A stretch of DNA of 64,000 bases from Treponema bryantii (GTDB taxonomy: Bacteria; Spirochaetota; Spirochaetia; Treponematales; Treponemataceae), in the NCBI RefSeq assembly GCF_900113965.1, contig NZ_FORI01000003.1, positions 186,001 to 250,000 of the forward strand, read 5' to 3'. This document shows positions 1 to 64,000 of this stretch, piece by piece. A program made the translations under genes and the position numbers. Every line of letters starts with the position of its first letter. Position 1 is the first letter of the stretch. Below the pieces are notes generated by a model. It made no database searches. It was not told the DNA's origin and saw only the letters and a list, made by a program, of their open reading frames with translations.

Positions 1-934
1 GCTTTGTGGTAATTACCGACTTCGCCAACTGCACTCGAAGCTCATGAGTATCATAGTGGCGCAGATATTTTTTCACCTGACGGAGCACGGCATCAATCGA
101 CTGATATCGAGACTTAGCCTTTGGCCGAATCATCTTATGAATCAGCCGGCAAACGTCTTTCGGTACATTCTTATCGATTTTGCGAGGACTTATATAACGG
201 CCCTTCTTTATTGTATTCAGAGTTTCAATTGAAAGAGTTCCCGGGTATGGTTTTGTTCCGGTTACCATTTCGTAAAGCATAATGCCAAGCGCATAGATGT
301 CGGCACGGTGATCAACGCGCGCGCTGTCTTCAAACTGCTCGGGCGGCATATAAGCCGGAGTTCCAAGCGCAACGCCGGTCTGTGTATGTTCACTGCTTCC
401 ATCAAACGTGCCGTCCCCCGTGCCGCCCGAGCCCGCTGCGGCTCCGGCTCCATTTGTCGCATGGTCACTTGCGATTCCAAAATCTGCTAGCTTTATTTCG
501 CCCCGCTTCGAAAGCAAAATGTTTCCCGGCTTAATATCGCGGTGAACAATTCCTTTTGAATGCGCATACTTTAAGGCATAACAGGCATCCTGCATAACAA
601 GCATTGCAATCGGGCACGGAAGTGAAGTCTGTTTTTTGATAAGAGCATCGAGGGCAGTTCCATCAACCAGTTCTTCCACCATATAGCGGAAGCCGCCTTC
701 AGTAAAATAATCAAAGAGATGTACGATGTAAGGACTCTGTAAATCAAGCAGCAACTGGGCTTCTTTTTTAAAACGGCCGGCATCCCCGGCATGTCCACGT
801 GCAGTCATTTTTTTGATTACGACATAGCGCTTCAAAGACGGATGAATTGCCTTATAAACAAGGCCCATTCCCCCCTTCGCTATTATTCCGAGAACCTTGT
901 ATTTTCCAATCATCGGTGGGAATTCGTTACTCAT
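1..934 (-). CDS. Ser/Thr protein kinase (PknB-like), C-terminus beyond window
   Basis: Eukaryote-type Ser/Thr kinase expected to phosphorylate cytoplasmic proteins. The frame is open from ATG 934 to base 1, giving 311 visible codons; the C-terminus lies outside the window. Seen in order: glycine loop AKGGMGLVYKA, VVIKK with the beta-3 lysine, HRDIKPGN catalytic loop (plus-strand positions about 525-545), ADFGIA, GTPAYMPPEQ and the D-I-Y-A-L-G helix. Between DFG and GTPAY is an unusually long Gly/Ala/Ser/Thr-rich stretch. The start overlaps the stop of the upstream phosphoesterase gene by 8 bp (ATGAGTAA), with AGAGG ahead of it, so coupled translation is likely. Neighbouring FHA and phosphatase genes suggest one signalling unit. 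Substrate unknown; no membrane segment is visible in the part present. Confidence 0.93.
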   Translation of the reverse strand, partial: MSNEFPPMIGKYKVLGIIAKGGMGLVYKAIHPSLKRYVVIKKMTARGHAGDAGRFKKEAQLLLDLQSPYIVHLFDYFTEGGFRYMVEELVDGTALDALIKKQTSLPCPIAMLVMQDACYALKYAHSKGIVHRDIKPGNILLSKRGEIKLADFGIASDHATNGAGAAAGSGGTGDGTFDGSSEHTQTGVALGTPAYMPPEQFEDSARVDHRADIYALGIMLYEMVTGTKPYPGTLSIETLNTIKKGRYISPRKIDKNVPKDVCRLIHKMIRPKAKSRYQSIDAVLRQVKKYLRHYDTHELRVQLAKSVITTK

Positions 935-1949
935 TTTTAACTACCTCTTTGATATCCGTATCCGGATTAAATTTTCTATCTGGCTGAACAAATGCAATAT
1001 TCTGTTTTCCAGGATTATGAATCTGAATATATCTTCCGTTCTGCAAAAGCTTATAGTTTCCTGTAACAGGTCTGTGTCCGCCAAGATAAACGTAATCATC
1101 CATTGCAGACTCTTTCTCTCCTGCCGCATCACAAAGATTCTTTACAATCTTTGCAGCACTTCCGGGATTCGCAACACCATTATCTGTCCAGGTCAAACCT
1201 TCTACAATACCCTCTTTGATTCGGGCATCTTTTATTTCTTCCATTGTCCAATCTGTAAAAGGTTCTGCATGTGAAACTACACATTTTTTTCCAAAGTAAA
1301 CAAGCGGAAGACTCTTCTCCACACAATTTATAAGATAAAGAATATCATCGCCATAATAATCCTGAACAAATACCATTCCCATTTCACCTTCATCGGCAAA
1401 CTTACGGAAGGCATAATCTCCATTACCTGTTGCGTTCAGAATATTTTCATGATTTCCCTTAAGAATATGCACGTAAGACGGAAAAGTTGTTTTGAGTTTT
1501 AAGAGCCCGGCTAGAAGACACAAACCTTCCTGCATTTCTGCAGAAAGTGCAGGTCCTGTATAAATGCCCGCATTAAACTCAGCTGCCGCCGCTGCCCAAC
1601 GCTCTCTGGTATTACGCTCGGTGTGAAGAATATCTCCCACGCTCAAAAGCCGAACCTTTCCCGCGCCAAGCGCTTCATAAACTGTCATATCATCAAAAAT
1701 CTGATATTCAAGAATATTCATCAGAAAATATGGGCGCGCATGTAAATCTGGAATTACAATAAGAGGAAGTTCATCCTTGTGAAAATCTATAAGACTTCCA
1801 AGGCTTCCATCTGATGCTGCTGGTCTGTAATCCGTTTTTTCTGAATCAAGGCATTCTGAGGCGCTGTTCAATAATTGAAAAAAATTATCATAAAACGGCA
1901 GAGTATTTGAGGTAAGTATATCTTTAATTGTCTGAAACTCTGAGTCCAA
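927..1949 (-). CDS. Calcineurin-like metallophosphoesterase (PPP-type motifs)
   Basis: 340 residues. Dinuclear-metal phosphoesterase motifs are in the right order: D68-L-H70, G105-D106, G165-N-H-E168, H227 (SHAEP) and H292 (GGHRP). Such proteins remove phosphate from proteins, nucleotides or other esters; lying between an FHA gene and a Ser/Thr kinase gene, a protein phosphatase opposing the kinase is a reasonable inference. No signal peptide or membrane segment is visible, so cytoplasmic. The start appears to be TTG at 1949, preceded by CAGGA 7 bp upstream; the only nearby ATG is out of frame and closes at once. Its stop overlaps the kinase start. Diadenosine-polyphosphate hydrolase activity is an alternative. 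Confidence 0.85.
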   Translation of the reverse strand: MDSEFQTIKDILTSNTLPFYDNFFQLLNSASECLDSEKTDYRPAASDGSLGSLIDFHKDELPLIVIPDLHARPYFLMNILEYQIFDDMTVYEALGAGKVRLLSVGDILHTERNTRERWAAAAAEFNAGIYTGPALSAEMQEGLCLLAGLLKLKTTFPSYVHILKGNHENILNATGNGDYAFRKFADEGEMGMVFVQDYYGDDILYLINCVEKSLPLVYFGKKCVVSHAEPFTDWTMEEIKDARIKEGIVEGLTWTDNGVANPGSAAKIVKNLCDAAGEKESAMDDYVYLGGHRPVTGNYKLLQNGRYIQIHNPGKQNIAFVQPDRKFNPDTDIKEVVKNE

Positions 1950-1973
1950 AATTAATCCTGCATCTTTATGGAT

Positions 1974-2318
1974 TTATGAAATTACAAGATTCATATTTCC
2001 AATTGAGATTTTATCACCCGGATTCAGTTTAACATATTTTTCATTTGGGATTCGCACTCCATTAATAAATGTGCCGTTGGTACTTCCAACATCCTTAATA
2101 AAATATGCATCTTTGATTTTCTGAATCATTGCATGATGACGGCTTGCAAGTTTATTGTCTACCACAACATCATTATCTGTGTCGCGGCCGATTGTAATTT
2201 TGGCTACAAGCTCAACCTTCTTATGATTAAACATAAGATATGAAGCTGGTTTTCCTTCACCAAGAGAATCAAGATGGCGTCCTACCGGACTGTTAGTTAC
2301 AATTGTTGTATCACTCAT
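1974..2318 (-). CDS. Small FHA-domain protein (GarA-like architecture)
   Basis: 114 residues, essentially one forkhead-associated domain that binds phosphothreonine peptides. Conserved positions are visible: G44-R45, S59-R-H61, and S79-T-N-G-T83. The N-terminal tail (MSDTTIVTNSP) is rich in Thr/Ser ahead of the domain, as in actinobacterial GarA/OdhI, where a kinase phosphorylates the tail and the FHA domain then folds back on it; that role here is inference. It lies between a DUF2974 gene (2 bp away) and the phosphoesterase gene. There is no SD before ATG 2318. A TATAAT hexamer sits 6 bp upstream, so the mRNA may be leaderless. Confidence 0.88.
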   Translation of the reverse strand: MSDTTIVTNSPVGRHLDSLGEGKPASYLMFNHKKVELVAKITIGRDTDNDVVVDNKLASRHHAMIQKIKDAYFIKDVGSTNGTFINGVRIPNEKYVKLNPGDKISIGNMNLVIS

Positions 2319-2320
2319 AG

Positions 2321-3472
2321 TTAAATTATAGAGCCACCGCCCGTTATTCGCAAATTATTTTTAAGCAGAACAAGAGGTTTAAAGATTGGAATATCATCTG
2401 CAATTACGTCCTTGAACATACTTAAGATTTTCTTCATATCATTTCTTTTGGTTCTGTCCAGTTCTGCATAATAAGCAAGCATTTTAGCGGTTGCCTTAAG
2501 CGCTTCCTTTTCTATTTCGTTATTTGTTTTACAGCCCGAAGCTTCCAGAATTCCAAACATTGTCTGTACAAATTCTTTTTTCTGAGAAACCTTGAGCTTA
2601 TCAATCCATTCATTAAAAGCACTGTAGAATAAGCGGCTTTCATCTGTAAACTCTGCTTCATTAACGAAGTTTGAGCCCATTATCTGCCAGCTCATTGCAT
2701 CGTGCTGCCAGAAAGCAAAACCTTCACTCTTTACAATTTCAAAATTCTTTGGATGATGGAAAATCATACCAACAACCGAAAATCCCGGATAGAAAGAATA
2801 GATTCTCTCTTCCACTGCCTTGTATTCCTCTGTATCAAAGAAATCTGCAGCAAAACCTGGTCCATCAAAGTTATAAACATTGTCTATACGTTTCTGAGCT
2901 TTTTCACCACAGTTTACAGCTGTATTTATAACAAGGTTTCCGCCTTTAGAATGTCCTGTAAGAATAAAATTACCCGAAAGCGCCTTTTCTGCTTCTGAAA
3001 AATACTCAAGGGCATCTTTCTGCGCCGGAATCTGAGGAATCCAGGCAATATTAAAATCTTCCTTCCAGCCAACTATAGTATCATCTGTACCGCGCAATGC
3101 AATTACGTTCTTTCCATCTATAATAAAGGTAACTGCAGCAAACTGTTCTACATTTTCTTCATTATAAATGCTTCTAAAGCCGCATAATTCAACATTACGG
3201 TATCTTTCAGATTCTGCTGTCTTAAACATGAGTTCTGCAGTTCTTTTATTGATAAGAAAGCCTATATTGATTCTTTCCTCATAATCTGTTGTAGCTGCAA
3301 AATCTTTGGCAACCTGAGCAAAGGTTTTTCTTTCTGTAAAAGTAGAAGGAACTACCCCATCAAAGATTGAATAACTAAGATGTGCAAGGAGCAAAGCATC
3401 TATCTTATTGAAAGCAACCTTATCAAAAGATATATCACCGCGCCAATTTAAATAATCAAAAAAATCTGCCAT
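2321..3472 (-). CDS. DUF2974 (Mbeg1-like) alpha/beta-hydrolase protein
   Basis: 383 residues matching the DUF2974/Mbeg1-like family by its N-terminus (DYLNWRGDISFD) and by the lipase-type nucleophile elbow GHSKGG with Ser175, preceded by ALRGTDD. The family is widespread in gut bacteria and its substrate is not established; the fold predicts an ester or thioester hydrolase. No signal peptide. A GTG two codons upstream (3478) is possible, but ATG 3472 has AGAGG at proper spacing and is preferred. It is the first gene of the minus-strand cluster with FHA, phosphoesterase and kinase genes, and is divergent from uraA. Its last codons contain the -10 hexamer of the next gene. Confidence 0.78.
   Translation of the reverse strand: MADFFDYLNWRGDISFDKVAFNKIDALLLAHLSYSIFDGVVPSTFTERKTFAQVAKDFAATTDYEERINIGFLINKRTAELMFKTAESERYRNVELCGFRSIYNEENVEQFAAVTFIIDGKNVIALRGTDDTIVGWKEDFNIAWIPQIPAQKDALEYFSEAEKALSGNFILTGHSKGGNLVINTAVNCGEKAQKRIDNVYNFDGPGFAADFFDTEEYKAVEERIYSFYPGFSVVGMIFHHPKNFEIVKSEGFAFWQHDAMSWQIMGSNFVNEAEFTDESRLFYSAFNEWIDKLKVSQKKEFVQTMFGILEASGCKTNNEIEKEALKATAKMLAYYAELDRTKRNDMKKILSMFKDVIADDIPIFKPLVLLKNNLRITGGGSII
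2325..2353 (-). promoter_or_regulatory. Predicted promoter of the FHA gene, inside the DUF2974 3' end
   Basis: Minus-strand TTGCGA (2353-2348), 17 bp spacer, TATAAT (2330-2325), then 6 bp to ATG 2318. The -10 overlaps the last codons of the preceding gene. No SD lies in the 6 bp gap, so transcription would begin at or next to the start codon. Confidence 0.55.
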
Positions 3473-3486
3473 ATGCACCTCTTTTT

Positions 3487-3511
3487 CAATTATAATGGAT
3501 TTTTATAATTG
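3487..3511. promoter_or_regulatory. Operator-like inverted repeat between divergent genes
   Basis: Perfect 9-bp arms CAATTATAA (3487-3495) and TTATAATTG (3503-3511) with a 7-bp centre. The site lies between the DUF2974 gene (minus) and uraA (plus), and its right arm touches the uraA -35. It also contains a TATAAT for the minus strand (3494-3489). It could be a binding site for a dimeric regulator of either gene. Confidence 0.4.
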
Positions 3512-3537
3512 AATTCCATAATTTATAAGATTATAAT
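3509..3537 (+). promoter_or_regulatory. Predicted sigma-70-type promoter of uraA
   Basis: TTGAAT (3509-3514), 17 bp spacer, TATAAT (3532-3537). The leader to ATG 3572 is only about 28 nt and contains AAAGGAG, which leaves no room for a PyrR-type attenuator or a riboswitch. Confidence 0.55.
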
Positions 3538-3571
3538 GAAAAAAATATAAATAAAAAGGAGTCAATCAAAA

Positions 3572-4921
3572 ATGGATTTGATTTACGGAATCAAAGACAA
3601 ACCAAGATTTGGTAAAATTGTACTGTTCGCCTTACAGCAGCTTCTTGCTATTATGGCGGCTACAATCGCAGTTCCTGCAGTTGTTGGTCATAATCTTTCT
3701 GCATCTGCCGCTTTGTTCGGTGCCGGAATTGGAACTATCGTTTATCTGCTTTTTACAAAAAGCTCAAGCCCTGTATTCTTAGGAAGTTCATTTGCTTTTC
3801 TTCCATCTATGTTCAGTGCTTTTGCAGGTGCTGCAACTCTCGGATTAACAGAACAGGCTGGTTACTGGGGTCTCATCATTGGTGCCCTCATGGCAGGTCT
3901 TGTTTATGTAATCTTAGCTATCGTAGTTAAGTTCTGCGGTGTAGAATGGATTAACAAGCTTATGCCTCCTGTAATCATAGGACCTACAGTTGCAATTATC
4001 GGATTAAGCTTGTCTGGTAACGCTGTTGGTGATCTTGTAAAATCAAGTACTGCAAACGGAAGCACTTATGTAGCACTTATCTGTGGTCTTTTCACACTTG
4101 CTGTTACAATGCTTTATTCAACATACGGTAAAAAAGTTGGAAGACTGATTCCTTTTATTCTTGGTATTCTTGGCGGATACCTTCTCGCAACTTTGTTTGC
4201 AATCATCGGAAATATCAGCGGAAATGAAAGTCTTGTTGTAATTAATTACGGAGCATTCAAGGCTCTTGATTTTAAATCTTTCTCTGGCTACCTTTCTCTT
4301 CCTGGATTTACCTTCCTTAAAGGTGGTTCAGAAGGACTTAAAGCTGTTTCTGGAAAATATCTTATTACTCTTTTTACTGCTTATGTTCCAGTAGCATTTG
4401 TAGTATTTGCTGAGCACCTTGCAGACCACAAAAATCTTTCATCTATCATTGGACAGGATCTTCTGAAAGAGCCTGGTCTTACACGCACTCTTCTTGGAGA
4501 CGGTGTAGGTTCTATTGCAGGTGCTTTCTTTGGCGGATGTCCAAATACAACTTACGGTGAATCTATTGCCTGTGTTGCTATTACACGCAATGCTTCAACA
4601 ATCTCTATCTGGGGATGTGCATTTGTATGTATCATCTTCTCTATGATTTCTCCACTCGTAGCCTTCCTTGAAACAATTCCTTCTTGTGTAATGGGTGGTG
4701 TTTGTGTAGCACTTTACGGCTTTATTGCTGTATCAGGATTTAAGATTTTCCAGACTGTTGATCTCAACAAGAACAGAAACCTTTTTGTTGCATCTGTAAT
4801 CTTCATTACTGGTGTAGGCGGAATGGTAGTAAGCTTCGGCGCTGTTGAAATCAGAACTGTAGCTTGTGCGCTTATTCTTGGTATTCTTACTAACGTGATG
4901 CTTTCTCGCGAAGATGCTTAA
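3572..4921 (+). CDS. uraA: Uracil/xanthine permease (NCS2 family, UraA-like)
   Basis: 449-residue polytopic inner-membrane protein of the nucleobase:cation symporter-2 family; UraA members import uracil with protons. Hydrophobic segments cover nearly the whole length. Diagnostic stretches include AATIAVPAVVGHNLS near the N-terminus, the acidic FAEHLADHKNLS segment, and GGCPNTTYGESIA in the substrate-binding hairpin, where the Glu is characteristic. Length fits the family (about 430-450). The start has AAAAAGGAG 11 bp upstream. It is a lone gene with its own promoter and ends in a long palindrome shared with the convergent ankyrin gene. Xanthine or uric-acid specificity cannot be fully excluded, but the N-T-T-Y-G-E-S motif favours uracil. 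Confidence 0.88.
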   Translation: MDLIYGIKDKPRFGKIVLFALQQLLAIMAATIAVPAVVGHNLSASAALFGAGIGTIVYLLFTKSSSPVFLGSSFAFLPSMFSAFAGAATLGLTEQAGYWGLIIGALMAGLVYVILAIVVKFCGVEWINKLMPPVIIGPTVAIIGLSLSGNAVGDLVKSSTANGSTYVALICGLFTLAVTMLYSTYGKKVGRLIPFILGILGGYLLATLFAIIGNISGNESLVVINYGAFKALDFKSFSGYLSLPGFTFLKGGSEGLKAVSGKYLITLFTAYVPVAFVVFAEHLADHKNLSSIIGQDLLKEPGLTRTLLGDGVGSIAGAFFGGCPNTTYGESIACVAITRNASTISIWGCAFVCIIFSMISPLVAFLETIPSCVMGGVCVALYGFIAVSGFKIFQTVDLNKNRNLFVASVIFITGVGGMVVSFGAVEIRTVACALILGILTNVMLSREDA

Positions 4922-4951
4922 TTAACTTTAATCACTATTGCTCCAAAAAGC

Positions 4952-5039
4952 AAAAAGGGTACAGATACACGATGAGCTTATGACTGACAAGCGGTCAAGC
5001 CGCTTGCAGTATAACTCAGAGTGTATCTGCACCCTTTTT
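4952..5039. terminator. Very long palindrome, probable bidirectional terminator
   Basis: Outer arms 4952-4970 and 5021-5039 pair over 19 bp with one mismatch. Inside, GAG/CTC, TTAT/ATAA, ACTG/CAGT and CAAGCGG/CCGCTTG (4988-4994 with 5000-5006) continue the stem to a 5-nt loop at 4995-4999. The outer arm ends in A5 on one side and T6 on the other, so either strand gives a hairpin followed by U residues. It sits between the convergent uraA and ankyrin genes. Confidence 0.7.
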
Positions 5040-5085
5040 TCTTTTCTGCGCAATACTTATGCATACATTATTTTAGTATTCTTCG

Positions 5086-7863
5086 TTATTTCAACAATGC
5101 AGCTATTTCTGGTCTTCTCCAGCGCACAGCAATAGTATACGCTGTATCGCCACTAACATTCTTTACGCTCTTATCAATTCCATAAGAAATCAATGTCTTT
5201 ACCATTTCTACAGAACTTGTCTTTGCTGCATAGTGAAGAATTGTATTGCCCTGAACATCTGTCATTTTTCCGGCATATTTTACGATATTCGAAATCATCT
5301 TTTTGTTTCCCTTATCAAGAGCAATTGAGATTCCGTTTTTGCCCTTCTTATCAATCTGCTGAAATGGATTAGCACCGTTTTCAAGAAGAACAAGGGCTGT
5401 CTTTACATCATCAGCTTCAATAGCATAGTTGAGTGCTGTATAACCATCTGCATTTCTTGTATCTACAGGGTAGCCTTCATCAATCAAAACCTGAAGAAGT
5501 TCATCAGAAGCCTTGGCTTTTACAACAATGTGAACAGGAGTATTACCATCACTGTCTGTAATTGTGTAGTTATTTCCAAGAACTTCACGGATTACATTAA
5601 TGTCTTTCTTTACAACAATTGAGAATGGTGTGTTGCCCTGCTTGTCGCGAGACAAAGGATTTCCACCGGCATTTCTGATTAATCTGATAATATCTACATC
5701 AGCCATGTAAGCAGCCTCATGATAAGCATTGCGGCCGTTTACTTCCTGAACATTTGGATTAGCACCATACTTCAAAAGAAGCTGTACACTGTCTTTACTG
5801 CAGCCACGGATAGCATCCATAAGAACTGTTACGCCGTTTGAATCGCAGGTATTTGGATCAGCACCAGCAGCAAGAAGCTGTTTTGCAATTTCAAACTTTC
5901 CAGCTACAACAGCCTCGGCCAGTGGAGACTTTCCAGAGGTATTCTGAGCGTTTACATTAATTCCAAGAGAAAGAAGTTTACTGATAGAAGCAGGTGCATC
6001 CCAGCGAACAGCGGTATGCATTGCTGTACTTCCAAGATTATCACGAACCTGAATATCTGCTCCAGAATCAACTACTGTCTGAATAATATCAGGATTATTT
6101 GTCTTTACAGCATTGAACAAAGGTGTTTCACCGTTTGCATTTTTAGCACCAATATCTGCACCCTTCATAACAAGATTTGCAATTGCATCCTTATACTGCC
6201 ATTCTGCTGCATAATGAAGAACTGTATTTCCTGTTCCATCTTTAGACTTGATTGTTCTTGAAGTAATAAGCCAGTCCTGAACTGTTCCGCCATACTTAAG
6301 TGCAAGTCTCAATGGAGAATTATTGTTTGTATTTGTAGAGAAGATATCTGCATTCTTAGCAAGAAGAAGCTCCCCTACCTTCTGTCTGTTTTTGAGGATT
6401 GCAAGGAAGAGTGCTGAGTTTCCGTCCTTGTTTCTTGTATTTACATCCTTCATAAGGCTGATAAGATACTGAATCTTTGCCAGAGGAGCGTCACACAAAA
6501 GTGCGAGATGAAGAGGTGTATTACCATTTGAATCTGTAAGTCCGGCATTTGATTCATTTACAACTGCTTCAAGCATTTCTGAGGTTCCAGCAAGTGCAAT
6601 AGAAAGTGGAGACTCACCATTTGTATCCTGAGTATGAATGTCTGCCCCTGCACCAGTAAGAAGTTTTACTGTCTCAAGGTCATTTTTCTGAACTGCAATT
6701 GAAAGTGGTGTTACACCTTCCTTGTTGCGTGCGTTTACATCTGCACCGCCATTAATAAGCACCGCAAAAGTAGAAGGTCCAACATTGAGCATTGATGCAG
6801 TATGAAGTACTGTATCACCAAACATATCTTTCTGGCTCAAGTCTGCACGGTAAGTAATAAGAAGTTTATAAATCTCTGCTGTCTTTTCCTTTGGAAGAAT
6901 CAGCATTACCGGAGTTTTTCCAAGATTGTCGCGGGCATTTACATTAGCACCAGAGTTCAAAAGAGCTTTTGCAATTTCTACATTACCATAGCGAACAGCT
7001 TCGTGCAGAGGAGTTGCTCCTGAACTGTCCTGAACGGTTGTATCTGCATTGTTTTCAAGAAGATATTTTGCAATTGCGTTATGTCCGTAAATTGCAGCAA
7101 GATGAAGAGGTGTCTGACCATCATCAAAGCGAGAGTTTACATTACGTGCAAGCATTGCTTCCTGGAAATAAGCAAACTCTGTCTCTACTTCATCTGCACC
7201 GCCCATTATAAGTTCAGCTGCAATTTCTACAGAATCTTCATCATCAAGATTTTCAAATGCAACATCAAGAGGAGTTTTTCCATTATCATCTACAACAGAA
7301 ATTGGAATCCCCTGTGTAATACATTTTCTGATTCCCTTAAGATTCTTTGTTTTTACAAAATAATGAACAATAGTCTGACCTTCAATATCACGAAGTTCTC
7401 CAGCCTTTGTTGTAATAAAGATATCGTAATACTGATCATTTGCAGCAAGTCCGCAATCAAGAGCTGTGAGCCCTGAACTGTCGCGTGAGAAAAGTGTTGT
7501 GCTTACTGCAGAAAGAGCTTTTGCAGCGCTGAAGGAATTATTTTTGATGGCAACGTGGAGAGGTGTATCACCTTCATAATTCTTTAATTCAGGATCTGCG
7601 CCCTTAAAAATAAAATATGTTACAAGCTCTGCATCATCTACTTTGGCAGCGATGTGAAGTACTGTATTTCCATCCTCATCAACTGCATTGATATCTGTAG
7701 GCATTACAAATTCCTGCATTGCCTCTGCTTTTTTATTCTGCATGATGAGCTGTTGAGGTGTCTGTTTTGAAGCTACCGGCTTAGAAGCACAACCGGAAAA
7801 TAAAAGGAGTCCGGTCAGTCCGGCAAAAGCAAGATTCTCGAAGAGTGATTTTTTTCTATCCAT
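5086..7863 (-). CDS. Ankyrin-repeat lipoprotein, about 925 residues
   Basis: 925 residues from ATG 7863, which has AGAGGGG in front; the longer frame to 7884 lacks support. The N-terminus is a lipoprotein signal (charged MDRKKS, hydrophobic stretch, lipobox LFSG-C25), so it should be membrane anchored. The rest is almost entirely ankyrin repeats of about 33 residues, recognisable by recurring G-x-T-P/L-H-x-A-A and G-A-D/N-x-x motifs, more than twenty in tandem. Ankyrin arrays bind other proteins; the partner is unknown. It lies downstream of the trpR-like gene with a 57-bp gap. An 11-bp inverted repeat places its SD and start codon in a potential RNA hairpin. Confidence 0.9.
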   Translation of the reverse strand: MDRKKSLFENLAFAGLTGLLLFSGCASKPVASKQTPQQLIMQNKKAEAMQEFVMPTDINAVDEDGNTVLHIAAKVDDAELVTYFIFKGADPELKNYEGDTPLHVAIKNNSFSAAKALSAVSTTLFSRDSSGLTALDCGLAANDQYYDIFITTKAGELRDIEGQTIVHYFVKTKNLKGIRKCITQGIPISVVDDNGKTPLDVAFENLDDEDSVEIAAELIMGGADEVETEFAYFQEAMLARNVNSRFDDGQTPLHLAAIYGHNAIAKYLLENNADTTVQDSSGATPLHEAVRYGNVEIAKALLNSGANVNARDNLGKTPVMLILPKEKTAEIYKLLITYRADLSQKDMFGDTVLHTASMLNVGPSTFAVLINGGADVNARNKEGVTPLSIAVQKNDLETVKLLTGAGADIHTQDTNGESPLSIALAGTSEMLEAVVNESNAGLTDSNGNTPLHLALLCDAPLAKIQYLISLMKDVNTRNKDGNSALFLAILKNRQKVGELLLAKNADIFSTNTNNNSPLRLALKYGGTVQDWLITSRTIKSKDGTGNTVLHYAAEWQYKDAIANLVMKGADIGAKNANGETPLFNAVKTNNPDIIQTVVDSGADIQVRDNLGSTAMHTAVRWDAPASISKLLSLGINVNAQNTSGKSPLAEAVVAGKFEIAKQLLAAGADPNTCDSNGVTVLMDAIRGCSKDSVQLLLKYGANPNVQEVNGRNAYHEAAYMADVDIIRLIRNAGGNPLSRDKQGNTPFSIVVKKDINVIREVLGNNYTITDSDGNTPVHIVVKAKASDELLQVLIDEGYPVDTRNADGYTALNYAIEADDVKTALVLLENGANPFQQIDKKGKNGISIALDKGNKKMISNIVKYAGKMTDVQGNTILHYAAKTSSVEMVKTLISYGIDKSVKNVSGDTAYTIAVRWRRPEIAALLK

Positions 7864-7911
7864 ATTTCCCCTCTGAATATACATATCTATTGTCTTTATC
7901 GGGGAAATATG
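7861..7911 (-). promoter_or_regulatory. Hairpin masking SD and start codon of the ankyrin gene
   Basis: Perfect 11-bp inverted repeat, CATATTTCCCC (7861-7871) and GGGGAAATATG (7901-7911), 29 nt apart. In the minus-strand mRNA the 3' arm contains the GGGG of the SD and the AUG itself, so folding would block ribosome access. Translational control is inferred. Confidence 0.5.
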
Positions 7912-7920
7912 GGTTTCAAT

Positions 7921-8238
7921 TTACTGATTTTTTAATAATTCCAGCATTTTTCTAAAAGCGCTGTCTTCTTTATTAAGTTCTCGTGAACCACGTGTAATTT
8001 TACAAAGCGACATAGCAAACTTATTTGCAATCTCGCGCTGTGTTGTTCCTTTATCAATTTCTTTTACCAAAAGCCAGCGGTTTGCAATATCCTTAAGTTC
8101 AGGCTTTGTAAAGAGACAGTTGAAAAACTCATATATAAAAGCTTCATCACCTGACTTTAAAATCAAATGACAAAGCTCTTTTATTGTAGCGGAAATTTCT
8201 TCTTCTGAAATACCCTTTGTTTCTTTGTTATCGTTCAT
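7921..8238 (-). CDS. TrpR/YerC/YecD-family transcriptional regulator
   Basis: 105 residues, all helical in character, matching the TrpR superfamily. The helix-turn-helix TTQREIANKFAMS runs from about residue 65 and is followed by KITRGSREL, which includes the Arg of the TrpR tryptophan-contact motif ITRG. It probably binds DNA as a dimer with a small-molecule corepressor. No tryptophan biosynthesis or transport gene is nearby, so the target is unknown. ATG 8238 has no SD, and a -10 hexamer lies 6 bp upstream. The next gene on the strand encodes the ankyrin lipoprotein. YerC-type function rather than true Trp repression is possible. Confidence 0.8.
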   Translation of the reverse strand: MNDNKETKGISEEEISATIKELCHLILKSGDEAFIYEFFNCLFTKPELKDIANRWLLVKEIDKGTTQREIANKFAMSLCKITRGSRELNKEDSAFRKMLELLKNQ

Positions 8239-8244
8239 AGAAAC

Positions 8245-8272
8245 AGTATATCAGAAAATATAGAAATTGCAA
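8245..8272 (-). promoter_or_regulatory. Predicted promoter of the trpR-like gene (leaderless type)
   Basis: Minus-strand TTGCAA (8272-8267), 16 bp spacer, TATACT (8250-8245), then 6 bp to ATG 8238. The gap GTTTCT has no SD, so the transcript should start at or beside the AUG. Confidence 0.55.
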
Positions 8273-8287
8273 ATGCAAAAAAAAATC

Positions 8288-9115
8288 TTACTTTAAGAGG
8301 GATTCAATCTTTTCGGCTGCATCCTTGAGTTCTGGGATATCCAGGCTTTCGATGTCTCCGGCGTCTACTGCACGGCTTGTTTCTTCCTGCATTGGAATGC
8401 GTGCAAGAACCGGAATATTAAAGCTCTTTGCAATCTGATCAATATTGCTCTTACCGAAAACTGTAATTTCCTTACCGCAGTCAGGACACTTTACATAGCT
8501 CATGTTTTCAACAATTCCAAGAATAGGAATGTTCATCATATTAGCCATGTTTACAGCCTTTTCTACGATTACACGAACCAGCTGCTGTGGAGAAGAAACT
8601 ACGATAATTCCATCGATTGGAAGTGACTGGAATACAGTAAGCGGTACATCACCAGTTCCCGGTGGCATATCCACGAACATAAAATCAACATCCTTCCATA
8701 CTACATCTGTCCAGAACTGTTTTACAGCACCTGCAATTACCGGACCACGCCAGATAACAGGGTCTGTTTCATTCTGAAGAAGGAAGTTCATTGACATAAG
8801 CTGAATGCCAGAATCGGTTACAACAGGATTCAATGCATCTTCGTTATCAAGAGCAGTAGCACGTTCGTCGCCTACTCCAAAGCTTTCTGGAATAGAAGGA
8901 CCTGTAATATCTGCATCAAGAATAGCAGAACGGAATCCGTCTTTATTAACACGGGCAGCAAGAAGGCTGGTTACAAGAGACTTACCAACTCCTCCCTTAC
9001 CACTAACAATACCAATAACTTTCTTTACGCTGCTACCAGCACGCAGGTTAACCTGCAAATCTCTTTTTGAACAATCCTGACTGCATGAACCACAGTCGTG
9101 TGTACATTCTGCCAT
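8288..9115 (-). CDS. mrp: Mrp/NBP35-family Fe-S cluster carrier ATPase
   Basis: 275 residues. P-loop GKGGVGKS at 39-46 in the deviant Walker form of the MinD/Mrp class, D-x-D-I-T-G-P-S switch region, FVDMPPGTGD motif and the paired cysteines C-P-D-C that bind a bridging Fe-S cluster in the dimer. An extra cysteine group (C4, C8, C11, C15) lies at the N-terminus, as in NBP35-type proteins. Role: ATP-dependent scaffold or carrier for Fe-S clusters delivered to target enzymes in the cytoplasm. GAGGT precedes ATG 9115. It is transcribed alone, divergent from putP. Dedicated Fe-S targets in the window could include PflA, but no link is visible. Confidence 0.92.
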   Translation of the reverse strand: MAECTHDCGSCSQDCSKRDLQVNLRAGSSVKKVIGIVSGKGGVGKSLVTSLLAARVNKDGFRSAILDADITGPSIPESFGVGDERATALDNEDALNPVVTDSGIQLMSMNFLLQNETDPVIWRGPVIAGAVKQFWTDVVWKDVDFMFVDMPPGTGDVPLTVFQSLPIDGIIVVSSPQQLVRVIVEKAVNMANMMNIPILGIVENMSYVKCPDCGKEITVFGKSNIDQIAKSFNIPVLARIPMQEETSRAVDAGDIESLDIPELKDAAEKIESLLK

Positions 9116-9191
9116 AATTTACCTCAATTAAAATATAATAATATTATTGTAGAAATACAACAAAAAAAAGATTTGAGAAGTTCAGTTACTA

Positions 9192-9220
9192 TTAACAAGA
9201 ACAATATAAATAAGTATAAT
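9192..9220 (+). promoter_or_regulatory. Predicted promoter of putP
   Basis: TTAACA (9192-9197), 17 bp spacer, TATAAT (9215-9220), giving a leader of about 30 nt before the GAGGT SD and ATG 9259. Confidence 0.5.
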
Positions 9221-9258
9221 TTAAGAAATACATTAAAACTAAAGTGAGGTATAACTAA

Positions 9259-10812
9259 ATGACTCCACAAATGATTGCCAAGATTCTTGCTTTTGTCATT
9301 TATCTTGGTTTTATGATTTACATCGGTCTTAGAAATGCTAACAAGAACTCTACTTCTGCCGATTTCTTCCTGGGTGGACGCAAAGCCGGCCCATGGGTAA
9401 CTGCCCTTTCTGCTGAAGCTTCAGACTCATCTGCATGGCTTTTGATGGGACTTCCAGGACTCTGCTATCTTGGTGGTGTAAAAGAAACCTTCTGGACAGC
9501 CCTTGGTCTTATTGCCGGAACTTATCTCAGCTGGCTGTTTATCGCAAAGCCATTACGCAAGTGTTCAATCACTTTCGGTGACTCAATCACAATTCCAGAG
9601 TTCCTTTCTAACCGTTTTAAAGACAAATCACATGTTCTTTCTATTGTATCTGTTGTATTCATTGTTTTATTCTTCACAATTTATACAGCTTCTGGATTTG
9701 TAGCTTGTGCTAAGCTCTTTAATTCTGTATTCGGACTTCCTTATCATGCAGGTCTTGCAATCGGACTTTTAGTAATCCTCTGTTATACAATCACTGGTGG
9801 TTATACTGCTGTTTGTTCTACAGACTTTGTACAGGGTATGCTGATTGTAATTGCCTTCATCATTTCTGCAATTGTTGCTGTATTCTCTCTTGGTGGTGTT
9901 TCAAGCGCAATTTCAAGTGTTCAGACTTTCCAGGCAGACGCTATTGTTGGTAAGTTTGGTGATGCAATGAAAAACGCTTTCACAGCAAACCAGAGCTACA
10001 AAGGAATGAGCATTGTATCTGCTCTTGCATGGGGGCTCGGATACTTTGGTATGCCTCATATCATCGTTCGCTTTATGGGAATCCGCTCTAATACAGAAAT
10101 TAAAAAGGCACGCCGCATCGGTATTTCATGGATGATTATTTCTTACGTAGGAACCTTCATCATCGGTACTCTTGGTACTGTATATCTTTTCAAGCACGGA
10201 ACAATTCTTGGAACAGGTGCTGATACTGTAATCGAAGGAATCACACACTACGGAGATGCAGAAACAGTATTCTCTGCTACAATGCAGAATATGTACCCTG
10301 CTTTCATCGCAGGTATCTTCCTTTGTGCAATTCTTGCGGCTTCAATGTCTACTGCAGACTCACAGCTTCTTGCTGCTTCTTCTGCTGTTAGCCAGGATAT
10401 TTACAAGGGACTTATCAAAAAAGATGCTGGTGAAAAAGAAGTTTTGAACATCAGCCGTTTCGTTGTATTTGTAATCGCTTTGATTGCCCTCTTCCTTTCA
10501 TTGAATCCTAACTCTTCAATTTTTGGACTTGTATCATTTGCATGGTCAGGCTTTGGTGGAACCTTTGGACCTCTCGTAATTCTCGCTCTCTACTGGAAGC
10601 GCACAACTGCTCAGGGTGCAATTGCAGGTCTTATCTGTGGTGGTGTTACAGATGTAGCATGGCACTATCTTCACGGCGGCATTTTCGATCTTTACGAAAT
10701 TGTTCCAGCATTTGTAATCTGTCTTGTAGTAACAATTGTTGTTTCTCTATGCACAAAGCCAGATGCAGAAGTTGCTGCTAAGTTTGATGAATATAAGGCA
10801 TTGGCTGATTAA
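9259..10812 (+). CDS. putP: Sodium/proline symporter PutP
   Basis: 517-residue solute:sodium symporter family protein with about 13 hydrophobic helices. Recognisable PutP stretches are SADFFLGGRKAGPWVTALSA, the S-D-S-S-A-W-L-L-M-G-L-P-G sodium/proline site in helix 2, and ASMSTADSQLLAASSA in the later helices. It imports proline using the Na+ gradient at the inner membrane. Length is close to E. coli PutP (502). GAGGT precedes ATG 9259. Single-gene unit with a strong hairpin terminator 25 bp after the stop. No proline catabolic gene is adjacent. Other substrates of the family are possible, but the helix-2 motif favours proline. Confidence 0.9.
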   Translation: MTPQMIAKILAFVIYLGFMIYIGLRNANKNSTSADFFLGGRKAGPWVTALSAEASDSSAWLLMGLPGLCYLGGVKETFWTALGLIAGTYLSWLFIAKPLRKCSITFGDSITIPEFLSNRFKDKSHVLSIVSVVFIVLFFTIYTASGFVACAKLFNSVFGLPYHAGLAIGLLVILCYTITGGYTAVCSTDFVQGMLIVIAFIISAIVAVFSLGGVSSAISSVQTFQADAIVGKFGDAMKNAFTANQSYKGMSIVSALAWGLGYFGMPHIIVRFMGIRSNTEIKKARRIGISWMIISYVGTFIIGTLGTVYLFKHGTILGTGADTVIEGITHYGDAETVFSATMQNMYPAFIAGIFLCAILAASMSTADSQLLAASSAVSQDIYKGLIKKDAGEKEVLNISRFVVFVIALIALFLSLNPNSSIFGLVSFAWSGFGGTFGPLVILALYWKRTTAQGAIAGLICGGVTDVAWHYLHGGIFDLYEIVPAFVICLVVTIVVSLCTKPDAEVAAKFDEYKALAD

Positions 10813-10836
10813 AAGCTTTCGTCGTACAGACAAAAA

Positions 10837-10867
10837 AAACTGCTCAATTAGAGCAGTTTTTTTTTTT
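10837..10867 (+). terminator. Rho-independent terminator of putP
   Basis: Arms AAAACTGCTC (10837-10846) and GAGCAGTTTT (10852-10861 region) with a 5-nt loop AATTA, followed by an uninterrupted T-run to 10867. Confidence 0.85.
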
Positions 10868-10876
10868 GTAAAAGTC

Positions 10877-10947
10877 GGCAGGCATAGCCTGCCTCTGAGG
10901 CATTTTTTCGATAATCCTAAACTGGCCCGCTGTCGCAGCCCAGTTTT
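10877..10947. repeat. Two small hairpins between putP and ABC system 1
   Basis: GGCAGGC (10877-10883) pairs with GCCTGCC (10887-10893). AAACTGG and CCAGTTT (about 10919-10946) enclose a CTG/CAG inner stem. They may mark the end of the minus-strand ABC operon, but no T-run follows on that strand, so a terminator is uncertain. Confidence 0.4.
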
Positions 10948-10968
10948 TAACGGATTTTCGATTGTAGC

Positions 10969-12174
10969 CTATTCCTTAATAGCGCCGCCGGCAACACCTT
11001 CAGCGAGTTTCTTCTGTGAAGAGAAGTAAACGATAAGAACCGGAACAGTTGCAATAATAAGAGCTGCAATCTGCCAGCCAAGCTGAATACCAGTACGGCT
11101 AGAGAATGAGAAGATTCCAACAGGCAATGATTTAGTTGCTTCAGCAGAAGCCATTACCAGTACAAGAAGGAACTCATTCCAGATACCAAGTGCAGTCATG
11201 ATACTGATTGTTACAATAACAGGAACTGTCATAGGAACAATGATTGCAATGAATGTCTTGAATGGAGTTGCACCATCAATATATGCAGATTCTACAAGTG
11301 AATATGGCAAGCCACGAATGTATGTAGAAGAAAGCATTACTGACATTGGAAGACCGAATGCTACATAAACCAGAATAATACCAACATGAGTATTAGTAAG
11401 GTGCATTTTTGTAAGCATAAGGAACAATGGAACCAAAAGCTGGTTTACGTCAAGAAGATATCCAAGTCCAATTGCAGCAGCAATAATAGCTGATACTTTC
11501 TTATACTTAAACTTTGTAGTTCCGTATCCAAGCATAAGACCAAGCAGTACAACAAGGAAGGTTGAGATAAGAGTATAAATAATACTGTTTACAAACTTCA
11601 TTCCAAGTTCACCGCGGCTCCATGCAGAAGTATAGTTCCACCAGATAGTCTGCCAGTTGATTTTAGCCTGAATCAGTGCAGGGAAATCAGAAACCTTTAC
11701 CTGAACACCTTCTCCCGGCTGAATATCACGAATGACACGACCATCAGAAGTCTTCAAGTCTGCTGGAAGAGAATCACGAAGAATAAAATGAACCTTAATT
11801 CTTTTATGAGCACCAATATTTGGAGACTCAAGGATCATAATCTTCTTGTTGATTTCAGTATAGTTTTTAGTATCTCCTCTACCTGATTTACTAACAATAC
11901 CAAGCTTTTCAAGCATTCCCTTTGGATAAACAATATTTGTCTGTGGTTCTACTACATCCAGATATCCGTCTCTTACGTGGAAAAGCTCATAAGGCATGGA
12001 ATAAATATCTTTAGTAAGCTCTTCGTTTGTCTTGAATGAAGAATATGCCATCCAAAACAGTGGAGCTACAGTAATTATTGTCCAGAGAATAAATATGAAA
12101 TACGATAGAGGTTTTGCCCCGTATCTGGAAAAAAATGATGTTTTAGGAACTTCGCCTTTTTCTGTTTTTGCCAT
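10969..12174 (-). CDS. Sugar ABC transporter permease (MalG/CUT1 type) with large insert
   Basis: 401 residues, about 120 longer than usual for MalG-like permeases. The C-terminal half has the normal transmembrane core and the EAA loop (ESAYIDGATPFKTF.. ..IVPM) that docks the ATPase. The extra length lies between the first transmembrane helix (ILWTIITVAPLFWMAYSSF) and the core helix NSIIYTL: about 145 residues, predicted periplasmic, where roughly 40-50 are usual. With the MalF-like gene (2 bp away) and the binding-protein gene upstream it forms a carbohydrate importer. No ATPase gene is linked, so a shared MsmK/UgpC-type ATPase elsewhere is inferred. Substrate probably an amino-sugar or other oligosaccharide, from context. 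Confidence 0.88.
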   Translation of the reverse strand: MAKTEKGEVPKTSFFSRYGAKPLSYFIFILWTIITVAPLFWMAYSSFKTNEELTKDIYSMPYELFHVRDGYLDVVEPQTNIVYPKGMLEKLGIVSKSGRGDTKNYTEINKKIMILESPNIGAHKRIKVHFILRDSLPADLKTSDGRVIRDIQPGEGVQVKVSDFPALIQAKINWQTIWWNYTSAWSRGELGMKFVNSIIYTLISTFLVVLLGLMLGYGTTKFKYKKVSAIIAAAIGLGYLLDVNQLLVPLFLMLTKMHLTNTHVGIILVYVAFGLPMSVMLSSTYIRGLPYSLVESAYIDGATPFKTFIAIIVPMTVPVIVTISIMTALGIWNEFLLVLVMASAEATKSLPVGIFSFSSRTGIQLGWQIAALIIATVPVLIVYFSSQKKLAEGVAGGAIKE

Positions 12175-12176
12175 AA

Positions 12177-13124
12177 TTAATAATCCTCATCAGTACCAAG
12201 TTTTTTACCAACCCACTTGCTGAACAAAATTATAATAATACTGATTAATACAATCATGTTCGCAATAGCAGCACCATATGCAAATCTCAGAGGATCTTTT
12301 GCATTATTAAACGCAATTCGGTACATGTAAATAGGCAGTACTTCTGCGTTAATTCTCTGTTTACCTTCTGAAGCCAGGGCAAAGATTAATCCGAAGCCTT
12401 TTAACGAACCAGCAATTGCAAGAATACAAGATGTAAGAATAGAAGAAGCAAGAAGAGGAATTGTAATCTTAAAGAAGATCTGAACCTCTGAAGCACCGTC
12501 TATTTTTGCAGCCTCAAACATACTGTCATTAATTTTCTGAAGGTTTGCCAGGAAGATAATCATATAGAAACCTGTATACATCCAGATAAGCGCTATGGCA
12601 ATCGGAATCATACATTTATTAGGATCCATCATCATACTAAATTGTGCGTTAGGATCTTTAGTAACAGACTGAATGATTCTTGAAACCGGACCATCAACCA
12701 TAAACAACATTCGCCACATGATACCAATTACGATTGTAGAGAGGAACTGTGGAAGGAATACCATTGACTGGAAGAAGGTTGCACCTTTAACCTGTTTTCT
12801 GTACAGAATGAAGGCAAGAATAAATCCAATAGGAATCTGACCAAAAACCGAAACAACAACAACAATCATGTTGTTTTTAAAAGCATGCCAGAATTCAGGA
12901 ACATTGTTAGAAGCATCTACAAGTCCTCTGTTCATAGTCATTACTTTTATGTAGTTTGCTAAACCTACAAATTTTGCAGGTTCATCTGAGTTTGGATTGT
13001 AATTTGTAAAACTTAAAAATAAAGAATAACAAATTGGATAAGCAATAATAAGAAGATATATTATTAAACCGGGAGCAATAAAGCTTATATAAGTGGCTAA
13101 ATCTCTTTTATCTGTCTTTCTCAC
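12177..13124 (-). CDS. Sugar ABC transporter permease (MalF/CUT1 type)
   Basis: 315 residues from GTG 13124, chosen because AAGGA lies 8 bp upstream and the product then begins VRKTDKRDLATYISFIAPG, a normal start for this family. The longer frame from 13178 would initiate within the loop of a terminator-like hairpin. Six transmembrane helices and the EAA motif (FEAAKIDGASEVQIFFKITIP) are visible. It pairs with the MalG-like protein to form the membrane channel of sugar ABC system 1. Expression is probably lower than that of the binding protein because of the intercistronic hairpin. Confidence 0.88.
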   Translation of the reverse strand: MRKTDKRDLATYISFIAPGLIIYLLIIAYPICYSLFLSFTNYNPNSDEPAKFVGLANYIKVMTMNRGLVDASNNVPEFWHAFKNNMIVVVVSVFGQIPIGFILAFILYRKQVKGATFFQSMVFLPQFLSTIVIGIMWRMLFMVDGPVSRIIQSVTKDPNAQFSMMMDPNKCMIPIAIALIWMYTGFYMIIFLANLQKINDSMFEAAKIDGASEVQIFFKITIPLLASSILTSCILAIAGSLKGFGLIFALASEGKQRINAEVLPIYMYRIAFNNAKDPLRFAYGAAIANMIVLISIIIILFSKWVGKKLGTDEDY

Positions 13125-13152
13125 GATTTTTTCCTTACTAATTGATAAAATA

Positions 13153-13192
13153 AAAGGGGTATTTCTATAAATCATCATAAAAATACCCCTTT
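13153..13192 (-). terminator. Intercistronic hairpin/attenuator between binding protein and permease
   Basis: Perfect 12-bp arms AAAGGGGTATTT (13153-13164) and AAATACCCCTTT (13181-13192), loop 16 nt. On the minus strand the stem is followed by TTTTATTTTATC, so it resembles a partial terminator. This would give more binding protein than permease. Confidence 0.7.
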
Positions 13193-13236
13193 ACAAAGAA
13201 CCGGCAATAATTATTTCTAATTATGCGGTTTAATCA

Positions 13237-14508
13237 TTACTGTGCATCAAATGCTTTCTGAACATTAGCAGCAAGAGCAGCTGGAGTGATCTTTCCAGAT
13301 ACGATATCCTGCATACCAGCGTTCAAAGTATCATTAGCTACACCAGTAAGATAAGAGTCGATTACATAGCATGAAGGATATGCACCGAGTGTTGCTTTTT
13401 CAGCGATACATGGATCCATTCCAGCTGGGAGCTTGAAGTTCTTAATGATTGGAGCAGAAATACCACCGTCCTGGAGTCTCTGTACAGTTTCTTCATAGCT
13501 GTAGAAGTAAGCCATCCATCTCTTAGCAGCGTCAAGAACCTTCTTGTCCTTTGTACCCTTCTTTGTGATACCATATCCAACCTGCCAAGCACCAGCCAAT
13601 GAACCAGCACAAGCTTTTTCACCTGGAACCTGTGGGATAGAAATGAGTTTTACAGACTTAGAAAGTTTTCCGAGATTCTGTTCACCGAATGCCCACTGTC
13701 CGTCAATGTACATAAGATACTTGCCGTTTACGAAGTTAGACATACCAGTTCCGTTATCTGTAAGAACAGAGTTAGGATCAAGAACACCGTCCTTTACCCA
13801 TGTAGAAAGAACTGAAAGTGCATCTACGAATCCCTGATCTGTGAATTTAACCTGCTTGTTTACAGCTTTTTCGATCCACTTAAGATCGCCAGTTGTTCTT
13901 GGGATAATACCAGACATTACACAAGAACCCCATACCCAACCATCAGCACCGTGTGTTGACATAAGCTGGATTCCGTTAGCCTTACATGTCTTAGCAAGAG
14001 CTTTCATGTCTTCGTATGTTTCTGGGATTTTTCCACCGATCTTGTTAAGAAGATCCATGTTGACAGCAACTACAGTACAGTAGTTAGATCCACCAAGTGG
14101 AAGATATGGTTTTACACCTGTTCCGAAGAAGTCTGGCACCAAAGAAGCATCAATGTTTTCTGGATAGTAAGGAACGTTGTTAATCTGCTGTCCAGCTTCC
14201 TGCCATTCAGCACCCCAACGAGCATCAGCACCCATGTAAGCGATATCAGGAACATCGCCAGCAGCAAGACGAGAAACAGCCTTCTGATGATATGCTTCAT
14301 CATAAAGCAATTCATAGTTAACCTTTACATCAGGATTTGCATCCATGAATTCTTCACAGATTCTCTTGAATGTCTGTCCTTCTGCGTTAGAGTTGTCACC
14401 ATAACCCATGATATTCAAGGTAACCTGCTTTACTTTCTTTGCCTTTGGTGCAGCAAACAATGAAGTAGCGATTACGAGAATGCTCGCTACTGCCAACAAT
14501 TTTTTCAT
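13237..14508 (-). CDS. Extracellular sugar-binding protein, ABC system 1
   Basis: 423 residues from ATG 14508 with AGGAGG at ideal spacing. The upstream 15 codons in the open frame are not needed. Signal peptide MKKLLAVASILVIATSLFA with a probable SPase I cut before AP, so a soluble periplasmic protein rather than a lipoprotein. The body has the family-1 binding-protein pattern (VTLNIMGYGD.., repeated Trp/Tyr, AGGS/AGAWQVG stretch near the hinge). First gene of the unit with both permeases. A strong promoter and palindrome lie upstream. Ligand unknown; the neighbouring ROK regulator and GlcNAc genes suggest a beta-linked oligosaccharide. Confidence 0.9.
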   Translation of the reverse strand: MKKLLAVASILVIATSLFAAPKAKKVKQVTLNIMGYGDNSNAEGQTFKRICEEFMDANPDVKVNYELLYDEAYHQKAVSRLAAGDVPDIAYMGADARWGAEWQEAGQQINNVPYYPENIDASLVPDFFGTGVKPYLPLGGSNYCTVVAVNMDLLNKIGGKIPETYEDMKALAKTCKANGIQLMSTHGADGWVWGSCVMSGIIPRTTGDLKWIEKAVNKQVKFTDQGFVDALSVLSTWVKDGVLDPNSVLTDNGTGMSNFVNGKYLMYIDGQWAFGEQNLGKLSKSVKLISIPQVPGEKACAGSLAGAWQVGYGITKKGTKDKKVLDAAKRWMAYFYSYEETVQRLQDGGISAPIIKNFKLPAGMDPCIAEKATLGAYPSCYVIDSYLTGVANDTLNAGMQDIVSGKITPAALAANVQKAFDAQ

Positions 14509-14597
14509 ACAAAAGCCTCCTATTTTTTTTGTAATGAAAGTTATATTAAACAAAGGTTAGTACCCCAAAAGGACAAACTTCCCTCTGTCTATTAACA

Positions 14598-14640
14598 ATA
14601 ATAAAACAAAATTTTAATTTGTCAACGAAAACCTTTTCGT
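14598..14640 (-). promoter_or_regulatory. Promoter of ABC system 1 with abutting palindromic operator
   Basis: Minus strand: TTGACA (14625-14620), 16 bp spacer, TATTAT (14603-14598). Touching the -35 is ACGAAAA-CC-TTTTCGT (14625-14640), perfect 7-bp arms, followed at 14644-14651 by another CGTTTTCC half. A repressor here would block the polymerase. The ROK protein encoded just upstream or a LacI-type protein elsewhere are candidate ligands. Confidence 0.65.
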
Positions 14641-14655
14641 AAATCGTTTTCCTCT

Positions 14656-15918
14656 TCATTTTTTTTCACAAATTTCTATATTTTCTCCATTTTTAACAGC
14701 TAACAGACTCTTTTCAATACTTCGTTTATGTAAATCAAAAAGCTCATCCCACTTTAATACTGAATATGAAGCCTTATTTTCCAGCATCTGAACTTCGCAT
14801 AATTTCTGAATGCACATGAGCGCTGCGCCCTTGGAAATGCCAAAAGCATCATCTTCCATAACGCAAAGCTCAGCTCCGCAGTTCTTCAAAACAGCATTGA
14901 ACTGCGGTACACGGTCTTCAATAATTTCAACCATCAGGTCACGTCGGTATCTTGGCTGGCCGTGAATATAAATGGTTTCTGGTTCAAGAAGCGGAACCAT
15001 CATTGTAAGAGTTCCAAAAAGATCCTTAACCCACTCTGCGTAAGAATCATCAACAGTATCAATTGTTTTAAGAACTGCTTCAGGAAGGCCTGTCTGTCCC
15101 TTCTGGTATGATTTCCAGGAACGCGAAATATATTCACCTACGGCATAATTTCTTCCGTTCACAATGCGGCCATTCATCGTAATAGAAAGACCAACACCAA
15201 TACCTTTTCCTGTGCTTTCAGGATAAGTCAAAACAGGATTTCCCGCATAATTTCTTGCAAGCACACAAAGGAAATCTCTTTTATCTGTATATTTATTTAA
15301 TGCAAGCTGAAGCCATGAACAGCAGCGAGCATCATTTTCCATGAAAAGCGGGATTCCGTAACGGTTTCCAAGTACAGAAGCATAAGCAAAATCATTAAGT
15401 CTGAAAGGGGCCGAATGTTTAATAACACCACTATCAATATCGATAATGCCTGGAATTCCAATGCTGATTGCAAGAGGGCGCAAAGGATTAATATTTACAT
15501 CCTGAATAATACTTTGGATGATTGAATCTACCATGTAAACAAAAAGTTCTTCAGGTTTATCAATCAAAACAGGATTTACAGGTGTTCTTCCAAAATTTTC
15601 ATATACAGTTTTACCATCAAAAGCCACAACTGCAACATGATAAAAATCAAGCTGAATCTCAATTCCAATTACACAGCCAAAATCCGGATTGATTGAAAGG
15701 AAAACAGGTTTGCGTCCGCCCTTCTCTGTTGGAACTCCACGATCACCTTCTGTTATAAGACCAGACTCAACCAGTGTACCGATAATGTTTGAAACTGTTG
15801 AACGGTACAGTTCAAGCTTTCGGGCAATATCAATTCTGCTGAAATTCGGATTTTTCCAAACCGTTTCAAACACTCGGGAAAGATTAGAATTACGCTGAAA
15901 GGTATTATTAACGTGCAT
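14656..15918 (-). CDS. ROK-family transcriptional regulator (NagC/XylR type)
   Basis: 420 residues: an N-terminal winged helix-turn-helix (about residues 15-60, SRIDIARKLELYRSTVSNIIG) joined to a ROK sugar-kinase-like domain that senses a sugar or sugar phosphate (IGIEIQLDFYHVAVV.., SIGIPGIIDIDSG, FMENDARC). The cysteine-rich zinc motif of many ROK proteins (C-x-C-G-C-x-x-G-C) is absent and a G-E-Y-I-S-R segment stands in its place. It is encoded between ABC system 1 (same strand, 148 bp downstream) and the divergent GH20-nagA-nagB-hexokinase operon, so repression of one or both is inferred. No clear SD precedes ATG 15918. Confidence 0.88.
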   Translation of the reverse strand: MHVNNTFQRNSNLSRVFETVWKNPNFSRIDIARKLELYRSTVSNIIGTLVESGLITEGDRGVPTEKGGRKPVFLSINPDFGCVIGIEIQLDFYHVAVVAFDGKTVYENFGRTPVNPVLIDKPEELFVYMVDSIIQSIIQDVNINPLRPLAISIGIPGIIDIDSGVIKHSAPFRLNDFAYASVLGNRYGIPLFMENDARCCSWLQLALNKYTDKRDFLCVLARNYAGNPVLTYPESTGKGIGVGLSITMNGRIVNGRNYAVGEYISRSWKSYQKGQTGLPEAVLKTIDTVDDSYAEWVKDLFGTLTMMVPLLEPETIYIHGQPRYRRDLMVEIIEDRVPQFNAVLKNCGAELCVMEDDAFGISKGAALMCIQKLCEVQMLENKASYSVLKWDELFDLHKRSIEKSLLAVKNGENIEICEKK

Positions 15919-16170
15919 GGTTTACTTTTTAACCCCCAATACAGCATCCGCCGAAAACTTTTATCAAGTACTTTTTACACATCAAACATCTGTTTGTATG
16001 CACACTCTTTGTACTTACTCAGAGTATAAACCCATATTATAAAAATTAGCAAATAAATTTTTCAAAATTTTGCATAAATTTTAGGGAATTTTGCCGAATT
16101 TGCCGAAAATTTTGCACTTAGTTTGTTTTTTCTCTGTACTTACTGAAAAAGTTGATTTATAATTAGAACC
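15919..16170. promoter_or_regulatory. Divergent control region, ROK gene / GH20-nag operon
   Basis: 252 bp, AT-rich. GTACTTACT occurs twice (16011-16019 and 16136-16144), the second overlapping the GH20 -35 region. CGAAAA followed closely by TTTT occurs twice (from about 15952 and 16104), and AAAATTTTGCA occurs twice. A TATAAT lies at 16158-16163. The repeats are good operator candidates; the assignment to the ROK protein is inference. Confidence 0.5.
16135..16163 (+). promoter_or_regulatory. Predicted promoter of the GH20-nag operon (leaderless type)
   Basis: Weak -35 TGTACT (16135-16140), 17 bp spacer, TATAAT (16158-16163), then TAGAACC and ATG 16171. No SD is present, so initiation at or one base before the AUG is predicted. 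A weak -35 overlapped by a direct repeat suits regulated expression. Confidence 0.5.
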
Positions 16171-17703
16171 ATGAACAGAACAATTACTATTATACCAAGA
16201 CCGCTTTCAATTGAGTACGGTGATAAAACAATAGGCATCTCAAAGAAGTCTGTTTCTATCTGCATCAACGGAGAAACCAGAAACGACATTCACAATACAT
16301 TAAAGACCGCTTTCAAAATTACTGGAATTGATACTTCAGAAAAAGGTCTTCCAGTTTTTGTTGATATCCGTATAAAAGATAACGACGAAAATAACGAAGC
16401 TTATTCTCTCAATATAACTGAAGAAGGAATTCGTATTAAGGCAGAGGGAATAAACGGCGCGTTCTACGGATGTATTAGCGCTGGTCAGATTATTAGTGGC
16501 GCGGACGGAGAACTTCCTCAGGTATCAATTTCTGATAAACCTGTTCACAGCTGGAGAGGCTTCCTTCTTGATACATGCCGTTCTTTCTATAGCACAACCT
16601 TTATAAAGAAAATGCTTGATGCCTGTGCACTTCACAAGCTCAACATTCTTCACTGGCACCTTACAGATGATCAGGGCTGGAGATTTGAAGTACCAGAATA
16701 TCCGCTCCTTACAGAAGTTGGTTCTAAGAGGCAGGACAACACTTTGCCAGAAGCTATCGACGGTTTTTATGATGAAGGAAAAGAAAGCCGCCGCTGGTAT
16801 ACAGATGAAGAAATCAAAGATATTGTACGTTATGCAAAAGAACGCTGCATCAACATTATTCCTGAAGTAGAATTCCCTGGCCACTCCTCTGCCCTTCTTG
16901 CAGCATATCCTGAGTTTGGTTGTACAGGCGGTCCATACCACGTAGAAAACCGCTGGGGTATCTTCCCGGATGTACTTTGTCTTGGAAACGATAAGATTTT
17001 TGATATTTACCAGGCAGCGCTTGAAAAGATTACAAAGCTCTTCCCTTCTGATTATATCCATATTGGTGGAGACGAATGTCCTCACGAAAGATGGGATGTA
17101 TGCCCAAAGTGTCTTGAGCGTATGAAAAAAGAAGGTCTGGATTCAACAGCAGAACTTCAGGCATGGGGAACAACAAAAATAGCTTCTATGGTAGCAGCTC
17201 TCGGAAAAACTCCAATCGGCTGGGATGAAGTTCTTGAAAACAACAAACACAATGCTCTTCCGGCAAATGTAATTGTGCAGAGCTGGCGTGGTATAGAAGG
17301 CGGAATCAAAGCTGCTTCTATGAATCACAAAGTTATTATGTCGCCATGTGAACGCTTCTATCTCAATTTCAAGAATAAAGATTCTTTTGAAGAACCAGGA
17401 AGACTTGGCGTAACAACAACTAAAAAGCTTTACACCTTCTCTCCTGCAGGAAAAGAACTCAAGCTCGAGAATCCGGATCAGAAAAATCTGATTCTTGGTG
17501 GTGAATGTGCCCTGTGGACAGAAAAGCTTCCACACTCACGCAATGCAGAATATCTTCTTTTCCCAAGATTCTGTGCTGCCTCAGAAACACTCTGGCTTCC
17601 GGAAGAAGAAAAAGATTTTGAAGATTTCAAAGTAAGAATAGAATATCATAAAAAATTATTGCATCAGCTGGATTACCGCTTTTATGAAGGAGAACTAGAA
17701 TAG
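16171..17703 (+). CDS. Beta-N-acetylhexosaminidase (GH20)
   Basis: 510 residues. GH20 enzymes remove terminal GlcNAc/GalNAc from oligosaccharides by substrate-assisted catalysis. The diagnostic H-I-G-G-D301-E302 pair is present (polarizing Asp, acid Glu), as are LLDTCRSFYS, HWHLTDDQGWR near residue 165, PEVEFPGHSSA, and the later IGWDEVL and QSWRG active-site segments. An N-terminal GH20b-like domain covers about residues 1-125. No signal peptide is visible, so a cytoplasmic enzyme acting on imported oligosaccharides is inferred. It begins the nagA-nagB-hexokinase operon, with the nagA SD directly after its stop codon. Confidence 0.94.
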   Translation: MNRTITIIPRPLSIEYGDKTIGISKKSVSICINGETRNDIHNTLKTAFKITGIDTSEKGLPVFVDIRIKDNDENNEAYSLNITEEGIRIKAEGINGAFYGCISAGQIISGADGELPQVSISDKPVHSWRGFLLDTCRSFYSTTFIKKMLDACALHKLNILHWHLTDDQGWRFEVPEYPLLTEVGSKRQDNTLPEAIDGFYDEGKESRRWYTDEEIKDIVRYAKERCINIIPEVEFPGHSSALLAAYPEFGCTGGPYHVENRWGIFPDVLCLGNDKIFDIYQAALEKITKLFPSDYIHIGGDECPHERWDVCPKCLERMKKEGLDSTAELQAWGTTKIASMVAALGKTPIGWDEVLENNKHNALPANVIVQSWRGIEGGIKAASMNHKVIMSPCERFYLNFKNKDSFEEPGRLGVTTTKKLYTFSPAGKELKLENPDQKNLILGGECALWTEKLPHSRNAEYLLFPRFCAASETLWLPEEEKDFEDFKVRIEYHKKLLHQLDYRFYEGELE

Positions 17704-17719
17704 GAGGTGTAATGAAATT

Positions 17720-18919
17720 ATGACTATCTGTATTCATAACGGAATCGTTCTTTCAGGACTCACAAGCAACCAACAGCGCTCAGCAGTTCTGGTAGAAGAT
17801 TCTAAGATTAAGGACACTTTCAGCGAAGAACGTTTCTTAAAAATGAACTTTGGACCAGAAGTTCGTTTAATTGATGCAAAAGGAAACTACATAATTCCAG
17901 GCTTAATTGATACTCATATCCATGGTTTCAAGGGACACGGTACAGATACCTGTACTACCGAAGGCATACTTCAGATGTCTAAAGACCTTGCCCAGTATGG
18001 TGTTACAGCTTTTAATCCTACAATGTACCCTTCTGATACAGAAGACATGAAGGCAAAACTAAGAGCAATTGTAGCTGCCATGGGTCACGAAGAAGGTGCA
18101 AAAATCATGGGAGTTCATCTGGAAGGACCTTTTATTTCCCCACATAAACTTGGAGTACAAAGACCAGAAACTGTAAAACTTCCAGACTGCGCTCTTATGG
18201 ATGAGCTTTGGGAAGCAGCAGAAGGCCATATTGTAAACATGACAGTAGCGCCTGAGTTAAAAGGAATGCGCGAGCTTGCCCTTCACTGTATCGAAAAAGG
18301 AATTATTCTGCAGGCAGGACATACTAATGCTGAATACGAAAACATAGTTGAAGGCATTCAGGTTGGTATTCTTCACTCTACACATTTCTTTAATGCCATG
18401 AGCCAGCTTCATCACAGAAACCCTGGAGCTGTAGGCGCAATTCTTATTCATCCGGAAATGTCATGTGAGATCATTGCAGACGGTGTTCATGTACACCCAG
18501 ATCTTTTCAAACTGCTTGGCCGCGATAAAAACCGCGCACAGATTGTTCTTGTTACTGATGCTCTTACGCCAACAGAACAGAAAGGTGAACATCTTTTTGC
18601 AAATGGCGAAGAAGTAGTTTTCAAAGACGGCTGTTTCCACCGTAAGGCAGATGACGTAATTGCAGGTTCATCTCTTACAATGAAAAAGGCCATTAAGAAT
18701 ATCGTACAGTTCGGATACCCTCTTACAGATGCAATAAAGTTTGCATGTGTAAACCCTGCCCGCATAATGAAATACACACACAAGGGAATTCTTTCTCCAA
18801 CCTACGACAGCGATATTCTGGTAATGGATAAACTGTTCAGCATTAAGCTGGTTATGATTGAAGGCAAAATTGTCAAAAATAAACTGGAGGACAACAATGA
18901 GACTGATAATAAAAAATAA
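17720..18919 (+). CDS. nagA: N-acetylglucosamine-6-phosphate deacetylase
   Basis: 399 residues of the amidohydrolase superfamily. It converts GlcNAc-6-P to GlcN-6-P plus acetate. Seen: D-T-H-I-H-G metal motif near residue 60, HLEGPF with the catalytic-site Glu, AGHTNA, THFFNAM, ADGVHVHP and the late VTDAL Asp. The HIHG motif resembles the two-metal Gram-positive type rather than the E. coli form. Strong AGGAGGTG 10 bp before ATG 17720; an ATG at 17712 closes after three codons. It overlaps nagB by 23 bp, implying coupled translation. Confidence 0.95.
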   Translation: MTICIHNGIVLSGLTSNQQRSAVLVEDSKIKDTFSEERFLKMNFGPEVRLIDAKGNYIIPGLIDTHIHGFKGHGTDTCTTEGILQMSKDLAQYGVTAFNPTMYPSDTEDMKAKLRAIVAAMGHEEGAKIMGVHLEGPFISPHKLGVQRPETVKLPDCALMDELWEAAEGHIVNMTVAPELKGMRELALHCIEKGIILQAGHTNAEYENIVEGIQVGILHSTHFFNAMSQLHHRNPGAVGAILIHPEMSCEIIADGVHVHPDLFKLLGRDKNRAQIVLVTDALTPTEQKGEHLFANGEEVVFKDGCFHRKADDVIAGSSLTMKKAIKNIVQFGYPLTDAIKFACVNPARIMKYTHKGILSPTYDSDILVMDKLFSIKLVMIEGKIVKNKLEDNNETDNKK

Positions 18920-19718
18920 TTACAACGAATGCGCTAAGTGGACTGCAGATTATATTGCAGGAAAAATTAAAGCTGCCGCACCAACAAAAGAAAAACCTTT
19001 TGTTCTCGGTCTGCCAACTGGAAGTACTCCTCTTGGTGTTTATGCACGTTTAATTGAGCTCTACCAGAAAAAGCTGATTTCTTTCGAGAATGTAATCACC
19101 TTCAACATGGACGAGTATTCAGGTCTCGATGAAACAAATCCACAGAGCTATCATTACTTTATGTGGCATAATTTCTTCAGCAAAATCGACATCAAGAAAG
19201 AGAATGTTCATATTCTTGATGGAACAGCTCCAGATCCACAGAAAGAATGCCAGCATTATGAAGATATGATTAAGGCCGCAGGCGGAATCGACCTCTTCCT
19301 TGGAGGCTGTGGAAACGACGGTCACATTGCCTTTAATGAACCGGGCTCATCCCTCACTTCAAGAACAAGAATTAAAACTCTCACAGAAGATACAATTGTA
19401 GCTAATGCACGCTTCTTTGACGGCGACTGCAATAAAGTTCCAAAGACTGCACTCACTGTAGGAATTGGAACAATTACAGATGCAAAAGAAGTTTTGATTA
19501 TGATGACAGGACTTTCAAAGGCAGACGCACTTCAGCATGCCGTAGAAGAATCTGTTTCTCAGATGTGGCCTGTTACAATTCTTCAGATGCACAGAAGCGC
19601 AATCTTAATTGCAGATGATGCATGTACAGACAAGCTTCGCGTAGGAACTGTTAAATACTTCAGCGGTATTGAAGCAAAGATCACAGATTCATACGAAGCA
19701 CTTTTTTCTGACAAATAA
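18897..19718 (+). CDS. nagB: Glucosamine-6-phosphate deaminase
   Basis: 273 residues from ATG 18897, chosen for CTGGAGG 6 bp upstream and the typical start MRLIIKNNY; the frame extends back to 18858 but would lie deeper inside nagA. Converts GlcN-6-P to fructose-6-P and ammonia, feeding glycolysis. Motifs match E. coli NagB closely: GLPTGSTPLGVY, FNMDEY (catalytic Asp), GNDGHIAFNEPGSS (catalytic-site Asp and His) and SRTRIKTL. Length is normal (266-275). It follows nagA and precedes the hexokinase gene by 15 bp. Confidence 0.96.
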   Translation: MRLIIKNNYNECAKWTADYIAGKIKAAAPTKEKPFVLGLPTGSTPLGVYARLIELYQKKLISFENVITFNMDEYSGLDETNPQSYHYFMWHNFFSKIDIKKENVHILDGTAPDPQKECQHYEDMIKAAGGIDLFLGGCGNDGHIAFNEPGSSLTSRTRIKTLTEDTIVANARFFDGDCNKVPKTALTVGIGTITDAKEVLIMMTGLSKADALQHAVEESVSQMWPVTILQMHRSAILIADDACTDKLRVGTVKYFSGIEAKITDSYEALFSDK

Positions 19719-19733
19719 TTAGCGGAGTTATAT

Positions 19734-20933
19734 ATGAATATCAAAGACGAGGCTCAGAACTTTCTCAAAAATCATAATTTTTCTGTAGAAATTGCAGACA
19801 ATCTTCATCAGAAAATCATTGATGATATGAATAAAGGTCTTACCAGCGGCGGCGCAGATCAGGCTATGATTAAGGCTGGAAGTGCAGCAGTTCGTTCAAT
19901 TAATGAAGGAGAAGCTGTAATTGTAATTGATGCCGGAGGAACAAACTTCCGCTCAAGCCTCGTCACAAAAACTAAAGACGGCATTGAAATATCTGATTTC
20001 CAGAAAACTTCAATGCCTGCAATAGACAGAGAATTATCTAAAAATGAATTCTACTGCGCTATTGCACAGAACATTTCCCGTCTAAAAGACCGCTCAGATA
20101 AAATCAGTTTCTGCTTCAGCTATGCAATGGCCATTACAGAAGACGGAGACGGAAAAATTATCCGCTTCTCAAAAGAAGTAAAAGCCGCAGAGGCCGTAGG
20201 AACTTATCTTGGAAAAGAACTGATGGCAGAACTCAAAATGCAGGGCTGGACTAAAATCAAGAGAATAAACGTTCTCAATGATACTACTGCCCTTCTGCTT
20301 TCAAGCTTTGTTGGTCCTGCAGACAAAAAATGGGGTGCTCATATTGCGTTCATTCTTGGAACAGGAATGAACAGTGCCTACATCGCAGACAAACGCATTA
20401 TCGTAACAGAATGCGGAATGTTCACACATCTTCCACAAAGTGATTTTGATAAGATTGTCTGCGCCAACACTGCACAGCCGAATCAGTCTCTTCTGGAAAA
20501 AATGTGTTCAGGAGCCTATCTTGGAGACATTGCCACAGAGATGGTAAAAGCCGCAGCAAAAGAAGGATTTTTCTCTTCTGAGTTTACCGCCCCTGAGCAT
20601 TTTGAAACAAAAGATTTTGATAAATATTTCGCAAAAGAAGAGGAAGAACTTTCACCGGACGAATTGAAATTAAAAGAGCTCTTTTATGCAATTATTACCC
20701 GTTCGGCAAAACTTTCTGCTGCCACAATTTACGCCGCAGCCCTCTGTTCAGACAAAGAAAAAGGAGAGCTTCCTATTTGTATTACCTGTAACGGCAGCAC
20801 ATTCTGGAAAACTCCCCTTCTAAAAGAGACCACCGAAGCCGAACTAAAAGCCCTGCTCCAGCAGCCTTTCGAAATTATTCAGATAGACGACGACATCACA
20901 AAAGGAAGCTTTGCCGCCGCGTTTATCGATTAG
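19734..20933 (+). CDS. Hexokinase-family sugar kinase
   Basis: 399 residues. The fold is the eukaryote-type hexokinase family also found in treponemes, not a ROK glucokinase. Visible: phosphate-1 motif VIDAGGTNFRSS near residue 64, a sugar-binding region FCFSYAMAI..GKIIRFSKEVKA, the catalytic Asp in VLNDTTALL, and LGTGMNSAYIA. It phosphorylates a hexose with ATP in the cytoplasm. As the last gene of GH20-nagA-nagB it probably makes GlcNAc-6-P (or glucose-6-P); this is inferred from position. GCGGAG lies before ATG 19734. Its stop is only 2 bp from the stop of the convergent GH94 gene. Confidence 0.88.
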   Translation: MNIKDEAQNFLKNHNFSVEIADNLHQKIIDDMNKGLTSGGADQAMIKAGSAAVRSINEGEAVIVIDAGGTNFRSSLVTKTKDGIEISDFQKTSMPAIDRELSKNEFYCAIAQNISRLKDRSDKISFCFSYAMAITEDGDGKIIRFSKEVKAAEAVGTYLGKELMAELKMQGWTKIKRINVLNDTTALLLSSFVGPADKKWGAHIAFILGTGMNSAYIADKRIIVTECGMFTHLPQSDFDKIVCANTAQPNQSLLEKMCSGAYLGDIATEMVKAAAKEGFFSSEFTAPEHFETKDFDKYFAKEEEELSPDELKLKELFYAIITRSAKLSAATIYAAALCSDKEKGELPICITCNGSTFWKTPLLKETTEAELKALLQQPFEIIQIDDDITKGSFAAAFID

Positions 20934-20935
20934 AC

Positions 20936-23362
20936 TTATACACGCTCAATTGGGAATGATTTAGCATCCTTACCCATGTAAGCTACAATCTTAGAACCGT
21001 CTTTCAGGGCTCCAACTGGGATTACTGCAGCATCAAGGCGTTTTCCGTCTACTTCAAGGTACTCAATACCTTTGCAAACGTGCTGTGGGTTCTTTACTTC
21101 AATATGAAGATTCATACCACGCCAGCGGCGTTCTACTGTGTAGCCATCCCAGTCGTGCTTGATACACGGATCAATCAAAAGACCATCATACTGTGGCTTA
21201 ATACCAAGCATGTACTGAGTAATTGCATAGTAAGACCATGTACCGGCTCCAGAAAGCCATGATGTACGTGTATTACCAGGTCTCTTAGAGAATGTAGAGT
21301 AAGTTGTCTGTCCTACTACATATGGTTCACTCTGGCGGATTTCTGCCTTGTCGTTATATGCAGCCGGGATAGATGCTTTACAGTACTCGTAAGCACGGTC
21401 ACCGTTTCCAAGCATAGTTTCTGCAATTACACCCCACCCCTGAGTATGGTTGAAGATACCAGCATTTTCCTTAATACCAGGAAGGAATACTACAGAAGAC
21501 ATGATGTCGCTTCTTGTCTTTACAAATGGAGGCGCACAGAGCATAAGACCATAAGGTGTAGCAAGTTTTTCTTTTACAGATTCCATACAGATGCGAGCCT
21601 GTTCTGCAGTTGCAGCAGAAGACATAACAGCCCAAACCTGAGTATTAAAATAAATCTGTCCTTCTTCGATTGTATGAGTTCCGTAAACAGTTCCATCCTC
21701 GCCTACAGCCCAGATAAACCACTTACCGTCCCAGCACTTCTTCTGAATGTTAGCATCAAGAGTATCGCGCTCTTTCAAAGCCCAGGCTGCTTCGTCCTTC
21801 TTTCCGAGGCGCTCAGAAATATCAGCATAAGTTGTAAGCCCAAGGCGCAACTGGAATGCTACGAACAAAGATTCACCATGATAGCCGAGCTTAAGACAGT
21901 CATTCCAGTCTGCAAGAAGTCCGCAAGGAAGACCATCAGCACCCATTCTCTCAAGATTGAATTCGAGGGCACGCTTAAGGTGTCCGTATACAGTAGCTTC
22001 TCCGCCATCAGCGTAAGGAACTACCTTGTTATAGAAATCAAAGTTTCCAGATTCTGCTACATAGCAAGGAACTGCATTGAAGAACCATTCACAGTCATCT
22101 GAACGGAACTCTTCTGGCTTTGGAGCCTTTTCATGACCAGCGTTGAAGTCCTTAGAAATTACAGGAACAGCACCACCATTCTGGCACTGGCCGGAAATCA
22201 TGCGAACCAAGCGTTCTTCTGCTTCCTGAGGGATTGCAGCAGAAACACCAAGAATATCCTGTACAGAGTCGCGGTATCCAAGACCATCGCGTTCTCCGTT
22301 GTATACGAGTGAAGCTGCACGAGACCACGCAAAAGTGATAAGACAGTTATAAAGTCCCCAAACATTTACTGTATGGTTAATATCTTCATCTGGAGTAATA
22401 GCCTTGTATGAACCAAGCTTTGCATGCCAGTTAGCAACAAGCTTTTCAAACTCTTCATCAGCACGTTTGAATGTACCGAATTCATTTACAATTTTCTGTC
22501 CAACTGCAAGAGCATCGTCAATACCAAGCATCAGCATGATTTCTTTAGTCTCACCAGGCTTAAGTTCAAGATCCCCCTGAACAGTACCACAAGAGTTATC
22601 ACCAAATGCTTCAGAGTTTGTACAAGCACCATCAACAACAGCCTTTGGATGCTCGTAAGAACCGTATGTACCAATAAATGCTTCACGGCTTGTATCAAAA
22701 CCAGTCATTGGAGTACCTACAAGGGCAACCCACTGACTCATATAAGCTCCACCTACTTCATATTCAGGGTGCTGGATGTAAAGGTTATCTTGAATAGAAT
22801 AACGGAGAAGATTATCCCCTACTTTCTCCCCCTTTACAATGAACAGAGAGTACTGAAGATTTACCTGATCCTGAGTTGTATTCCACTGGTTTGCAAATTC
22901 ACAGTATGAGAATACACGGATTTTACGGGTTTTATCAGATGTATTTGTAACCTTAAGACGCCAGTATTCAAAGTTCTGTCCGAGTGGAACATAATACTTT
23001 GTCTCGCTCTTAATTCCCTTATATTCAGAAGTAATTGTAGTATAAGCTGTACCATGGCGGCACTCACTCTTATACTGATCAAGAGGCTTACCTACAGGCT
23101 GCCATGAAGCAGACCAGAAGTCTCCATCTTCCTGATCACGAAGATAGAAATAACGGCCCGGCTGATCCATTGGAACCGCATTAAAACGAAGACGCATAAA
23201 TCGTCCCTGAGCACCAGACTTATAAAAACCATAACCACCGGCATTGTTTGTAATTACAGCACCATATACTGTAGAACCAAGATAATTGCTCCAGCTGGTA
23301 GGAGTGTCCGGACGTGTGATAACATATTCTGCGTTATCATCATCAAAATAACCGTATTTCAT
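20936..23362 (-). CDS. GH94 disaccharide phosphorylase (chitobiose/cellobiose type)
   Basis: 808 residues from ATG 23362 (AAGGAAGG upstream; start MKYGYFDDDNAEYVI). GH94 phosphorylases split beta-linked disaccharides with phosphate to give a sugar-1-phosphate and a free sugar. The catalytic Asp488 lies in A-D-W-N-D-C-L; TWSYYA, GLLIDPCIKHDWDG and YTVERRWRG are typical of the catalytic and C-terminal regions. It resembles both cellobiose and N,N'-diacetylchitobiose phosphorylases, and the GlcNAc operon next door makes chitobiose attractive, but sequence alone does not decide. It is downstream of ABC system 2 but separated by a terminator, with its own operator-like palindrome. Confidence 0.9.
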   Translation of the reverse strand: MKYGYFDDDNAEYVITRPDTPTSWSNYLGSTVYGAVITNNAGGYGFYKSGAQGRFMRLRFNAVPMDQPGRYFYLRDQEDGDFWSASWQPVGKPLDQYKSECRHGTAYTTITSEYKGIKSETKYYVPLGQNFEYWRLKVTNTSDKTRKIRVFSYCEFANQWNTTQDQVNLQYSLFIVKGEKVGDNLLRYSIQDNLYIQHPEYEVGGAYMSQWVALVGTPMTGFDTSREAFIGTYGSYEHPKAVVDGACTNSEAFGDNSCGTVQGDLELKPGETKEIMLMLGIDDALAVGQKIVNEFGTFKRADEEFEKLVANWHAKLGSYKAITPDEDINHTVNVWGLYNCLITFAWSRAASLVYNGERDGLGYRDSVQDILGVSAAIPQEAEERLVRMISGQCQNGGAVPVISKDFNAGHEKAPKPEEFRSDDCEWFFNAVPCYVAESGNFDFYNKVVPYADGGEATVYGHLKRALEFNLERMGADGLPCGLLADWNDCLKLGYHGESLFVAFQLRLGLTTYADISERLGKKDEAAWALKERDTLDANIQKKCWDGKWFIWAVGEDGTVYGTHTIEEGQIYFNTQVWAVMSSAATAEQARICMESVKEKLATPYGLMLCAPPFVKTRSDIMSSVVFLPGIKENAGIFNHTQGWGVIAETMLGNGDRAYEYCKASIPAAYNDKAEIRQSEPYVVGQTTYSTFSKRPGNTRTSWLSGAGTWSYYAITQYMLGIKPQYDGLLIDPCIKHDWDGYTVERRWRGMNLHIEVKNPQHVCKGIEYLEVDGKRLDAAVIPVGALKDGSKIVAYMGKDAKSFPIERV

Positions 23363-23406
23363 TTTTACCTTCCTTTTATGAGGCACAAACATTTCCGCAA
23401 TTTTAC

Positions 23407-23418
23407 GAAAACGTTTTC
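23407..23418. promoter_or_regulatory. Operator-like palindrome upstream of the GH94 gene
   Basis: Perfect 12-bp palindrome GAAAACGTTTTC, part of CGAAAACGTTTTCTC. It lies 45 bp upstream of the GH94 start. A TATAAA at 23438-23433 (minus) is a possible -10 with no good -35. The central CG palindrome is typical of LacI/CcpA-class sites. Confidence 0.5.
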
Positions 23419-23484
23419 TCTCTCTTCATAACTTTATAACAACTTTTAAAACAAGTCCATAAAGGATTTTCTCTATACTTAAAA

Positions 23485-23521
23485 AAAAAGCATCTGGTTT
23501 GTATTCCGCCAGATGCTTTTT
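23485..23521 (-). terminator. Terminator after ABC system 2 permease genes
   Basis: 13-bp arms AAAAAGCATCTGG (23485-23497) and CCAGATGCTTTTT (23509-23521). Minus-strand reading ends in a run of nine T, so it should stop the ABC operon before the GH94 gene. Confidence 0.8.
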
Positions 23522-23543
23522 AAGTTGAATTTCTATTAAAAAA

Positions 23544-24386
23544 TTAACCTTTTACAGAACCCATAGCAACACCAGCTACGATGTACTTAGAAAGGAACAA
23601 GTACACAACGATAAGTGGAAGTGCTGTAAGTGTAAGTCCAAGATATACGCTACCATATTCAGTACGGTAAATATCACCACGAAGGAGAGATACCATGATT
23701 GGAAGTGTATATTTATCCTGCTTTGTAAGAAGAATAAGTGGCTTGAACAAGTCGTTCCAGCTTGTTACGAAACTGAAGATTGCCTGTGTAGCAATAGCTG
23801 GTTTCATAATTGGAAGAACGATTACATTGAATGTAAAGAACTCTTTTGCACCATCAATACGAGCTGATTCAACCAGTGATGGAGAAACAGAAGGCTTCAT
23901 ATACTGACGCATAAAGAATACAAGGCTAGGAGCTGCAATAGCTGGCAGAATCAACATAAGGAATCTGTTAGTCATGTGAATCTTATATACCATCTGATAG
24001 AAACCAATGATAGTGATTGTTGCAGGAATCATCATGATAGCCATGATGAAGCTGAAGAATGCATTCTTAAGTTTCCAGTCATACATTACAAGTGCATAAG
24101 CTGTAAGAGTTGAGAAGTACAATGTAATACCTGTAATACCACAAGAAACAAGCAGAGAGTTCAAGAAACCTTTTGCAGGATTAAAACTCTTAGATGTAAG
24201 AACCTTCCAGTTATTGAAAAGATACTTAGATGGAATGAATGAAACCGCATGCTGCTGGATTTCGTATGTAGAACGTGTTGAGTTTACAAACATGATTATG
24301 AAAGGCATTATACTCAAGATAGAAAGTATAATACAAACAATCATAATAAGTACTTTATAGATAGCTACGTTTGACTTGTTATTCAT
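23544..24386 (-). CDS. Sugar ABC transporter permease (MalG/CUT1 type), system 2
   Basis: 280 residues from ATG 24386, which has AAGGAGTT upstream and overlaps the stop of the preceding permease gene by 8 bp (ATGAATAA). Six transmembrane helices, normal MalG length, and the EAA loop LVESARIDGAKEFFTFNVIVLP. It pairs with the next permease to form the membrane pore of a carbohydrate importer. No ATPase gene is present in the operon. The linked GH94 gene suggests a beta-linked disaccharide or short oligosaccharide as substrate. Confidence 0.9.
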   Translation of the reverse strand: MNNKSNVAIYKVLIMIVCIILSILSIMPFIIMFVNSTRSTYEIQQHAVSFIPSKYLFNNWKVLTSKSFNPAKGFLNSLLVSCGITGITLYFSTLTAYALVMYDWKLKNAFFSFIMAIMMIPATITIIGFYQMVYKIHMTNRFLMLILPAIAAPSLVFFMRQYMKPSVSPSLVESARIDGAKEFFTFNVIVLPIMKPAIATQAIFSFVTSWNDLFKPLILLTKQDKYTLPIMVSLLRGDIYRTEYGSVYLGLTLTALPLIVVYLFLSKYIVAGVAMGSVKG

Positions 24387-25380
24387 TTTTAACTCCTTGT
24401 GCAGCAGCAAGCTTCATAGCCTGCTTATGCTCTTTAATTGCCTGCTTCTTAAGCTTCTTAAGTCTAACTTCTTCTTTATCTCTCATAGCAAAGAAGAGAG
24501 CACCAGAACAAGCAACAATGATAAGGAACATGATCATAGAAAGTGCAGAAGCTCTGTTATACATATAACCTCCCTTGAAGGCCATAGTATAAATAAGAAC
24601 GCTTGTTGTTAATGTAGCGTTATCTGGACCACTGTCACGAACGAAGAGGTTTGGAATATCGAACATATTCAAACCACCAATAAGGCTTGTTACGAGTGTG
24701 AACAAAAGGATTGTCTGGATACTTGGAATAGTAATCTTCCAGAATACCTGCCATCCGTTTGCACCATCGATATCAGCAGCCTCAAAAATTTCAGGGTTAA
24801 TACCAAGAACACCAGAAATAATGATGATCATAGTGTATCCATACCACATCCATGTCTGAATGAACATTACGATACCCTGTGCAACTGCCTTATTCTGAAG
24901 GAAGAAGTAAGGTTTCTCGATAATATGGAAACGAGTAAGAAGATCGTTTACTGGACCCATTGGATAACCAAAAAGAGCACCAAACAAAATAGCTACTGTT
25001 GCAGCTGTAATAATATTTGGCATATAGAAAAGTACTTTAAATGCTCCCTCTCCAGGTACCTTAACACGACGGTTAGTAAACCATGCAGAAAGCAAAAGTG
25101 CCAGAATCATCTGTGGGATAAAGTTGCATACCCATAATTTAACAGTATTTTTCAATGCTGTATGGAAAGTAGGCAATGATAAAATTGTTTTATAATTGTC
25201 AAAGAAGTGAGAACCTTTTAAGAAATTCCATGAAGTCTTACCTACACCTCTTAAATCTGTAAAACCGATAACTGCAGTATATAATGTTGGATATAAACTG
25301 AAAATTAAGTACGCAAGTACAAAAGGAATACTAAATATGTAGCCATATTTAGCATAACTAATTTTTCCTTTTTTTTTCAT
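24379..25380 (-). CDS. Sugar ABC transporter permease (MalF/CUT1 type), system 2
   Basis: 333 residues from ATG 25380 (GAGGTG upstream; product starts MKKKGKISYAKYGYIFSIPF). Six transmembrane segments and the EAA motif FEAADIDGANGWQVFWKITIP. The C-terminal tail after the last helix is long, Lys-rich and cytoplasmic. It is translated after an intercistronic terminator-like hairpin that follows the binding-protein gene, as in ABC system 1, and overlaps the MalG-like gene. Confidence 0.9.
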   Translation of the reverse strand: MKKKGKISYAKYGYIFSIPFVLAYLIFSLYPTLYTAVIGFTDLRGVGKTSWNFLKGSHFFDNYKTILSLPTFHTALKNTVKLWVCNFIPQMILALLLSAWFTNRRVKVPGEGAFKVLFYMPNIITAATVAILFGALFGYPMGPVNDLLTRFHIIEKPYFFLQNKAVAQGIVMFIQTWMWYGYTMIIIISGVLGINPEIFEAADIDGANGWQVFWKITIPSIQTILLFTLVTSLIGGLNMFDIPNLFVRDSGPDNATLTTSVLIYTMAFKGGYMYNRASALSMIMFLIIVACSGALFFAMRDKEEVRLKKLKKQAIKEHKQAMKLAAAQGVKNE

Positions 25381-25469
25381 TGTCGGACACCTCAAAATGA
25401 TTTAATCTTTTTTTAAGAAATTCAAATACTTTTTTTACTGATAAACTACAAACTATAAAAAAAAAGCAT

Positions 25470-25501
25470 AAATCAGGGCTGCCTTTCGACAGCCCTGATT
25501 T
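25470..25501 (-). terminator. Intercistronic terminator/attenuator after binding protein 2
   Basis: Perfect 12-bp arms AAATCAGGGCTG (25470-25481) and CAGCCCTGATTT (25490-25501), 8-nt loop. The minus-strand transcript continues TATGC and a run of nine T. A strong hairpin before the permease genes would enrich binding-protein mRNA; some read-through or a second promoter must serve the permeases. Confidence 0.8.
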
Positions 25502-25521
25502 ATTAAGCGAATGTTAGTCTA

Positions 25522-26868
25522 TTACTCAACACCAAGCTTATCAGCTACGTTCTGCTTGAAATCTTTGATAGCAGCGTCGCGGCTCTTCTGTCCGTTAGCG
25601 TATGCACGAACCTGTTCACGCCAGAGAGAGTTGATTGTCTCATCGTACTGTGTAAGGTTCTTACCGTTAGCGTACTTGTTAGCTGGTACGAAGTAGTCGA
25701 ACATGTTCTGTCCACCGAGGAATGCGAGTTCACCGTTAGACTTAGCCATTACAACACCTGAAGATACTGTATCTTTTGTTCCGCCTTCGCCATTGAGTGT
25801 ACCGTTAGCCCACTTGTAGAGAAGACCATCGTTTGTAGAATCAAGTGTGATCCATTCGATGATTGTTCTTACAGCGTCTTTCTTAGCAGCTGGAACGCTC
25901 TTGTTAGCGAGGATCCATGTACCACCCCAGAAGAATCCGATAGGTGAGTTACAAACTGCCCAGTCACCATATGTACCTTCACCAACTTTTTCACCACCGC
26001 AGTTTGGAGCGAGTGTGTAGTTGATGAGCCAAGCTGGTCCGAAGAATCCGAAACATGGTTTAGCACCTGTGTCTTTCATATCAGCGAACCAAGCGTCTGT
26101 CCAGTCCTGTGTCTGGTTAGACCAGCCATTGTCTGTAAGAGCTTTAGAAGCATCGATGAAAGCTTCACGTTTTGGATCGATGTAGAGTTTTCCGTCTACG
26201 ATCCAACCCTTGTCTGAAGAGTTTTCATAAGCATGCCAGATATCACCATCACCAGATACGATAGCTACACCAGCAGCTCCGAGTTTAGCAGCAGCAGCAT
26301 TGAATGCTGTCCAGTTTCCTGAACCACCGCCAATGATATCATTGATAGTTTTTGGATCATCTGTTCCGAAAACTTTCTTAGCGATAGAACGACGATAGAT
26401 AAAACATCCACCAGTTGTCTGATAACCAAGAGCGTCAACCTGACCACTTGTGTTAGATCCGATATCTACAGTATAAGGAGCAATTTCTGCAGCCTTGATC
26501 TTAGCATCGATATCGATTCCGAGATCTTTATAAGGCATTGCATACTGCTGCATGTCACCCTGAGAATACTTAAGGATGAAAGCTGCTTCTGCTGCATAGA
26601 TATCAGGAGCATCTGCACCACCACTCATAAGAGCCTGGTCAAGAGCTGGCTGATAAGCACCTTCTGTTGTAGCGATAATTGTTGTATTTACTGTAAAGCC
26701 ACAGTCTGGGTGAGAAGCGATATACTTGTCAACCATTCCTGGAATTTCGTCAGTAAATGACCAAAGATTGATCGTTACAGGACCTTTTGCTGAACCTTTC
26801 TTTGAACATCCTGTGAACAAAGCGGCAGCAACTGTGAGAACACACAATACTGATAGGATTTTTTTCAT
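25522..26868 (-). CDS. Sugar-binding lipoprotein, ABC system 2
   Basis: 448 residues with lipoprotein signal MKKILSVLCVLTVAAALFTG-C21, so anchored to a membrane facing the periplasm. The body shows the family-1 binding-protein layout (VTINLWSFTDEIPG at the start of the mature part, DAPDIYAAEAAF, GGGSGNWTAF, GGTWILANKSVPAAKKDA). AGGAAAGGAAA precedes ATG 26868. First gene of the unit with the two permeases. Unlike binding protein 1 it is lipidated. Ligand not identifiable from sequence; the associated GH94 phosphorylase hints at a beta-linked disaccharide. Confidence 0.92.
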   Translation of the reverse strand: MKKILSVLCVLTVAAALFTGCSKKGSAKGPVTINLWSFTDEIPGMVDKYIASHPDCGFTVNTTIIATTEGAYQPALDQALMSGGADAPDIYAAEAAFILKYSQGDMQQYAMPYKDLGIDIDAKIKAAEIAPYTVDIGSNTSGQVDALGYQTTGGCFIYRRSIAKKVFGTDDPKTINDIIGGGSGNWTAFNAAAAKLGAAGVAIVSGDGDIWHAYENSSDKGWIVDGKLYIDPKREAFIDASKALTDNGWSNQTQDWTDAWFADMKDTGAKPCFGFFGPAWLINYTLAPNCGGEKVGEGTYGDWAVCNSPIGFFWGGTWILANKSVPAAKKDAVRTIIEWITLDSTNDGLLYKWANGTLNGEGGTKDTVSSGVVMAKSNGELAFLGGQNMFDYFVPANKYANGKNLTQYDETINSLWREQVRAYANGQKSRDAAIKDFKQNVADKLGVE

Positions 26869-27217
26869 TTTCCTTTCCTCTTGTAAAAAGTTTTTTTTAT
26901 ATTAGGGAATTACCCCTAACTTGTTTAATTGTAACTCATATCCATTTTTTTTGCAAAAAAAATTTTGTTTTTTTCTGATATTTTCATTTACATTAAACGT
27001 TTAACTATGAAATTTTTTGCTTCGACAACGTTTTCTTTTTGGACTACAACGTTTTCTTAAAGTTAAAAATGACCAAATTTCACCTGAAAAGTAACTATAT
27101 CTTTAATCTTTTTTCTATATAAATAACAAATTATGAGAGATTTTTTTGACAATCTGTAAATATATGTTATCATCATATTAGGGTGGAAGAAATAAATATA
27201 ATTCGGATTGATGTTTA
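26869..27217. promoter_or_regulatory. 349-bp divergent control region, ABC system 2 / EAL gene
   Basis: No coding capacity seen. Minus-strand promoter for the binding protein: TTGCAA (26956-26951), 17 bp, TACAAT (26933-26928). Plus-strand promoter for the EAL gene: TTGACA (27146-27151), 16 bp, TATCAT (27168-27173). Between them are a perfect palindrome TTAAACGTTTAA (26993-27004) and a direct repeat ACAACGTTTTCTT at 27025-27037 and 27046-27058, 21 bp apart (two helical turns). The last two share GAAAACGTT with the GH94 palindrome. Confidence 0.6.
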
Positions 27218-29464
27218 ATGAAAAAAAAGGTACTTTCGCCAGAGAAAGCTAAAATTATATCTTCTCTACTCGTTTCAATGATCTTCCTGTTTATAGTTCT
27301 TTCTATGACAAGACTATATACAAACAGCATGATTGAAAAAGCTCAGTCAGACTATTTCAATTCTATTAAAACAACTATGGATGGTTTCGAAAAAGTTGTA
27401 AGCCTCCAGTTAAATTCCTACAGAAACTTTCTTGATTCTTATTACAAAGATATCCTTCTGACTATTCCTGATTATGATATAAATTCTATTTCTAAAACGC
27501 TTGTTGAATACAGCGAAACAAAACATCCAGACTTCCTTGACTTTTATTTTCTAACCCCCGATGGAACAGCTTATCTTTCTGACGGTACAAATATACATAT
27601 GGATCCGGCAAAGCATAAAGGGCTTGATGGAGTTTTGAATTATTACATAAGCGGTATATGCTACCCTCCTAACCGTCATGCATATGTATTCTGCATCGAA
27701 AAGACCTGTTATAAAGACGGAAAAATTGCTGGTGTACTTGGAGCAGCTGTTATTCTGGACAGTTTCCAGAAACGCACAACAGGACTTGTAGGAAACCGTG
27801 AATCATTTATGCTCTTAGACACAGAAGGATATTTTCTTGTTCATCCGCGTGCAGACGTTATTGGAAAACAATATATTCCGGAAGATCCACGTTATACAGA
27901 AACCGGAACCATATATCTGGCAAAAAATCCGCCAGGAACTTATAAATCAAAAGCAGATGATAACAGCGTAATTTATCTTATTACATCGAAGATTCCAGAA
28001 TCAGGCTGGACAATTTCCCTTAAAGTTTCGATGGAAGAAATAGATGAGATTTATGAGATTCAAAGAAAATCTGAAATCATGATTTTCATCTTCGCCTTCC
28101 TTACAATTCTTGGACTTGTAATTGTAGAAACTAAGATTCTTGATTTCTTCCAGAAAAAACAGCTTATTGCTACTGTATACGATCCTCTTACAAATCTCTG
28201 GACACGACAACGCTTTGAAGTTGAAGCCAATAAGATGGTAAGAAATCCGCGTGCTAAGTTTATGCTTATTGAAGCTGATATCCGTGGCTTTAAATTTATT
28301 AATCAGAATTATGGAGAAGAGGCAGCTGATAAACTGATTGTTTACTACTCTAAGATTTTGAATATATGTATTGGAGATTATCACGGAATTATTGGACGCG
28401 GCTTTGCAGACCACTTTTACATTCTCTTAAAAATTACTTCTGTACATAAGGCAATGAATGTATTCAGAGATTCATTGACTAAAATTACAGATGATGTAAA
28501 ATCTTATGAAATTCCATTCTTCCCAAAATTCGGAATTTCATTCCTTATGCCGGGAGATAATCCGACAGGAAATAAGATTCAGAATCTGATTGGTCAGGCT
28601 TCTTTTGCAAAGAGTACAATTAAAGATAATCTTTTGACTCAATTCTCTGTTTATAATTCAAAGCTTTTGGAAAAGATAAACGAAGAACAATTTATAGAAA
28701 GCCACATGCAGCAGGCTCTTGATCAGAAAGAGTTCTTTGTAATGTACCAGCCAAAAATCTCTTTAACTGATGACAGGATTGTTGGTGCAGAAGCTCTTGT
28801 AAGATGGAACAATCCAAAGCTTGGTCTCATGACTCCAGATAAATTTATTCCGCTTTTTGAAAAGAACGGATTTATTACAAAGCTGGACTATTATGTATAT
28901 GAAGAAGTTTTCAAATTCATACAAAACAGACTTGCTAAGAATCTTCCTATTGTTCCTATTTCTGTAAACATGTCCCGCAATCATAATAAGCCAGAAAAGT
29001 TTATGCATGATTTTATGGAAATCTTTACAAAGTATTCAATTCCACCAAGTCTTATTCAGATTGAGATTCTTGAACGTTCAGTAATGGATAACACTACCCT
29101 TCAGGACATCACAGAAAAACTCCACAAGGAAGGCTTTACTGTTGCCATGGATGATTTTGGAAGCGGTGAATCTTCTTTGAACATGCTTACTAAGATTCCG
29201 GTAGATGTTTTGAAATTTGACCGTGAGTTCTTAAATGCTTCTACAGATAAAGAAGGTCGCATTGATAAGAAGTCTGAAAAGTTTATTCATATATTGATTG
29301 ATTTGAGTAAGAATCTTGAAAAGCAGACTGTATTTGAGGGAGTTGAAACTCAGGCTCAGAGAGACTTCCTGCGCTCAATCAATTGTGATCAGGCACAAGG
29401 CTACTTCTACTCTAAGCCATTAGCCGAGCAGGACTTCGTGCAGTTTATAAAATTACATTCGTAA
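27218..29464 (+). CDS. Membrane dCache sensor with degenerate GGDEF and intact EAL domain
   Basis: 748 residues. Transmembrane helices at about 13-33 and 285-305 enclose a periplasmic dCache-like sensor domain. The GGDEF domain (about 330-480) has G-F-A-D-H at 395-399 in place of GGDEF, so no cyclase activity is expected. The EAL domain (about 500-745) keeps E525-A-L-V-R-W, S-V-N-M-S, IEILE, MDDFGSG, K-F-D, EGVET and AQGYFYSKPL. Predicted role: c-di-GMP phosphodiesterase responding to an extracellular ligand, perhaps tuned by GTP binding to the dead GGDEF domain. It has its own promoter and is divergent from a sugar ABC operon, so sugar sensing is possible but unproven. SD is weak. Confidence 0.9.
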   Translation: MKKKVLSPEKAKIISSLLVSMIFLFIVLSMTRLYTNSMIEKAQSDYFNSIKTTMDGFEKVVSLQLNSYRNFLDSYYKDILLTIPDYDINSISKTLVEYSETKHPDFLDFYFLTPDGTAYLSDGTNIHMDPAKHKGLDGVLNYYISGICYPPNRHAYVFCIEKTCYKDGKIAGVLGAAVILDSFQKRTTGLVGNRESFMLLDTEGYFLVHPRADVIGKQYIPEDPRYTETGTIYLAKNPPGTYKSKADDNSVIYLITSKIPESGWTISLKVSMEEIDEIYEIQRKSEIMIFIFAFLTILGLVIVETKILDFFQKKQLIATVYDPLTNLWTRQRFEVEANKMVRNPRAKFMLIEADIRGFKFINQNYGEEAADKLIVYYSKILNICIGDYHGIIGRGFADHFYILLKITSVHKAMNVFRDSLTKITDDVKSYEIPFFPKFGISFLMPGDNPTGNKIQNLIGQASFAKSTIKDNLLTQFSVYNSKLLEKINEEQFIESHMQQALDQKEFFVMYQPKISLTDDRIVGAEALVRWNNPKLGLMTPDKFIPLFEKNGFITKLDYYVYEEVFKFIQNRLAKNLPIVPISVNMSRNHNKPEKFMHDFMEIFTKYSIPPSLIQIEILERSVMDNTTLQDITEKLHKEGFTVAMDDFGSGESSLNMLTKIPVDVLKFDREFLNASTDKEGRIDKKSEKFIHILIDLSKNLEKQTVFEGVETQAQRDFLRSINCDQAQGYFYSKPLAEQDFVQFIKLHS

Positions 29465-29465
29465 T

Positions 29466-29538
29466 GGTGGTTTCGATATGGCCTTCGGCCTACTCAACCA
29501 CCGTTGGTTGAGTGCCGCGTTAGCGGTGTATCGAAACC
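29466..29538. repeat. Composite inverted copy of the GGTTTCGA..CTCAACC dispersed repeat
   Basis: A forward copy beginning GGTGGTTTCGATA at 29466 is followed by an inverted copy ending TATCGAAACC at 29538. ACTCAACCA and TGGTTGAGT pair at the centre, so the whole 73 bp is a palindrome. It fills the gap between the convergent EAL and gatB genes and may terminate both. Confidence 0.75.
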
Positions 29539-29541
29539 AAC

Positions 29542-31077
29542 TTACAATGCTGCAAGATGTTTATTTAATAACTCTGTTGCCTGTTTAGGGTTAGCTTTTC
29601 CGTGGCTCTGCTTCATAACCTGCCCCATCAGCCAGCCTACTACGTTGGTCTTTCCGCCCTTCCAGTCTTCAATAGCCTTAGGGTTAGCGGCAATTACATC
29701 CTGAACAATCTTATCTATTTCGCCGGCATCGCTTACAACTTCCATACCCTTCTCTTTGATGATAGCTGAAGGCATTTTGTTTGTTGAAAGCATTTCGGCA
29801 AATACTTCCTTACCCTGCTTTGATGTAATCTTTCCATCTTCAAGAGCATCGGCAAGTTCTGCAATGTGAGCAGGAGTCAGGCTAATATCTGTAATGGCAA
29901 TTTTCTTTTCATTGAGAACTGCAAGGAGTTCTGCAAGAATAAGGTTTACTGCACGTTTTGGATTCTTTGATTTTGTAGCAGCGTCTTCGAAGAAGAGAGC
30001 GAGGTCGCGTGTAGAAGTAATTGTTTCTACATCGAAATCAGTCATACCATACTGAGCCTTATAGCGCTGGCGTTTAGCTTCTGGAAGCTCACCAACCTTT
30101 TCTTTAGCAGTTGCAATAAGTTCTTCGCTTACAGTAAATGGTTTGATATCTGGCTCTGTTGTAAAGCGGTAGTCTACGAAAGAGTTCTTTGTACGCTGAA
30201 CAACAGTCTGTCCCTTTTCTTCGTCCCAGCCCATTGTTACTTTGAAACCAGGGTTAAATTCCTGACGATCTTCCTGGAACTCTTTGAGCTGGCGCTGTGC
30301 TTCGTAAGTACATGCGTCGCGGATTGCCTTGAAAGAGTTCAGGTTCTTGATTTCGGAAATTGGTGTGTGCCAGAGTTTTCCGTCTTCCCAAACGTTCAGG
30401 TTGATGTTGGCATCGCAACGCATATTACCTTCTTCAAGGTTACCGTTTGTTACCTTTACGTAGCGGAGGATTTCCTGAACAGTCTGCATAAAGAGAGCGG
30501 CTTCTTCTGGAGAAGTCATATCAGGTTTTGTTACAATTTCGATAAGTGGGGTTCCACAACGGTTGTAGTCAATATATGAGTGAGCACCCTGAAGGTGGAG
30601 AGACTTACCTACGTCTTCCTCAAGGTGAATACGCTCTACACGTACGCGGCGGTATTTTCCGTCTCCTACGATACAGTCCTCACCTTTGAAGTTCTGTGGA
30701 CGGCACTTTGCTCCACCAGGCTGTTCATCTTTTGGATAGCTTCTGAACGGAAGGTCTACATAACCGTCTGTACAAAGCGGAATATCATACTGTGTAATCT
30801 GATAGCCCTTTGCCAAGTCAGGATAGAAATAATGCTTGCGGTCAAATTTTGTAAAGCGTGCGATATTGCAGTTTAAAGCCTGTCCGGCAACTGCTCCAAG
30901 CTCAACATAACCTTTTGAAATACGTGGCATAGCTCCCGGGAGTCCGAGACATACAGGGCACACGCGGGTGTCTGGCATTCCGCCGTAGCGGTTTTCGCAG
31001 GCACAGAAGGCCTTTGTTTTAGTTAAAAGCTGAGTATGGATTTCACAACCAATTACAATTTCCCACTTATCTATCAT
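29542..31077 (-). CDS. gatB: Asp-tRNA(Asn)/Glu-tRNA(Gln) amidotransferase subunit B
   Basis: 511 residues. GatB activates and transamidates mischarged Glu-tRNA(Gln) (and Asp-tRNA(Asn)) using ammonia from GatA. Seen: IVIGCEIHTQLLT at the N-terminus, YFYPDLAKGYQITQYD, RVERIHLEEDVGK, LIEIVTKPDM, NGNLEEGNMRCDANI, and a C-terminal tRNA-binding YqeY-like helical tail. Length is a little above typical (about 475-500). GAGGATAAT precedes ATG 31077. gatA and gatC are not adjacent here. The gene is convergent with the EAL gene. Confidence 0.95.
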   Translation of the reverse strand: MIDKWEIVIGCEIHTQLLTKTKAFCACENRYGGMPDTRVCPVCLGLPGAMPRISKGYVELGAVAGQALNCNIARFTKFDRKHYFYPDLAKGYQITQYDIPLCTDGYVDLPFRSYPKDEQPGGAKCRPQNFKGEDCIVGDGKYRRVRVERIHLEEDVGKSLHLQGAHSYIDYNRCGTPLIEIVTKPDMTSPEEAALFMQTVQEILRYVKVTNGNLEEGNMRCDANINLNVWEDGKLWHTPISEIKNLNSFKAIRDACTYEAQRQLKEFQEDRQEFNPGFKVTMGWDEEKGQTVVQRTKNSFVDYRFTTEPDIKPFTVSEELIATAKEKVGELPEAKRQRYKAQYGMTDFDVETITSTRDLALFFEDAATKSKNPKRAVNLILAELLAVLNEKKIAITDISLTPAHIAELADALEDGKITSKQGKEVFAEMLSTNKMPSAIIKEKGMEVVSDAGEIDKIVQDVIAANPKAIEDWKGGKTNVVGWLMGQVMKQSHGKANPKQATELLNKHLAAL

Positions 31078-31147
31078 ATTATCCTCAAAGAAATAGCTTA
31101 AATTAATTTAAATATTATATAGAAAAAAACGAGTTAGAACAATATAC

Positions 31148-31172
31148 CGTCATCCCGACGAAGGTCGGGATC
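31148..31172. repeat. Dispersed repeat, CGTCATCCCGA type
   Basis: Hairpin with TCCCGAC (31152-31158) and GTCGGGA, beginning CGTCATCCCGACGAAGG. Related copies occur at 39924-39952 and 50909-50933. It lies between gatB and the C_GCAxxG gene. Confidence 0.65.
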
Positions 31173-31176
31173 TATA

Positions 31177-31581
31177 TTAGATTTTTCCTCTTTCTTTAAG
31201 GATATTCTCTACGTATTCTACCATCTCATAAACGAGGGCGTCGCAGTGTGGCTTACGGGTACCACCGGCTACTGCGTTGGCTTTGAGGAGGTCAGCACAA
31301 TTCAGCATGTCGCTGTGGCGGCTCTGGAAATATTTAACAAGAGCCTGAGTATCTGCAGGTGCATCTATATCAAAAAGACCTAAAACCATGAGCCCTCCAG
31401 TAATTACTCCGCAGGTAATGCCGCTTTTCATACCGCCACCAAAGGCAGTTGCAATTTTATAGGCTGTTTCATCATCCAGATTAAGGCTCTGTGTAAAAGA
31501 CATAAGAACTGACTGAGCACAGTTGTGATGTGGTGTTTCAATTGCGCGGATTTCGTGTGCTCTTTCAAGATATTTAGACAT
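31177..31581 (-). CDS. C_GCAxxG_C_C-family protein
   Basis: 134 residues from ATG 31581 (AAAGGAGCC upstream). The frame extends back into a dispersed repeat, which is not coding. Conserved pattern: NCAQSVL near the N-terminus, AFGGGMKSGITCGVITGG in the middle, then further cysteines at M-L-N-C and K-P-H-C. The family is small, cytoplasmic, cysteine-motif bearing and probably redox or metal related; no reaction is established. It is encoded directly downstream of pflA, so a role in anaerobic redox balance is only a contextual guess. Confidence 0.8.
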   Translation of the reverse strand: MSKYLERAHEIRAIETPHHNCAQSVLMSFTQSLNLDDETAYKIATAFGGGMKSGITCGVITGGLMVLGLFDIDAPADTQALVKYFQSRHSDMLNCADLLKANAVAGGTRKPHCDALVYEMVEYVENILKERGKI

Positions 31582-31602
31582 ATTTGGCTCCTTTGTATTC
31601 TG

Positions 31603-31629
31603 CGGTAGTTTCGACAGGCTCAACCACCG
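31603..31629. repeat. GGTTTCGACAGGCTCAACC-type repeat between pflA and the C_GCAxxG gene
   Basis: Slightly degenerate copy (AGTTTCGACAGGCTCAACC core). It ends 21 bp before the next start codon, with AAAGGAG following on the minus strand. Confidence 0.75.
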
Positions 31630-31638
31630 TATTTTCTG

Positions 31639-32412
31639 TTAATCTTGCCATTTAGTATATTTATCACACTCAAGAATCTTTCTTGCGTTAGCTACTCTCT
31701 CTAAAGTTGGGCTTTCGAGGTCTTTAAGAACGTAATCAATTCCAAGATCCTTGTACTTCATTGCACCAAGTCCGTGATATGGAAGAATCTCTACACGCTC
31801 TACATTGTGAAGGGTGCGGATAAAGTCACGGGTCTGTGTAAGGAACTCGTCGTTATCTGTAATGCCAGGAACGAGTACGTGGCGGATCCAGATTGGCTTA
31901 TTGATTTTATCGAGGTAGGCAAACATCTCGCGAATATTTTTTCCGCTCTTGCCTGTAAGTTTAATATGTTCTTCTTCGTTTATATGCTTGATATCCATCA
32001 AGAGAATATCAGTTACTTGCATAAGCTTCTGGAACTTTGCAAACCAGGCCTTGTCTTCTTCTGATGCATCAGCGGCCTCGCCGTTACGGAAAGGAGCACC
32101 AGAAGTATCGATACAAGTATTAACTCCAAGTTTTTTGAAGGCAGTAAAAAGTTCAATCAGAAAATCAATCTGAAATAGAGGTTCTCCACCGCTAACGGTT
32201 ACACCACCCTTTTTGCCCCAGTATTCCTTGCAGGACATTGCTTCATTTACAAGCTCTTCTACTGTGTAGAGCTTACCATCTGTCATTTTCCATGTATCCG
32301 GATTATGACAGTAAAGACAGCGCAGAGGACAGCCTGAAAAGAAAATAATAAAACGGCTTCCTGGTCCGTCTGCACAGCCGAAACTTTCAAGCTGGTGAAT
32401 GTAGCCTTCCAT
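31639..32412 (-). CDS. pflA: Pyruvate formate-lyase activating enzyme
   Basis: 257 residues from ATG 32412. The frame to 32448 comes from a dispersed repeat and is discarded; AGGAG lies 5 bp before the ATG. Radical SAM enzyme that installs the glycyl radical on PflB under anaerobic conditions. Seen: CPLRCLYCHNPDTW with the C-x3-C-x2-C Fe-S motif near residue 30, VTVSGGEPLFQ, and CIDTSGA. Length fits PflA (about 245-260). pflB lies about 4.5 kb upstream on the same strand in a separate unit. An RluA-type gene precedes it. Confidence 0.94.
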   Translation of the reverse strand: MEGYIHQLESFGCADGPGSRFIIFFSGCPLRCLYCHNPDTWKMTDGKLYTVEELVNEAMSCKEYWGKKGGVTVSGGEPLFQIDFLIELFTAFKKLGVNTCIDTSGAPFRNGEAADASEEDKAWFAKFQKLMQVTDILLMDIKHINEEEHIKLTGKSGKNIREMFAYLDKINKPIWIRHVLVPGITDNDEFLTQTRDFIRTLHNVERVEILPYHGLGAMKYKDLGIDYVLKDLESPTLERVANARKILECDKYTKWQD

Positions 32413-32453
32413 ATGTACTCCTGTTAAAGGTGGTTTCGACAGGCTCAACCACC
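32413..32453 (-). repeat. Dispersed repeat carrying the pflA SD
   Basis: Core GGTGGTTTCGACAGGCTC..ACC at 32429-32453. Its 3' tail (minus) TTTAACAGGAGTAC includes the AGGAG SD of pflA. The same core plus tail recurs at 35583-35623 before an amino-acid permease gene. Confidence 0.8.
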
Positions 32454-32468
32454 ATATTTATAATATAA

Positions 32469-33386
32469 CTATTTTCGAAAAGATTTTCCACTTTTTATGA
32501 AGTCCATGTGGGCTTTATCTTTGGCAGAAAGGCGGCGCTGTCCGAGTTTTAATTCTTCGTGATGAGGGCGGCCATGATTCTGTGGTAAATCCCATACCGG
32601 CTTTTTTGGATGCTGGTCTCCTTTCTGAACATAAGTACTCCACTCTTCAGGCTCCGGAACTTCAAACTTCATGTGTTCGCCTGTAAAAGGATGATCAAAC
32701 TCAAGGGTTCGGGCATGAAGGCAAAGACGATTAAAAGGATCTGTGTGTGCACGGTGTTCTTCATCACCTGCAAGAGGATATCCATGAGAAGCCAGGTGTG
32801 CACGAATCTGATTTTTCTTTCCTGTATCAAGGGACAGTTCAAAAAGAATATGAGTTGATCCCTGTAAAATCATTTTGTAATGAGTACGAGCGGCAACTGT
32901 TTTGAAGTCATGACCTTTGTGATCCTTATCACCTTTCTTAGGAACAAAGCCAACATTGTGGGCATTCTGTGCAAGCGGATCATCAATAAGACCAGTCTCT
33001 GGAAGAGGCTCTGCATTGCGGTTGATTTCTGCAACAGCATGATAGAGGCGCTCAGTTACCATCTGATGCCAGGTATTCATGATTTTTTCCTGAGCCTGTT
33101 CAGTGAGGGCAAACATCATAACGCCGCTGGTATCGCGGTCCAGGCGGTGAACTACATACGGCTTGTGTTTTGCATTTGCAATTCCCTGTTTACGGAGAAG
33201 TTCTTCAAGAACAGATTGCGCAGTTCGAACCTTACTTCCAGGATACGGAACAGAAAGAAGACCTGTTGGTTTATTTATTACTGCAATCCACTGATCGTGA
33301 TACAAAAGTTCAATTTTCTCACGACCATAATCTGCCTTGTGCTCTCTCTTATATTGTGTTGATGCCTTTACCATAGTGGGCGTCAT
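32469..33386 (-). CDS. RluA-family pseudouridine synthase
   Basis: 305 residues. Converts uridine to pseudouridine in rRNA or tRNA. Catalytic motif VHRLDRDTSG with the nucleophilic Asp, preceded by INKPTGLLSVPYPG and followed by GKKNQIRAHLASHGYPLAGD. A basic tail of about 45 residues (ending GKSFRK) extends beyond the usual fold. No S4 domain is seen. ATG 33386 or 33374 could be the start; neither has an SD, and TATAAA lies 8 bp before the first. Target position unknown. A second family member is encoded at 41601. Confidence 0.88.
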   Translation of the reverse strand: MTPTMVKASTQYKREHKADYGREKIELLYHDQWIAVINKPTGLLSVPYPGSKVRTAQSVLEELLRKQGIANAKHKPYVVHRLDRDTSGVMMFALTEQAQEKIMNTWHQMVTERLYHAVAEINRNAEPLPETGLIDDPLAQNAHNVGFVPKKGDKDHKGHDFKTVAARTHYKMILQGSTHILFELSLDTGKKNQIRAHLASHGYPLAGDEEHRAHTDPFNRLCLHARTLEFDHPFTGEHMKFEVPEPEEWSTYVQKGDQHPKKPVWDLPQNHGRPHHEELKLGQRRLSAKDKAHMDFIKSGKSFRK

Positions 33387-33415
33387 TGTAGCACTTTATA
33401 GTAATATATGGAAGA

Positions 33416-34153
33416 TTATATGTTTTCAAGACGCTGCAGGAACTGCTTGGTACGAGGTTCTTTTGGCGATGTAAAAATATCTGATGGAGAACCTTCTTCG
33501 ACAATAAGACCTTTGTCCATAAAGATTATGTGATTGGCTGTGTCGCGGGCGAAAGACATTTCATGAGTTACGATTACCATTGTGGTGCCTTCGGCTGCAA
33601 GCTGTTTGATTACGTTGAGAACCTCGCCGGTGAGTTCAGGGTCAAGCGCTGAGGTTGGTTCATCAAAAAGAATTACGTCTGGATTTACTGCAATTGCACG
33701 GGCAATACCAACGCGCTGCTGCTGACCGCCAGAAAGACTTGAAGGATAAAAATCTGCCTTATCTTTGAGACCAACTTTTTCCAGAGCTTTAAAGGCACGG
33801 TCTTTAGCTTCTGGCTTTGGAACTTTTCTGGCGGTTACAAGACCTTCCATAACATTTTCCAGGGCAGTCATATTTTCAAAAAGATTATAGTTCTGAAAAA
33901 CAAAGGCAGTTTTTCTTCGGATTTCAAGCATTGTTTTTTTAGAAACTTTTTCTAAATCAACATGAATATCATCAAAATCAAGGGTACCGGAATCTGCTTT
34001 TTCAAAAAAGTTGATACAGCGGAGTAAAGTGGTTTTACCGGCACCGGAAGGCCCGATAATTGTTGTAACACTTCCCTTTTCTACGTTCAGCGAAATGCCT
34101 TTGAGAACTTCTGTTTTGTCAAAAGATTTATGTACATCTGTAAGTTTCAGCAT
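33416..34153 (-). CDS. Polar amino-acid ABC transporter ATP-binding protein
   Basis: 245 residues of the GlnQ/HisP class that powers amino-acid import. Walker [14 protein letters not shown]-loop FQNYNLF, signature [15 protein letters not shown], Walker [15 protein letters not shown], and the switch His in THEM. The ATG at 34153 overlaps the permease stop by 7 bp (ATGCTGA), with GGAAGGG upstream. Last gene of a complete operon encoding binding protein, two permeases and ATPase. Substrate not identifiable. Confidence 0.95.
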
Positions 34154-34881
34154 CCTCTTACCCTTCCAAAGTTTCTATAATTCTTTATACCTTTATACAC
34201 AACTCTCTTTTCTATTTTACGGAAAATGAATTCTACTGCAAGGCATACCACAATATAAATTACAAAAATATCAATATAAGATTCAACGTAGTTATATCCG
34301 TAGGCTGCTTCAATTTTGGCTACTGCTGTAATTTCGCGAACAGTCATCATAAAGGCAAGTGAAGTATTTTTGATGAGGATGACTGTGGTACTGCAGAGAT
34401 TAGGAAGAGCAGAAACAACAGCCTGAGGGAATACTACGCGGTGGAAAGCCTGAAAGCGGGTTTCACCGATGCTGAGTGCGGCTTCTAACTGACCGCGGTC
34501 TACAGAAGAAATTGCAGAACGGAAAACTTCACTCAGTGTTGCAGAAGAATTAATTCCAAAAACTACAAAGGCATAAATCACAGGATTCATTTCAAAAACG
34601 TTGATTGCCCAGCCGGCAGATTTTACTAGCGAGTTCAAAAGACTTGGCATTATGCTGTAGACAATCAGAATCTGAAGTACGATTGGAGTGCCGCGGATAA
34701 AAGAAACAAAGATGCGGCAAATAACATCAAGTACGCGGACTTTGTGAATGCGGGCAAGCGCAATTAAAAGAGCCGGGATTACGGCAAGCAGCAGGGACAC
34801 AATTGTGATTTCTAAAGTCACCGGAATTGCTTTTACGCAAAGCCAGAAGGTTTTGATGAGGTAGGAAAAATCAAGCTGCAT
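34147..34881 (-). CDS. Polar amino-acid ABC transporter permease 2
   Basis: 244 residues, HisMQ-type, about five transmembrane helices. The ATPase-docking loop reads [23 protein letters not shown] 34881 is chosen over a TTG one codon upstream because AGGAGGAG is correctly spaced. It overlaps permease 1 by 11 bp and the ATPase gene by 7 bp, so the three are tightly coupled. It forms the inner-membrane channel with permease 1. Confidence 0.92.
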
Positions 34882-35581
34882 CAAGACTCCTCCTTCCCTT
34901 TGAATAATGCTTTTCCAGTTTTAAGAAAATCTGTTCTATGATAAGTGTAAGGCACCAGTAAATGATTGCCAGAGCCAGATAAGTTTCCAGAGAATAAGCG
35001 CCATAGTTTCGTGAGATTATAAGATTACCCGCCCCCATCATATCAATGAGTCCGATTGTAAAAGCAAGACTTCCTTCTTTAAAGAGAGAGATAAGAGAGT
35101 TTCCAAGATTTGGAAGAGCTACAACAATTCCCTGCGGAAGCATAACACGGCGGATTGCCTGTGCCGGGGTAAGTCCTATAGAAAGAGCTGCTTCATATTG
35201 AGAGCGGCCGAGCGCAAGATAAGCAGAACGAATAACTTCTGCAAGAGATGCTCCGTAAATCAATGAGAGCGAAATTATTACATATATGATTTTAGAAGAA
35301 AAATTTAAGTTTACGTCAAAAGCAGCAAGTGCGATTTTTGGAATTCCGTAATAAACGATAAAAAGAAGAACGATACTTGGTGTACAACGGATGATATTTA
35401 TGTAGCCATCTGCAATAGCGCGCACCCAGCGTTTTTTACTCTGCTTCTGGGCAAAAAGAAGGATTGCAAGTGCCATGCCCAGAACGATGGTTCCAAGCAC
35501 GACACCGAAAGTTACACCGAAGTACGGAAGGATTGTGACTAGACTTTTGTAGATTTGAACTGGCGAAAAAGGTCTGGACAA
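34871..35581 (-). CDS. Polar amino-acid ABC transporter permease 1
   Basis: 236 residues, HisMQ-type (PYFGVTFGVVLGTIVLG, RCTPSIVLLFIVYYG, docking loop ALSIGLTPAQAIRRVMLPQG). The start is TTG at 35581, supported by AGGAG 6 bp upstream; no in-frame ATG precedes the first helix. The SD belongs to the tail of a dispersed repeat copy in the 50-bp gap after the binding-protein gene. Confidence 0.92.
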   Translation of the reverse strand: MSRPFSPVQIYKSLVTILPYFGVTFGVVLGTIVLGMALAILLFAQKQSKKRWVRAIADGYINIIRCTPSIVLLFIVYYGIPKIALAAFDVNLNFSSKIIYVIISLSLIYGASLAEVIRSAYLALGRSQYEAALSIGLTPAQAIRRVMLPQGIVVALPNLGNSLISLFKEGSLAFTIGLIDMMGAGNLIISRNYGAYSLETYLALAIIYWCLTLIIEQIFLKLEKHYSKGRRSLDAA

Positions 35582-35582
35582 T

Positions 35583-35623
35583 CCGTACTCCTGTAAAAGG
35601 TGGTTTCGACAAGCTCAACCACC
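35583..35623 (-). repeat. Dispersed repeat carrying the permease SD
   Basis: Core GGTGGTTTCGACAAGCTC..ACC at 35599-35623 with the minus-strand tail TTTTACAGGAGTAC, almost identical to the copy in front of pflA. AGGAG (35592-35588) is the SD of the TTG-initiated permease gene. Confidence 0.8.
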
Positions 35624-35631
35624 GTGAAATC

Positions 35632-36477
35632 TTAGTCACTCACAAAATTAAATACATCCTCTCCGAAGTATTTGAGTGACAGTGCTGATATTGTACCATT
35701 TTCTTTCAATGTTTGCACGGCCTTGTCGTAGGCAGCGGCAAGCTCAACTTCTTTTTTGTTGAACAGAGGCCAGGTTGGAATTCCCTTATATGGAACGTAA
35801 GCAAGCTTATCTGCAAACTGATGGTATGGACCAGTTTCTTTCAAAACATTCTTTTCATATGAAAGCTTGAGTACAAAGTAAGCATCATAGCGGCCTTCAA
35901 GTACCCAGAGGTATGAATCTGCAATATCAAAAACATCAGATGGAACAAGCTTAATCTGATTTGAAGGATGTTTTTCATTGAACTCCTGAATTACAGAGAA
36001 TTGTGCACTCTGTGGAGAAATTGGAATGAGTTTTCCAGAATAGCGGGCAAAACTTTCGAGATCTTTAATCTGGTCAGCATTTTCTTTACGGAAGGCTATA
36101 CCAATTACACTTGCTGCAAGAGGATTGTTTGGAATGAGGAACTTCTTTTTACGTTCTTCTGTAATCCATGCACCCTTTGTACCAACTTGATATTTTCCAG
36201 ATTCTGTACCAATCAAAAGCTCTTCATCGCTTACACCATGGAACTTAAACTCATATTCCGGGAGAAGCTCATCTACAGCTTTAAGAACTGCGAGCTCAAA
36301 ACCATCAGGCTGCCCTTTTTCATCAAGGAAGTCGTAAGGTACATTTGTGATTGTATGTGCAACATTAATTGTACGTACTTTTGTTTTTGCTTTTTTAGAT
36401 TTTGACGCAGCAAAACATGGGGATACAGCAAGCATCATAAATGCTGCTGCCAGTGTAATTTTTAATTCTCTTTTCAT
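35632..36477 (-). CDS. Amino-acid-binding periplasmic protein
   Basis: 281 residues from ATG 36477 (AGGAGG upstream). Signal peptide MKRELKITLAAAFMMLAVSPCFA. The mature part has the family-3 binding-protein pattern: VPYDFLDEKGQPDGFELAVLKAVDELLP, DEELLIGTESGKYQVG, a S-P-Q-S-A-Q hinge region, and a final KYFGEDVF. It delivers an amino acid to the two permeases encoded downstream. A promoter flanked by a long inverted repeat lies 30-70 bp upstream. Ligand unknown. Confidence 0.92.
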   Translation of the reverse strand: MKRELKITLAAAFMMLAVSPCFAASKSKKAKTKVRTINVAHTITNVPYDFLDEKGQPDGFELAVLKAVDELLPEYEFKFHGVSDEELLIGTESGKYQVGTKGAWITEERKKKFLIPNNPLAASVIGIAFRKENADQIKDLESFARYSGKLIPISPQSAQFSVIQEFNEKHPSNQIKLVPSDVFDIADSYLWVLEGRYDAYFVLKLSYEKNVLKETGPYHQFADKLAYVPYKGIPTWPLFNKKEVELAAAYDKAVQTLKENGTISALSLKYFGEDVFNFVSD

Positions 36478-36508
36478 AAATGCCTCCTGAAATATCAAGA
36501 AATAAAAG

Positions 36509-36544
36509 TTGACTTAGAGTACATCTAATTACCTAGTAAGTCAA
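36509..36544 (-). promoter_or_regulatory. Amino-acid ABC operon promoter bracketed by inverted repeat
   Basis: Minus strand TTGACT (36544-36539), 17 bp, TACTCT (36521-36516). Perfect 8-bp arms TTGACTTA (36509-36516) and TAAGTCAA (36537-36544), 20 bp apart, cover the -35 and the base pairs just after the -10, a layout expected for repression. Confidence 0.6.
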
Positions 36545-36596
36545 TAGGTTTTATATATAATTATTCGATAACGGTAATAAATTGTTGTTATAACAG

Positions 36597-36652
36597 GTTC
36601 CCTGACCGAGTTTGCTTCGCAAACGTCGCAGGTCAAGCCGGGGAATGACAGG
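36597..36652. repeat. Dispersed hairpin repeat, CCTGACC..GGTCAAG type
   Basis: CCTGACC and GGTCAAG flank TTTGC-TTC-GCAAA, and the element ends GGGGAATGAC. It resembles the widespread GTCATTCCCC-type intergenic repeat. It lies between the pflB terminator and the amino-acid ABC promoter. Confidence 0.5.
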
Positions 36653-36661
36653 ATATAAAAA

Positions 36662-36687
36662 AAAACGCCTCCTGCTGGAGGCGTTTT
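36662..36687 (-). terminator. Rho-independent terminator of pflB
   Basis: Perfect 11-bp arms AAAACGCCTCC (36662-36672) and GGAGGCGTTTT (36677-36687), 4-nt loop; the minus strand continues with a T-run. Confidence 0.85.
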
Positions 36688-36693
36688 ACTTCA

Positions 36694-36718
36694 GGTGGTT
36701 TCGACAAGCTCAACCACC
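36694..36718. repeat. GGTTTCGACAAGCTCAACC-type dispersed repeat after pflB
   Basis: Complete 25-bp core directly after the pflB stop and before its terminator hairpin on the minus strand. No gene start follows this copy. Confidence 0.75.
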
Positions 36719-36730
36719 GTTTGTATCATC

Positions 36731-39028
36731 TTACAATGAAGCGTGGCAAGTACGAGCGATAACGTCGTCCTGCTGTTCCTTTGTAAGGTTGATGAAGCGT
36801 ACTGCGTATCCAGATACGCGAACTGTGAAGTTAGCATACTCTGGCTTTTCAGGGTGAGCCTGGCAATCCTTAAGTTTTTCAACGCCGAATACGTTTACAT
36901 TCAGGTGGTGAGCACCCTTAGCGAAGTATCCGTCAAGAACGTTTACAAGGTTAGAAACTCGTTCATTTTCATCGTGACCAAGAGCAGATGGGTTGATTGT
37001 CTGTGTGTTAGAGATACCATCAAGAGAGTACTTGTATGGAACCTTAGCAACAGAGTTCAAAGACTTGATAAGTCCCTTTGTTTCTGCACCGTAAGATGGA
37101 GAAGCTCCTGGTGAGAATGGAGCGTGAGCTGGGCGTCCGTTAGGAAGAGCACCTGTAGCCTTACCGTATACAACGTTAGAAGTAATAGTAAGGATAGATG
37201 TTGTAGGCTCAGCATTGCGGTATGTTGGGTGCTTCTTAATCTTTCCAATGAATGTCTTAAGGAGCCATACTGCGATTTCGTCTGCTCTGTCATCATCCTG
37301 ACCGTAGCGTGGGAAGTCTCCTTCTGGCTTGAAGTCACATGCAAGACCGTGGTCATCGCGGATAACCTTAACCTTTGCATACTTGATAGCAGAGAGAGAA
37401 TCTACTACGTGAGAGAAACCTGCAATACCAGTTGCGAATGTACGGCGAACATCTGTGTCGATGAGGGCCATCTCAGCAGCTTCGTAGTAGTATTTATCGT
37501 GCATGTAATGGATAGCGTTCAATGTGTTTACATAGAGGTCGCAGAGCCATTCAAGCATTACATCGTACTTGCGCATAACTTCGTCGTAGTCGAGGTACTC
37601 AGAAGTGATTGGCTGCAATTCAGGACCAACCTGAGCATAAGGTGTAAGACCTGCACCTTCGTCCTTACCGCCGTTGATAGCGTAAAGAAGAGCCTTAGCA
37701 AGGTTAGCGCGGGCACCGAAGAACTGCATTTCCTTACCAGTCTGTGTAGCAGATACACAGCAGCAGATTGAGTAATCATCACCCCAGATTGGACGCATGA
37801 TGTCGTCGTTTTCATACTGGATAGAAGATGTATCAATAGAAATCTTTGCAGCGTACTTGCGGAAGTTTTCTGGGAGTCTCTTTGAGTACAGAACTGTGAT
37901 GTTTGGTTCTGGAGAAGGTCCCATGTTTTCGAGTGTGTGAAGGAAGCGGAAGTCGTTCTTTGTTACCTGTGAACGTCCGTCCTGTCCAAGACCTGCAACT
38001 TCAAGAGTAGCCCAGATTGGGTCACCAGAGAAGAGCTGGTTGTAAGATTCGATACGAGCGAAGCGTACCATGCGGAACTTCATAACCATATGGTCTACGA
38101 GTTCCTGTGCCTTTTCCTCATTAAGGATTCCCTTCTTAATATCGCGCTCGATGTAGCAGTCCAGGAATGTAGAAATACGTCCTACAGACATTGCAGCACC
38201 GTTCTGTGTCTTGATAGCAGCAAGGTATCCGAAGTAAAGCCACTGGAATGCTTCTTTTGCTGTTGTAGCTGGCTTAGAAATATCATAACCGTAAAGGGCA
38301 GCCATAGCCTTCATACCCTTCAAAGCCTTAATCTGCTCAGCAAGCTCTTCGCGCTGGCGGATTACTTCTTCTGTCATTGTTCCGTTACCGCAGTTAGCCT
38401 TATCAGCTTCCTTCTGCTCGATGAGGTAGTCGATACCATAAAGAGCAACACGGCGGTAGTCACCTACGATACGTCCGCGTCCATAAGTATCTGGCAAACC
38501 AGTAAGGATGTGTGCCTTGCGGGCCTTGCGGATCTCTGGAGTATATACATCAAATACAGCGTCAGAGTGAGTTTTGTGGTACTCTGTGAAAATCTTGTGA
38601 AGTTCTGCATTTGGCTTGTAGCCATACATTTCGCAAGACTGCTCTGCCATTTTGATTCCACCGAAAGGCATGAAAGCTCTCTTCAAAGGCTTGTCAGTCT
38701 GAAGACCTACAACCTGCTCAAGCTCCTTTCCTTCCGGACAAATATATCCAGCCGGATGAGAAGTAAGGCCTGTTACAACATCTGTATCAAGGTCAAGAAC
38801 CCCTGATCTCTCCTTTCCATCAAGACCAACTGACTTCTTATTGTGTTCTTCCTTCTGAAGTCTCTGAAGCTCAGCAAAAAGCTTTTCTGTAGCCTTTGTA
38901 GGGCCTGCCAGGAATGATGAGTCACCATCATACTGTGTGTAGTTTGCCTGGATGAAGTCGCGAACGTTGATTTCGCTTGTCCATAAACCGTCAGGATTAA
39001 ATCCTTCCCATTCTGGTCTTAAAGTCAT
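36731..39028 (-). CDS. pflB: Pyruvate formate-lyase (formate acetyltransferase)
   Basis: 765 residues. Cleaves pyruvate with CoA to acetyl-CoA and formate under anaerobiosis, using a glycyl radical. The radical site is Gly740 in R-V-S-G-Y-A-V-R-F near the C-terminus; the active-site cysteine pair lies in [19 protein letters not shown], followed by [17 protein letters not shown]. Length matches E. coli PflB (760). AGAGG lies before ATG 39028. It forms its own unit with a good promoter and terminator. PflA, its activator, is encoded further along the same strand. Confidence 0.97.
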
Positions 39029-39049
39029 ATAAAACCTCTTTTGCCTTGG

Positions 39050-39115
39050 GACTCCTTTATGATTCCCTCAGCGATATTATTTACCGATTTCCGAACAGGA
39101 CTCCTTTATGATTCT
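39050..39115 (-). repeat. 17-bp direct repeat in the pflB leader
   Basis: GGACTCCTTTATGATTC at 39050-39066 and again at 39099-39115, 49 bp apart. On the mRNA strand each contains AAAGGAGTCC, a decoy-like SD with no start codon at working distance. Confidence 0.6.
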
Positions 39116-39154
39116 TGCGCGGAATGGAAAAACTTTCCGTATCGGTCTGATTAC

Positions 39155-39183
39155 ATATTAATACATTGTGTACAATTTATCAA
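39155..39183 (-). promoter_or_regulatory. Predicted promoter of pflB
   Basis: Minus strand TTGATA (39183-39178), 17 bp, TAATAT (39160-39155). The spacer contains ATTGT-AC-ACAAT, an imperfect palindrome. A leader of about 120 nt follows. Confidence 0.6.
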
Positions 39184-39195
39184 GTAAAATAATGC

Positions 39196-39243
39196 AAAAA
39201 ACACTAGAATTTCAGTCAAAAACCGCTATATCTAGTGTTTTTT
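39196..39243 (-). terminator. Terminator after the outer-membrane protein gene
   Basis: 13-bp arms AAAAACACTAGA (39196-39208 region) and TCTAGTGTTTTTT (39231-39243), 22-nt loop; minus-strand transcript ends in T residues. It separates the gene from the pflB promoter. Confidence 0.75.
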
Positions 39244-39248
39244 ATACA

Positions 39249-39848
39249 TTAAAACTTCAAAGTTACACCAAATTTAGTAAATGGATAACCTACTTCGAGG
39301 TTCAATCCAAATGATTTACTGAAGAACCAGTTAGCACCAATTGCTTCACCAAACTGGAAGTAATCTGGAACCCAGACACTTGATTTTGGTTTTACAACAG
39401 GAATATTAGCACCAATTCTTGTTACAGCATAAACGTCGAGTGATTCAGGTGGAAGCTGTACGTGATAAGCAGCTTCTCCACCGAAGAAGAGTCCCCAGTA
39501 TGTATCTGTTTCATAAACATAATGACGATTTACAATATCATAATGATCAAGATATTTATAACCATATGCATGAATACCGGCATATCCACCGAATGTAAAT
39601 GGAAGCTTCCAGATTGGCTGTGCATACTGAACTTCTACCATGATAGGTGGAAGGCACCAGTAGCCATCATAAACGTTATAAACAAAATCAGAATAAAGCA
39701 AACCTGCATCTACATTTACAATGAAGTCGCCCTTTTCAATTCCACCACCATAGTTGCACCAGCACTGAGACCAGTCAAAACTCTTTGCAGACAAAGATGT
39801 TCCACAGAGCAGAACAATAAGAGCTGCAATCAATGATCTTTTTTTCAT
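39249..39848 (-). CDS. Putative outer-membrane beta-barrel protein
   Basis: 199 residues from ATG 39848 (AGAGGAG upstream). Signal peptide MKKRSLIAALIVLLCGTSLSA. The mature protein is rich in aromatic residues in alternating patterns typical of beta strands (GDFIVNVDAGLLYSDFVY, LPFTFGGYAGIHAYGY, GLNLEVGYPF) and ends TLKF with a C-terminal Phe, the usual signal for barrel insertion. Function unknown; no enzyme motif seen. Single-gene unit with its own terminator. A periplasmic beta-rich protein is the alternative. Confidence 0.65.
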   Translation of the reverse strand: MKKRSLIAALIVLLCGTSLSAKSFDWSQCWCNYGGGIEKGDFIVNVDAGLLYSDFVYNVYDGYWCLPPIMVEVQYAQPIWKLPFTFGGYAGIHAYGYKYLDHYDIVNRHYVYETDTYWGLFFGGEAAYHVQLPPESLDVYAVTRIGANIPVVKPKSSVWVPDYFQFGEAIGANWFFSKSFGLNLEVGYPFTKFGVTLKF

Positions 39849-39923
39849 AGAAAAAAAACTCCTCTGAATTAATGTATTATATAGAATACCGAATTCATGG
39901 GGAGTGTGTAAATAGAAAAAAAT

Positions 39924-39952
39924 CGTCATCCCGAACTTGTTTTGGGATGACG
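39924..39952 (-). terminator. Dispersed-repeat hairpin, likely terminator of the beta-CASP gene
   Basis: Perfect 9-bp arms CGTCATCCC (39924-39932) and GGGATGACG (39944-39952); the minus strand continues ATTTTTTTC. It belongs to the CCCGAACTTGTTT repeat family also present at 50909. Confidence 0.7.
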
Positions 39953-39959
39953 ACTATAC

Positions 39960-41384
39960 CTAGTCTAATTCGTACTCGGTGTCTGGCGGAACGATTTCTA
40001 CATTCGGGAAGCCGGCTTCTACAAGGTGCTCTTTAAAGCCTTCCTGCTGGTCAACTTCACCATGGATAAGGAAGATTTTCTTGAGACGGCTTGTGTCAAT
40101 TTCCTTAAGCCATTCAATCATTTCGCTGTAGTCGGCATGAGCTGAGAATCCGTTACACTTCTCTACTTTTGCTTTTACCTCATACTTATCGCCAAGAATG
40201 GTAACTTCTTTCTGACCTTCAAAGATACGGCGGCCAAGAGTATTTTCAGCCATATAGCCTACAATCATAATTGTATTCTTAGGATCTGAAATTTCATTAG
40301 CAAGATGATAAAGAACACGGCCGGCTTCACACATACCATCTGCAGAAATGATAATCATTGGACCTTCTTTCTTATTGAGGGCCTTTGAATCTTCTACGCT
40401 GGTTGTATAAATGAGAGAATTGAAACCGAATGGATTTTTATGATGTTTAAGGAAGGCTTCGTTTACACTTTCATCATAACATTCCGGATGTACACGGAAT
40501 ACTGAAGTTGCGTTACTTGCCATAGGTGAATCAACATAAATTGGTACAACAGGAATCTTTTTCTGATCTGTAAGAAGATGTAAATAGAATACAAGTTCCT
40601 GGGCACGTTCAATTGCAAAAGATGGAATTATGATTTTACCCTTCTTTGCGCAGGCATCACGTACAATACGAATCAGTTCCTTCATTGCAAGGTCATGATT
40701 ATCGTGAAGCTTATTTCCATATGTAGATTCAAGATAGATGTAGTCTGGAGCAGGCATATCTGTTGCAGGATTACGGATGATTGGCTTACACTTGCGGCCA
40801 ATATCTCCTGTAAACAGAATACGAGTTTCTTTTTCCGGTTCTTTAGGATTTGGATTGATTGTGACATTTGCAAAGGCTGAACCTAAAATGTGTCCTGCAT
40901 CAAAAAATTCAAGCTGAACATCTGGTGCAATAAACATCTTTCTATTATATGACAATGATACAATCTGATTTGCGGCATTTACACAGTCAATTTCATCATA
41001 CAAAGGCTTCCAGTAAAACTTTTCACCTTTTTTGCTTGCCTGTTTTGCAAGGAATTCTGCATCGTGTGCCTGAATGCGGGCACTATCCATCATTACAAGA
41101 TTTGCAATGTCGCGGGTTGCAGGAGTTGCATAGATATTTCCACGCCAGCCCTTTCTTGTAAGAACAGGAAGAAGTCCACAGTGGTCAAGGTGGCCATGAG
41201 TAAGAATAACGCCTTCAAGGTGGTCGTGATCTATATCAAAATTACGGTTTTTCTCATCTGATTCCTTTCGTTTTCCCTGGAACGAACCGCAATCTATCAT
41301 AAACATTCTGTCATCAATTCTAAAAATATGCTTTGAGCCGGTAACTTCCTCAGCAGCGCCAAGTGAAATGCATTTTATAGACAT
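39960..41384 (-). CDS. Metallo-beta-lactamase/beta-CASP ribonuclease (CPSF-like)
   Basis: 474 residues from ATG 41384 (GGAGGTT upstream). The N-terminus starts MSIKCISLGAAEEVTGS. The metallo-beta-lactamase motif H63-G-H-L-D67-H68 binds two zinc ions. The beta-CASP insert follows (SFAIERAQELVFYL, DSPMASNAT, ISADGMCEAGRV), then FSAHADY and the C-terminal IHGE His. Such proteins process or degrade RNA in the cytoplasm and resemble eukaryotic/archaeal CPSF73. RNA rather than DNA substrate is inferred from family. A long palindrome starts 10 bp upstream of its SD. Confidence 0.92.
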   Translation of the reverse strand: MSIKCISLGAAEEVTGSKHIFRIDDRMFMIDCGSFQGKRKESDEKNRNFDIDHDHLEGVILTHGHLDHCGLLPVLTRKGWRGNIYATPATRDIANLVMMDSARIQAHDAEFLAKQASKKGEKFYWKPLYDEIDCVNAANQIVSLSYNRKMFIAPDVQLEFFDAGHILGSAFANVTINPNPKEPEKETRILFTGDIGRKCKPIIRNPATDMPAPDYIYLESTYGNKLHDNHDLAMKELIRIVRDACAKKGKIIIPSFAIERAQELVFYLHLLTDQKKIPVVPIYVDSPMASNATSVFRVHPECYDESVNEAFLKHHKNPFGFNSLIYTTSVEDSKALNKKEGPMIIISADGMCEAGRVLYHLANEISDPKNTIMIVGYMAENTLGRRIFEGQKEVTILGDKYEVKAKVEKCNGFSAHADYSEMIEWLKEIDTSRLKKIFLIHGEVDQQEGFKEHLVEAGFPNVEIVPPDTEYELD

Positions 41385-41400
41385 ATTCAACCTCCAAATT

Positions 41401-41501
41401 GAAATACCTCTCGGCGAAACTCCATACAAAAAAAGGCTTCCGCGCTCGCTTTGCTCGCTTGTGCAGAATTTTTTTTGTATGGATTTCGCCTACGGTATTT
41501 C
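41401..41501. repeat. About 100-bp imperfect palindrome between divergent genes
   Basis: GAAATACC (41401-41408) pairs with GGTATTTC (41494-41501), GGCGAAA (41413-41419) with TTTCGCC (41484-41490), and TCCATACAAAAAAA (41421-41434) with the T-run through 41483: about 29 paired bases. The 35-nt loop contains a CGAGC-AAAG-CGAGC tandem. No open frame or target duplication is evident. Confidence 0.65.
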
Positions 41502-41585
41502 ACTTCACAGTTAAATTATAAAACGTATTTCCTTATAAAACAAATAAAAAACTCAAGAAATACTCGTCAAGGGATTGTTAAAAAT

Positions 41586-41593
41586 GGTATACT
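41586..41593 (+). promoter_or_regulatory. Extended -10 element 7 bp before a start codon
   Basis: TGGTATACT (41585-41593) forms an extended -10 (TGnTATACT). A -35 is not convincing. ATG 41601 follows after 7 bp with no SD, consistent with a leaderless mRNA. Confidence 0.4.
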
Positions 41594-41600
41594 TTATGAT

Positions 41601-42350
41601 ATGCTTGTTAAGAACACAAATTATAGCGTTATTTATTCGGATGATGATTTTGTAGTACTCAATAAAAGAAGCGGCATTCTTATTGCGGCAGACCGTTACA
41701 ACGAAGACGCACCACGTCTGGATCTGCTTGCGCAGGAAGAATTCGGAAAGCTTTATGCCGTTCACAGAATTGATAAAGACACCTCAGGACTTATTATTTA
41801 TGCACGCACAGCTGAAGCTCAGAGAAATCTTTCCATGCAGTTTGAATCACGGGAAGTTCAGAAGACTTATCATGCTCTGGTATATGGTCACCCTCTCTGG
41901 GAAACCCTTGATGTAGATTTACCTCTTCAGCCAGATGGAGATTCACGACACAGAACCGTTGCAAGCAAGCGTTACGGAAAACCTTCTTTTACAAGCTTCC
42001 GCCTTATAGGAACATGTGGTCCTTATTCATGGATTGAAGCAAAGCCAAAAACCGGTCGTACACATCAGATTCGTGTACACCTTGCAGAAAACGGACTTTC
42101 AATTGTCTGCGACCCTCTTTACAGTGGAAACCAGAAGCCGGTAAAACTCAGCGAAATCAAAAAAAAGTGGAATGGCGACGAATACGAAGAGCGCCCACTT
42201 TTAAGCAGACTTGCCCTTCACGCTTATAAGATTGAAATTAAACATCCAAGAACCGGGGAGCCGGTAAGCTTTACAGCACCATATCCAAAAGACATGGACG
42301 CAACCAGAAAACAGCTGGCAAAACTTTTTGGAGTCGATCCGCTGGTATAA
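41601..42350 (+). CDS. RluA-family pseudouridine synthase (second copy)
   Basis: 249 residues from ATG 41601; the frame opens at 41451, but the earlier part lies within the palindromic intergenic region and does not resemble the family. Catalytic motif VHRIDKDTSG, with FVVLNKRSGILIAADR before it and PKTGRTHQIRVHLAENG after it. Modifies uridines in rRNA or tRNA. No S4 domain visible. The omptin-like gene starts 3 bp after its stop, so the two may be co-transcribed. Confidence 0.87.
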   Translation: MLVKNTNYSVIYSDDDFVVLNKRSGILIAADRYNEDAPRLDLLAQEEFGKLYAVHRIDKDTSGLIIYARTAEAQRNLSMQFESREVQKTYHALVYGHPLWETLDVDLPLQPDGDSRHRTVASKRYGKPSFTSFRLIGTCGPYSWIEAKPKTGRTHQIRVHLAENGLSIVCDPLYSGNQKPVKLSEIKKKWNGDEYEERPLLSRLALHAYKIEIKHPRTGEPVSFTAPYPKDMDATRKQLAKLFGVDPLV

Positions 42351-42353
42351 AAA

Positions 42354-43370
42354 ATGACTGGTAAGAAAACTTTATTTCCGCTATTCATAATTCTTTTCTT
42401 TACAAGTTTCAATCTGTATGCATTGGATAATAAATATGAAAATTATTTTTCCTTCCAGATTACCCCACAGTTTGAAATTGCAAATGGGGTTATTAATGAG
42501 TATGTGTTTCATGATGAATGTAAGAATACAGATAATAAATTAAGTGAACTGGATTGGCATCTTAAAACACTCGCCTTATTTAATATAAATGCAGATCTTA
42601 ACATCTTAAAATATTTTGCATTGAATCTTTCAAGTACATTTGGTGTGCCACAACGAAGTGATTTTATGCAGGATTCTGATTGGCGAAATTCATTCAGTTA
42701 TGATTATATAAGCTGGTTAGAAGATGATCCGACAGAAAGAACTGATTTTTCTGAGCATATAAATCGTTTGGAAAAACTGGTAAATCTTAAAATATCTTTA
42801 GGTGGTAATATTTATTTACCTTTTGAAATTAAGCTCACTCCACATATTGCATATAAATATGATTTTATAAAGTTTGCTTCAAGCAAAGGATATGGTCTTT
42901 ATAAATCAGAAAACAAAGAATTTGTTACTTATGACTGGGCTTCAGAATACTCTGGAAATATCATTGGTTATGAGCAGACAATCAATTCATTTCTGCTTGG
43001 CTTAACACTTAATTCTGAAACCATTCCTAAAACAAAAATTAAATTACGTTTCGATATAAGTCCTAAACTTACAACTATAAATGCAATTGATTACCATTAC
43101 TATCCTAGAGGAGATGCATTTATGGATGTTATCACAGGTGTTGTTTTGATTGAAAGCGAAGCAACTGCCCAGTATATGTTTTCAAAAAATCATAGCGCCG
43201 GAATCTATGGAAGCATTCAATCTATTCCCATCTCAAAGGGAACTACATATGCTAGAAAAATTGACCGTAAAGGTAATTTCCAGGATGATAACTGGGCTAA
43301 AGACAGTTGTAACGGCGGCACCCAGCGTTTTATATGGGCGCTCGGGCTTAATTACTCTTTTTCACTCTAA
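42354..43370 (+). CDS. Omptin-family outer-membrane protease
   Basis: 338 residues. Signal peptide MTGKKTLFPLFIILFFTSFNLYA. The four residues of the omptin active site are recognisable: D107-S-D109-W (as D83-x-D85-W in OmpT) and D246-Y-H248 (as D210-x-H212). Other shared segments are SELDWHLKTLALFN, IGYEQTINSFLLGL and the C-terminal WALGLNYSFSL, typical of a ten-stranded barrel. It would cleave surface peptides or host proteins, probably between basic residues. No strong SD; start is 3 bp after the rluA-like stop. The 3' end overlaps the convergent CNNM gene by 23 bp. Confidence 0.8.
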   Translation: MTGKKTLFPLFIILFFTSFNLYALDNKYENYFSFQITPQFEIANGVINEYVFHDECKNTDNKLSELDWHLKTLALFNINADLNILKYFALNLSSTFGVPQRSDFMQDSDWRNSFSYDYISWLEDDPTERTDFSEHINRLEKLVNLKISLGGNIYLPFEIKLTPHIAYKYDFIKFASSKGYGLYKSENKEFVTYDWASEYSGNIIGYEQTINSFLLGLTLNSETIPKTKIKLRFDISPKLTTINAIDYHYYPRGDAFMDVITGVVLIESEATAQYMFSKNHSAGIYGSIQSIPISKGTTYARKIDRKGNFQDDNWAKDSCNGGTQRFIWALGLNYSFSL

Positions 43371-44613
43371 CACTTACAATTCTGCGGCCGCTTACATCTT
43401 CGGCTGTATAAAGATTCTTATCCTTAATGAGAACTGTACCAGAGGCAGGAAGATAGCCGAACTGTTCGAGGAGCCAGCCGCCCACAGTATTCATTTCATC
43501 TGATTCCAGGGCGAGGCCGAGAATTTCATTGGCATCATCTATCTTCATATCACCAGGAACAATAAAGGTATTAAGAGAAACAAGTTCAACCTTATCTTCC
43601 GGAGCGGTATTATCATAAGCGTTTTCATCGGACATATGACCAAAGACAACCTTTAAGATATCTTCCATTGTGATGATACCATCTGTCTGTCCCTGCTCAT
43701 CGAGGACTACAGCAAACTTGTGTTCGCTGGTACGGAAGAGCTGCAAGATATCAAGAACGCTCATTGTACCTGGAATAAAAAGAACATCGGTCATCTGACG
43801 GCCGGCAAAGCCTTCGCCACGGTCTATATCTTCTGAACAGAAAAGAACCTTCTTATAATTGAGAACACCAACAACATTTTCACGATTTCCACTGTAAACA
43901 GTAAGTGTTGAAAAGCCGGAAGTAAGGAATTGATTTATTACTTCCTCATAAGCGGCTTCTTTTTTAATCATGCTTACCTGTGAACGGTGCTTCATAACAT
44001 CGTGAACAAGAAGATCATTAAACTTAATGATTTTATTTAAGAGGCGGCTTTCATCTTTTTCAATTGTTCCTTCATGAGAACCAACATCAATAAGAGTTTT
44101 AAGTTCTTCTTCTGTAACAATAACTCCGTCCGGCTTCATGATTTTTTCTGCAAGAACAACGGCTCCATGAGAAAGCTTTTCAAAAATCCAGACAATTGGA
44201 AAAAACAGTCTTTCAAGAACCATCAAAGGTATAGACGAAAAACATGTAAATGCATCTGGATGTAAACCTGCAGCTGTCTTTGGAACAATCTGAGCAAAGG
44301 TTGTAATAAAGAAGGCTGTTATAAAAGGTGCAATTGCAGTTCCCTTGCTTCCAAGAATCTCAATTGCAAGAGCGGTGGCAATGGCAGAAGCAAGAGAGTT
44401 CAGGAAGTTTGTTCCGATAAGAACTGTTGTGAGAAGGCGATCCATATTTGCTTTAAGGGCTGCAACCTTTTTAGCATTTCTTCGTCCCTGCTCTACCATG
44501 CTGCGAAGCTTAAGTCTTGGCAGAGAAAGATATGCAGTTTCTGAGGAAGTGAAAAATCCGACACACAAAATGAGGATTAAGAGTTCTACACCGGTAATTA
44601 TATAATGTGTCAT
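43348..44613 (-). CDS. CNNM/CorC-family membrane protein (hemolysin-C-like) 2
   Basis: 421 residues: a DUF21/CNNM membrane domain (about 1-180, three to four helices starting YIITGVELLILILCVGFFTSSE), a CBS pair (about 200-320, FSTLTVYSGNRENVVGVLNYK, VVLDEQGQTDGIITMEDI) and a CorC/HlyC C-terminal domain (EILGLALESDEMNTVGGWLLE). The family is linked to Mg2+/Co2+ homeostasis at the inner membrane; hemolysin names are historical. The start overlaps the stop of the paralogous upstream gene by 4 bp (ATGA), with AGGAGGG upstream. Confidence 0.88.
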   Translation of the reverse strand: MTHYIITGVELLILILCVGFFTSSETAYLSLPRLKLRSMVEQGRRNAKKVAALKANMDRLLTTVLIGTNFLNSLASAIATALAIEILGSKGTAIAPFITAFFITTFAQIVPKTAAGLHPDAFTCFSSIPLMVLERLFFPIVWIFEKLSHGAVVLAEKIMKPDGVIVTEEELKTLIDVGSHEGTIEKDESRLLNKIIKFNDLLVHDVMKHRSQVSMIKKEAAYEEVINQFLTSGFSTLTVYSGNRENVVGVLNYKKVLFCSEDIDRGEGFAGRQMTDVLFIPGTMSVLDILQLFRTSEHKFAVVLDEQGQTDGIITMEDILKVVFGHMSDENAYDNTAPEDKVELVSLNTFIVPGDMKIDDANEILGLALESDEMNTVGGWLLEQFGYLPASGTVLIKDKNLYTAEDVSGRRIVSVRVKKSN

Positions 44614-45887
44614 TCTTCGCCCTCCTCTTGAGGAAGCTTTGAAATCTGAATGCGTTCTACACGGTGCGACTGGATTTTTTTGATTGTGAAAAGCCAGCCT
44701 TCAAATTCAACTGTATCTCCTGCAGAAGGCATGCGGTCTATCTGCTCTGAAAACCAGCCGCCTATCGTTTCATTTATATTTGATTCAAGCGCAATATGAA
44801 GATCTTCTTTAAGGTCTCGCAAAAGCACTGAACCGTTAATTTCAAAGTCGTTTTTATCTTCTACATTATCAAAATCAAAAACTTTGCCACGGAGAGAATC
44901 TTCTCCAGGGAGTGCAAAGATTTCGCGGGAAATATCTTTTTCTGTAATTACACCATCTGTACCAGAATATTCATCAACAATAACTGCCATTGAATCATGA
45001 TTTTCAAAAAGCAGTTCCTGAACAGATGTAATTTTTTTTGTACCAAGAATAAAAAGAGGTGGCCTCATTACATGAAGCAGATTAAAAGCACTCTGACTTT
45101 CCTTATAAGCCATCATGTCTTTAAGATAAATAATACCAATGATATCATCTATTGATTTTCGATAAACCGGGAATCGTGTAAAGCCCAGGCGCTGTGAAAG
45201 TTCAATAATATCTCTGTAAGTTGCATCATGTGGAACTGCACGAATCTTTGTTCTTGGAACCATGATATCCTGTGCCTCGAGATCTGAAAACTTAAAGACC
45301 TGAGTCATCATTCGGTTTTCATTTTCCTCGATAATTCCACTTTCTGAACTCATGTCAAAAAAGGTTTTAATTTCTTCTTCTGTATAAGACTGCTTTTTTG
45401 CGTTGGTTTTAATTCCAAAAATACGCAGTACACAGCGGGCAATAAAAGAAACAACAATTACAATAGGATGCATGATTGCAACTACAACCCGTACAAACGG
45501 AGCAAGGGCGTAGGCTATTCTGTCGGGACAGCGGGTAGAAATTGTTTTTGGAGTAATTTCACCAAAAATTAAAAGAAGAAGAGTTGCAATAAGAGTTGCA
45601 ATTCCAACACCTTTCTGACCGAAAACATCCAGTGCAATTGAAGTTATAATAGAAGAAACAAAAATATTTACTATGTCGTTTGAAACTAAAAGAGTATTGA
45701 TAAGGCGCTCTCTGCGGTCTAAGAGTTTACCGGCTATAAGAGCACGCTTATCTTTATTTTTCCTGAGGATTCTTAACCGCAGTTTGTTCATTCCAAGGAA
45801 AGAACTTTCTGAAATAGAAAACAGCATGGAAAGAACTATTAAAACTGCGAGAATTATGTAAATCAGATAATTGGGGCTATCGTCCAT
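44610..45887 (-). CDS. CNNM/CorC-family membrane protein (hemolysin-C-like) 1
   Basis: 425 residues with the same architecture as its neighbour: CNNM helices (IYIILAVLIVLSMLFSISESSFLG), CBS pair (FTRFPVYRKSIDDIIGIIYLKD, VIVDEYSGTDGVITEKDI) and CorC_HlyC tail (LHIALESNINETIGGWFSEQ). The two are tandem paralogues and may form a heterodimer, since CNNM proteins are dimeric. Probable divalent-cation transport or sensing at the inner membrane. It follows the thioredoxin-like lipoprotein gene by 6 bp; AGGA lies 10 bp before ATG 45887. Confidence 0.88.
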   Translation of the reverse strand: MDDSPNYLIYIILAVLIVLSMLFSISESSFLGMNKLRLRILRKNKDKRALIAGKLLDRRERLINTLLVSNDIVNIFVSSIITSIALDVFGQKGVGIATLIATLLLLIFGEITPKTISTRCPDRIAYALAPFVRVVVAIMHPIVIVVSFIARCVLRIFGIKTNAKKQSYTEEEIKTFFDMSSESGIIEENENRMMTQVFKFSDLEAQDIMVPRTKIRAVPHDATYRDIIELSQRLGFTRFPVYRKSIDDIIGIIYLKDMMAYKESQSAFNLLHVMRPPLFILGTKKITSVQELLFENHDSMAVIVDEYSGTDGVITEKDISREIFALPGEDSLRGKVFDFDNVEDKNDFEINGSVLLRDLKEDLHIALESNINETIGGWFSEQIDRMPSAGDTVEFEGWLFTIKKIQSHRVERIQISKLPQEEGEE

Positions 45888-45893
45888 TCAGTA

Positions 45894-46868
45894 CTATTCC
45901 TGTGCAGAAAGGGCCTCAATTACGCGGCGGATTGCAGGAACTTTTTCGCTGTCTGGAGCAACCTGAATTGATTTTTCAAGGTAACTGATTACTACAGCAT
46001 TGTCTGCAATACCAGCAGATGCAGCAAGATATGCAGCTGTATAAATAGCTTCCTGTCTTACTTCAGCTGGAACTGTTTCTTCATTTTCAAGATCAAGATA
46101 TGCCTGAATTGCAGCCTTTGCATCACCATTGATTGCAGCAAGATTTGATCTGATATCTGCAGAAGCGTAAACATATTTACCAACAAGACCTGTTGTATTT
46201 GAAGGATCAATCTTCTTTACTGATTCAATCAAATCGATAAGGAAGAGTCTGTAGTCAGGTGCAGTTGCTTCATAAAGCTCATCAATTGCAGTTACCTTTT
46301 CTTCGGCATTTCCAATTTTTGTCTGATAAATCATCTTGTGAATATCTTCAATTGAAGAAGCCTTTTCATCAAGAATAGCCTTAAAGCCTTCTACTGTGCG
46401 GTTCTCATCATCATAGAAAAGTCCGTTGATGAGGTATTGTTCCTTTGAAAGAATATAAACTACTGGAGTCTGCTGAACGTTGAGTTTTGCAGCATACTTT
46501 GTATTCTTCTGAATTAAATCAGCCTGTCTTTCTGCAGCTTTCTTTTCTGTAGCCTTAGCATCATCTTTTACAACTGATGATTCATATGTTGACTGAGAAA
46601 AGTCCATGCAAACTACTGCAAACTTTGATGCAATATCAGTTTTGAAAGCTGGAGTGCGAACAACCTTATTAAGGAAGTCTTCGCTCTGTAAATCATCACC
46701 TTCGATTGTAACGATGATCATGATATCCTGATTATTTTTTTCAGCAGCTTTTACTGCATCATCAATATCATAATAGCAGCCGTTTGCATCAACACTGGCA
46801 TTTCCACAGCTGACAAAGAGGATTGCAGCTGTAGCAAAAATTGTAAGAAGTTTTTTAAAGTTTTTCAT
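45894..46868 (-). CDS. Thioredoxin-fold lipoprotein lacking CXXC
   Basis: 324 residues. Lipoprotein signal MKNFKKLLTIFATAAILFVS-C21. The next 150 residues resemble a DUF255/thioredoxin_7-like fold: AVKAAEKNNQDIMIIVT, VVRTPAFKTDIASKFAVVCMDF and the cis-Pro segment VQQTPVVYILS. The CXXC active site is missing, so disulfide chemistry is unlikely and a binding or scaffold role is more plausible. The C-terminal part is helical, repeat-like (TPR-type) without clear motifs. AAGGAAAA precedes ATG 46868. It follows purL by 18 bp and precedes the CNNM pair. Confidence 0.7.
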   Translation of the reverse strand: MKNFKKLLTIFATAAILFVSCGNASVDANGCYYDIDDAVKAAEKNNQDIMIIVTIEGDDLQSEDFLNKVVRTPAFKTDIASKFAVVCMDFSQSTYESSVVKDDAKATEKKAAERQADLIQKNTKYAAKLNVQQTPVVYILSKEQYLINGLFYDDENRTVEGFKAILDEKASSIEDIHKMIYQTKIGNAEEKVTAIDELYEATAPDYRLFLIDLIESVKKIDPSNTTGLVGKYVYASADIRSNLAAINGDAKAAIQAYLDLENEETVPAEVRQEAIYTAAYLAASAGIADNAVVISYLEKSIQVAPDSEKVPAIRRVIEALSAQE

Positions 46869-46886
46869 TTTGTTTTTCCTTAGTTT

Positions 46887-49800
46887 TTATTTGAAGTATG
46901 AAACGCCGGCTGCAAAGAGGTTTTCACAGGTTGTTTCACTTTCGTTTGTAAGTGGGCTTCCACCTACGTTCTTGAACAGGTCAAGAGATGCGCCGTTTAC
47001 TTCCATGCCTACGCCACGCTCTGAATGTCCCATCTTTCCAAGAACGTGTCCGTCTGGAGATGTGATACCTTCGATTGCGAATGCAGATCCGTTAGGGTTA
47101 TCCGGCTCAGAAATTGCAGGACGTCCGAACTCGTCAACGTACTGTGTGAATACTTGTCCATTTTCGAACAGTCTCTTAGCTGTTGCTTCATCACAAACAA
47201 AGCGTCCTTCTCCGTGAGAAATTGCGATGAGGTGATTTCTCTGGTCGATTACGCTTGGGTGCATTGCCCATGGTGAAGTTGCAGATACGATACGTGTACG
47301 TACAATGCGTGAAATATGACGGTTGATTCTATTGTATGTCAAAGTTGGCATATCAGGAGTCATATCGCAGATTTCACCGTATACAGCAAGACCTGTCTTA
47401 ACAAGAGCCTGGAAACCGTTACAGATTCCAAGTACAAGACCGTCGCGCTTTTTAAGAAGATTCATAACTTCTTCGCTGATGTTTCCTGCCTTGAGTACGT
47501 TTGCAATAAACTTTGCAGAACCATCTGGTTCATCGCCTGATGAGAATCCACCACTGAGGGCAAGAATCTGTGCGTCGCGAAGTTCGCGTGCGAGGTTATC
47601 AAGAGATTCTGTAAGCTGAGCCTGTGTGCGGTTCTGGAGTACGAGAATCTTTGTTTCTGCACCTGCAAGGTTGAAGGCACGGGCCATATCGATTTCGCAG
47701 TTTGTTCCCGGGAATACAGGGAGCAATACCTTTGGACGGCTTGTTGGCTGAACAAAGGCTGGAGCCTTACGGATGTCTGAAAGTGATTTGTGAACATCTG
47801 TTGCCCATTCTGGGAGTTTTGGCTGCTCTGGAACACCACTAACACGTGGGAATACTTCCTTGAGCTTATCTTCCCATTTATTTACACAGTCATAAAGGCT
47901 GATTTCAACTTCTGGATTTGTAACGCCGCCAAGCTTTGCATTCTTGATTACGATTGCAGGCTTATCAGTTGTCATACCAAGCTGAACGAGGGTACCTGGC
48001 ACAAAGGCTGCCTTTTCAAACTCTGGTACATGAGCTGATGGAACTTCTACGATGATGTTTCCGTAAGTTGGAACGAAGAGATTTCTCAAGGTGGTTTCGA
48101 CAGGCTCAACCACCGATGCGTCAATCTTGGCACCAACCATGTTACCCATTGCCATCTTTGTAACAGCTTCTGCAATTCCACCAGGTCCTACAGGATACAT
48201 AGCGGCAATGCGGCGGGCCTTATTGAGCTCGTAAAGTATATCTGAGTTTTTAAGGAAGGTTTCGTAATCTGGTTCGAGAAGGTCTGAATAAGGAACCTTT
48301 ACCATATAGATATTGTTTCCGCTTACCTTGAAAGAACCTGAAAGTACGTTTGGAGCTTCGTCGTGTGTTACGGCAAAACTTACAAGTGTATGTGGAACGT
48401 TGATATCTTCAAAAGTACCAGACATTGAGTCCTTACCACCGATAGAAGCACAACCAGATTCAACCTGTGCATCTACAGAACCGAGAAGTGCTGCTGCAGG
48501 ATAACCCCAGCGCTTTTCGTTTACTGCACGACCAAAGAATTCCTGGAAGCTCAGGCGGCTTGTGCGAGCCTTACCACCAATACAAGTGATTTTTGCAAGT
48601 GAGCTGAGAACTGCAGTTTTTGCTCCGTGCCATGGAGACCACTGACCAACACGTGGGTCAAAGCCGTATGTCATGAGACTGGCAGTTGAAGTTTCACGCG
48701 GTGTCATTACAGGAATCTTAGCAGACATACCTGCTTCCGGTGTATTCTGATATTTTCCTCCATATGGGAAAAGAACTGTGCTTGAACCGATTGAGCCGTC
48801 GAAGCGTTCGCCAAGACCGCGCTGTGAACAACATGCAAGGTCATTGATGTTTGCAAGCCATGCGTCTGTAAGATGATTCTTTACACAGCCTTCGCACTTA
48901 ACAGGCTTGTCGAGTTCTGCGGCAACTGCCTCGAGAGGGTTCAGCAATGGAGACTTAGCAGGCTCAGCAGGCTGCTCGATAAGAGCAGTTGCTTCATGAT
49001 GAGCACCAGCAGCGTCGAGGAACTCGCGACCGAGGTCTACGATAGTCTTTCCGCGCCACTTCATAACGAGGCGGTTTGTATCTGTAACTGTTGCAACAAC
49101 AACAGCGTTTAAGTTTTCTTTCTTTGCTTCTTCAATAAAGCGTTCTACATCAGCCTTGCGAACAACTACAGCCATACGTTCCTGGCTTTCTGAAATTGCA
49201 AGTTCTGTGCCGTTCAAACCTTCGTACTTCTTTGGTACTGCATCAAGGTTGATATCAAGACCAGGAGCAAGTTCACCAACAGCAACAGAAACACCACCGG
49301 CACCAAAGTCGTTACAGCGGCGAATCATAAGGCTTACTTCTTTATTGCGGAAGAGGCGCTGAATCTTACGCTCTTCAACAGCGTTACCCTTCTGAACTTC
49401 GGCAGCAGCAGTTGTAACAGATTTTACAGTGTGAACTTTTGAAGAACCTGTTGCACCACCAATACCGTCGCGGCCAGTACCACCACCAAGAAGAATGATG
49501 ATGTCGCCCGGCTCAGGACGTTCGCGGATAACTGTATCTACAGGAGCGGCAGCAATTACAGCACCAAGCTCCATACGTTTTGCGGCATAACCCGGGTGAT
49601 AGATTTCTTCTACCTGACCAGTTGTAAGACCAATCTGGTTACCGTAACTTGAGAAGCCCTGGGCTGCTTCGCGGCAGAGCTTAATCTGAGGGAGCTTTCC
49701 CTTCATTGTAGCGCTGAGTGGTACAGTTGGGTCTGCGGCACCGGTAATACGCATTGACTGGTAAACCCAGCTGCGTCCAGAAAGAGGGTCACGGATAGCA

Positions 49801-50885
49801 CCACCAAGACAAGTTGCAGCACCTCCGAATGGTTCGATTTCTGTTGGATGGTTATGAGTTTCGTTCTTGAACATCATAAGCCAGCGCTCTGTAGCGCGTG
49901 GGTCGTCAGCTGCCAATGGCTTTCCATTTTCATCAGCTGTGTAATGTACGTCTATATAAACCGAACATGCATTGTTTTCTTCAGAAACTTCCATATCTTC
50001 AAGTTTTCCGTGCTTCTTGAGATACTTCATTCCGATTACAGCCATATCCATTAAGCAGACTGGCTTGTCTGTACGGCCTGCATAAAGGTCAGTACGCATG
50101 TTGTTATAGTTTTCAAGTGATTTTTTGAAGAGCGGTGCATAAAGACCATCTTCAATTTTGATATCTTTAAGTTCTGTAAGGAAGGTTGTGTGACGGCAGT
50201 GGTCAGACCAGTAAGTATCGAGTACGCGGATTTCTGTTTCTACAGGGTCGCGTCCTTCGCCCTTGAAATAGTCCTGAAGGAACTTGATGTCTGCGAGGTC
50301 CATTGCAAGGCCCATCTTGTTACGGTATTCATCAAGCTCTGAATCATTCATTTTGATAAAGCCTTCAACAACAGGAATGTCTGCAGGCTCTTCTGAATGC
50401 ATCTTCAAAGTTTCTGGTTTTGTATCATCTGTAAGACGAGAATCTACAGGGTTTATAAGGTAGTTCTGAATCTTTTTGATTTCTTCATCTGAAACATCAC
50501 CCTCAAGAAGAACGATTTTTGCACAGCGAACTGCAGGAGGTTCTGTAAGAGTTTTTACTCCCTTAAGACCTGCACGGAGCAAAGAAAGACACTGCTCAGC
50601 AGAGTCTGCACGCTGATCGTACTGTCCAGGAAGGAATTCCCAGATAATCTCACGGCCACCGTGTTCAGGTAACTTTTCTGTAAAAACAAAGTCACTCTGT
50701 GGCTCAGAGAAAATGCGTGTTGCTGCAATTTTTGCAACTTCTTCGCTTACATTTTCAATGTCATAACGATTGAAATAACGAACTGCTTTTACACCTGCAA
50801 TTCCCAAAAAACTGTTGATTTCTGAAAGATAACGGCGCGCCTCGTTTTCAAAGCCTGGGCGGCGCTCTACATATAAACGATACAT
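46887..50885 (-). CDS. purL: Phosphoribosylformylglycinamidine synthase, single-chain
   Basis: 1332 residues. Fourth step of purine synthesis: FGAR + glutamine + ATP to FGAM. Domains in order: PurS-like N-terminus, linker with SDHCRHTTF, two AIR-synthase repeats (NETHNHPTEIEPFGGAATCLGG, GGGTGRDGIGGATGSS, GGKDSMSG), and a C-terminal glutaminase (FPGTNCE, nucleophile Cys in G-I-C-N-G-F-Q, late HGEGRF His). The large single-chain form is normal for this group. A dispersed repeat lies in frame at residues 925-932 (V-V-E-P-V-E-T-T). ATG 50885 has no SD; TATAAT lies 6 bp upstream. Confidence 0.96.
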   Translation of the reverse strand: MYRLYVERRPGFENEARRYLSEINSFLGIAGVKAVRYFNRYDIENVSEEVAKIAATRIFSEPQSDFVFTEKLPEHGGREIIWEFLPGQYDQRADSAEQCLSLLRAGLKGVKTLTEPPAVRCAKIVLLEGDVSDEEIKKIQNYLINPVDSRLTDDTKPETLKMHSEEPADIPVVEGFIKMNDSELDEYRNKMGLAMDLADIKFLQDYFKGEGRDPVETEIRVLDTYWSDHCRHTTFLTELKDIKIEDGLYAPLFKKSLENYNNMRTDLYAGRTDKPVCLMDMAVIGMKYLKKHGKLEDMEVSEENNACSVYIDVHYTADENGKPLAADDPRATERWLMMFKNETHNHPTEIEPFGGAATCLGGAIRDPLSGRSWVYQSMRITGAADPTVPLSATMKGKLPQIKLCREAAQGFSSYGNQIGLTTGQVEEIYHPGYAAKRMELGAVIAAAPVDTVIRERPEPGDIIILLGGGTGRDGIGGATGSSKVHTVKSVTTAAAEVQKGNAVEERKIQRLFRNKEVSLMIRRCNDFGAGGVSVAVGELAPGLDINLDAVPKKYEGLNGTELAISESQERMAVVVRKADVERFIEEAKKENLNAVVVATVTDTNRLVMKWRGKTIVDLGREFLDAAGAHHEATALIEQPAEPAKSPLLNPLEAVAAELDKPVKCEGCVKNHLTDAWLANINDLACCSQRGLGERFDGSIGSSTVLFPYGGKYQNTPEAGMSAKIPVMTPRETSTASLMTYGFDPRVGQWSPWHGAKTAVLSSLAKITCIGGKARTSRLSFQEFFGRAVNEKRWGYPAAALLGSVDAQVESGCASIGGKDSMSGTFEDINVPHTLVSFAVTHDEAPNVLSGSFKVSGNNIYMVKVPYSDLLEPDYETFLKNSDILYELNKARRIAAMYPVGPGGIAEAVTKMAMGNMVGAKIDASVVEPVETTLRNLFVPTYGNIIVEVPSAHVPEFEKAAFVPGTLVQLGMTTDKPAIVIKNAKLGGVTNPEVEISLYDCVNKWEDKLKEVFPRVSGVPEQPKLPEWATDVHKSLSDIRKAPAFVQPTSRPKVLLPVFPGTNCEIDMARAFNLAGAETKILVLQNRTQAQLTESLDNLARELRDAQILALSGGFSSGDEPDGSAKFIANVLKAGNISEEVMNLLKKRDGLVLGICNGFQALVKTGLAVYGEICDMTPDMPTLTYNRINRHISRIVRTRIVSATSPWAMHPSVIDQRNHLIAISHGEGRFVCDEATAKRLFENGQVFTQYVDEFGRPAISEPDNPNGSAFAIEGITSPDGHVLGKMGHSERGVGMEVNGASLDLFKNVGGSPLTNESETTCENLFAAGVSYFK
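48090..48114. repeat. GGTTTCGACAGGCTCAACC-type repeat inside purL
   Basis: Complete 25-bp copy in the purL coding sequence, translated in frame as VVEPVETT between the second AIR-synthase domain segments NMVGAKIDAS and LRNLFVPTYG. Confidence 0.85.
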
Positions 50886-50891
50886 AGAGCG

Positions 50892-50920
50892 ATTATATCA
50901 AAAAAGAGACCCCGAAACAA
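50892..50920 (-). promoter_or_regulatory. Predicted leaderless promoter of purL
   Basis: Minus strand TTGTTT (50920-50915), 17 bp, TATAAT (50897-50892), then 6 bp (CGCTCT) to ATG 50885. No SD. The -35 falls inside the terminator hairpin of the preceding gene. Confidence 0.5.
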
Positions 50921-50933
50921 GTTCGGGGTGACA
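50909..50933 (-). terminator. Dispersed-repeat hairpin serving as htrA terminator
   Basis: Arms CCCCGAA (50910-50916) and TTCGGGG (50921-50927 region) with a 5-nt loop; the minus strand continues TCTCTTTTTT. Member of the CCCGAACTTGTTT repeat family. Confidence 0.75.
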
Positions 50934-50940
50934 GAAGTTT

Positions 50941-52386
50941 TTAGAAGCGGTAGGTACCGGTTGTTATTGTGCCGCCGTTTGAATAGATGTCGAAGTTTAC
51001 GGACTTCTGAGCAGCGGCCAGTTCTTCGTAGAACTCGGCGAGGGTTGTTACCTTCTTGCCGTTTACTGCAGTAATAACGTCGCCGTTCTGGATACGAAGG
51101 CTTGCTGCAGGTGATTTTTCTTCTACATTAGTTGCAATTACACCCTTAACCTTCTTATCATCAATTTTAAGCTGCTCACGAGCCTTATCTGTAAGAGGGC
51201 TTGCAATAAAACCAGGCCACATCTTACTGTTGTTGATATCGCTTTCGTTTGCACGCTCTTCAATCTTTACGATAATATCTGAAATCTTTTTACCGCCACG
51301 GATTACTGTAAAGTTTGCAGTAACTCCTGCTTCAAGATTACCAATATCACGAACAAGCTGATTTGTAGATTTTACCTTCTTGCCGTTTACTTCAATAATA
51401 TAATCACCAGGTTTGATTCCACCCTTGAAAGCTGGTGAGTTAGAGAATACTTCGGCAGCAAAAGCACCTTCAATTCCATTTACACCAAGATCATCTTTAT
51501 ATTCAACAGGAATGTCGAGAAGTGAAACACCTACCCAACCATAAACAACCTTACCCTTCTTGATAAAGGAATCGATTGCAGACTTAAGGTTATTGATAGG
51601 GATTGCAAAACCAAGACCAACTGATCCACCAGAAGAAGAAGCAATCCATGTGTTGATACCAATTACTTCACCGTAAATATTTACAAGCGGTCCACCAGAG
51701 TTACCCTGGTTGATTGCAGCATCTGTCTGAATATAGTCGCTGATTGCAGACATGTGACTTTCAGAACGACCAACGGCACTTACAATACCCTGAGTTACAG
51801 ACTGGCTGTATCCAAGAGGTGCACCAAAGGCCATACAGATATCACCAGGCTGAACCTTATCTGAATCTCCAAGTTTTGCTACAGGAATAGAACTGTCTTT
51901 TGATTCGAATGAAACAAGTGCAACGTCGATACGGCTGTCTGCACCAACGAGTTTTCCTTCGAACTCACGGCCATCATTAAGTTTGATGCTGATTTTTGTT
52001 GCAGAACCGGCAACGTGGTTATTTGTAAGAACATAGAAAGTGTTTCCTGTTTTTCTTACGATTACACCCGAACCAAGACCTTTTGATTCATATTCGCGCT
52101 GATTTTTATTACTATCATTATCATCTCCATTTCCTCTCTGACCAAAGAAAAATTCAAATGGATTTGACATGCCACCGAATGGATCTGTATAAGTTTTTGT
52201 CTCTGTAACATCAACTTCTACAACTGCTGGAAGCATTGTATTAGAGATTGAGCGGAAGGAATTCTGGAGTGCCTCTACTACGCTTAAAGAAGCATCAGAT
52301 GTCTTTTTAGGAGGATCTGCAAAAAGTGATGCAGATAATAAAAGCAACATTGAGGCTGCTGCCAGTACCTTAGTCAGTTTTTTCAT
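50941..52386 (-). CDS. htrA: HtrA/DegP-family periplasmic serine protease
   Basis: 481 residues with signal peptide MKKLTKVLAAASMLLLLSASLFA. It degrades or refolds misfolded envelope proteins. Catalytic triad H124 (TNNHV), D154 (RIDVALV) and S230 (GNSGGP). Two PDZ domains follow: one near residues 285-380 (KGGIKPGDYIIEVNGKKV) and one near 395-480 (AASLRIQNGDVITAVNGKKV). The start has GAGGAG 9 bp upstream, immediately after one arm of a long inverted repeat that could control translation. Terminated by a dispersed-repeat hairpin. Confidence 0.95.
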   Translation of the reverse strand: MKKLTKVLAAASMLLLLSASLFADPPKKTSDASLSVVEALQNSFRSISNTMLPAVVEVDVTETKTYTDPFGGMSNPFEFFFGQRGNGDDNDSNKNQREYESKGLGSGVIVRKTGNTFYVLTNNHVAGSATKISIKLNDGREFEGKLVGADSRIDVALVSFESKDSSIPVAKLGDSDKVQPGDICMAFGAPLGYSQSVTQGIVSAVGRSESHMSAISDYIQTDAAINQGNSGGPLVNIYGEVIGINTWIASSSGGSVGLGFAIPINNLKSAIDSFIKKGKVVYGWVGVSLLDIPVEYKDDLGVNGIEGAFAAEVFSNSPAFKGGIKPGDYIIEVNGKKVKSTNQLVRDIGNLEAGVTANFTVIRGGKKISDIIVKIEERANESDINNSKMWPGFIASPLTDKAREQLKIDDKKVKGVIATNVEEKSPAASLRIQNGDVITAVNGKKVTTLAEFYEELAAAQKSVNFDIYSNGGTITTGTYRF

Positions 52387-52398
52387 TTATTTTATCTC

Positions 52399-52456
52399 CT
52401 CAAAATTTTAGATATTTTATTAAAGCGCTTACTTTAAATATAACTAAAATTTTGAG
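52399..52456 (-). promoter_or_regulatory. 13-bp inverted repeat in the htrA leader, touching the SD
   Basis: Perfect arms CTCAAAATTTTAG (52399-52411) and CTAAAATTTTGAG (52444-52456), 32 bp apart, with AAGCGCTT at the centre. In the mRNA the 3' arm ends TTTTGAG and runs directly into the GAGGAG SD, so a hairpin would partly hide it. An operator for a dimeric protein is equally possible. Confidence 0.5.
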
Positions 52457-52478
52457 AAAAGGTAACATAAATGTTTTC

Positions 52479-53237
52479 TTATTTTTTGTAATCCAGCGCG
52501 GTGAGGACTTCGTTGTGGTCTTCGAAGACGGCAACTGTATGCTCTTCGTGACAGCTTACCTTGCCATCTGCAGTAAGAATTGTCCAGCCGTCATCAGCCT
52601 GCTCTACTTCTGGAACACCAAGGTTAATCATTGGTTCAATTGCAAGTACCATACCAGGTTTGATTCTTGGGTTCTGACCGCGGAACGGACAGTTTGGAAC
52701 ACTTGGATCTTCATGAACATCAAGACCAACTCCGTGTCCGCAGAAATCATAAACAACACCATAGCCGTGGCGGGTTGCAATATCATAAACTGCATTTGCT
52801 ATGTCGCTGATGCGGTTGCCAACTACACAGGCAGCAATTCCGGCTTTAAGACATTCTGCAGTTACTTCCTGAAGTTTACGAACTTTAGGATTTACATTTC
52901 CAATTAAAAGAGAATGAGTTGTATCGCTGATGTAACCGTCCATATCGATTCCAACATCAATACTTACAAGGTCACCATCTTTGATAATGCGTTTTTTAGA
53001 AGGGATTCCGTGGATAACTTCGTCGTTAATACTGATACAGGTAGCTCCAGGGAAGTCTTCACGCCACCATGCTGGCTTACCACCGTGTGCAAGCATATAG
53101 TCTTTAAACATATCGTCTACCTGTTTTGTAGACATACCGGCTTTTATCTTTGGAATGAGTTCGTTAAACATATCTGCGGTAATGTGACATACCTTACGAA
53201 TGCCTGCGATTTGTTCTGGTGTTTTCAATTGTATCAT
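52479..53237 (-). CDS. map: Methionine aminopeptidase type I
   Basis: 252 residues from ATG 53237 (AAGGAATC upstream; start MIQLKTPEQIAGIRK). The open frame reaches 53396 but that part overlaps the J-domain gene and has no family similarity. Removes N-terminal Met from nascent proteins. Metal ligands visible: D-V-G-I-D-M-D-G with two Asp, H in CGHGVGLDVHE, Glu in AIEPM, and the final Glu in CHEEHTVAV. It follows the J-domain gene by 82 bp, at the end of the long unit that begins with secG. Confidence 0.95.
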   Translation of the reverse strand: MIQLKTPEQIAGIRKVCHITADMFNELIPKIKAGMSTKQVDDMFKDYMLAHGGKPAWWREDFPGATCISINDEVIHGIPSKKRIIKDGDLVSIDVGIDMDGYISDTTHSLLIGNVNPKVRKLQEVTAECLKAGIAACVVGNRISDIANAVYDIATRHGYGVVYDFCGHGVGLDVHEDPSVPNCPFRGQNPRIKPGMVLAIEPMINLGVPEVEQADDGWTILTADGKVSCHEEHTVAVFEDHNEVLTALDYKK

Positions 53238-53319
53238 ATTTGATTCCTTCTTTATGAAAGATTTTAACACTTTTGTGATTTTTGGGGAAGAGTTTTTGTT
53301 AGAATTATCTAACAAGCTT

Positions 53320-54075
53320 TTATCCACCGAGTTTCTCTGATTCCCGTAAACAGATTTCAGCAGTAGAGAGATCTCCGAGGCGGCGGTATTCTTCACTCAT
53401 TTTACGGAGGAAGAAAGCGTCGTTTTTAGAACCAAAGTTGAGATCAAGAGCACGTTCAAAAACGTCCAAAGCAAGTTCATCGGAAATTACGCAGTCTATA
53501 TTTTTTTTGAGGATGTTCAGAGTAAAATCCATTACTTCAGGGAAGAAAATATAAAAGTAATGATATGAGTATTCCATCTGGATAATCTGTTCCAGAAGAA
53601 TGATTGCATCATAATATTCACCGCGGATTACAAGCTCTTCTGCAAGAATGTAACCATAGTCCATAAAGTCTTCGCGGGTAAACCATTTCTTGAGGGAAAA
53701 ATCTGCATGATTCATCTGCATGCGTTTGAACTCAGCAACTGCTTCATCTTCCTTCTGATGCATGAGAGTATAGAAAATCAGCTTGGCACGACTTTCTTCA
53801 TCTGTGCGGGCAGAAAGCCAGTCATAATAATTGAAGGTGTCTGCATTTTTGTAGGATCGTTTTACGCGGATAAAGAAAGATTCATCGAAAATTGAACGCT
53901 GGCGGATATCTGAAAGTACTCGGTACGCCTGCACTACTTCGTTGAATTCATCACGATGAGTTGGATCTCCCGAAAGATCTGGATGGAGAAGTTTTACTTT
54001 TTCACGATAGGCACGTTTAATTTCGGCAAGAGTTGCATTATGTCGAACACCCAGAATCTTGTAAAAATCTTTCAT
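53320..54075 (-). CDS. J-domain (DnaJ-like) protein with helical C-terminus
   Basis: 251 residues. An N-terminal J domain (1-66: YKILGVRHNATLAEIKRAYR, HPD at about 33-35, YRVLSDIRQRSIFDE) that would stimulate an Hsp70 ATPase. The zinc-finger and substrate domains of DnaJ are absent. The remaining 185 residues are helix-rich, with an internal pattern suggesting TPR-like repeats (EEYRRLGDLSTAEICLRESEK at the end). Client unknown. ATG 54075 lies 10 bp after the UspA stop, with no clear SD. Confidence 0.85.
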   Translation of the reverse strand: MKDFYKILGVRHNATLAEIKRAYREKVKLLHPDLSGDPTHRDEFNEVVQAYRVLSDIRQRSIFDESFFIRVKRSYKNADTFNYYDWLSARTDEESRAKLIFYTLMHQKEDEAVAEFKRMQMNHADFSLKKWFTREDFMDYGYILAEELVIRGEYYDAIILLEQIIQMEYSYHYFYIFFPEVMDFTLNILKKNIDCVISDELALDVFERALDLNFGSKNDAFFLRKMSEEYRRLGDLSTAEICLRESEKLGG

Positions 54076-54084
54076 TACAATTTT

Positions 54085-54582
54085 TTAGAATATTTTGAAG
54101 ATTTTTTCAATATCAGGCTTTTGAATAATCATTACAGGAACTTTTGAATGAGCAAGCACTTCACTCTGATCTATAGAAAGGACATTACGTTTAAGGTTAT
54201 GGTGATTTTCGTCTTTTTCGTTTCCGCCAAGAATTATGAGGTCTGCTTCATATTCATCTGCCGCGCGCAAAATCTCCGTAAAAACACCACCGTTGCGAAG
54301 CTCCGTCTCACACTTTATTCCCTTAGATCCCGCAAGCATCTGCGCATAAGCAAGGTAACGCTCGCCATCTTCTTTAAGACGCTCTTCGTAATCATAACGT
54401 TCATCAGAAACGAGGAACTTATTCATAGAAAGGTATTTTACAGTAGCGGTATCTACAACGTAAACGAACTTAATGGAAATATTGTAAGTTCTGGCCATCA
54501 TAATAGCGTACATCGATGAGTGAACCGATGAACGGTGACCGTTTACTGCGACAATCATTTTCTTAAAAAAACTTTTCGCCAT
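54085..54582 (-). CDS. Universal stress protein (UspA family)
   Basis: 165 residues with the UspA fold: MIVAVNGHRSSVHSSMYAIMMA at the N-terminus, ADLIILGGNEKD near residue 115, and EVLAHSKVPVMII at the C-terminus. The G-x2-G-x9-G-S/T nucleotide loop of ATP-binding members is not conserved (GGNEKDENHHNLKRNV), which points to the non-ATP-binding class. Role under stress or energy limitation unknown. GGAGATATT precedes ATG 54582. It follows the V-ATPase D gene by 44 bp; a 12-bp palindrome lies in the gap. Confidence 0.82.
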   Translation of the reverse strand: MAKSFFKKMIVAVNGHRSSVHSSMYAIMMARTYNISIKFVYVVDTATVKYLSMNKFLVSDERYDYEERLKEDGERYLAYAQMLAGSKGIKCETELRNGGVFTEILRAADEYEADLIILGGNEKDENHHNLKRNVLSIDQSEVLAHSKVPVMIIQKPDIEKIFKIF

Positions 54583-54605
54583 AATATCTCCGACGTCTTT
54601 GTCTT

Positions 54606-54617
54606 TTACAATTGTAA
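54606..54617. promoter_or_regulatory. Perfect palindrome upstream of the UspA gene
   Basis: TTACAATTGTAA, 12 bp, between the V-ATPase D stop and the UspA SD. It also contains TACAAT, a possible -10 for the minus strand. AAAGACGT occurs on either side. An operator or internal promoter for the stress genes is possible. Confidence 0.35.
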
Positions 54618-54626
54618 CACGTCTTT

Positions 54627-55250
54627 TTATTTCGCGCCATTTTTTTTCTTCAGTGCTTTAAGTACAAATACATTCTCGCGGTCGCGCTCTTCAAGGACAC
54701 TTTCAATATAAGCCTTGGTCTCCCGCGCCTGCGGAATAATCATCTTATCAAGAGCATTTACACGGCGCTGAGTTTTGCGAACCTCTTCTGCAAGTCGCCA
54801 TACAATTGTTCTTATCGACGCCATCTGTGTAAGCAAAAGCAGCAGTTCAAAGAAACTGTTGATGGTAGCATCCATATTTGCATCTGTACCGACAAAAGAA
54901 TAGAACAGTTCTTTTTCCGGCATGATAACGTCGATAGTTGGGAACGACATACCGCCAATATTTACACGCTTTTCTGTAAAATCAAAATCATAATGAACGG
55001 CATGAGAAATGCGTTCAATCTGGTCGGCACCGTCAATCATGAGCATGCGCTTAAATGCCGGGTATGCTTTTTCAACCGCCTCATCAATATCCTTTTCCAG
55101 AAGTTTTACGCGTTCAACAAGGTGCATAAGTTCACGCACAAGGATTTCGCGTTTTTCTTCAAGAAGCTCGTAGCCGTTGGTAGAGACCGCGAGCTGCTCT
55201 TTCATCATGAGAAGGTTTGATTTTGTTGGGGCGATGTTTAGTCTTGCCAT
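54627..55250 (-). CDS. atpD: V-type ATP synthase subunit D
   Basis: 207 residues. Central rotor shaft of the V1 sector. Recognised by the N-terminal motif IAPTKSNLLMMKEQLAVSTNGYELLEEKR and a long antiparallel coiled coil ending VRKTQRRVNALDKMIIPQ. ATG 55250 has AGGA about 8 bp upstream, located in the tail of a dispersed repeat. Follows the B gene by 40 bp. Confidence 0.93.
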   Translation of the reverse strand: MARLNIAPTKSNLLMMKEQLAVSTNGYELLEEKREILVRELMHLVERVKLLEKDIDEAVEKAYPAFKRMLMIDGADQIERISHAVHYDFDFTEKRVNIGGMSFPTIDVIMPEKELFYSFVGTDANMDATINSFFELLLLLTQMASIRTIVWRLAEEVRKTQRRVNALDKMIIPQARETKAYIESVLEERDRENVFVLKALKKKNGAK

Positions 55251-55271
55251 AGCTTAGATCCTGTAACTTGT

Positions 55272-55304
55272 GTTTTCGATACGGCTTCGCCTACTCAACC
55301 ACCG
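55272..55304. repeat. Dispersed repeat overlapping the end of the V-ATPase B gene
   Basis: TTTCGATACGGCTTCGCC then CTCAACCACC. On the coding strand it encodes the last residues V-V-E and the TAG stop of subunit B (55293-55291), and its tail TTACAGGATC contributes the SD region of subunit D. Confidence 0.75.
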
Positions 55305-56673
55305 GCGGCAGATACTTCTCAATAAACTCAGGCTTGATACGGGTGAGCTCTTCTTTTGGAAGTTCGGCAAGGATTTTCCAGCCGATGTCGAGAGTCTGCT
55401 CGATTGTGCGGTCTTCGTATTCGCCCTGAGCAAAGAACTCTTCTTCAAGGCGCTTACCAAAGTGAAGGTATGCACGGTCGAGTTCGCTCAATTCCTCTTC
55501 ACCAATAATCGCTGCAAGGTTACGGATAGACTTTACCTTTGAGTACGAAGCAAAGAGCTGGCTTGAAACGTTAGCGTGATCTTCGCGGGTCATGTCCGGA
55601 CCGATACCGTCTTTCATCAAACGGCTGAGGCTTGGAAGACCAGCAACTGGAGGATAGATTCCTTCCTGGAAAAGTTCACGGCCAAGTACAATCTGACCTT
55701 CGGTAATATATCCGGTAAGGTCTGGAATAGGATGAGAAATATCATCGTTAGGCATTGTGAGGATTGGAATCTGAGTAATTGAACCTTCGCTGCCTTTTAC
55801 ACGGCCGGCACGCTCGTAGAGTTCTGCAAGGTCTGAATAAAGGTATCCAGGGTAGCCCTTTCGTCCAGGAACTTCTCCACGGGTTGTAGAGATTTCGCGG
55901 AGGGCTTCACAGTAGTTTGTCATATCTGTAAGAACTACAAGTACGTGCATTCCCTTTTCAAAGGCAAGATATTCTGCGGCTGTAAGTGCACAGCGTGGAG
56001 TAATAATACGTTCAATAGAAGGAGCGTCGGCAAGGCTCTGGAACATAACTACGTTTGCAAGAACTCCGGACTCTTCAAAGGTGTCTACGAAGAATTTTGC
56101 AACGTCGTATTTAATACCCATGCCGGCAAAAACCATTACGAACTTTTCGTCTGAGTTACGAAGCTTTGCCTGGCGAATAATCTGAGCAGCAAGCTTGTTA
56201 TGTGGCAGACCGTTTCCAGAGAAAATAGGAAGCTTCTGTCCGCGTACCAGAGAGTTCATTCCATCAATTGAAGAAATACCTGTCTGAATAAAGTCTCTTG
56301 GATAAATACGCGCATACGGATTCATTGGGTTTCCGTTTACATTGCGCTTTTCACTGCTGACAATTTCAGGGAAGCCATCGATTGGTTTTCCAAGTCCGTT
56401 GAAAACACGACCAAGAAGTCCCTCGCCTACACGAAGTTCAAGAGGTTCTTCGAGGAATTCAAATGTTGCTTCATCAAGGTCGATTCCGGTTGTAGAACCG
56501 AAAATCTGAACTACAACTGCTTCTTCAGAAATATCAACAACCTTTCCTGTACGCTTTTCGCCAAGGCGGTCGCGTACACAAACGGTCTCATTATAAAAAA
56601 CATTTTCGGTGCGTTTGAGGACAACGATTGGTCCGTCTACAGAAGTAACACCACGATATTCAATACCTTTCAT
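55291..56673 (-). CDS. atpB: V-type ATP synthase subunit B
   Basis: 460 residues. Non-catalytic nucleotide-binding subunit alternating with A in the V1 head. Starts [18 protein letters not shown]; has [19 protein letters not shown] where catalytic subunits have a P-loop, then [63 protein letters not shown] and [11 protein letters not shown]. Length is normal. AGGGAGGTG before ATG 56673. The final residues VVE and the stop codon come from a dispersed repeat copy. Confidence 0.96.
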
Positions 56674-56684
56674 TCCGCACCTCC

Positions 56685-58442
56685 CTATTTATACATTCGC
56701 TCAATTTCACTCATCTGATTATCAAGACGAGTTTTGATTTCGTTGATTTTGTCAATCTCTTCATTTTTGTAAACCATTTTGATTCGGACAATTTCATCAC
56801 AAACAGGGAGAGCTGCAACCTGTGTCAAAGGTGCACCCGCCTTAATGCAGGCAAGAGCACGCTTGTAATAAGTCATCATCAGTTCAAGGATTGCAATCTG
56901 CTTATCTGTTGAACAGTACTTATCAATATCATCAAAAGCATTCTGCTGAAGGAAGCCGTTCTTAATCATTTCTGCTGTGCGCAAAACAAGACGTTCTGCA
57001 TCAGGCAATGCATCTGGTCCAATAAGGCGGACAATCTGCTGAAGACGGTTTTCATTTTTCAAAAGCTCAAGTGCTTCCTGACGCAAAGTTCCCCAAAGAG
57101 GATTATGAACTTCCCACCAGTCCTGAACTTCTGAAGCATATTCTGAGTATGAATCAATCCAGCCGATAGCAGGATAGTGACGTGAGTTTGCAAGCTCGCG
57201 GTCCAGAGCCCAGAAACAGCGGATAAAGCGCTTTGTATGCTGAGTAACAGGCTCAGAGAAGTCACCACCCGGAGGCGAAACCGCACCGATAACAGATACT
57301 GAACCTTCCTGTCCTTCAAGGCTGATTACACGGCCAGCACGTTCATAGAACGAAGCAAGACGGGTTGGAAGGTATGCAGGGAATCCTTCTTCGGCAGGCA
57401 TCTCTTCCATACGGCCAGAAAGTTCACGGAGAGCTTCGGCCCAGCGGGAAGTTGAGTCTGCCATGATTGCAACATGCATACCCATATCACGGAAGTATTC
57501 TGCAAGTGTGATTCCCGAATAAAGGGAAACTTCACGGGCAGCTACCGGCATATTAGAAGTATTTGCGATGAGGATTGTTCGTTCCATGATAGAACGACCA
57601 GTGCGTGGGTCAATAAGTTCAGGGAACTCTGTGAGTACCTCTGTCATTTCGTTACCGCGTTCACCACATCCGATATATACGATTAAGTCTGCATCACACC
57701 ATTTTGCAACGGCATGTTGAGTCATTGTTTTTCCAGTTCCAAAGCCGCCAGGAATAGCAGCTGTACCACCCTTCGAAAGTGGGAAGAAAACATCGATTAC
57801 ACGCTGACCTGTAATAAGTGGTTCTGTAACACCAAGCTTCTGGCTGTAAGGACGAGGCTTACGAACAGGCCAGTACTGAGCAAGTTGAATCTCTTCATCA
57901 AGTTCAGTAGTGGCAATTACATCGTTTACAGTGTAGTCACCAGTTCCCTTAAAGGTTTTAATTGAGCGGCCACGGATTGTTGGAGGGACCATGATTTTTT
58001 CTGTGATGGACTGAGTTTCTTTTACAGTTCCCAGTACCATACCAGGTTTAATAGGAGTTCCCTCTCCTACACCTTCCGCAGCATCAAAATGCCATACTTT
58101 ACTTTCGTCCAGAGGCTGAGTCCTTTCACCCGGCAGAAGGAAGCCGCCAGAGTGTTCATACATTGCCTGAAGAGGACGCTGAATACCATCATAAATATTT
58201 CCTACAAGGCCAGGTCCAAGACGTAATGAAAGAGGACGCTGTGTACACACAACCTTCTCACCGATGTGCATACCTGTATCTTCCTCGTAAACCTGAATTG
58301 TAGCATTGCCTTTATTCTGACGGATGATTTCACCAATCAGCTTTTTCTCGCCTACATCAACTACATCATAAAGACCACAGCCGTCGAGTCCTTCTGCATA
58401 AACAATAGGACCAGAAATGCGGGTAATCTTACCTTCTATCAT
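56685..58442 (-). CDS. atpA: V-type ATP synthase subunit A (catalytic)
   Basis: 585 residues. Catalytic ATPase subunit of V1. Walker A G232-G-F-G-T-G-K-T239; the A-type insertion domain (about 110-190) is present; Walker B region [28 protein letters not shown] with the catalytic Glu; [18 protein letters not shown]. Length matches bacterial/archaeal A subunits (575-595). ATG 58442 overlaps the E stop (ATGA) with GGAGGTG upstream. With B it drives or uses ion flow through the membrane sector. Confidence 0.97.
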
Positions 58443-59059
58443 AAGTCACCTCCAAACAAGGTGGCAGAAAGTTCTGCTCTGTTTTTATCAAGAAGCTTTT
58501 CAATTACTTCGTTTATAGTAAGGCGCCAACGGAAATTTTTATCTTCAGATTCAAGAATAATTCCTTCCGGTTTAGCAAGACCTAAATCTTCCTCTAAAAC
58601 AGCAGCACCGAATTTTGTCTGGGTGCAGGAAGCAAGGTGAGAACTGAGTTTTTTAGAAAGGAACTTCTTTGCAGCATCCAGTGAAAAACCGTAAACGTAA
58701 GCATTGAGTTTCTGCTCTGTATTAAAGTCAAAGCCACGGGCAACAAGCTCAAGACGCTTTTCTTCTGAGAGTCCTTCAAGATATTTATTTATATTCTGTA
58801 TAACTGCATTCTGAATAAAAGAAACCTTAAAACGCTCCTTTTCCAAAGGAACAACAGCTTTTCTGTCTGTTTCAAAAGCATCCAGCTTACGTGCAAAAAA
58901 ATCTTTCTTTTCTGCAGCAGCCTTTTCAATATCTGCTTCAACTGAAGAGATCAGCTGTTCACAATCGCGGTCGGCCTTCTGAAGCATACGTTCTGCTTTC
59001 TTACGTGCGTCCGCCTGAATCTCTTTATCCAAAATATCTGTAGATCGTAATTCCTGCAT
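58439..59059 (-). CDS. atpE: V-type ATP synthase subunit E (peripheral stalk)
   Basis: 206 residues from ATG 59059, preferred over TTG 59071 because GAGG sits 6 bp upstream. Peripheral-stalk protein: an N-terminal alanine/lysine-rich coiled coil ([26 protein letters not shown]) and a globular C-terminus with [21 protein letters not shown]. It pairs with the G/H-like protein encoded at 62840 to form the stator. Low sequence conservation in the family, but position and pattern agree. Confidence 0.88.
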
Positions 59060-59067
59060 TCTAAACC

Positions 59068-59400
59068 TCAAACCTCAACGCCAACGGCTTCTTTGATTGC
59101 ATCTGAAAGGGTCTTTTTGCCCTTGAGATGTCCGTTCAAGCCGGGCACTTCAACTATCAGAGGAAATTTTCCTGTTTTCTGCCATGCGATTTCTTCGTCC
59201 TCAATCTGACTGGCAGCCTGCTCTGTTAAAATGAGTACGCGGGGAATCTCCCCAGACGGAACGTTTACAATACCACCTTTGCCAGTAACGCGGTTAAACG
59301 CATCTAAAACTTCGGCACGGGTTTCGGCTGCTGTTCCATCAATTCCAGTCAGCTTAAAGGCAAGGACAATTTCTCGCTCGCCAATAATATAAAATTTCAC
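59068..59400 (-). CDS. atpF: V-type ATP synthase subunit F
   Basis: 110 residues. Small rotor subunit with a Rossmann-like fold that contacts D. The start region M-K-F-Y-I-I-G-E-R-E-I-V-L-A-F-K-L-T-G matches the F family, as does VLILTEQAASQIEDE in the middle. Initiation is at GTG 59400 with no obvious SD, 15 bp after the proteolipid stop; coupled translation is likely. Typical length about 100-110. Confidence 0.88.
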   Translation of the reverse strand: MKFYIIGEREIVLAFKLTGIDGTAAETRAEVLDAFNRVTGKGGIVNVPSGEIPRVLILTEQAASQIEDEEIAWQKTGKFPLIVEVPGLNGHLKGKKTLSDAIKEAVGVEV

Positions 59401-59415
59401 TTGCGGATATCTGGG

Positions 59416-59718
59416 TTATTTGAAAAGAATAAGAACACCTACGAGCATTCCCCAAAGACAAATACCTTCAGCAAGACCTACGAAAGGAAGAGCCTTTCCT
59501 GAAAGTTCAGGATTCTCGCTCATTGCGCCCATAGCAGCAGCACCGATTTTACCTACGGCCATACCACCAGCGATACATGCAAGACCAACAGCAATTGCAG
59601 CTGCGAGGTATTTAATTGCACCAGCAGAAGCAGCAGCAGCTGCGGCATTAGCGTCCTCAGCGAACATTGCAGCTCCCATTCCAAGAATTGTAAGGAAAGA
59701 AACGAACTTCTTCTTCAT
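59416..59718 (-). CDS. atpK: V-type ATP synthase proteolipid subunit K
   Basis: 100 residues. One hairpin of two transmembrane helices forming the c-ring. The ion-binding Glu lies in FVGLAEGICLWGMLVG of helix 2. Helix 1 reads GLACIAGGMAVGKIGAAAMGAMSENP with Val where Na+-type proteins often have Gln, so H+ use is more likely (inference). An N-terminal segment MKKKFVSFLTILGMGAAMFA looks like a cleavable signal peptide, an uncommon feature for this subunit. AGGAGTAT precedes ATG 59718. Confidence 0.9.
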   Translation of the reverse strand: MKKKFVSFLTILGMGAAMFAEDANAAAAAASAGAIKYLAAAIAVGLACIAGGMAVGKIGAAAMGAMSENPELSGKALPFVGLAEGICLWGMLVGVLILFK

Positions 59719-59743
59719 AATTTATACTCCTATATTTTATGAC

Positions 59744-59778
59744 GGTTTCGATACGCCTTTCGGGCTACTCAACCACCG
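59744..59778. repeat. Dispersed repeat between V-ATPase I and K genes
   Basis: GGTTTCGATACGCCTTTCGG then CTACTCAACCACCG. It occupies most of the 65-bp spacer, ending about 25 bp before the AGGAG SD of the K gene. Confidence 0.75.
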
Positions 59779-59783
59779 TGATA

Positions 59784-61778
59784 TTATATTTCAAATTTAA
59801 ATGGCTTAAATTCTCTACCAGTTTCGTGGAAGAACTTGCTGAAGAATTCGTAATACTGAAGACGTATTACCTGAATTGCAACGATCATTCCTTCCAGAAC
59901 AATAATCAGCGCATTACCTGCAATCAGAACGATGATTCCGCCAATAGTTCCCTGACCACCAACCATTTCGGTAAGAGTCAGAATTGTAAAGTTCAGAACC
60001 GCGTGAGAAAGAGCAAAGGCGCCGACACGCACAAAGCTTACTGTGTTTGAAAGATAACCTGAAACTACTTCAATCAGTTCAACAGCTCCTGAAATAATGT
60101 AAGTTCCAAAGCCGTTTTCAAACAGTGGCTTTTCATGATTTGCTGCACGCTCAAAAGGTTCGGCAAAGGCAGCAAAGAAAAGTGAAACAATAATGATGAT
60201 GATGTCGTAGGCTGCAATTGCATGCTTTGCAAGAACAATGCGAAGAACAAGTGCAATTACATACCAGAAGAACACAGCACCAGCAAGTCCGTTTTTACCA
60301 AGGAAGGCCTCTGCAAAACGCTTGCGTGAAATATTGTTGATGATGTTCAAAAGAAGTCCGCAGGTATTGATTACAAAACCAATTGCTACGGCAACTCCAA
60401 ATACACCAAACATCACATAAATTGATTTAGGGTCAGCAGAAGGCATAAGCTTTAAGATTGGAGCATGTGGAGTTCCAAACAAACCTGTTACCCACTCTGC
60501 AAACGGTTCAAGAACGTTTTCTGTTCCAAAGAACTCGCCGGTGAGCAAGCCCATGATTGAACTTGAAATACCAATTGCCATGAAAATCGGAGCAAACTTA
60601 TTCCAGCCGCCAACCTTAATTACGTTGAGTGCCATAAGGATTCCGGCGATAAGGAATACAAGGCCCTGTCCGCAGTCACCGAACATAATTCCAAACAGGA
60701 TTGTAAAGAATACGGCAACGAATGGTGTCGGATCAATTGCACCGTAAATCGGTGAACCGTAAGAGAAAATCATTCTCTCAAAGCTCTTTACAAACTTTCC
60801 GTGCTGGAGCTTTACAGGAACCTGTTCCTTACCCGACATTACGCTAGGTACTTCAAAAGGTTCATAGGCACGGATTGCAATGCGGCCCTCGGTGAGCTCG
60901 TCGAGGCCCTTCATGTAATTTTCAGTCTCGGCAGCTGGAATCCAGCCGGTAATGCGGTATACGAGCTCGGTAGATTCAAGGCGTGCAGTAATTGCTTCAA
61001 TCTGAACTGCAATTGTAAAACAGCCAAGAAGATGTTCTAACTGAGCACGGTGTGTTTCCGCAAAATTATTTTTTTCTGTAATAAGTTCTTCGAGCACCTT
61101 ATCTGCTTCGGCTTTCTTTTCTTCAAGACCTTTAAGAGCAGACTCTGGAACTCCCTTAAAATCAGAAGGAACTTCAAGTTCTACAAAGTTATGATTTTTA
61201 AGTTCTGCATCAAGTGCAAAGCGGCCCTTCTTAGAAGATGCAACAAGCACATGAGAAGAATCATTTCCAAGTTTGATTACAACGGCAGAACCTTCAAGAC
61301 GGTCCTTCAAATCTTCATACTGATTTTCCGGAATACGTCCAATTCTCAATGAAAGGAATGAAAGATGTTCGAGTTCTGAATAAGAAACCTTAAGATTAGA
61401 AAAAGCCATTGCTTCTTTATAGGCATCATTTACCTTATGGGCTTCATCTGTTGCTTCTGAAATCTTTGTCTTAAGGTCTGAAAAAGCAGCAATAAGATCT
61501 GCGGCTTTTTTGCGATCTTCATCTTTAGGAGCACTGCAATCTTTTATTCCCTGCAGGCCACCTTCGTAACCAAGTTCTGTATATGCCTTTGAAAGACTCT
61601 CATAAAACTGAGAATCAATATTCAGTGATTCTTCGTTTGCAGCATCTCCGGAAGCAGAATCCTTAAGCTTTGTCTGAAACTGGAAATTTTCTTTTTTACC
61701 TATATATTCGATTACAGATGAAATATCATTCTTAAGCACCATAAGCTCAAGAAGTTTCATCTCTGCTGTTCTAGCCAT
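59784..61778 (-). CDS. atpI: V-type ATP synthase subunit I (membrane a-like)
   Basis: 664 residues. N-terminal cytoplasmic half (about 1-330) with coiled coils that link to the stator; C-terminal half with about seven transmembrane helices (FVAVFFTILFGIMFGDCGQG, GGWNKFAPIFMAIGISSSIMGLL) and the late VRVGAFALSHAVLNFTI helix carrying the conserved Arg near the ion path. It forms the stator channel against the K ring. AGGAGGAG precedes ATG 61778, which overlaps the C stop by 8 bp. Confidence 0.93.
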   Translation of the reverse strand: MARTAEMKLLELMVLKNDISSVIEYIGKKENFQFQTKLKDSASGDAANEESLNIDSQFYESLSKAYTELGYEGGLQGIKDCSAPKDEDRKKAADLIAAFSDLKTKISEATDEAHKVNDAYKEAMAFSNLKVSYSELEHLSFLSLRIGRIPENQYEDLKDRLEGSAVVIKLGNDSSHVLVASSKKGRFALDAELKNHNFVELEVPSDFKGVPESALKGLEEKKAEADKVLEELITEKNNFAETHRAQLEHLLGCFTIAVQIEAITARLESTELVYRITGWIPAAETENYMKGLDELTEGRIAIRAYEPFEVPSVMSGKEQVPVKLQHGKFVKSFERMIFSYGSPIYGAIDPTPFVAVFFTILFGIMFGDCGQGLVFLIAGILMALNVIKVGGWNKFAPIFMAIGISSSIMGLLTGEFFGTENVLEPFAEWVTGLFGTPHAPILKLMPSADPKSIYVMFGVFGVAVAIGFVINTCGLLLNIINNISRKRFAEAFLGKNGLAGAVFFWYVIALVLRIVLAKHAIAAYDIIIIIVSLFFAAFAEPFERAANHEKPLFENGFGTYIISGAVELIEVVSGYLSNTVSFVRVGAFALSHAVLNFTILTLTEMVGGQGTIGGIIVLIAGNALIIVLEGMIVAIQVIRLQYYEFFSKFFHETGREFKPFKFEI

Positions 61779-62814
61779 TCACTCCTCCTTGCGGCTGTTC
61801 TGCATCGTAGAGTCCGACTGCATCCATAGCCTCTTCGGAATTCACATTTAATCTTATACTTTCAACAGCTGTACGTATACAGCTTAATTCAAAATTCTTC
61901 ATTTTGTACCAGCCGATAATGGAACAAGGATCATTAGGGAACTGATGGAAAAGTTTACTTGCTTTTCTGTTAATTTCCACACGATTACGGCGCTCAATCC
62001 AGATAGGATCAATCTGCCATACCTGTCCATCAACATGCGGGTTCACCAGAGACGAATATCTCCAGTTACTCCATGGTTCATATTCATCAAGAGGCCAGTC
62101 CAAAATCTTAATAGCTGGAGCGGCAACAGGATCTGAGTGACCAGGCTTATCTGTTACATAAATCAGATTGCGGATAATATCCTCTTCCTTCATATTATAG
62201 AAAAGTCTAAGGCGTAAAACCCAGACAATATTTTTAATGATGAATTCCTGACGATAAATATCCAGCAAGGCCTCGCTTGCTTCACCCTTCTCTTTCTGAG
62301 CAGAATCCCACAGATGGCGGCAAACCTGAATATCAATTTTGAACTCAAGCTTCTGCTGTTCATGAATTCCTGGAACTTTATTATACCATGAAAAAGCTGT
62401 TCCTTTGGTAAGTTTTTTGATATCCGGCCAGGCTTTATAATTAAGAGAAGAATATTTTCCAAGGTCTATCATTTTTGGAAGATTCTGTTCTTCCTTGCAC
62501 AAAGAAGCTCCAATTTCCTTAAGATTTTCTCCTTCAAAAAGAAGAAGCTGATCTATAAGAACAGGCTCTGGAGTATCGTAAGCATCAATAAATTTTACGT
62601 AATTATTAATAAAATCAGAAAAGGCTTTTTCTTCAATTTCCTGAGAAAGCAATACCTCTGGAACAAGAGGCGGCTGAGTCTTAAAAAGAAGAGTCCATAA
62701 CTCTCCAAGACTCTTTGCTTCAAAAAGAAGGCGGGCTTTTTTGTTTGTGAAAGATTTTCCTAAGATTCCGTTGGCTTTAGCAAAAACAAAGGCATCTGCA
62801 CCAGACTTATCCAT
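61771..62814 (-). CDS. atpC: V-type ATP synthase subunit C (d/ac39-like)
   Basis: 347 residues from ATG 62814 with GGGGAG upstream; a TTG five codons earlier is possible but less well placed. The funnel-shaped C (eukaryotic d/ac39) subunit connects the rotor shaft to the proteolipid ring. The N-terminus DAFVFAKANGILGKSF and the helical, poorly conserved body fit the family. Identification rests partly on operon position between the stalk gene and subunit I. Confidence 0.78.
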   Translation of the reverse strand: MDKSGADAFVFAKANGILGKSFTNKKARLLFEAKSLGELWTLLFKTQPPLVPEVLLSQEIEEKAFSDFINNYVKFIDAYDTPEPVLIDQLLLFEGENLKEIGASLCKEEQNLPKMIDLGKYSSLNYKAWPDIKKLTKGTAFSWYNKVPGIHEQQKLEFKIDIQVCRHLWDSAQKEKGEASEALLDIYRQEFIIKNIVWVLRLRLFYNMKEEDIIRNLIYVTDKPGHSDPVAAPAIKILDWPLDEYEPWSNWRYSSLVNPHVDGQVWQIDPIWIERRNRVEINRKASKLFHQFPNDPCSIIGWYKMKNFELSCIRTAVESIRLNVNSEEAMDAVGLYDAEQPQGGVNG

Positions 62815-62839
62815 AACGGCACTCCCCAATCAAACTGGC

Positions 62840-63154
62840 TTATGAAAATATAAGCTTGTCTAACAGTGACGAAAAAGCCTCGGAATTCTGAGGTTTTGCA
62901 GCAAGTGATTCTTTATACGAATCTATGTCTTTTTGATATTTATCTGCAATTTGCTGATGATTATTCTGATATTCAACTTCGAGTTTTGCCGCTATTTCAT
63001 CGTAGCGGGTTTTATAATCGGAATTATATTTTGCGCGGGCTTGTGAAAGGCGTCTCTCTGCTTCCATTGCAGCGTCATTTATAAGTGTTGACGCATTTTT
63101 TTCTACTTCAAGCAGATGATTGATGGCATCGATTTCTGAATTGTTTTCAGCCAT
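62840..63154 (-). CDS. V-type ATPase G/H-like peripheral-stalk protein
   Basis: 104 residues, highly charged and helical throughout: EIDAINHLLEVEKNASTLIN, then an alanine/arginine-rich coiled coil and a long Gln/Lys/Asp-rich stretch. It resembles the AhaH/NtpF stalk protein that pairs with E. Placed at the 5' side of the C gene, 25 bp away. AGGAGGCG before ATG 63154. Family assignment is by length, composition and position rather than by a strict motif. Confidence 0.75.
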   Translation of the reverse strand: MAENNSEIDAINHLLEVEKNASTLINDAAMEAERRLSQARAKYNSDYKTRYDEIAAKLEVEYQNNHQQIADKYQKDIDSYKESLAAKPQNSEAFSSLLDKLIFS

Positions 63155-63174
63155 ATTTTACGCCTCCTGTAACT

Positions 63175-63645
63175 TTACATTTCCATTGACTCTATAAGGT
63201 CGTAAACTTCCTGTGAAGTCTTGGCCTGTAAAACATTATTAACAAAATCTTTATTACTAACCAGTTGAAGAATATCTCTAAGCACATGTAAGTGGGTTTC
63301 TGTATCTTTTTCTTCAAACAGGATTTCAAAAATTACATTAACTACAGGATGGTCAGGATTAGTCTCTGGTTCAGGTGAGTCAAACTCAATTCCTGAACGG
63401 CTGATTCCAACAGCAACCAGAGTGTCCCCCGCAGAATTACACAAAGCATGGGGAACTGCAACAAAAGGTAGTACAGCAGTACTCATTTTCTCTTCCCTTG
63501 CAATAAGGGCATCCATTGCTTCTTTTCGATTCAATTCAGGATGTTTAGCAACCAGAACTTCCAGGAGCTCTGCAAAGCATTCTTCTTTTTCTGTGCTTTC
63601 CAGAGCAACTTTAATAGAAGCAGGAGAAATGAAACTGCTGAGCAT
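63175..63645 (-). CDS. PTS EIIA domain protein (PtsN/fructose type)
   Basis: 156 residues, a complete EIIA-Fru/Ntr domain. The phospho-acceptor His66 lies in PFVAVPHALC; REEKMSTAVLP before it and NVIFEILFEEKDTETHLHVLRDI after it are typical. No EIIB/EIIC is encoded nearby, so a regulatory, PtsN-like role is more likely than sugar transport. It sits between secG and the V-ATPase genes. GAGGCG precedes ATG 63645. Confidence 0.9.
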   Translation of the reverse strand: MLSSFISPASIKVALESTEKEECFAELLEVLVAKHPELNRKEAMDALIAREEKMSTAVLPFVAVPHALCNSAGDTLVAVGISRSGIEFDSPEPETNPDHPVVNVIFEILFEEKDTETHLHVLRDILQLVSNKDFVNNVLQAKTSQEVYDLIESMEM

Positions 63646-63655
63646 TCAACGCCTC

Positions 63656-63988
63656 TTATTCAGCAGATTCTGATTCAGTCCACCATTCACCTGCAGCAGA
63701 CTCAGATGCAGCATCTGTAGTTTCTACTGTTGTAGGAATGAGGTCTTTATCAAGCTTTGGCTTTTTGTTTGCAAGAGCAAGGCCCAAAGAAAGAGCGAAG
63801 AACAAGAAAACCAATACGAAAGTTGTTTTGGTAAGAACACTAGCAGAATGTGAACCGAAAGCAGCAGTTCCACGACCACCGAGAAGTCCCATTCCGTTTT
63901 CACCGTCGTCCTGAATTGAAACGAGCAATACCAGCAAAAGACAAACGATTACAAAAAATACCAGAAGAACAACACCAATTGTACCCAT
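63656..63988 (-). CDS. secG: Preprotein translocase subunit SecG
   Basis: 110 residues. Two transmembrane helices (VVLLVFFVIVCLLLVLLVSIQ and TTFVLVFLFFALSLGLALA) joined by the conserved loop GLLGGRGTAAFGSHSASVLTK. Accessory subunit of the SecYEG channel. The C-terminus is short and acidic. ATG 63988; the upstream region is mostly outside the window. First visible gene of the strand running into the V-ATPase cluster. Confidence 0.93.
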   Translation of the reverse strand: MGTIGVVLLVFFVIVCLLLVLLVSIQDDGENGMGLLGGRGTAAFGSHSASVLTKTTFVLVFLFFALSLGLALANKKPKLDKDLIPTTVETTDAASESAAGEWWTESESAE

Positions 63989-64000
63989 AATTTATTTCTC

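Follow-up and report, generated by a model that had tools for sequence, protein, structure and literature searches.

Five genes of the 64-kb window, the whole stretch of DNA analysed here, begin 6 or 7 bp downstream of a sigma-70-type -10 hexamer. They encode an FHA-domain protein, a TrpR-like repressor, a glycoside hydrolase of family GH20, an RluA-like pseudouridine synthase and a single-chain FGAM synthase (PurL). All five boxes are present as the original prediction described them. Its statement that the gaps hold no Shine-Dalgarno (SD) sequence is correct for trpR, GH20, the RluA-like gene and purL; the FHA gene has only an off-position GGTGG ~16-20 nt before its ATG, too distant for a normal SD. 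The features are as follows.

1974-2318, minus strand: FHA-domain protein, 114 aa (Pfam FHA, 84.4 bits)
2325-2353, minus strand: FHA promoter TTGCGA-N17-TATAAT (-10 at 2330-2325), gap 6 to the ATG at 2318, within the 3' end of the upstream coding sequence
7921-8238, minus strand: TrpR-like repressor gene, 105 aa, with a putatively leaderless mRNA (Pfam Trp_repressor, 64.3 bits, cut-off 27)
8227-8244, minus strand: predicted TrpR auto-operator GTTTCTATGAACGATAAC, -6 to +12 of trpR, spanning the start codon
8245-8253, minus strand: extended -10 of the trpR-like gene, TGA + TATACT (TATACT at 8250-8245), gap 6 to the ATG at 8238
8267-8272, minus strand: -35 of the trpR-like gene, TTGCAA, with a 16-bp spacer (the class prefers 17)
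16158-16163, plus strand: GH20 -10, TATAAT, gap 7 to the ATG at 16171
16171-17703, plus strand: GH20 family enzyme, 510 aa (Pfam Glyco_hydro_20, 350 bits)
41585-41593, plus strand: extended -10 of the RluA-like gene, TGG + TATACT (TATACT at 41588-41593), gap 7 to the ATG at 41601
41601-42350, plus strand: RluA-family pseudouridine synthase, 249 aa (TIGR00005, 193.7 bits, cut-off 192.7)
46887-50885, minus strand: single-chain FGAM synthase (PurL), 1332 aa (TIGR01857, 1611 bits)
50892-50920, minus strand: purL promoter TTGTTT-N17-TATAAT with a TGA extension (-10 at 50897-50892), gap 6 to the ATG at 50885
50909-50929, minus strand: terminator of the gene upstream of purL, overlapping the purL -35

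A gene caller blind to upstream signals picked all five start codons, and for trpR, FHA, GH20 and purL no other start codon lies between the ATG and the nearest in-frame stop upstream. At trpR, the TGA of the extended -10 is itself an in-frame stop, making an earlier start codon impossible. For the RluA-like gene, both the caller and the orthologues indicate the ATG at 41601 rather than the longer frame from the TTG at 41451. The FHA gene is the least clean case, its -10 lying among the 3'-terminal codons of the gene before it, whose stop (2323-2321) ends 2 nt before the FHA ATG. Upstream of purL (50892-50929), the T-tract of the preceding terminator runs into the extended -10, and terminator, promoter and start fall within 55 bp.

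The same arrangement recurs elsewhere in the genome. Our survey covered 1160 genes on 1.53 Mb (~48%) of a 3.19-Mb genome, in 22 contigs, of a rumen-type Treponema; they were called from hexamer coding statistics and a start-codon prior alone, so that upstream signals were unused. A box was defined as TATAAT with at most one mismatch at a gap of 6-7 bp to the start, and 200 dinucleotide shuffles served as controls; no-SD genes were those without an SD match of at least 4 nt, and strong-SD genes those with at least 5 nt. Such a box precedes 117 of the 1160 genes, versus 40.2 in shuffles (sd 5.5, maximum 56). The entire excess is confined to no-SD genes, 109/481 of which carry the box (21.0 shuffled, sd 4.5, maximum 35), bearing out the original prediction that the hexamer spacing is enriched genome-wide; before strong-SD genes the box is depleted (4/426 versus 12.5 shuffled). 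The gap profile of the no-SD genes is sharp, with 4 matches at gap 5, 53 at gap 6, 56 at gap 7 and 21 at gap 8, and no second peak at gaps 8-15. Internal in-frame ATGs (n = 9447) show no peak, 202 of them (2.1%) being boxed as compared with 10.1% of starts. The strict excess amounts to ~88 of the 1160 genes (~7.6% of the sample), which would correspond to ~180 genes genome-wide, supposing that the unsampled half is alike. About 1 in 12 genes thus appears to be transcribed from the start codon itself, with no ribosome-binding leader. The class displays the features by which leaderless ("TA-led") genes are recognized: a box at a fixed position beyond shuffles, no SD and an AUG start.

Several signatures independent of the box accompany it. 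They were counted in 134 no-SD genes whose box, at gap 6-7, could have up to two mismatches if it matched TANNNT. Of these, 37 have TTG at a spacer of exactly 17 bp, versus 6 of the 136 boxes at other gaps that served as controls, and 40 have a TGn extension, versus 9 of the controls. The start codon is ATG in 130 of the 134. A pyrimidine stands at -1 in 82% of the class and in 54% of SD genes, which corresponds to the usual Y(-1)A(+1) initiator placed at the ATG and points to its A as +1. Members also tend to be first in their transcription units: 56% have a divergent upstream neighbour (versus 21%), and only 16% have a same-strand neighbour within 50 bp (versus 47%; Fisher p = 6e-11). All of this would be expected if sigma-70 polymerase began transcription at the A of the ATG. 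Upstream terminators that might insulate leaderless genes from read-through were no more frequent in the class (6/41 versus 18/150, p = 0.6).

Regarding function, the original remark that several members are regulators or control-point enzymes came from a sample of five genes, and an enrichment of the class in such functions was not supported. A Pfam scan of 78 leaderless-type and 76 SD-led transcription-unit-first proteins revealed no over-represented family, and only 2 of the 78 had response-regulator domains. The members identified are mostly single housekeeping enzymes, including Mur ligases, RuvB, GcpE, ThiI, adenylosuccinate lyase, chorismate synthase and GatC. The coding-model score per codon is lower in leaderless-type genes than in SD-led transcription-unit-first genes (median, 0.202 versus 0.260; p = 3e-12), which hints at lower expression.

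Conservation in relatives was scored over distinct orthologue starts, the copy from this genome included, for a box at gap 6-7. The purL box is kept in 24/24 Treponema starts despite diverged spacers, with an SD in none, whereas purL starts outside the genus have SD-like sites in its place. Of 70 distinct trpR starts, 47 have the -10 at gap 6-7, TATAAT is found there in 11/16 rluA and 10/16 FHA orthologues, and the GH20 box is present in 3/3 same-genus copies found. A second genome of the genus repeats the peak (29/121 no-SD genes versus 4.7 shuffled), and in two genomes of another family the excess is smaller and comes from small samples (4/42 versus 1.1 and 8/65 versus 1.6). The five genes are nonetheless the best-looking cases, and unselected orthologue pairs are much less concordant: among 53 pairs matched with one relative, 2 of 13 leaderless genes of this genome keep a strict box (p = 0.25). 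This low concordance indicates that the class turns over, genes moving between leaderless and SD-led starts. Counting the exact pattern at all ATGs gave 243 at gap 6-7 versus 143 at gap 10-11 in this genome, and 222-224 versus 160-175 in two genomes of the same family, with no excess at gap 6-7 in most other families of the phylum; this count is crude because it takes in every ATG, start or not. In rluA orthologues of other families (L157, L158, L159 and L160), TATAAT or TATACT lies 8-9 bp before the ATG, so that rluA may have been near-leaderless before the genus arose.

Taken together, we consider it very probable that the five sites belong to a leaderless class and that the start bases of trpR double as the operator of the TrpR-like repressor. 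In the mechanism we propose, a housekeeping sigma-70-type promoter (TTGnnn-17-TATAAT, often TGn-extended) would end 6-7 bp before the ATG; since this spacing would make the A of the start codon +1, the polymerase would yield an mRNA with neither a 5' leader nor an SD, on whose 5'-terminal AUG the ribosome would start. Read directly from the DNA are the enrichment at a fixed position, the loss of the SD, the signatures of promoter and initiator, the lead position in transcription units and the box kept at orthologues of the five genes; from them we infer the transcription start, which could lie 1-3 nt off the A, and the mode of translation. That sigma-70-type promoters set for a start at the A of the ATG mark a real class of SD-less genes, as originally proposed, is supported by the spacing, the independent signatures and the second genome.

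The boxes could be thought to arise by chance, since AT-rich DNA before SD-less or miscalled starts would give TANNNT at any spacing; the genome is ~41% GC and some no-SD starts will be miscalled. However, the peak occurs only at gaps 6-7, above all 200 shuffles and not at internal ATGs, and the -35, TGn and -1 pyrimidine signals come with the box. The positional tests refute a chance origin, to which we give practically no credence. Somewhat easier to envisage, albeit still improbable, are leaders of only 1-10 nt, or mRNAs that have a leader but no SD and use S1-dependent or A/T-rich initiation, the near -10 being minor or secondary and the main start lying upstream. Transcription starts in Leptospira lie at various distances, 0-10 nt, from the start codon (PMC5243855), 347 no-SD genes of our sample have no box at gap 6-7, and read-through is possible at trpR, which lies 49 bp behind a Mrp-type gene. 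Very short leaders nevertheless fit poorly with the single peak in the gap profile and with a -1 preference that marks the A of the ATG as +1. The FHA gene alone admits a further reading, namely that its translation is coupled to that of the gene ending 2 nt upstream (stop at 2323-2321, start at 2318) and that the -10 within the upstream coding sequence is incidental. We regard this as a possibility of some weight but the less probable one, given that the box is at gap 6-7 in 10/16 orthologues, including that of L167, whose upstream frame appears to end earlier.

Leaderless transcription thus remains our preferred reading for the class, and the trpR-like gene adds a regulatory aspect to it. 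Its product scores 55.8 bits against TIGR01321, the NCBIfam TrpR equivalog, below the cut-off of 67.25, and is therefore filed as a Trp_repressor-family protein and not as TrpR proper; it probably works like TrpR. Its closest named TrpR relative is that of Treponema bryantii B25 (98% identical), which places the organism near T. bryantii. At exactly -6, 27 of the 70 trpR orthologues carry an 18-bp palindrome with at least 12 of 16 matches to the consensus GTTACTATNNATAGTAAC, a level reached nowhere in 59 orthologue starts of the other four genes. GTTTCT is retained immediately 5' of the start codon, whether the -10 stands 6 or 7 bp away from it; the codons that follow the ATG turn the stretch into an imperfect palindrome, GTTtctATgrATrakAAC. 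The copy in the window is degenerate, agreeing with the consensus at 12 of 16 positions when counted by hand; relatives agree at up to 14-15. A few further trpR orthologues have GTTACTATTTATAGT-like palindromes 9 bp farther upstream.

Related sites precede tryptophan and aromatic genes elsewhere in this genome. The site before trpP (Pfam TrpP) has 0 mismatches to GTTACTATNNATAGTAAC; sites upstream of trpCF, trpE and an AMP-ligase gene adjoining an iorAB-like pair have 1 mismatch each, and a site upstream of pheA-aroF has 2. Two tandem sites lie before trpCF and two before trpE, where a third has 3 mismatches, and a sodium/solute symporter gene is also preceded by such a site (0-2 mismatches). 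By our arithmetic, the four sites with at most 1 mismatch compare with ~0.1 expected at the base composition of the genome. When 3 mismatches were allowed, the consensus was no commoner than its mirror-image control (28 versus 36), so the scan is uninformative at that setting. A 2-mismatch site also lies at L316 1501-1518, ~100 bp before a 2-isopropylmalate-synthase-like gene, and may be due to chance. In a Treponema relative, G001, all three sites in the DNA examined precede tryptophan genes, namely trpE, trpGD and trpBA. At its trpE and trpGD, a TTGACA -35 lies within the site or directly adjoins it, and ~17 bp farther on comes TATACTGTTTCTAT, a string shared with trpR. The predicted sites are the following, those of this genome lying before trpCF, trpE, pheA-aroF, trpP, the AMP-ligase gene beside the iorAB-like pair, and the symporter gene.

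L308 6370-6500 and 10780-10960: predicted TrpR sites, this genome
L307 8664-8681 and 11387-11404: predicted TrpR sites, this genome
L306 5875-5893, 8911-8928 and 9034-9051: predicted TrpR sites, this genome
C7:115033-115050: predicted TrpR site, this genome
C3:303276, C3:351951 and C3:371873: palindromes before trpE, trpGD and trpBA of G001 (stretches L205, L207 and L208)

Shared palindromic sites before tryptophan genes, a feature of a TrpR-type regulon, are thus found both in this genome and in G001, and tryptophan-dependent repression of the trp genes and of trpR itself is the most likely outcome. The palindrome across the trpR start, together with the matching sites before trp and aromatic genes, makes self-repression by the TrpR-like protein the most likely explanation at this locus: the repressor would bind over the transcription and translation start of its gene and shut off its own leaderless transcription, so that autorepression is likely to act at the very start of a leaderless mRNA. 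Half of the palindrome falls within the first codons and could be kept for the N-terminal protein sequence (MN/DxN) rather than as an operator. The GTTTCT half, however, precedes the start codon and lies outside any leaderless mRNA, its distance to the ATG is fixed while the -10 gap varies, and the palindrome recurs ahead of trp genes at other loci. Constraint by the protein sequence is for these reasons very unlikely. We lean towards regarding GTTACTATNNATAGTAAC as an undescribed type of operator used by the Trp-repressor homologue in Treponema, whose own gene would be leaderless with the operator centred on the start codon.

In E. coli, the TrpR operator lies over the repressor's own promoter, and TrpR also controls, among others, trpE, a gene for DAHP synthase and one for a tryptophan transporter. 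The Treponema system is similar in that a TrpR-family repressor has a predicted operator at its own promoter and predicted targets of the same kinds. Unlike the CTAG-type site of E. coli, the half-site here is GTTACTATN, and the gene whose start codon the palindrome spans is putatively leaderless.

Bacterial leaderless genes marked by TANNNT are established as a category (Zheng et al. 2011, PMC3160421), so that the distinct translation class originally suggested is a real class of SD-less starts but not a new kind. In that survey, 6 of the 18 spirochaete genomes listed had such genes, averaging 3.9% of genes (range, 1.8-6.9%); the first T of TANNNT stands ~12 bp upstream of the start there, without an SD and above shuffles (PMC3160421). 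The Treponema boxes agree in these respects, with a distance of 12-13 bp. In contrast, the excess here is ~7.6%, with a strict box and another method, and is accompanied by a strong TATAAT, a -35 at 17 bp, TGn and gene-level conservation. In the spirochaete Leptospira interrogans, dRNA-seq identified ~440 mRNAs with short leaders, half of them below 2 nt; there the ends were measured and spread over 0-10 nt, whereas the Treponema spacing is sharply 6-7 and the zero leader is predicted from sequence (PMC5243855). A -10 a few base pairs before the ORF is the promoter of leaderless mRNAs in Deinococcus-Thermus as well, where the TANNNT motif marks ~30% of ORFs; in comparison, fewer genes are involved here and the sigma-70 consensus is fuller (PMC12340547). 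We found no paper on leaderless genes in Treponema, nor a relevant one on TrpR operators in this genus, in the open literature, subscription journals being outside the search. What would be new is the count in Treponema and the predicted TrpR operator over a leaderless trpR start.

Our analysis names ~90 genes in half a Treponema genome that are likely to be leaderless, a list that can be tested gene by gene, and start annotation and expression design in Treponema should not depend on SD sites. It also offers a specific predicted TrpR regulon for spirochaetes. If the operator is as predicted, the same 18 bp would contain the starts of both transcription and translation as well as the first codons of trpR, locking autorepression, transcription start and N-terminal sequence together, and leaderless initiation would be what permits operator and start codon to overlap.
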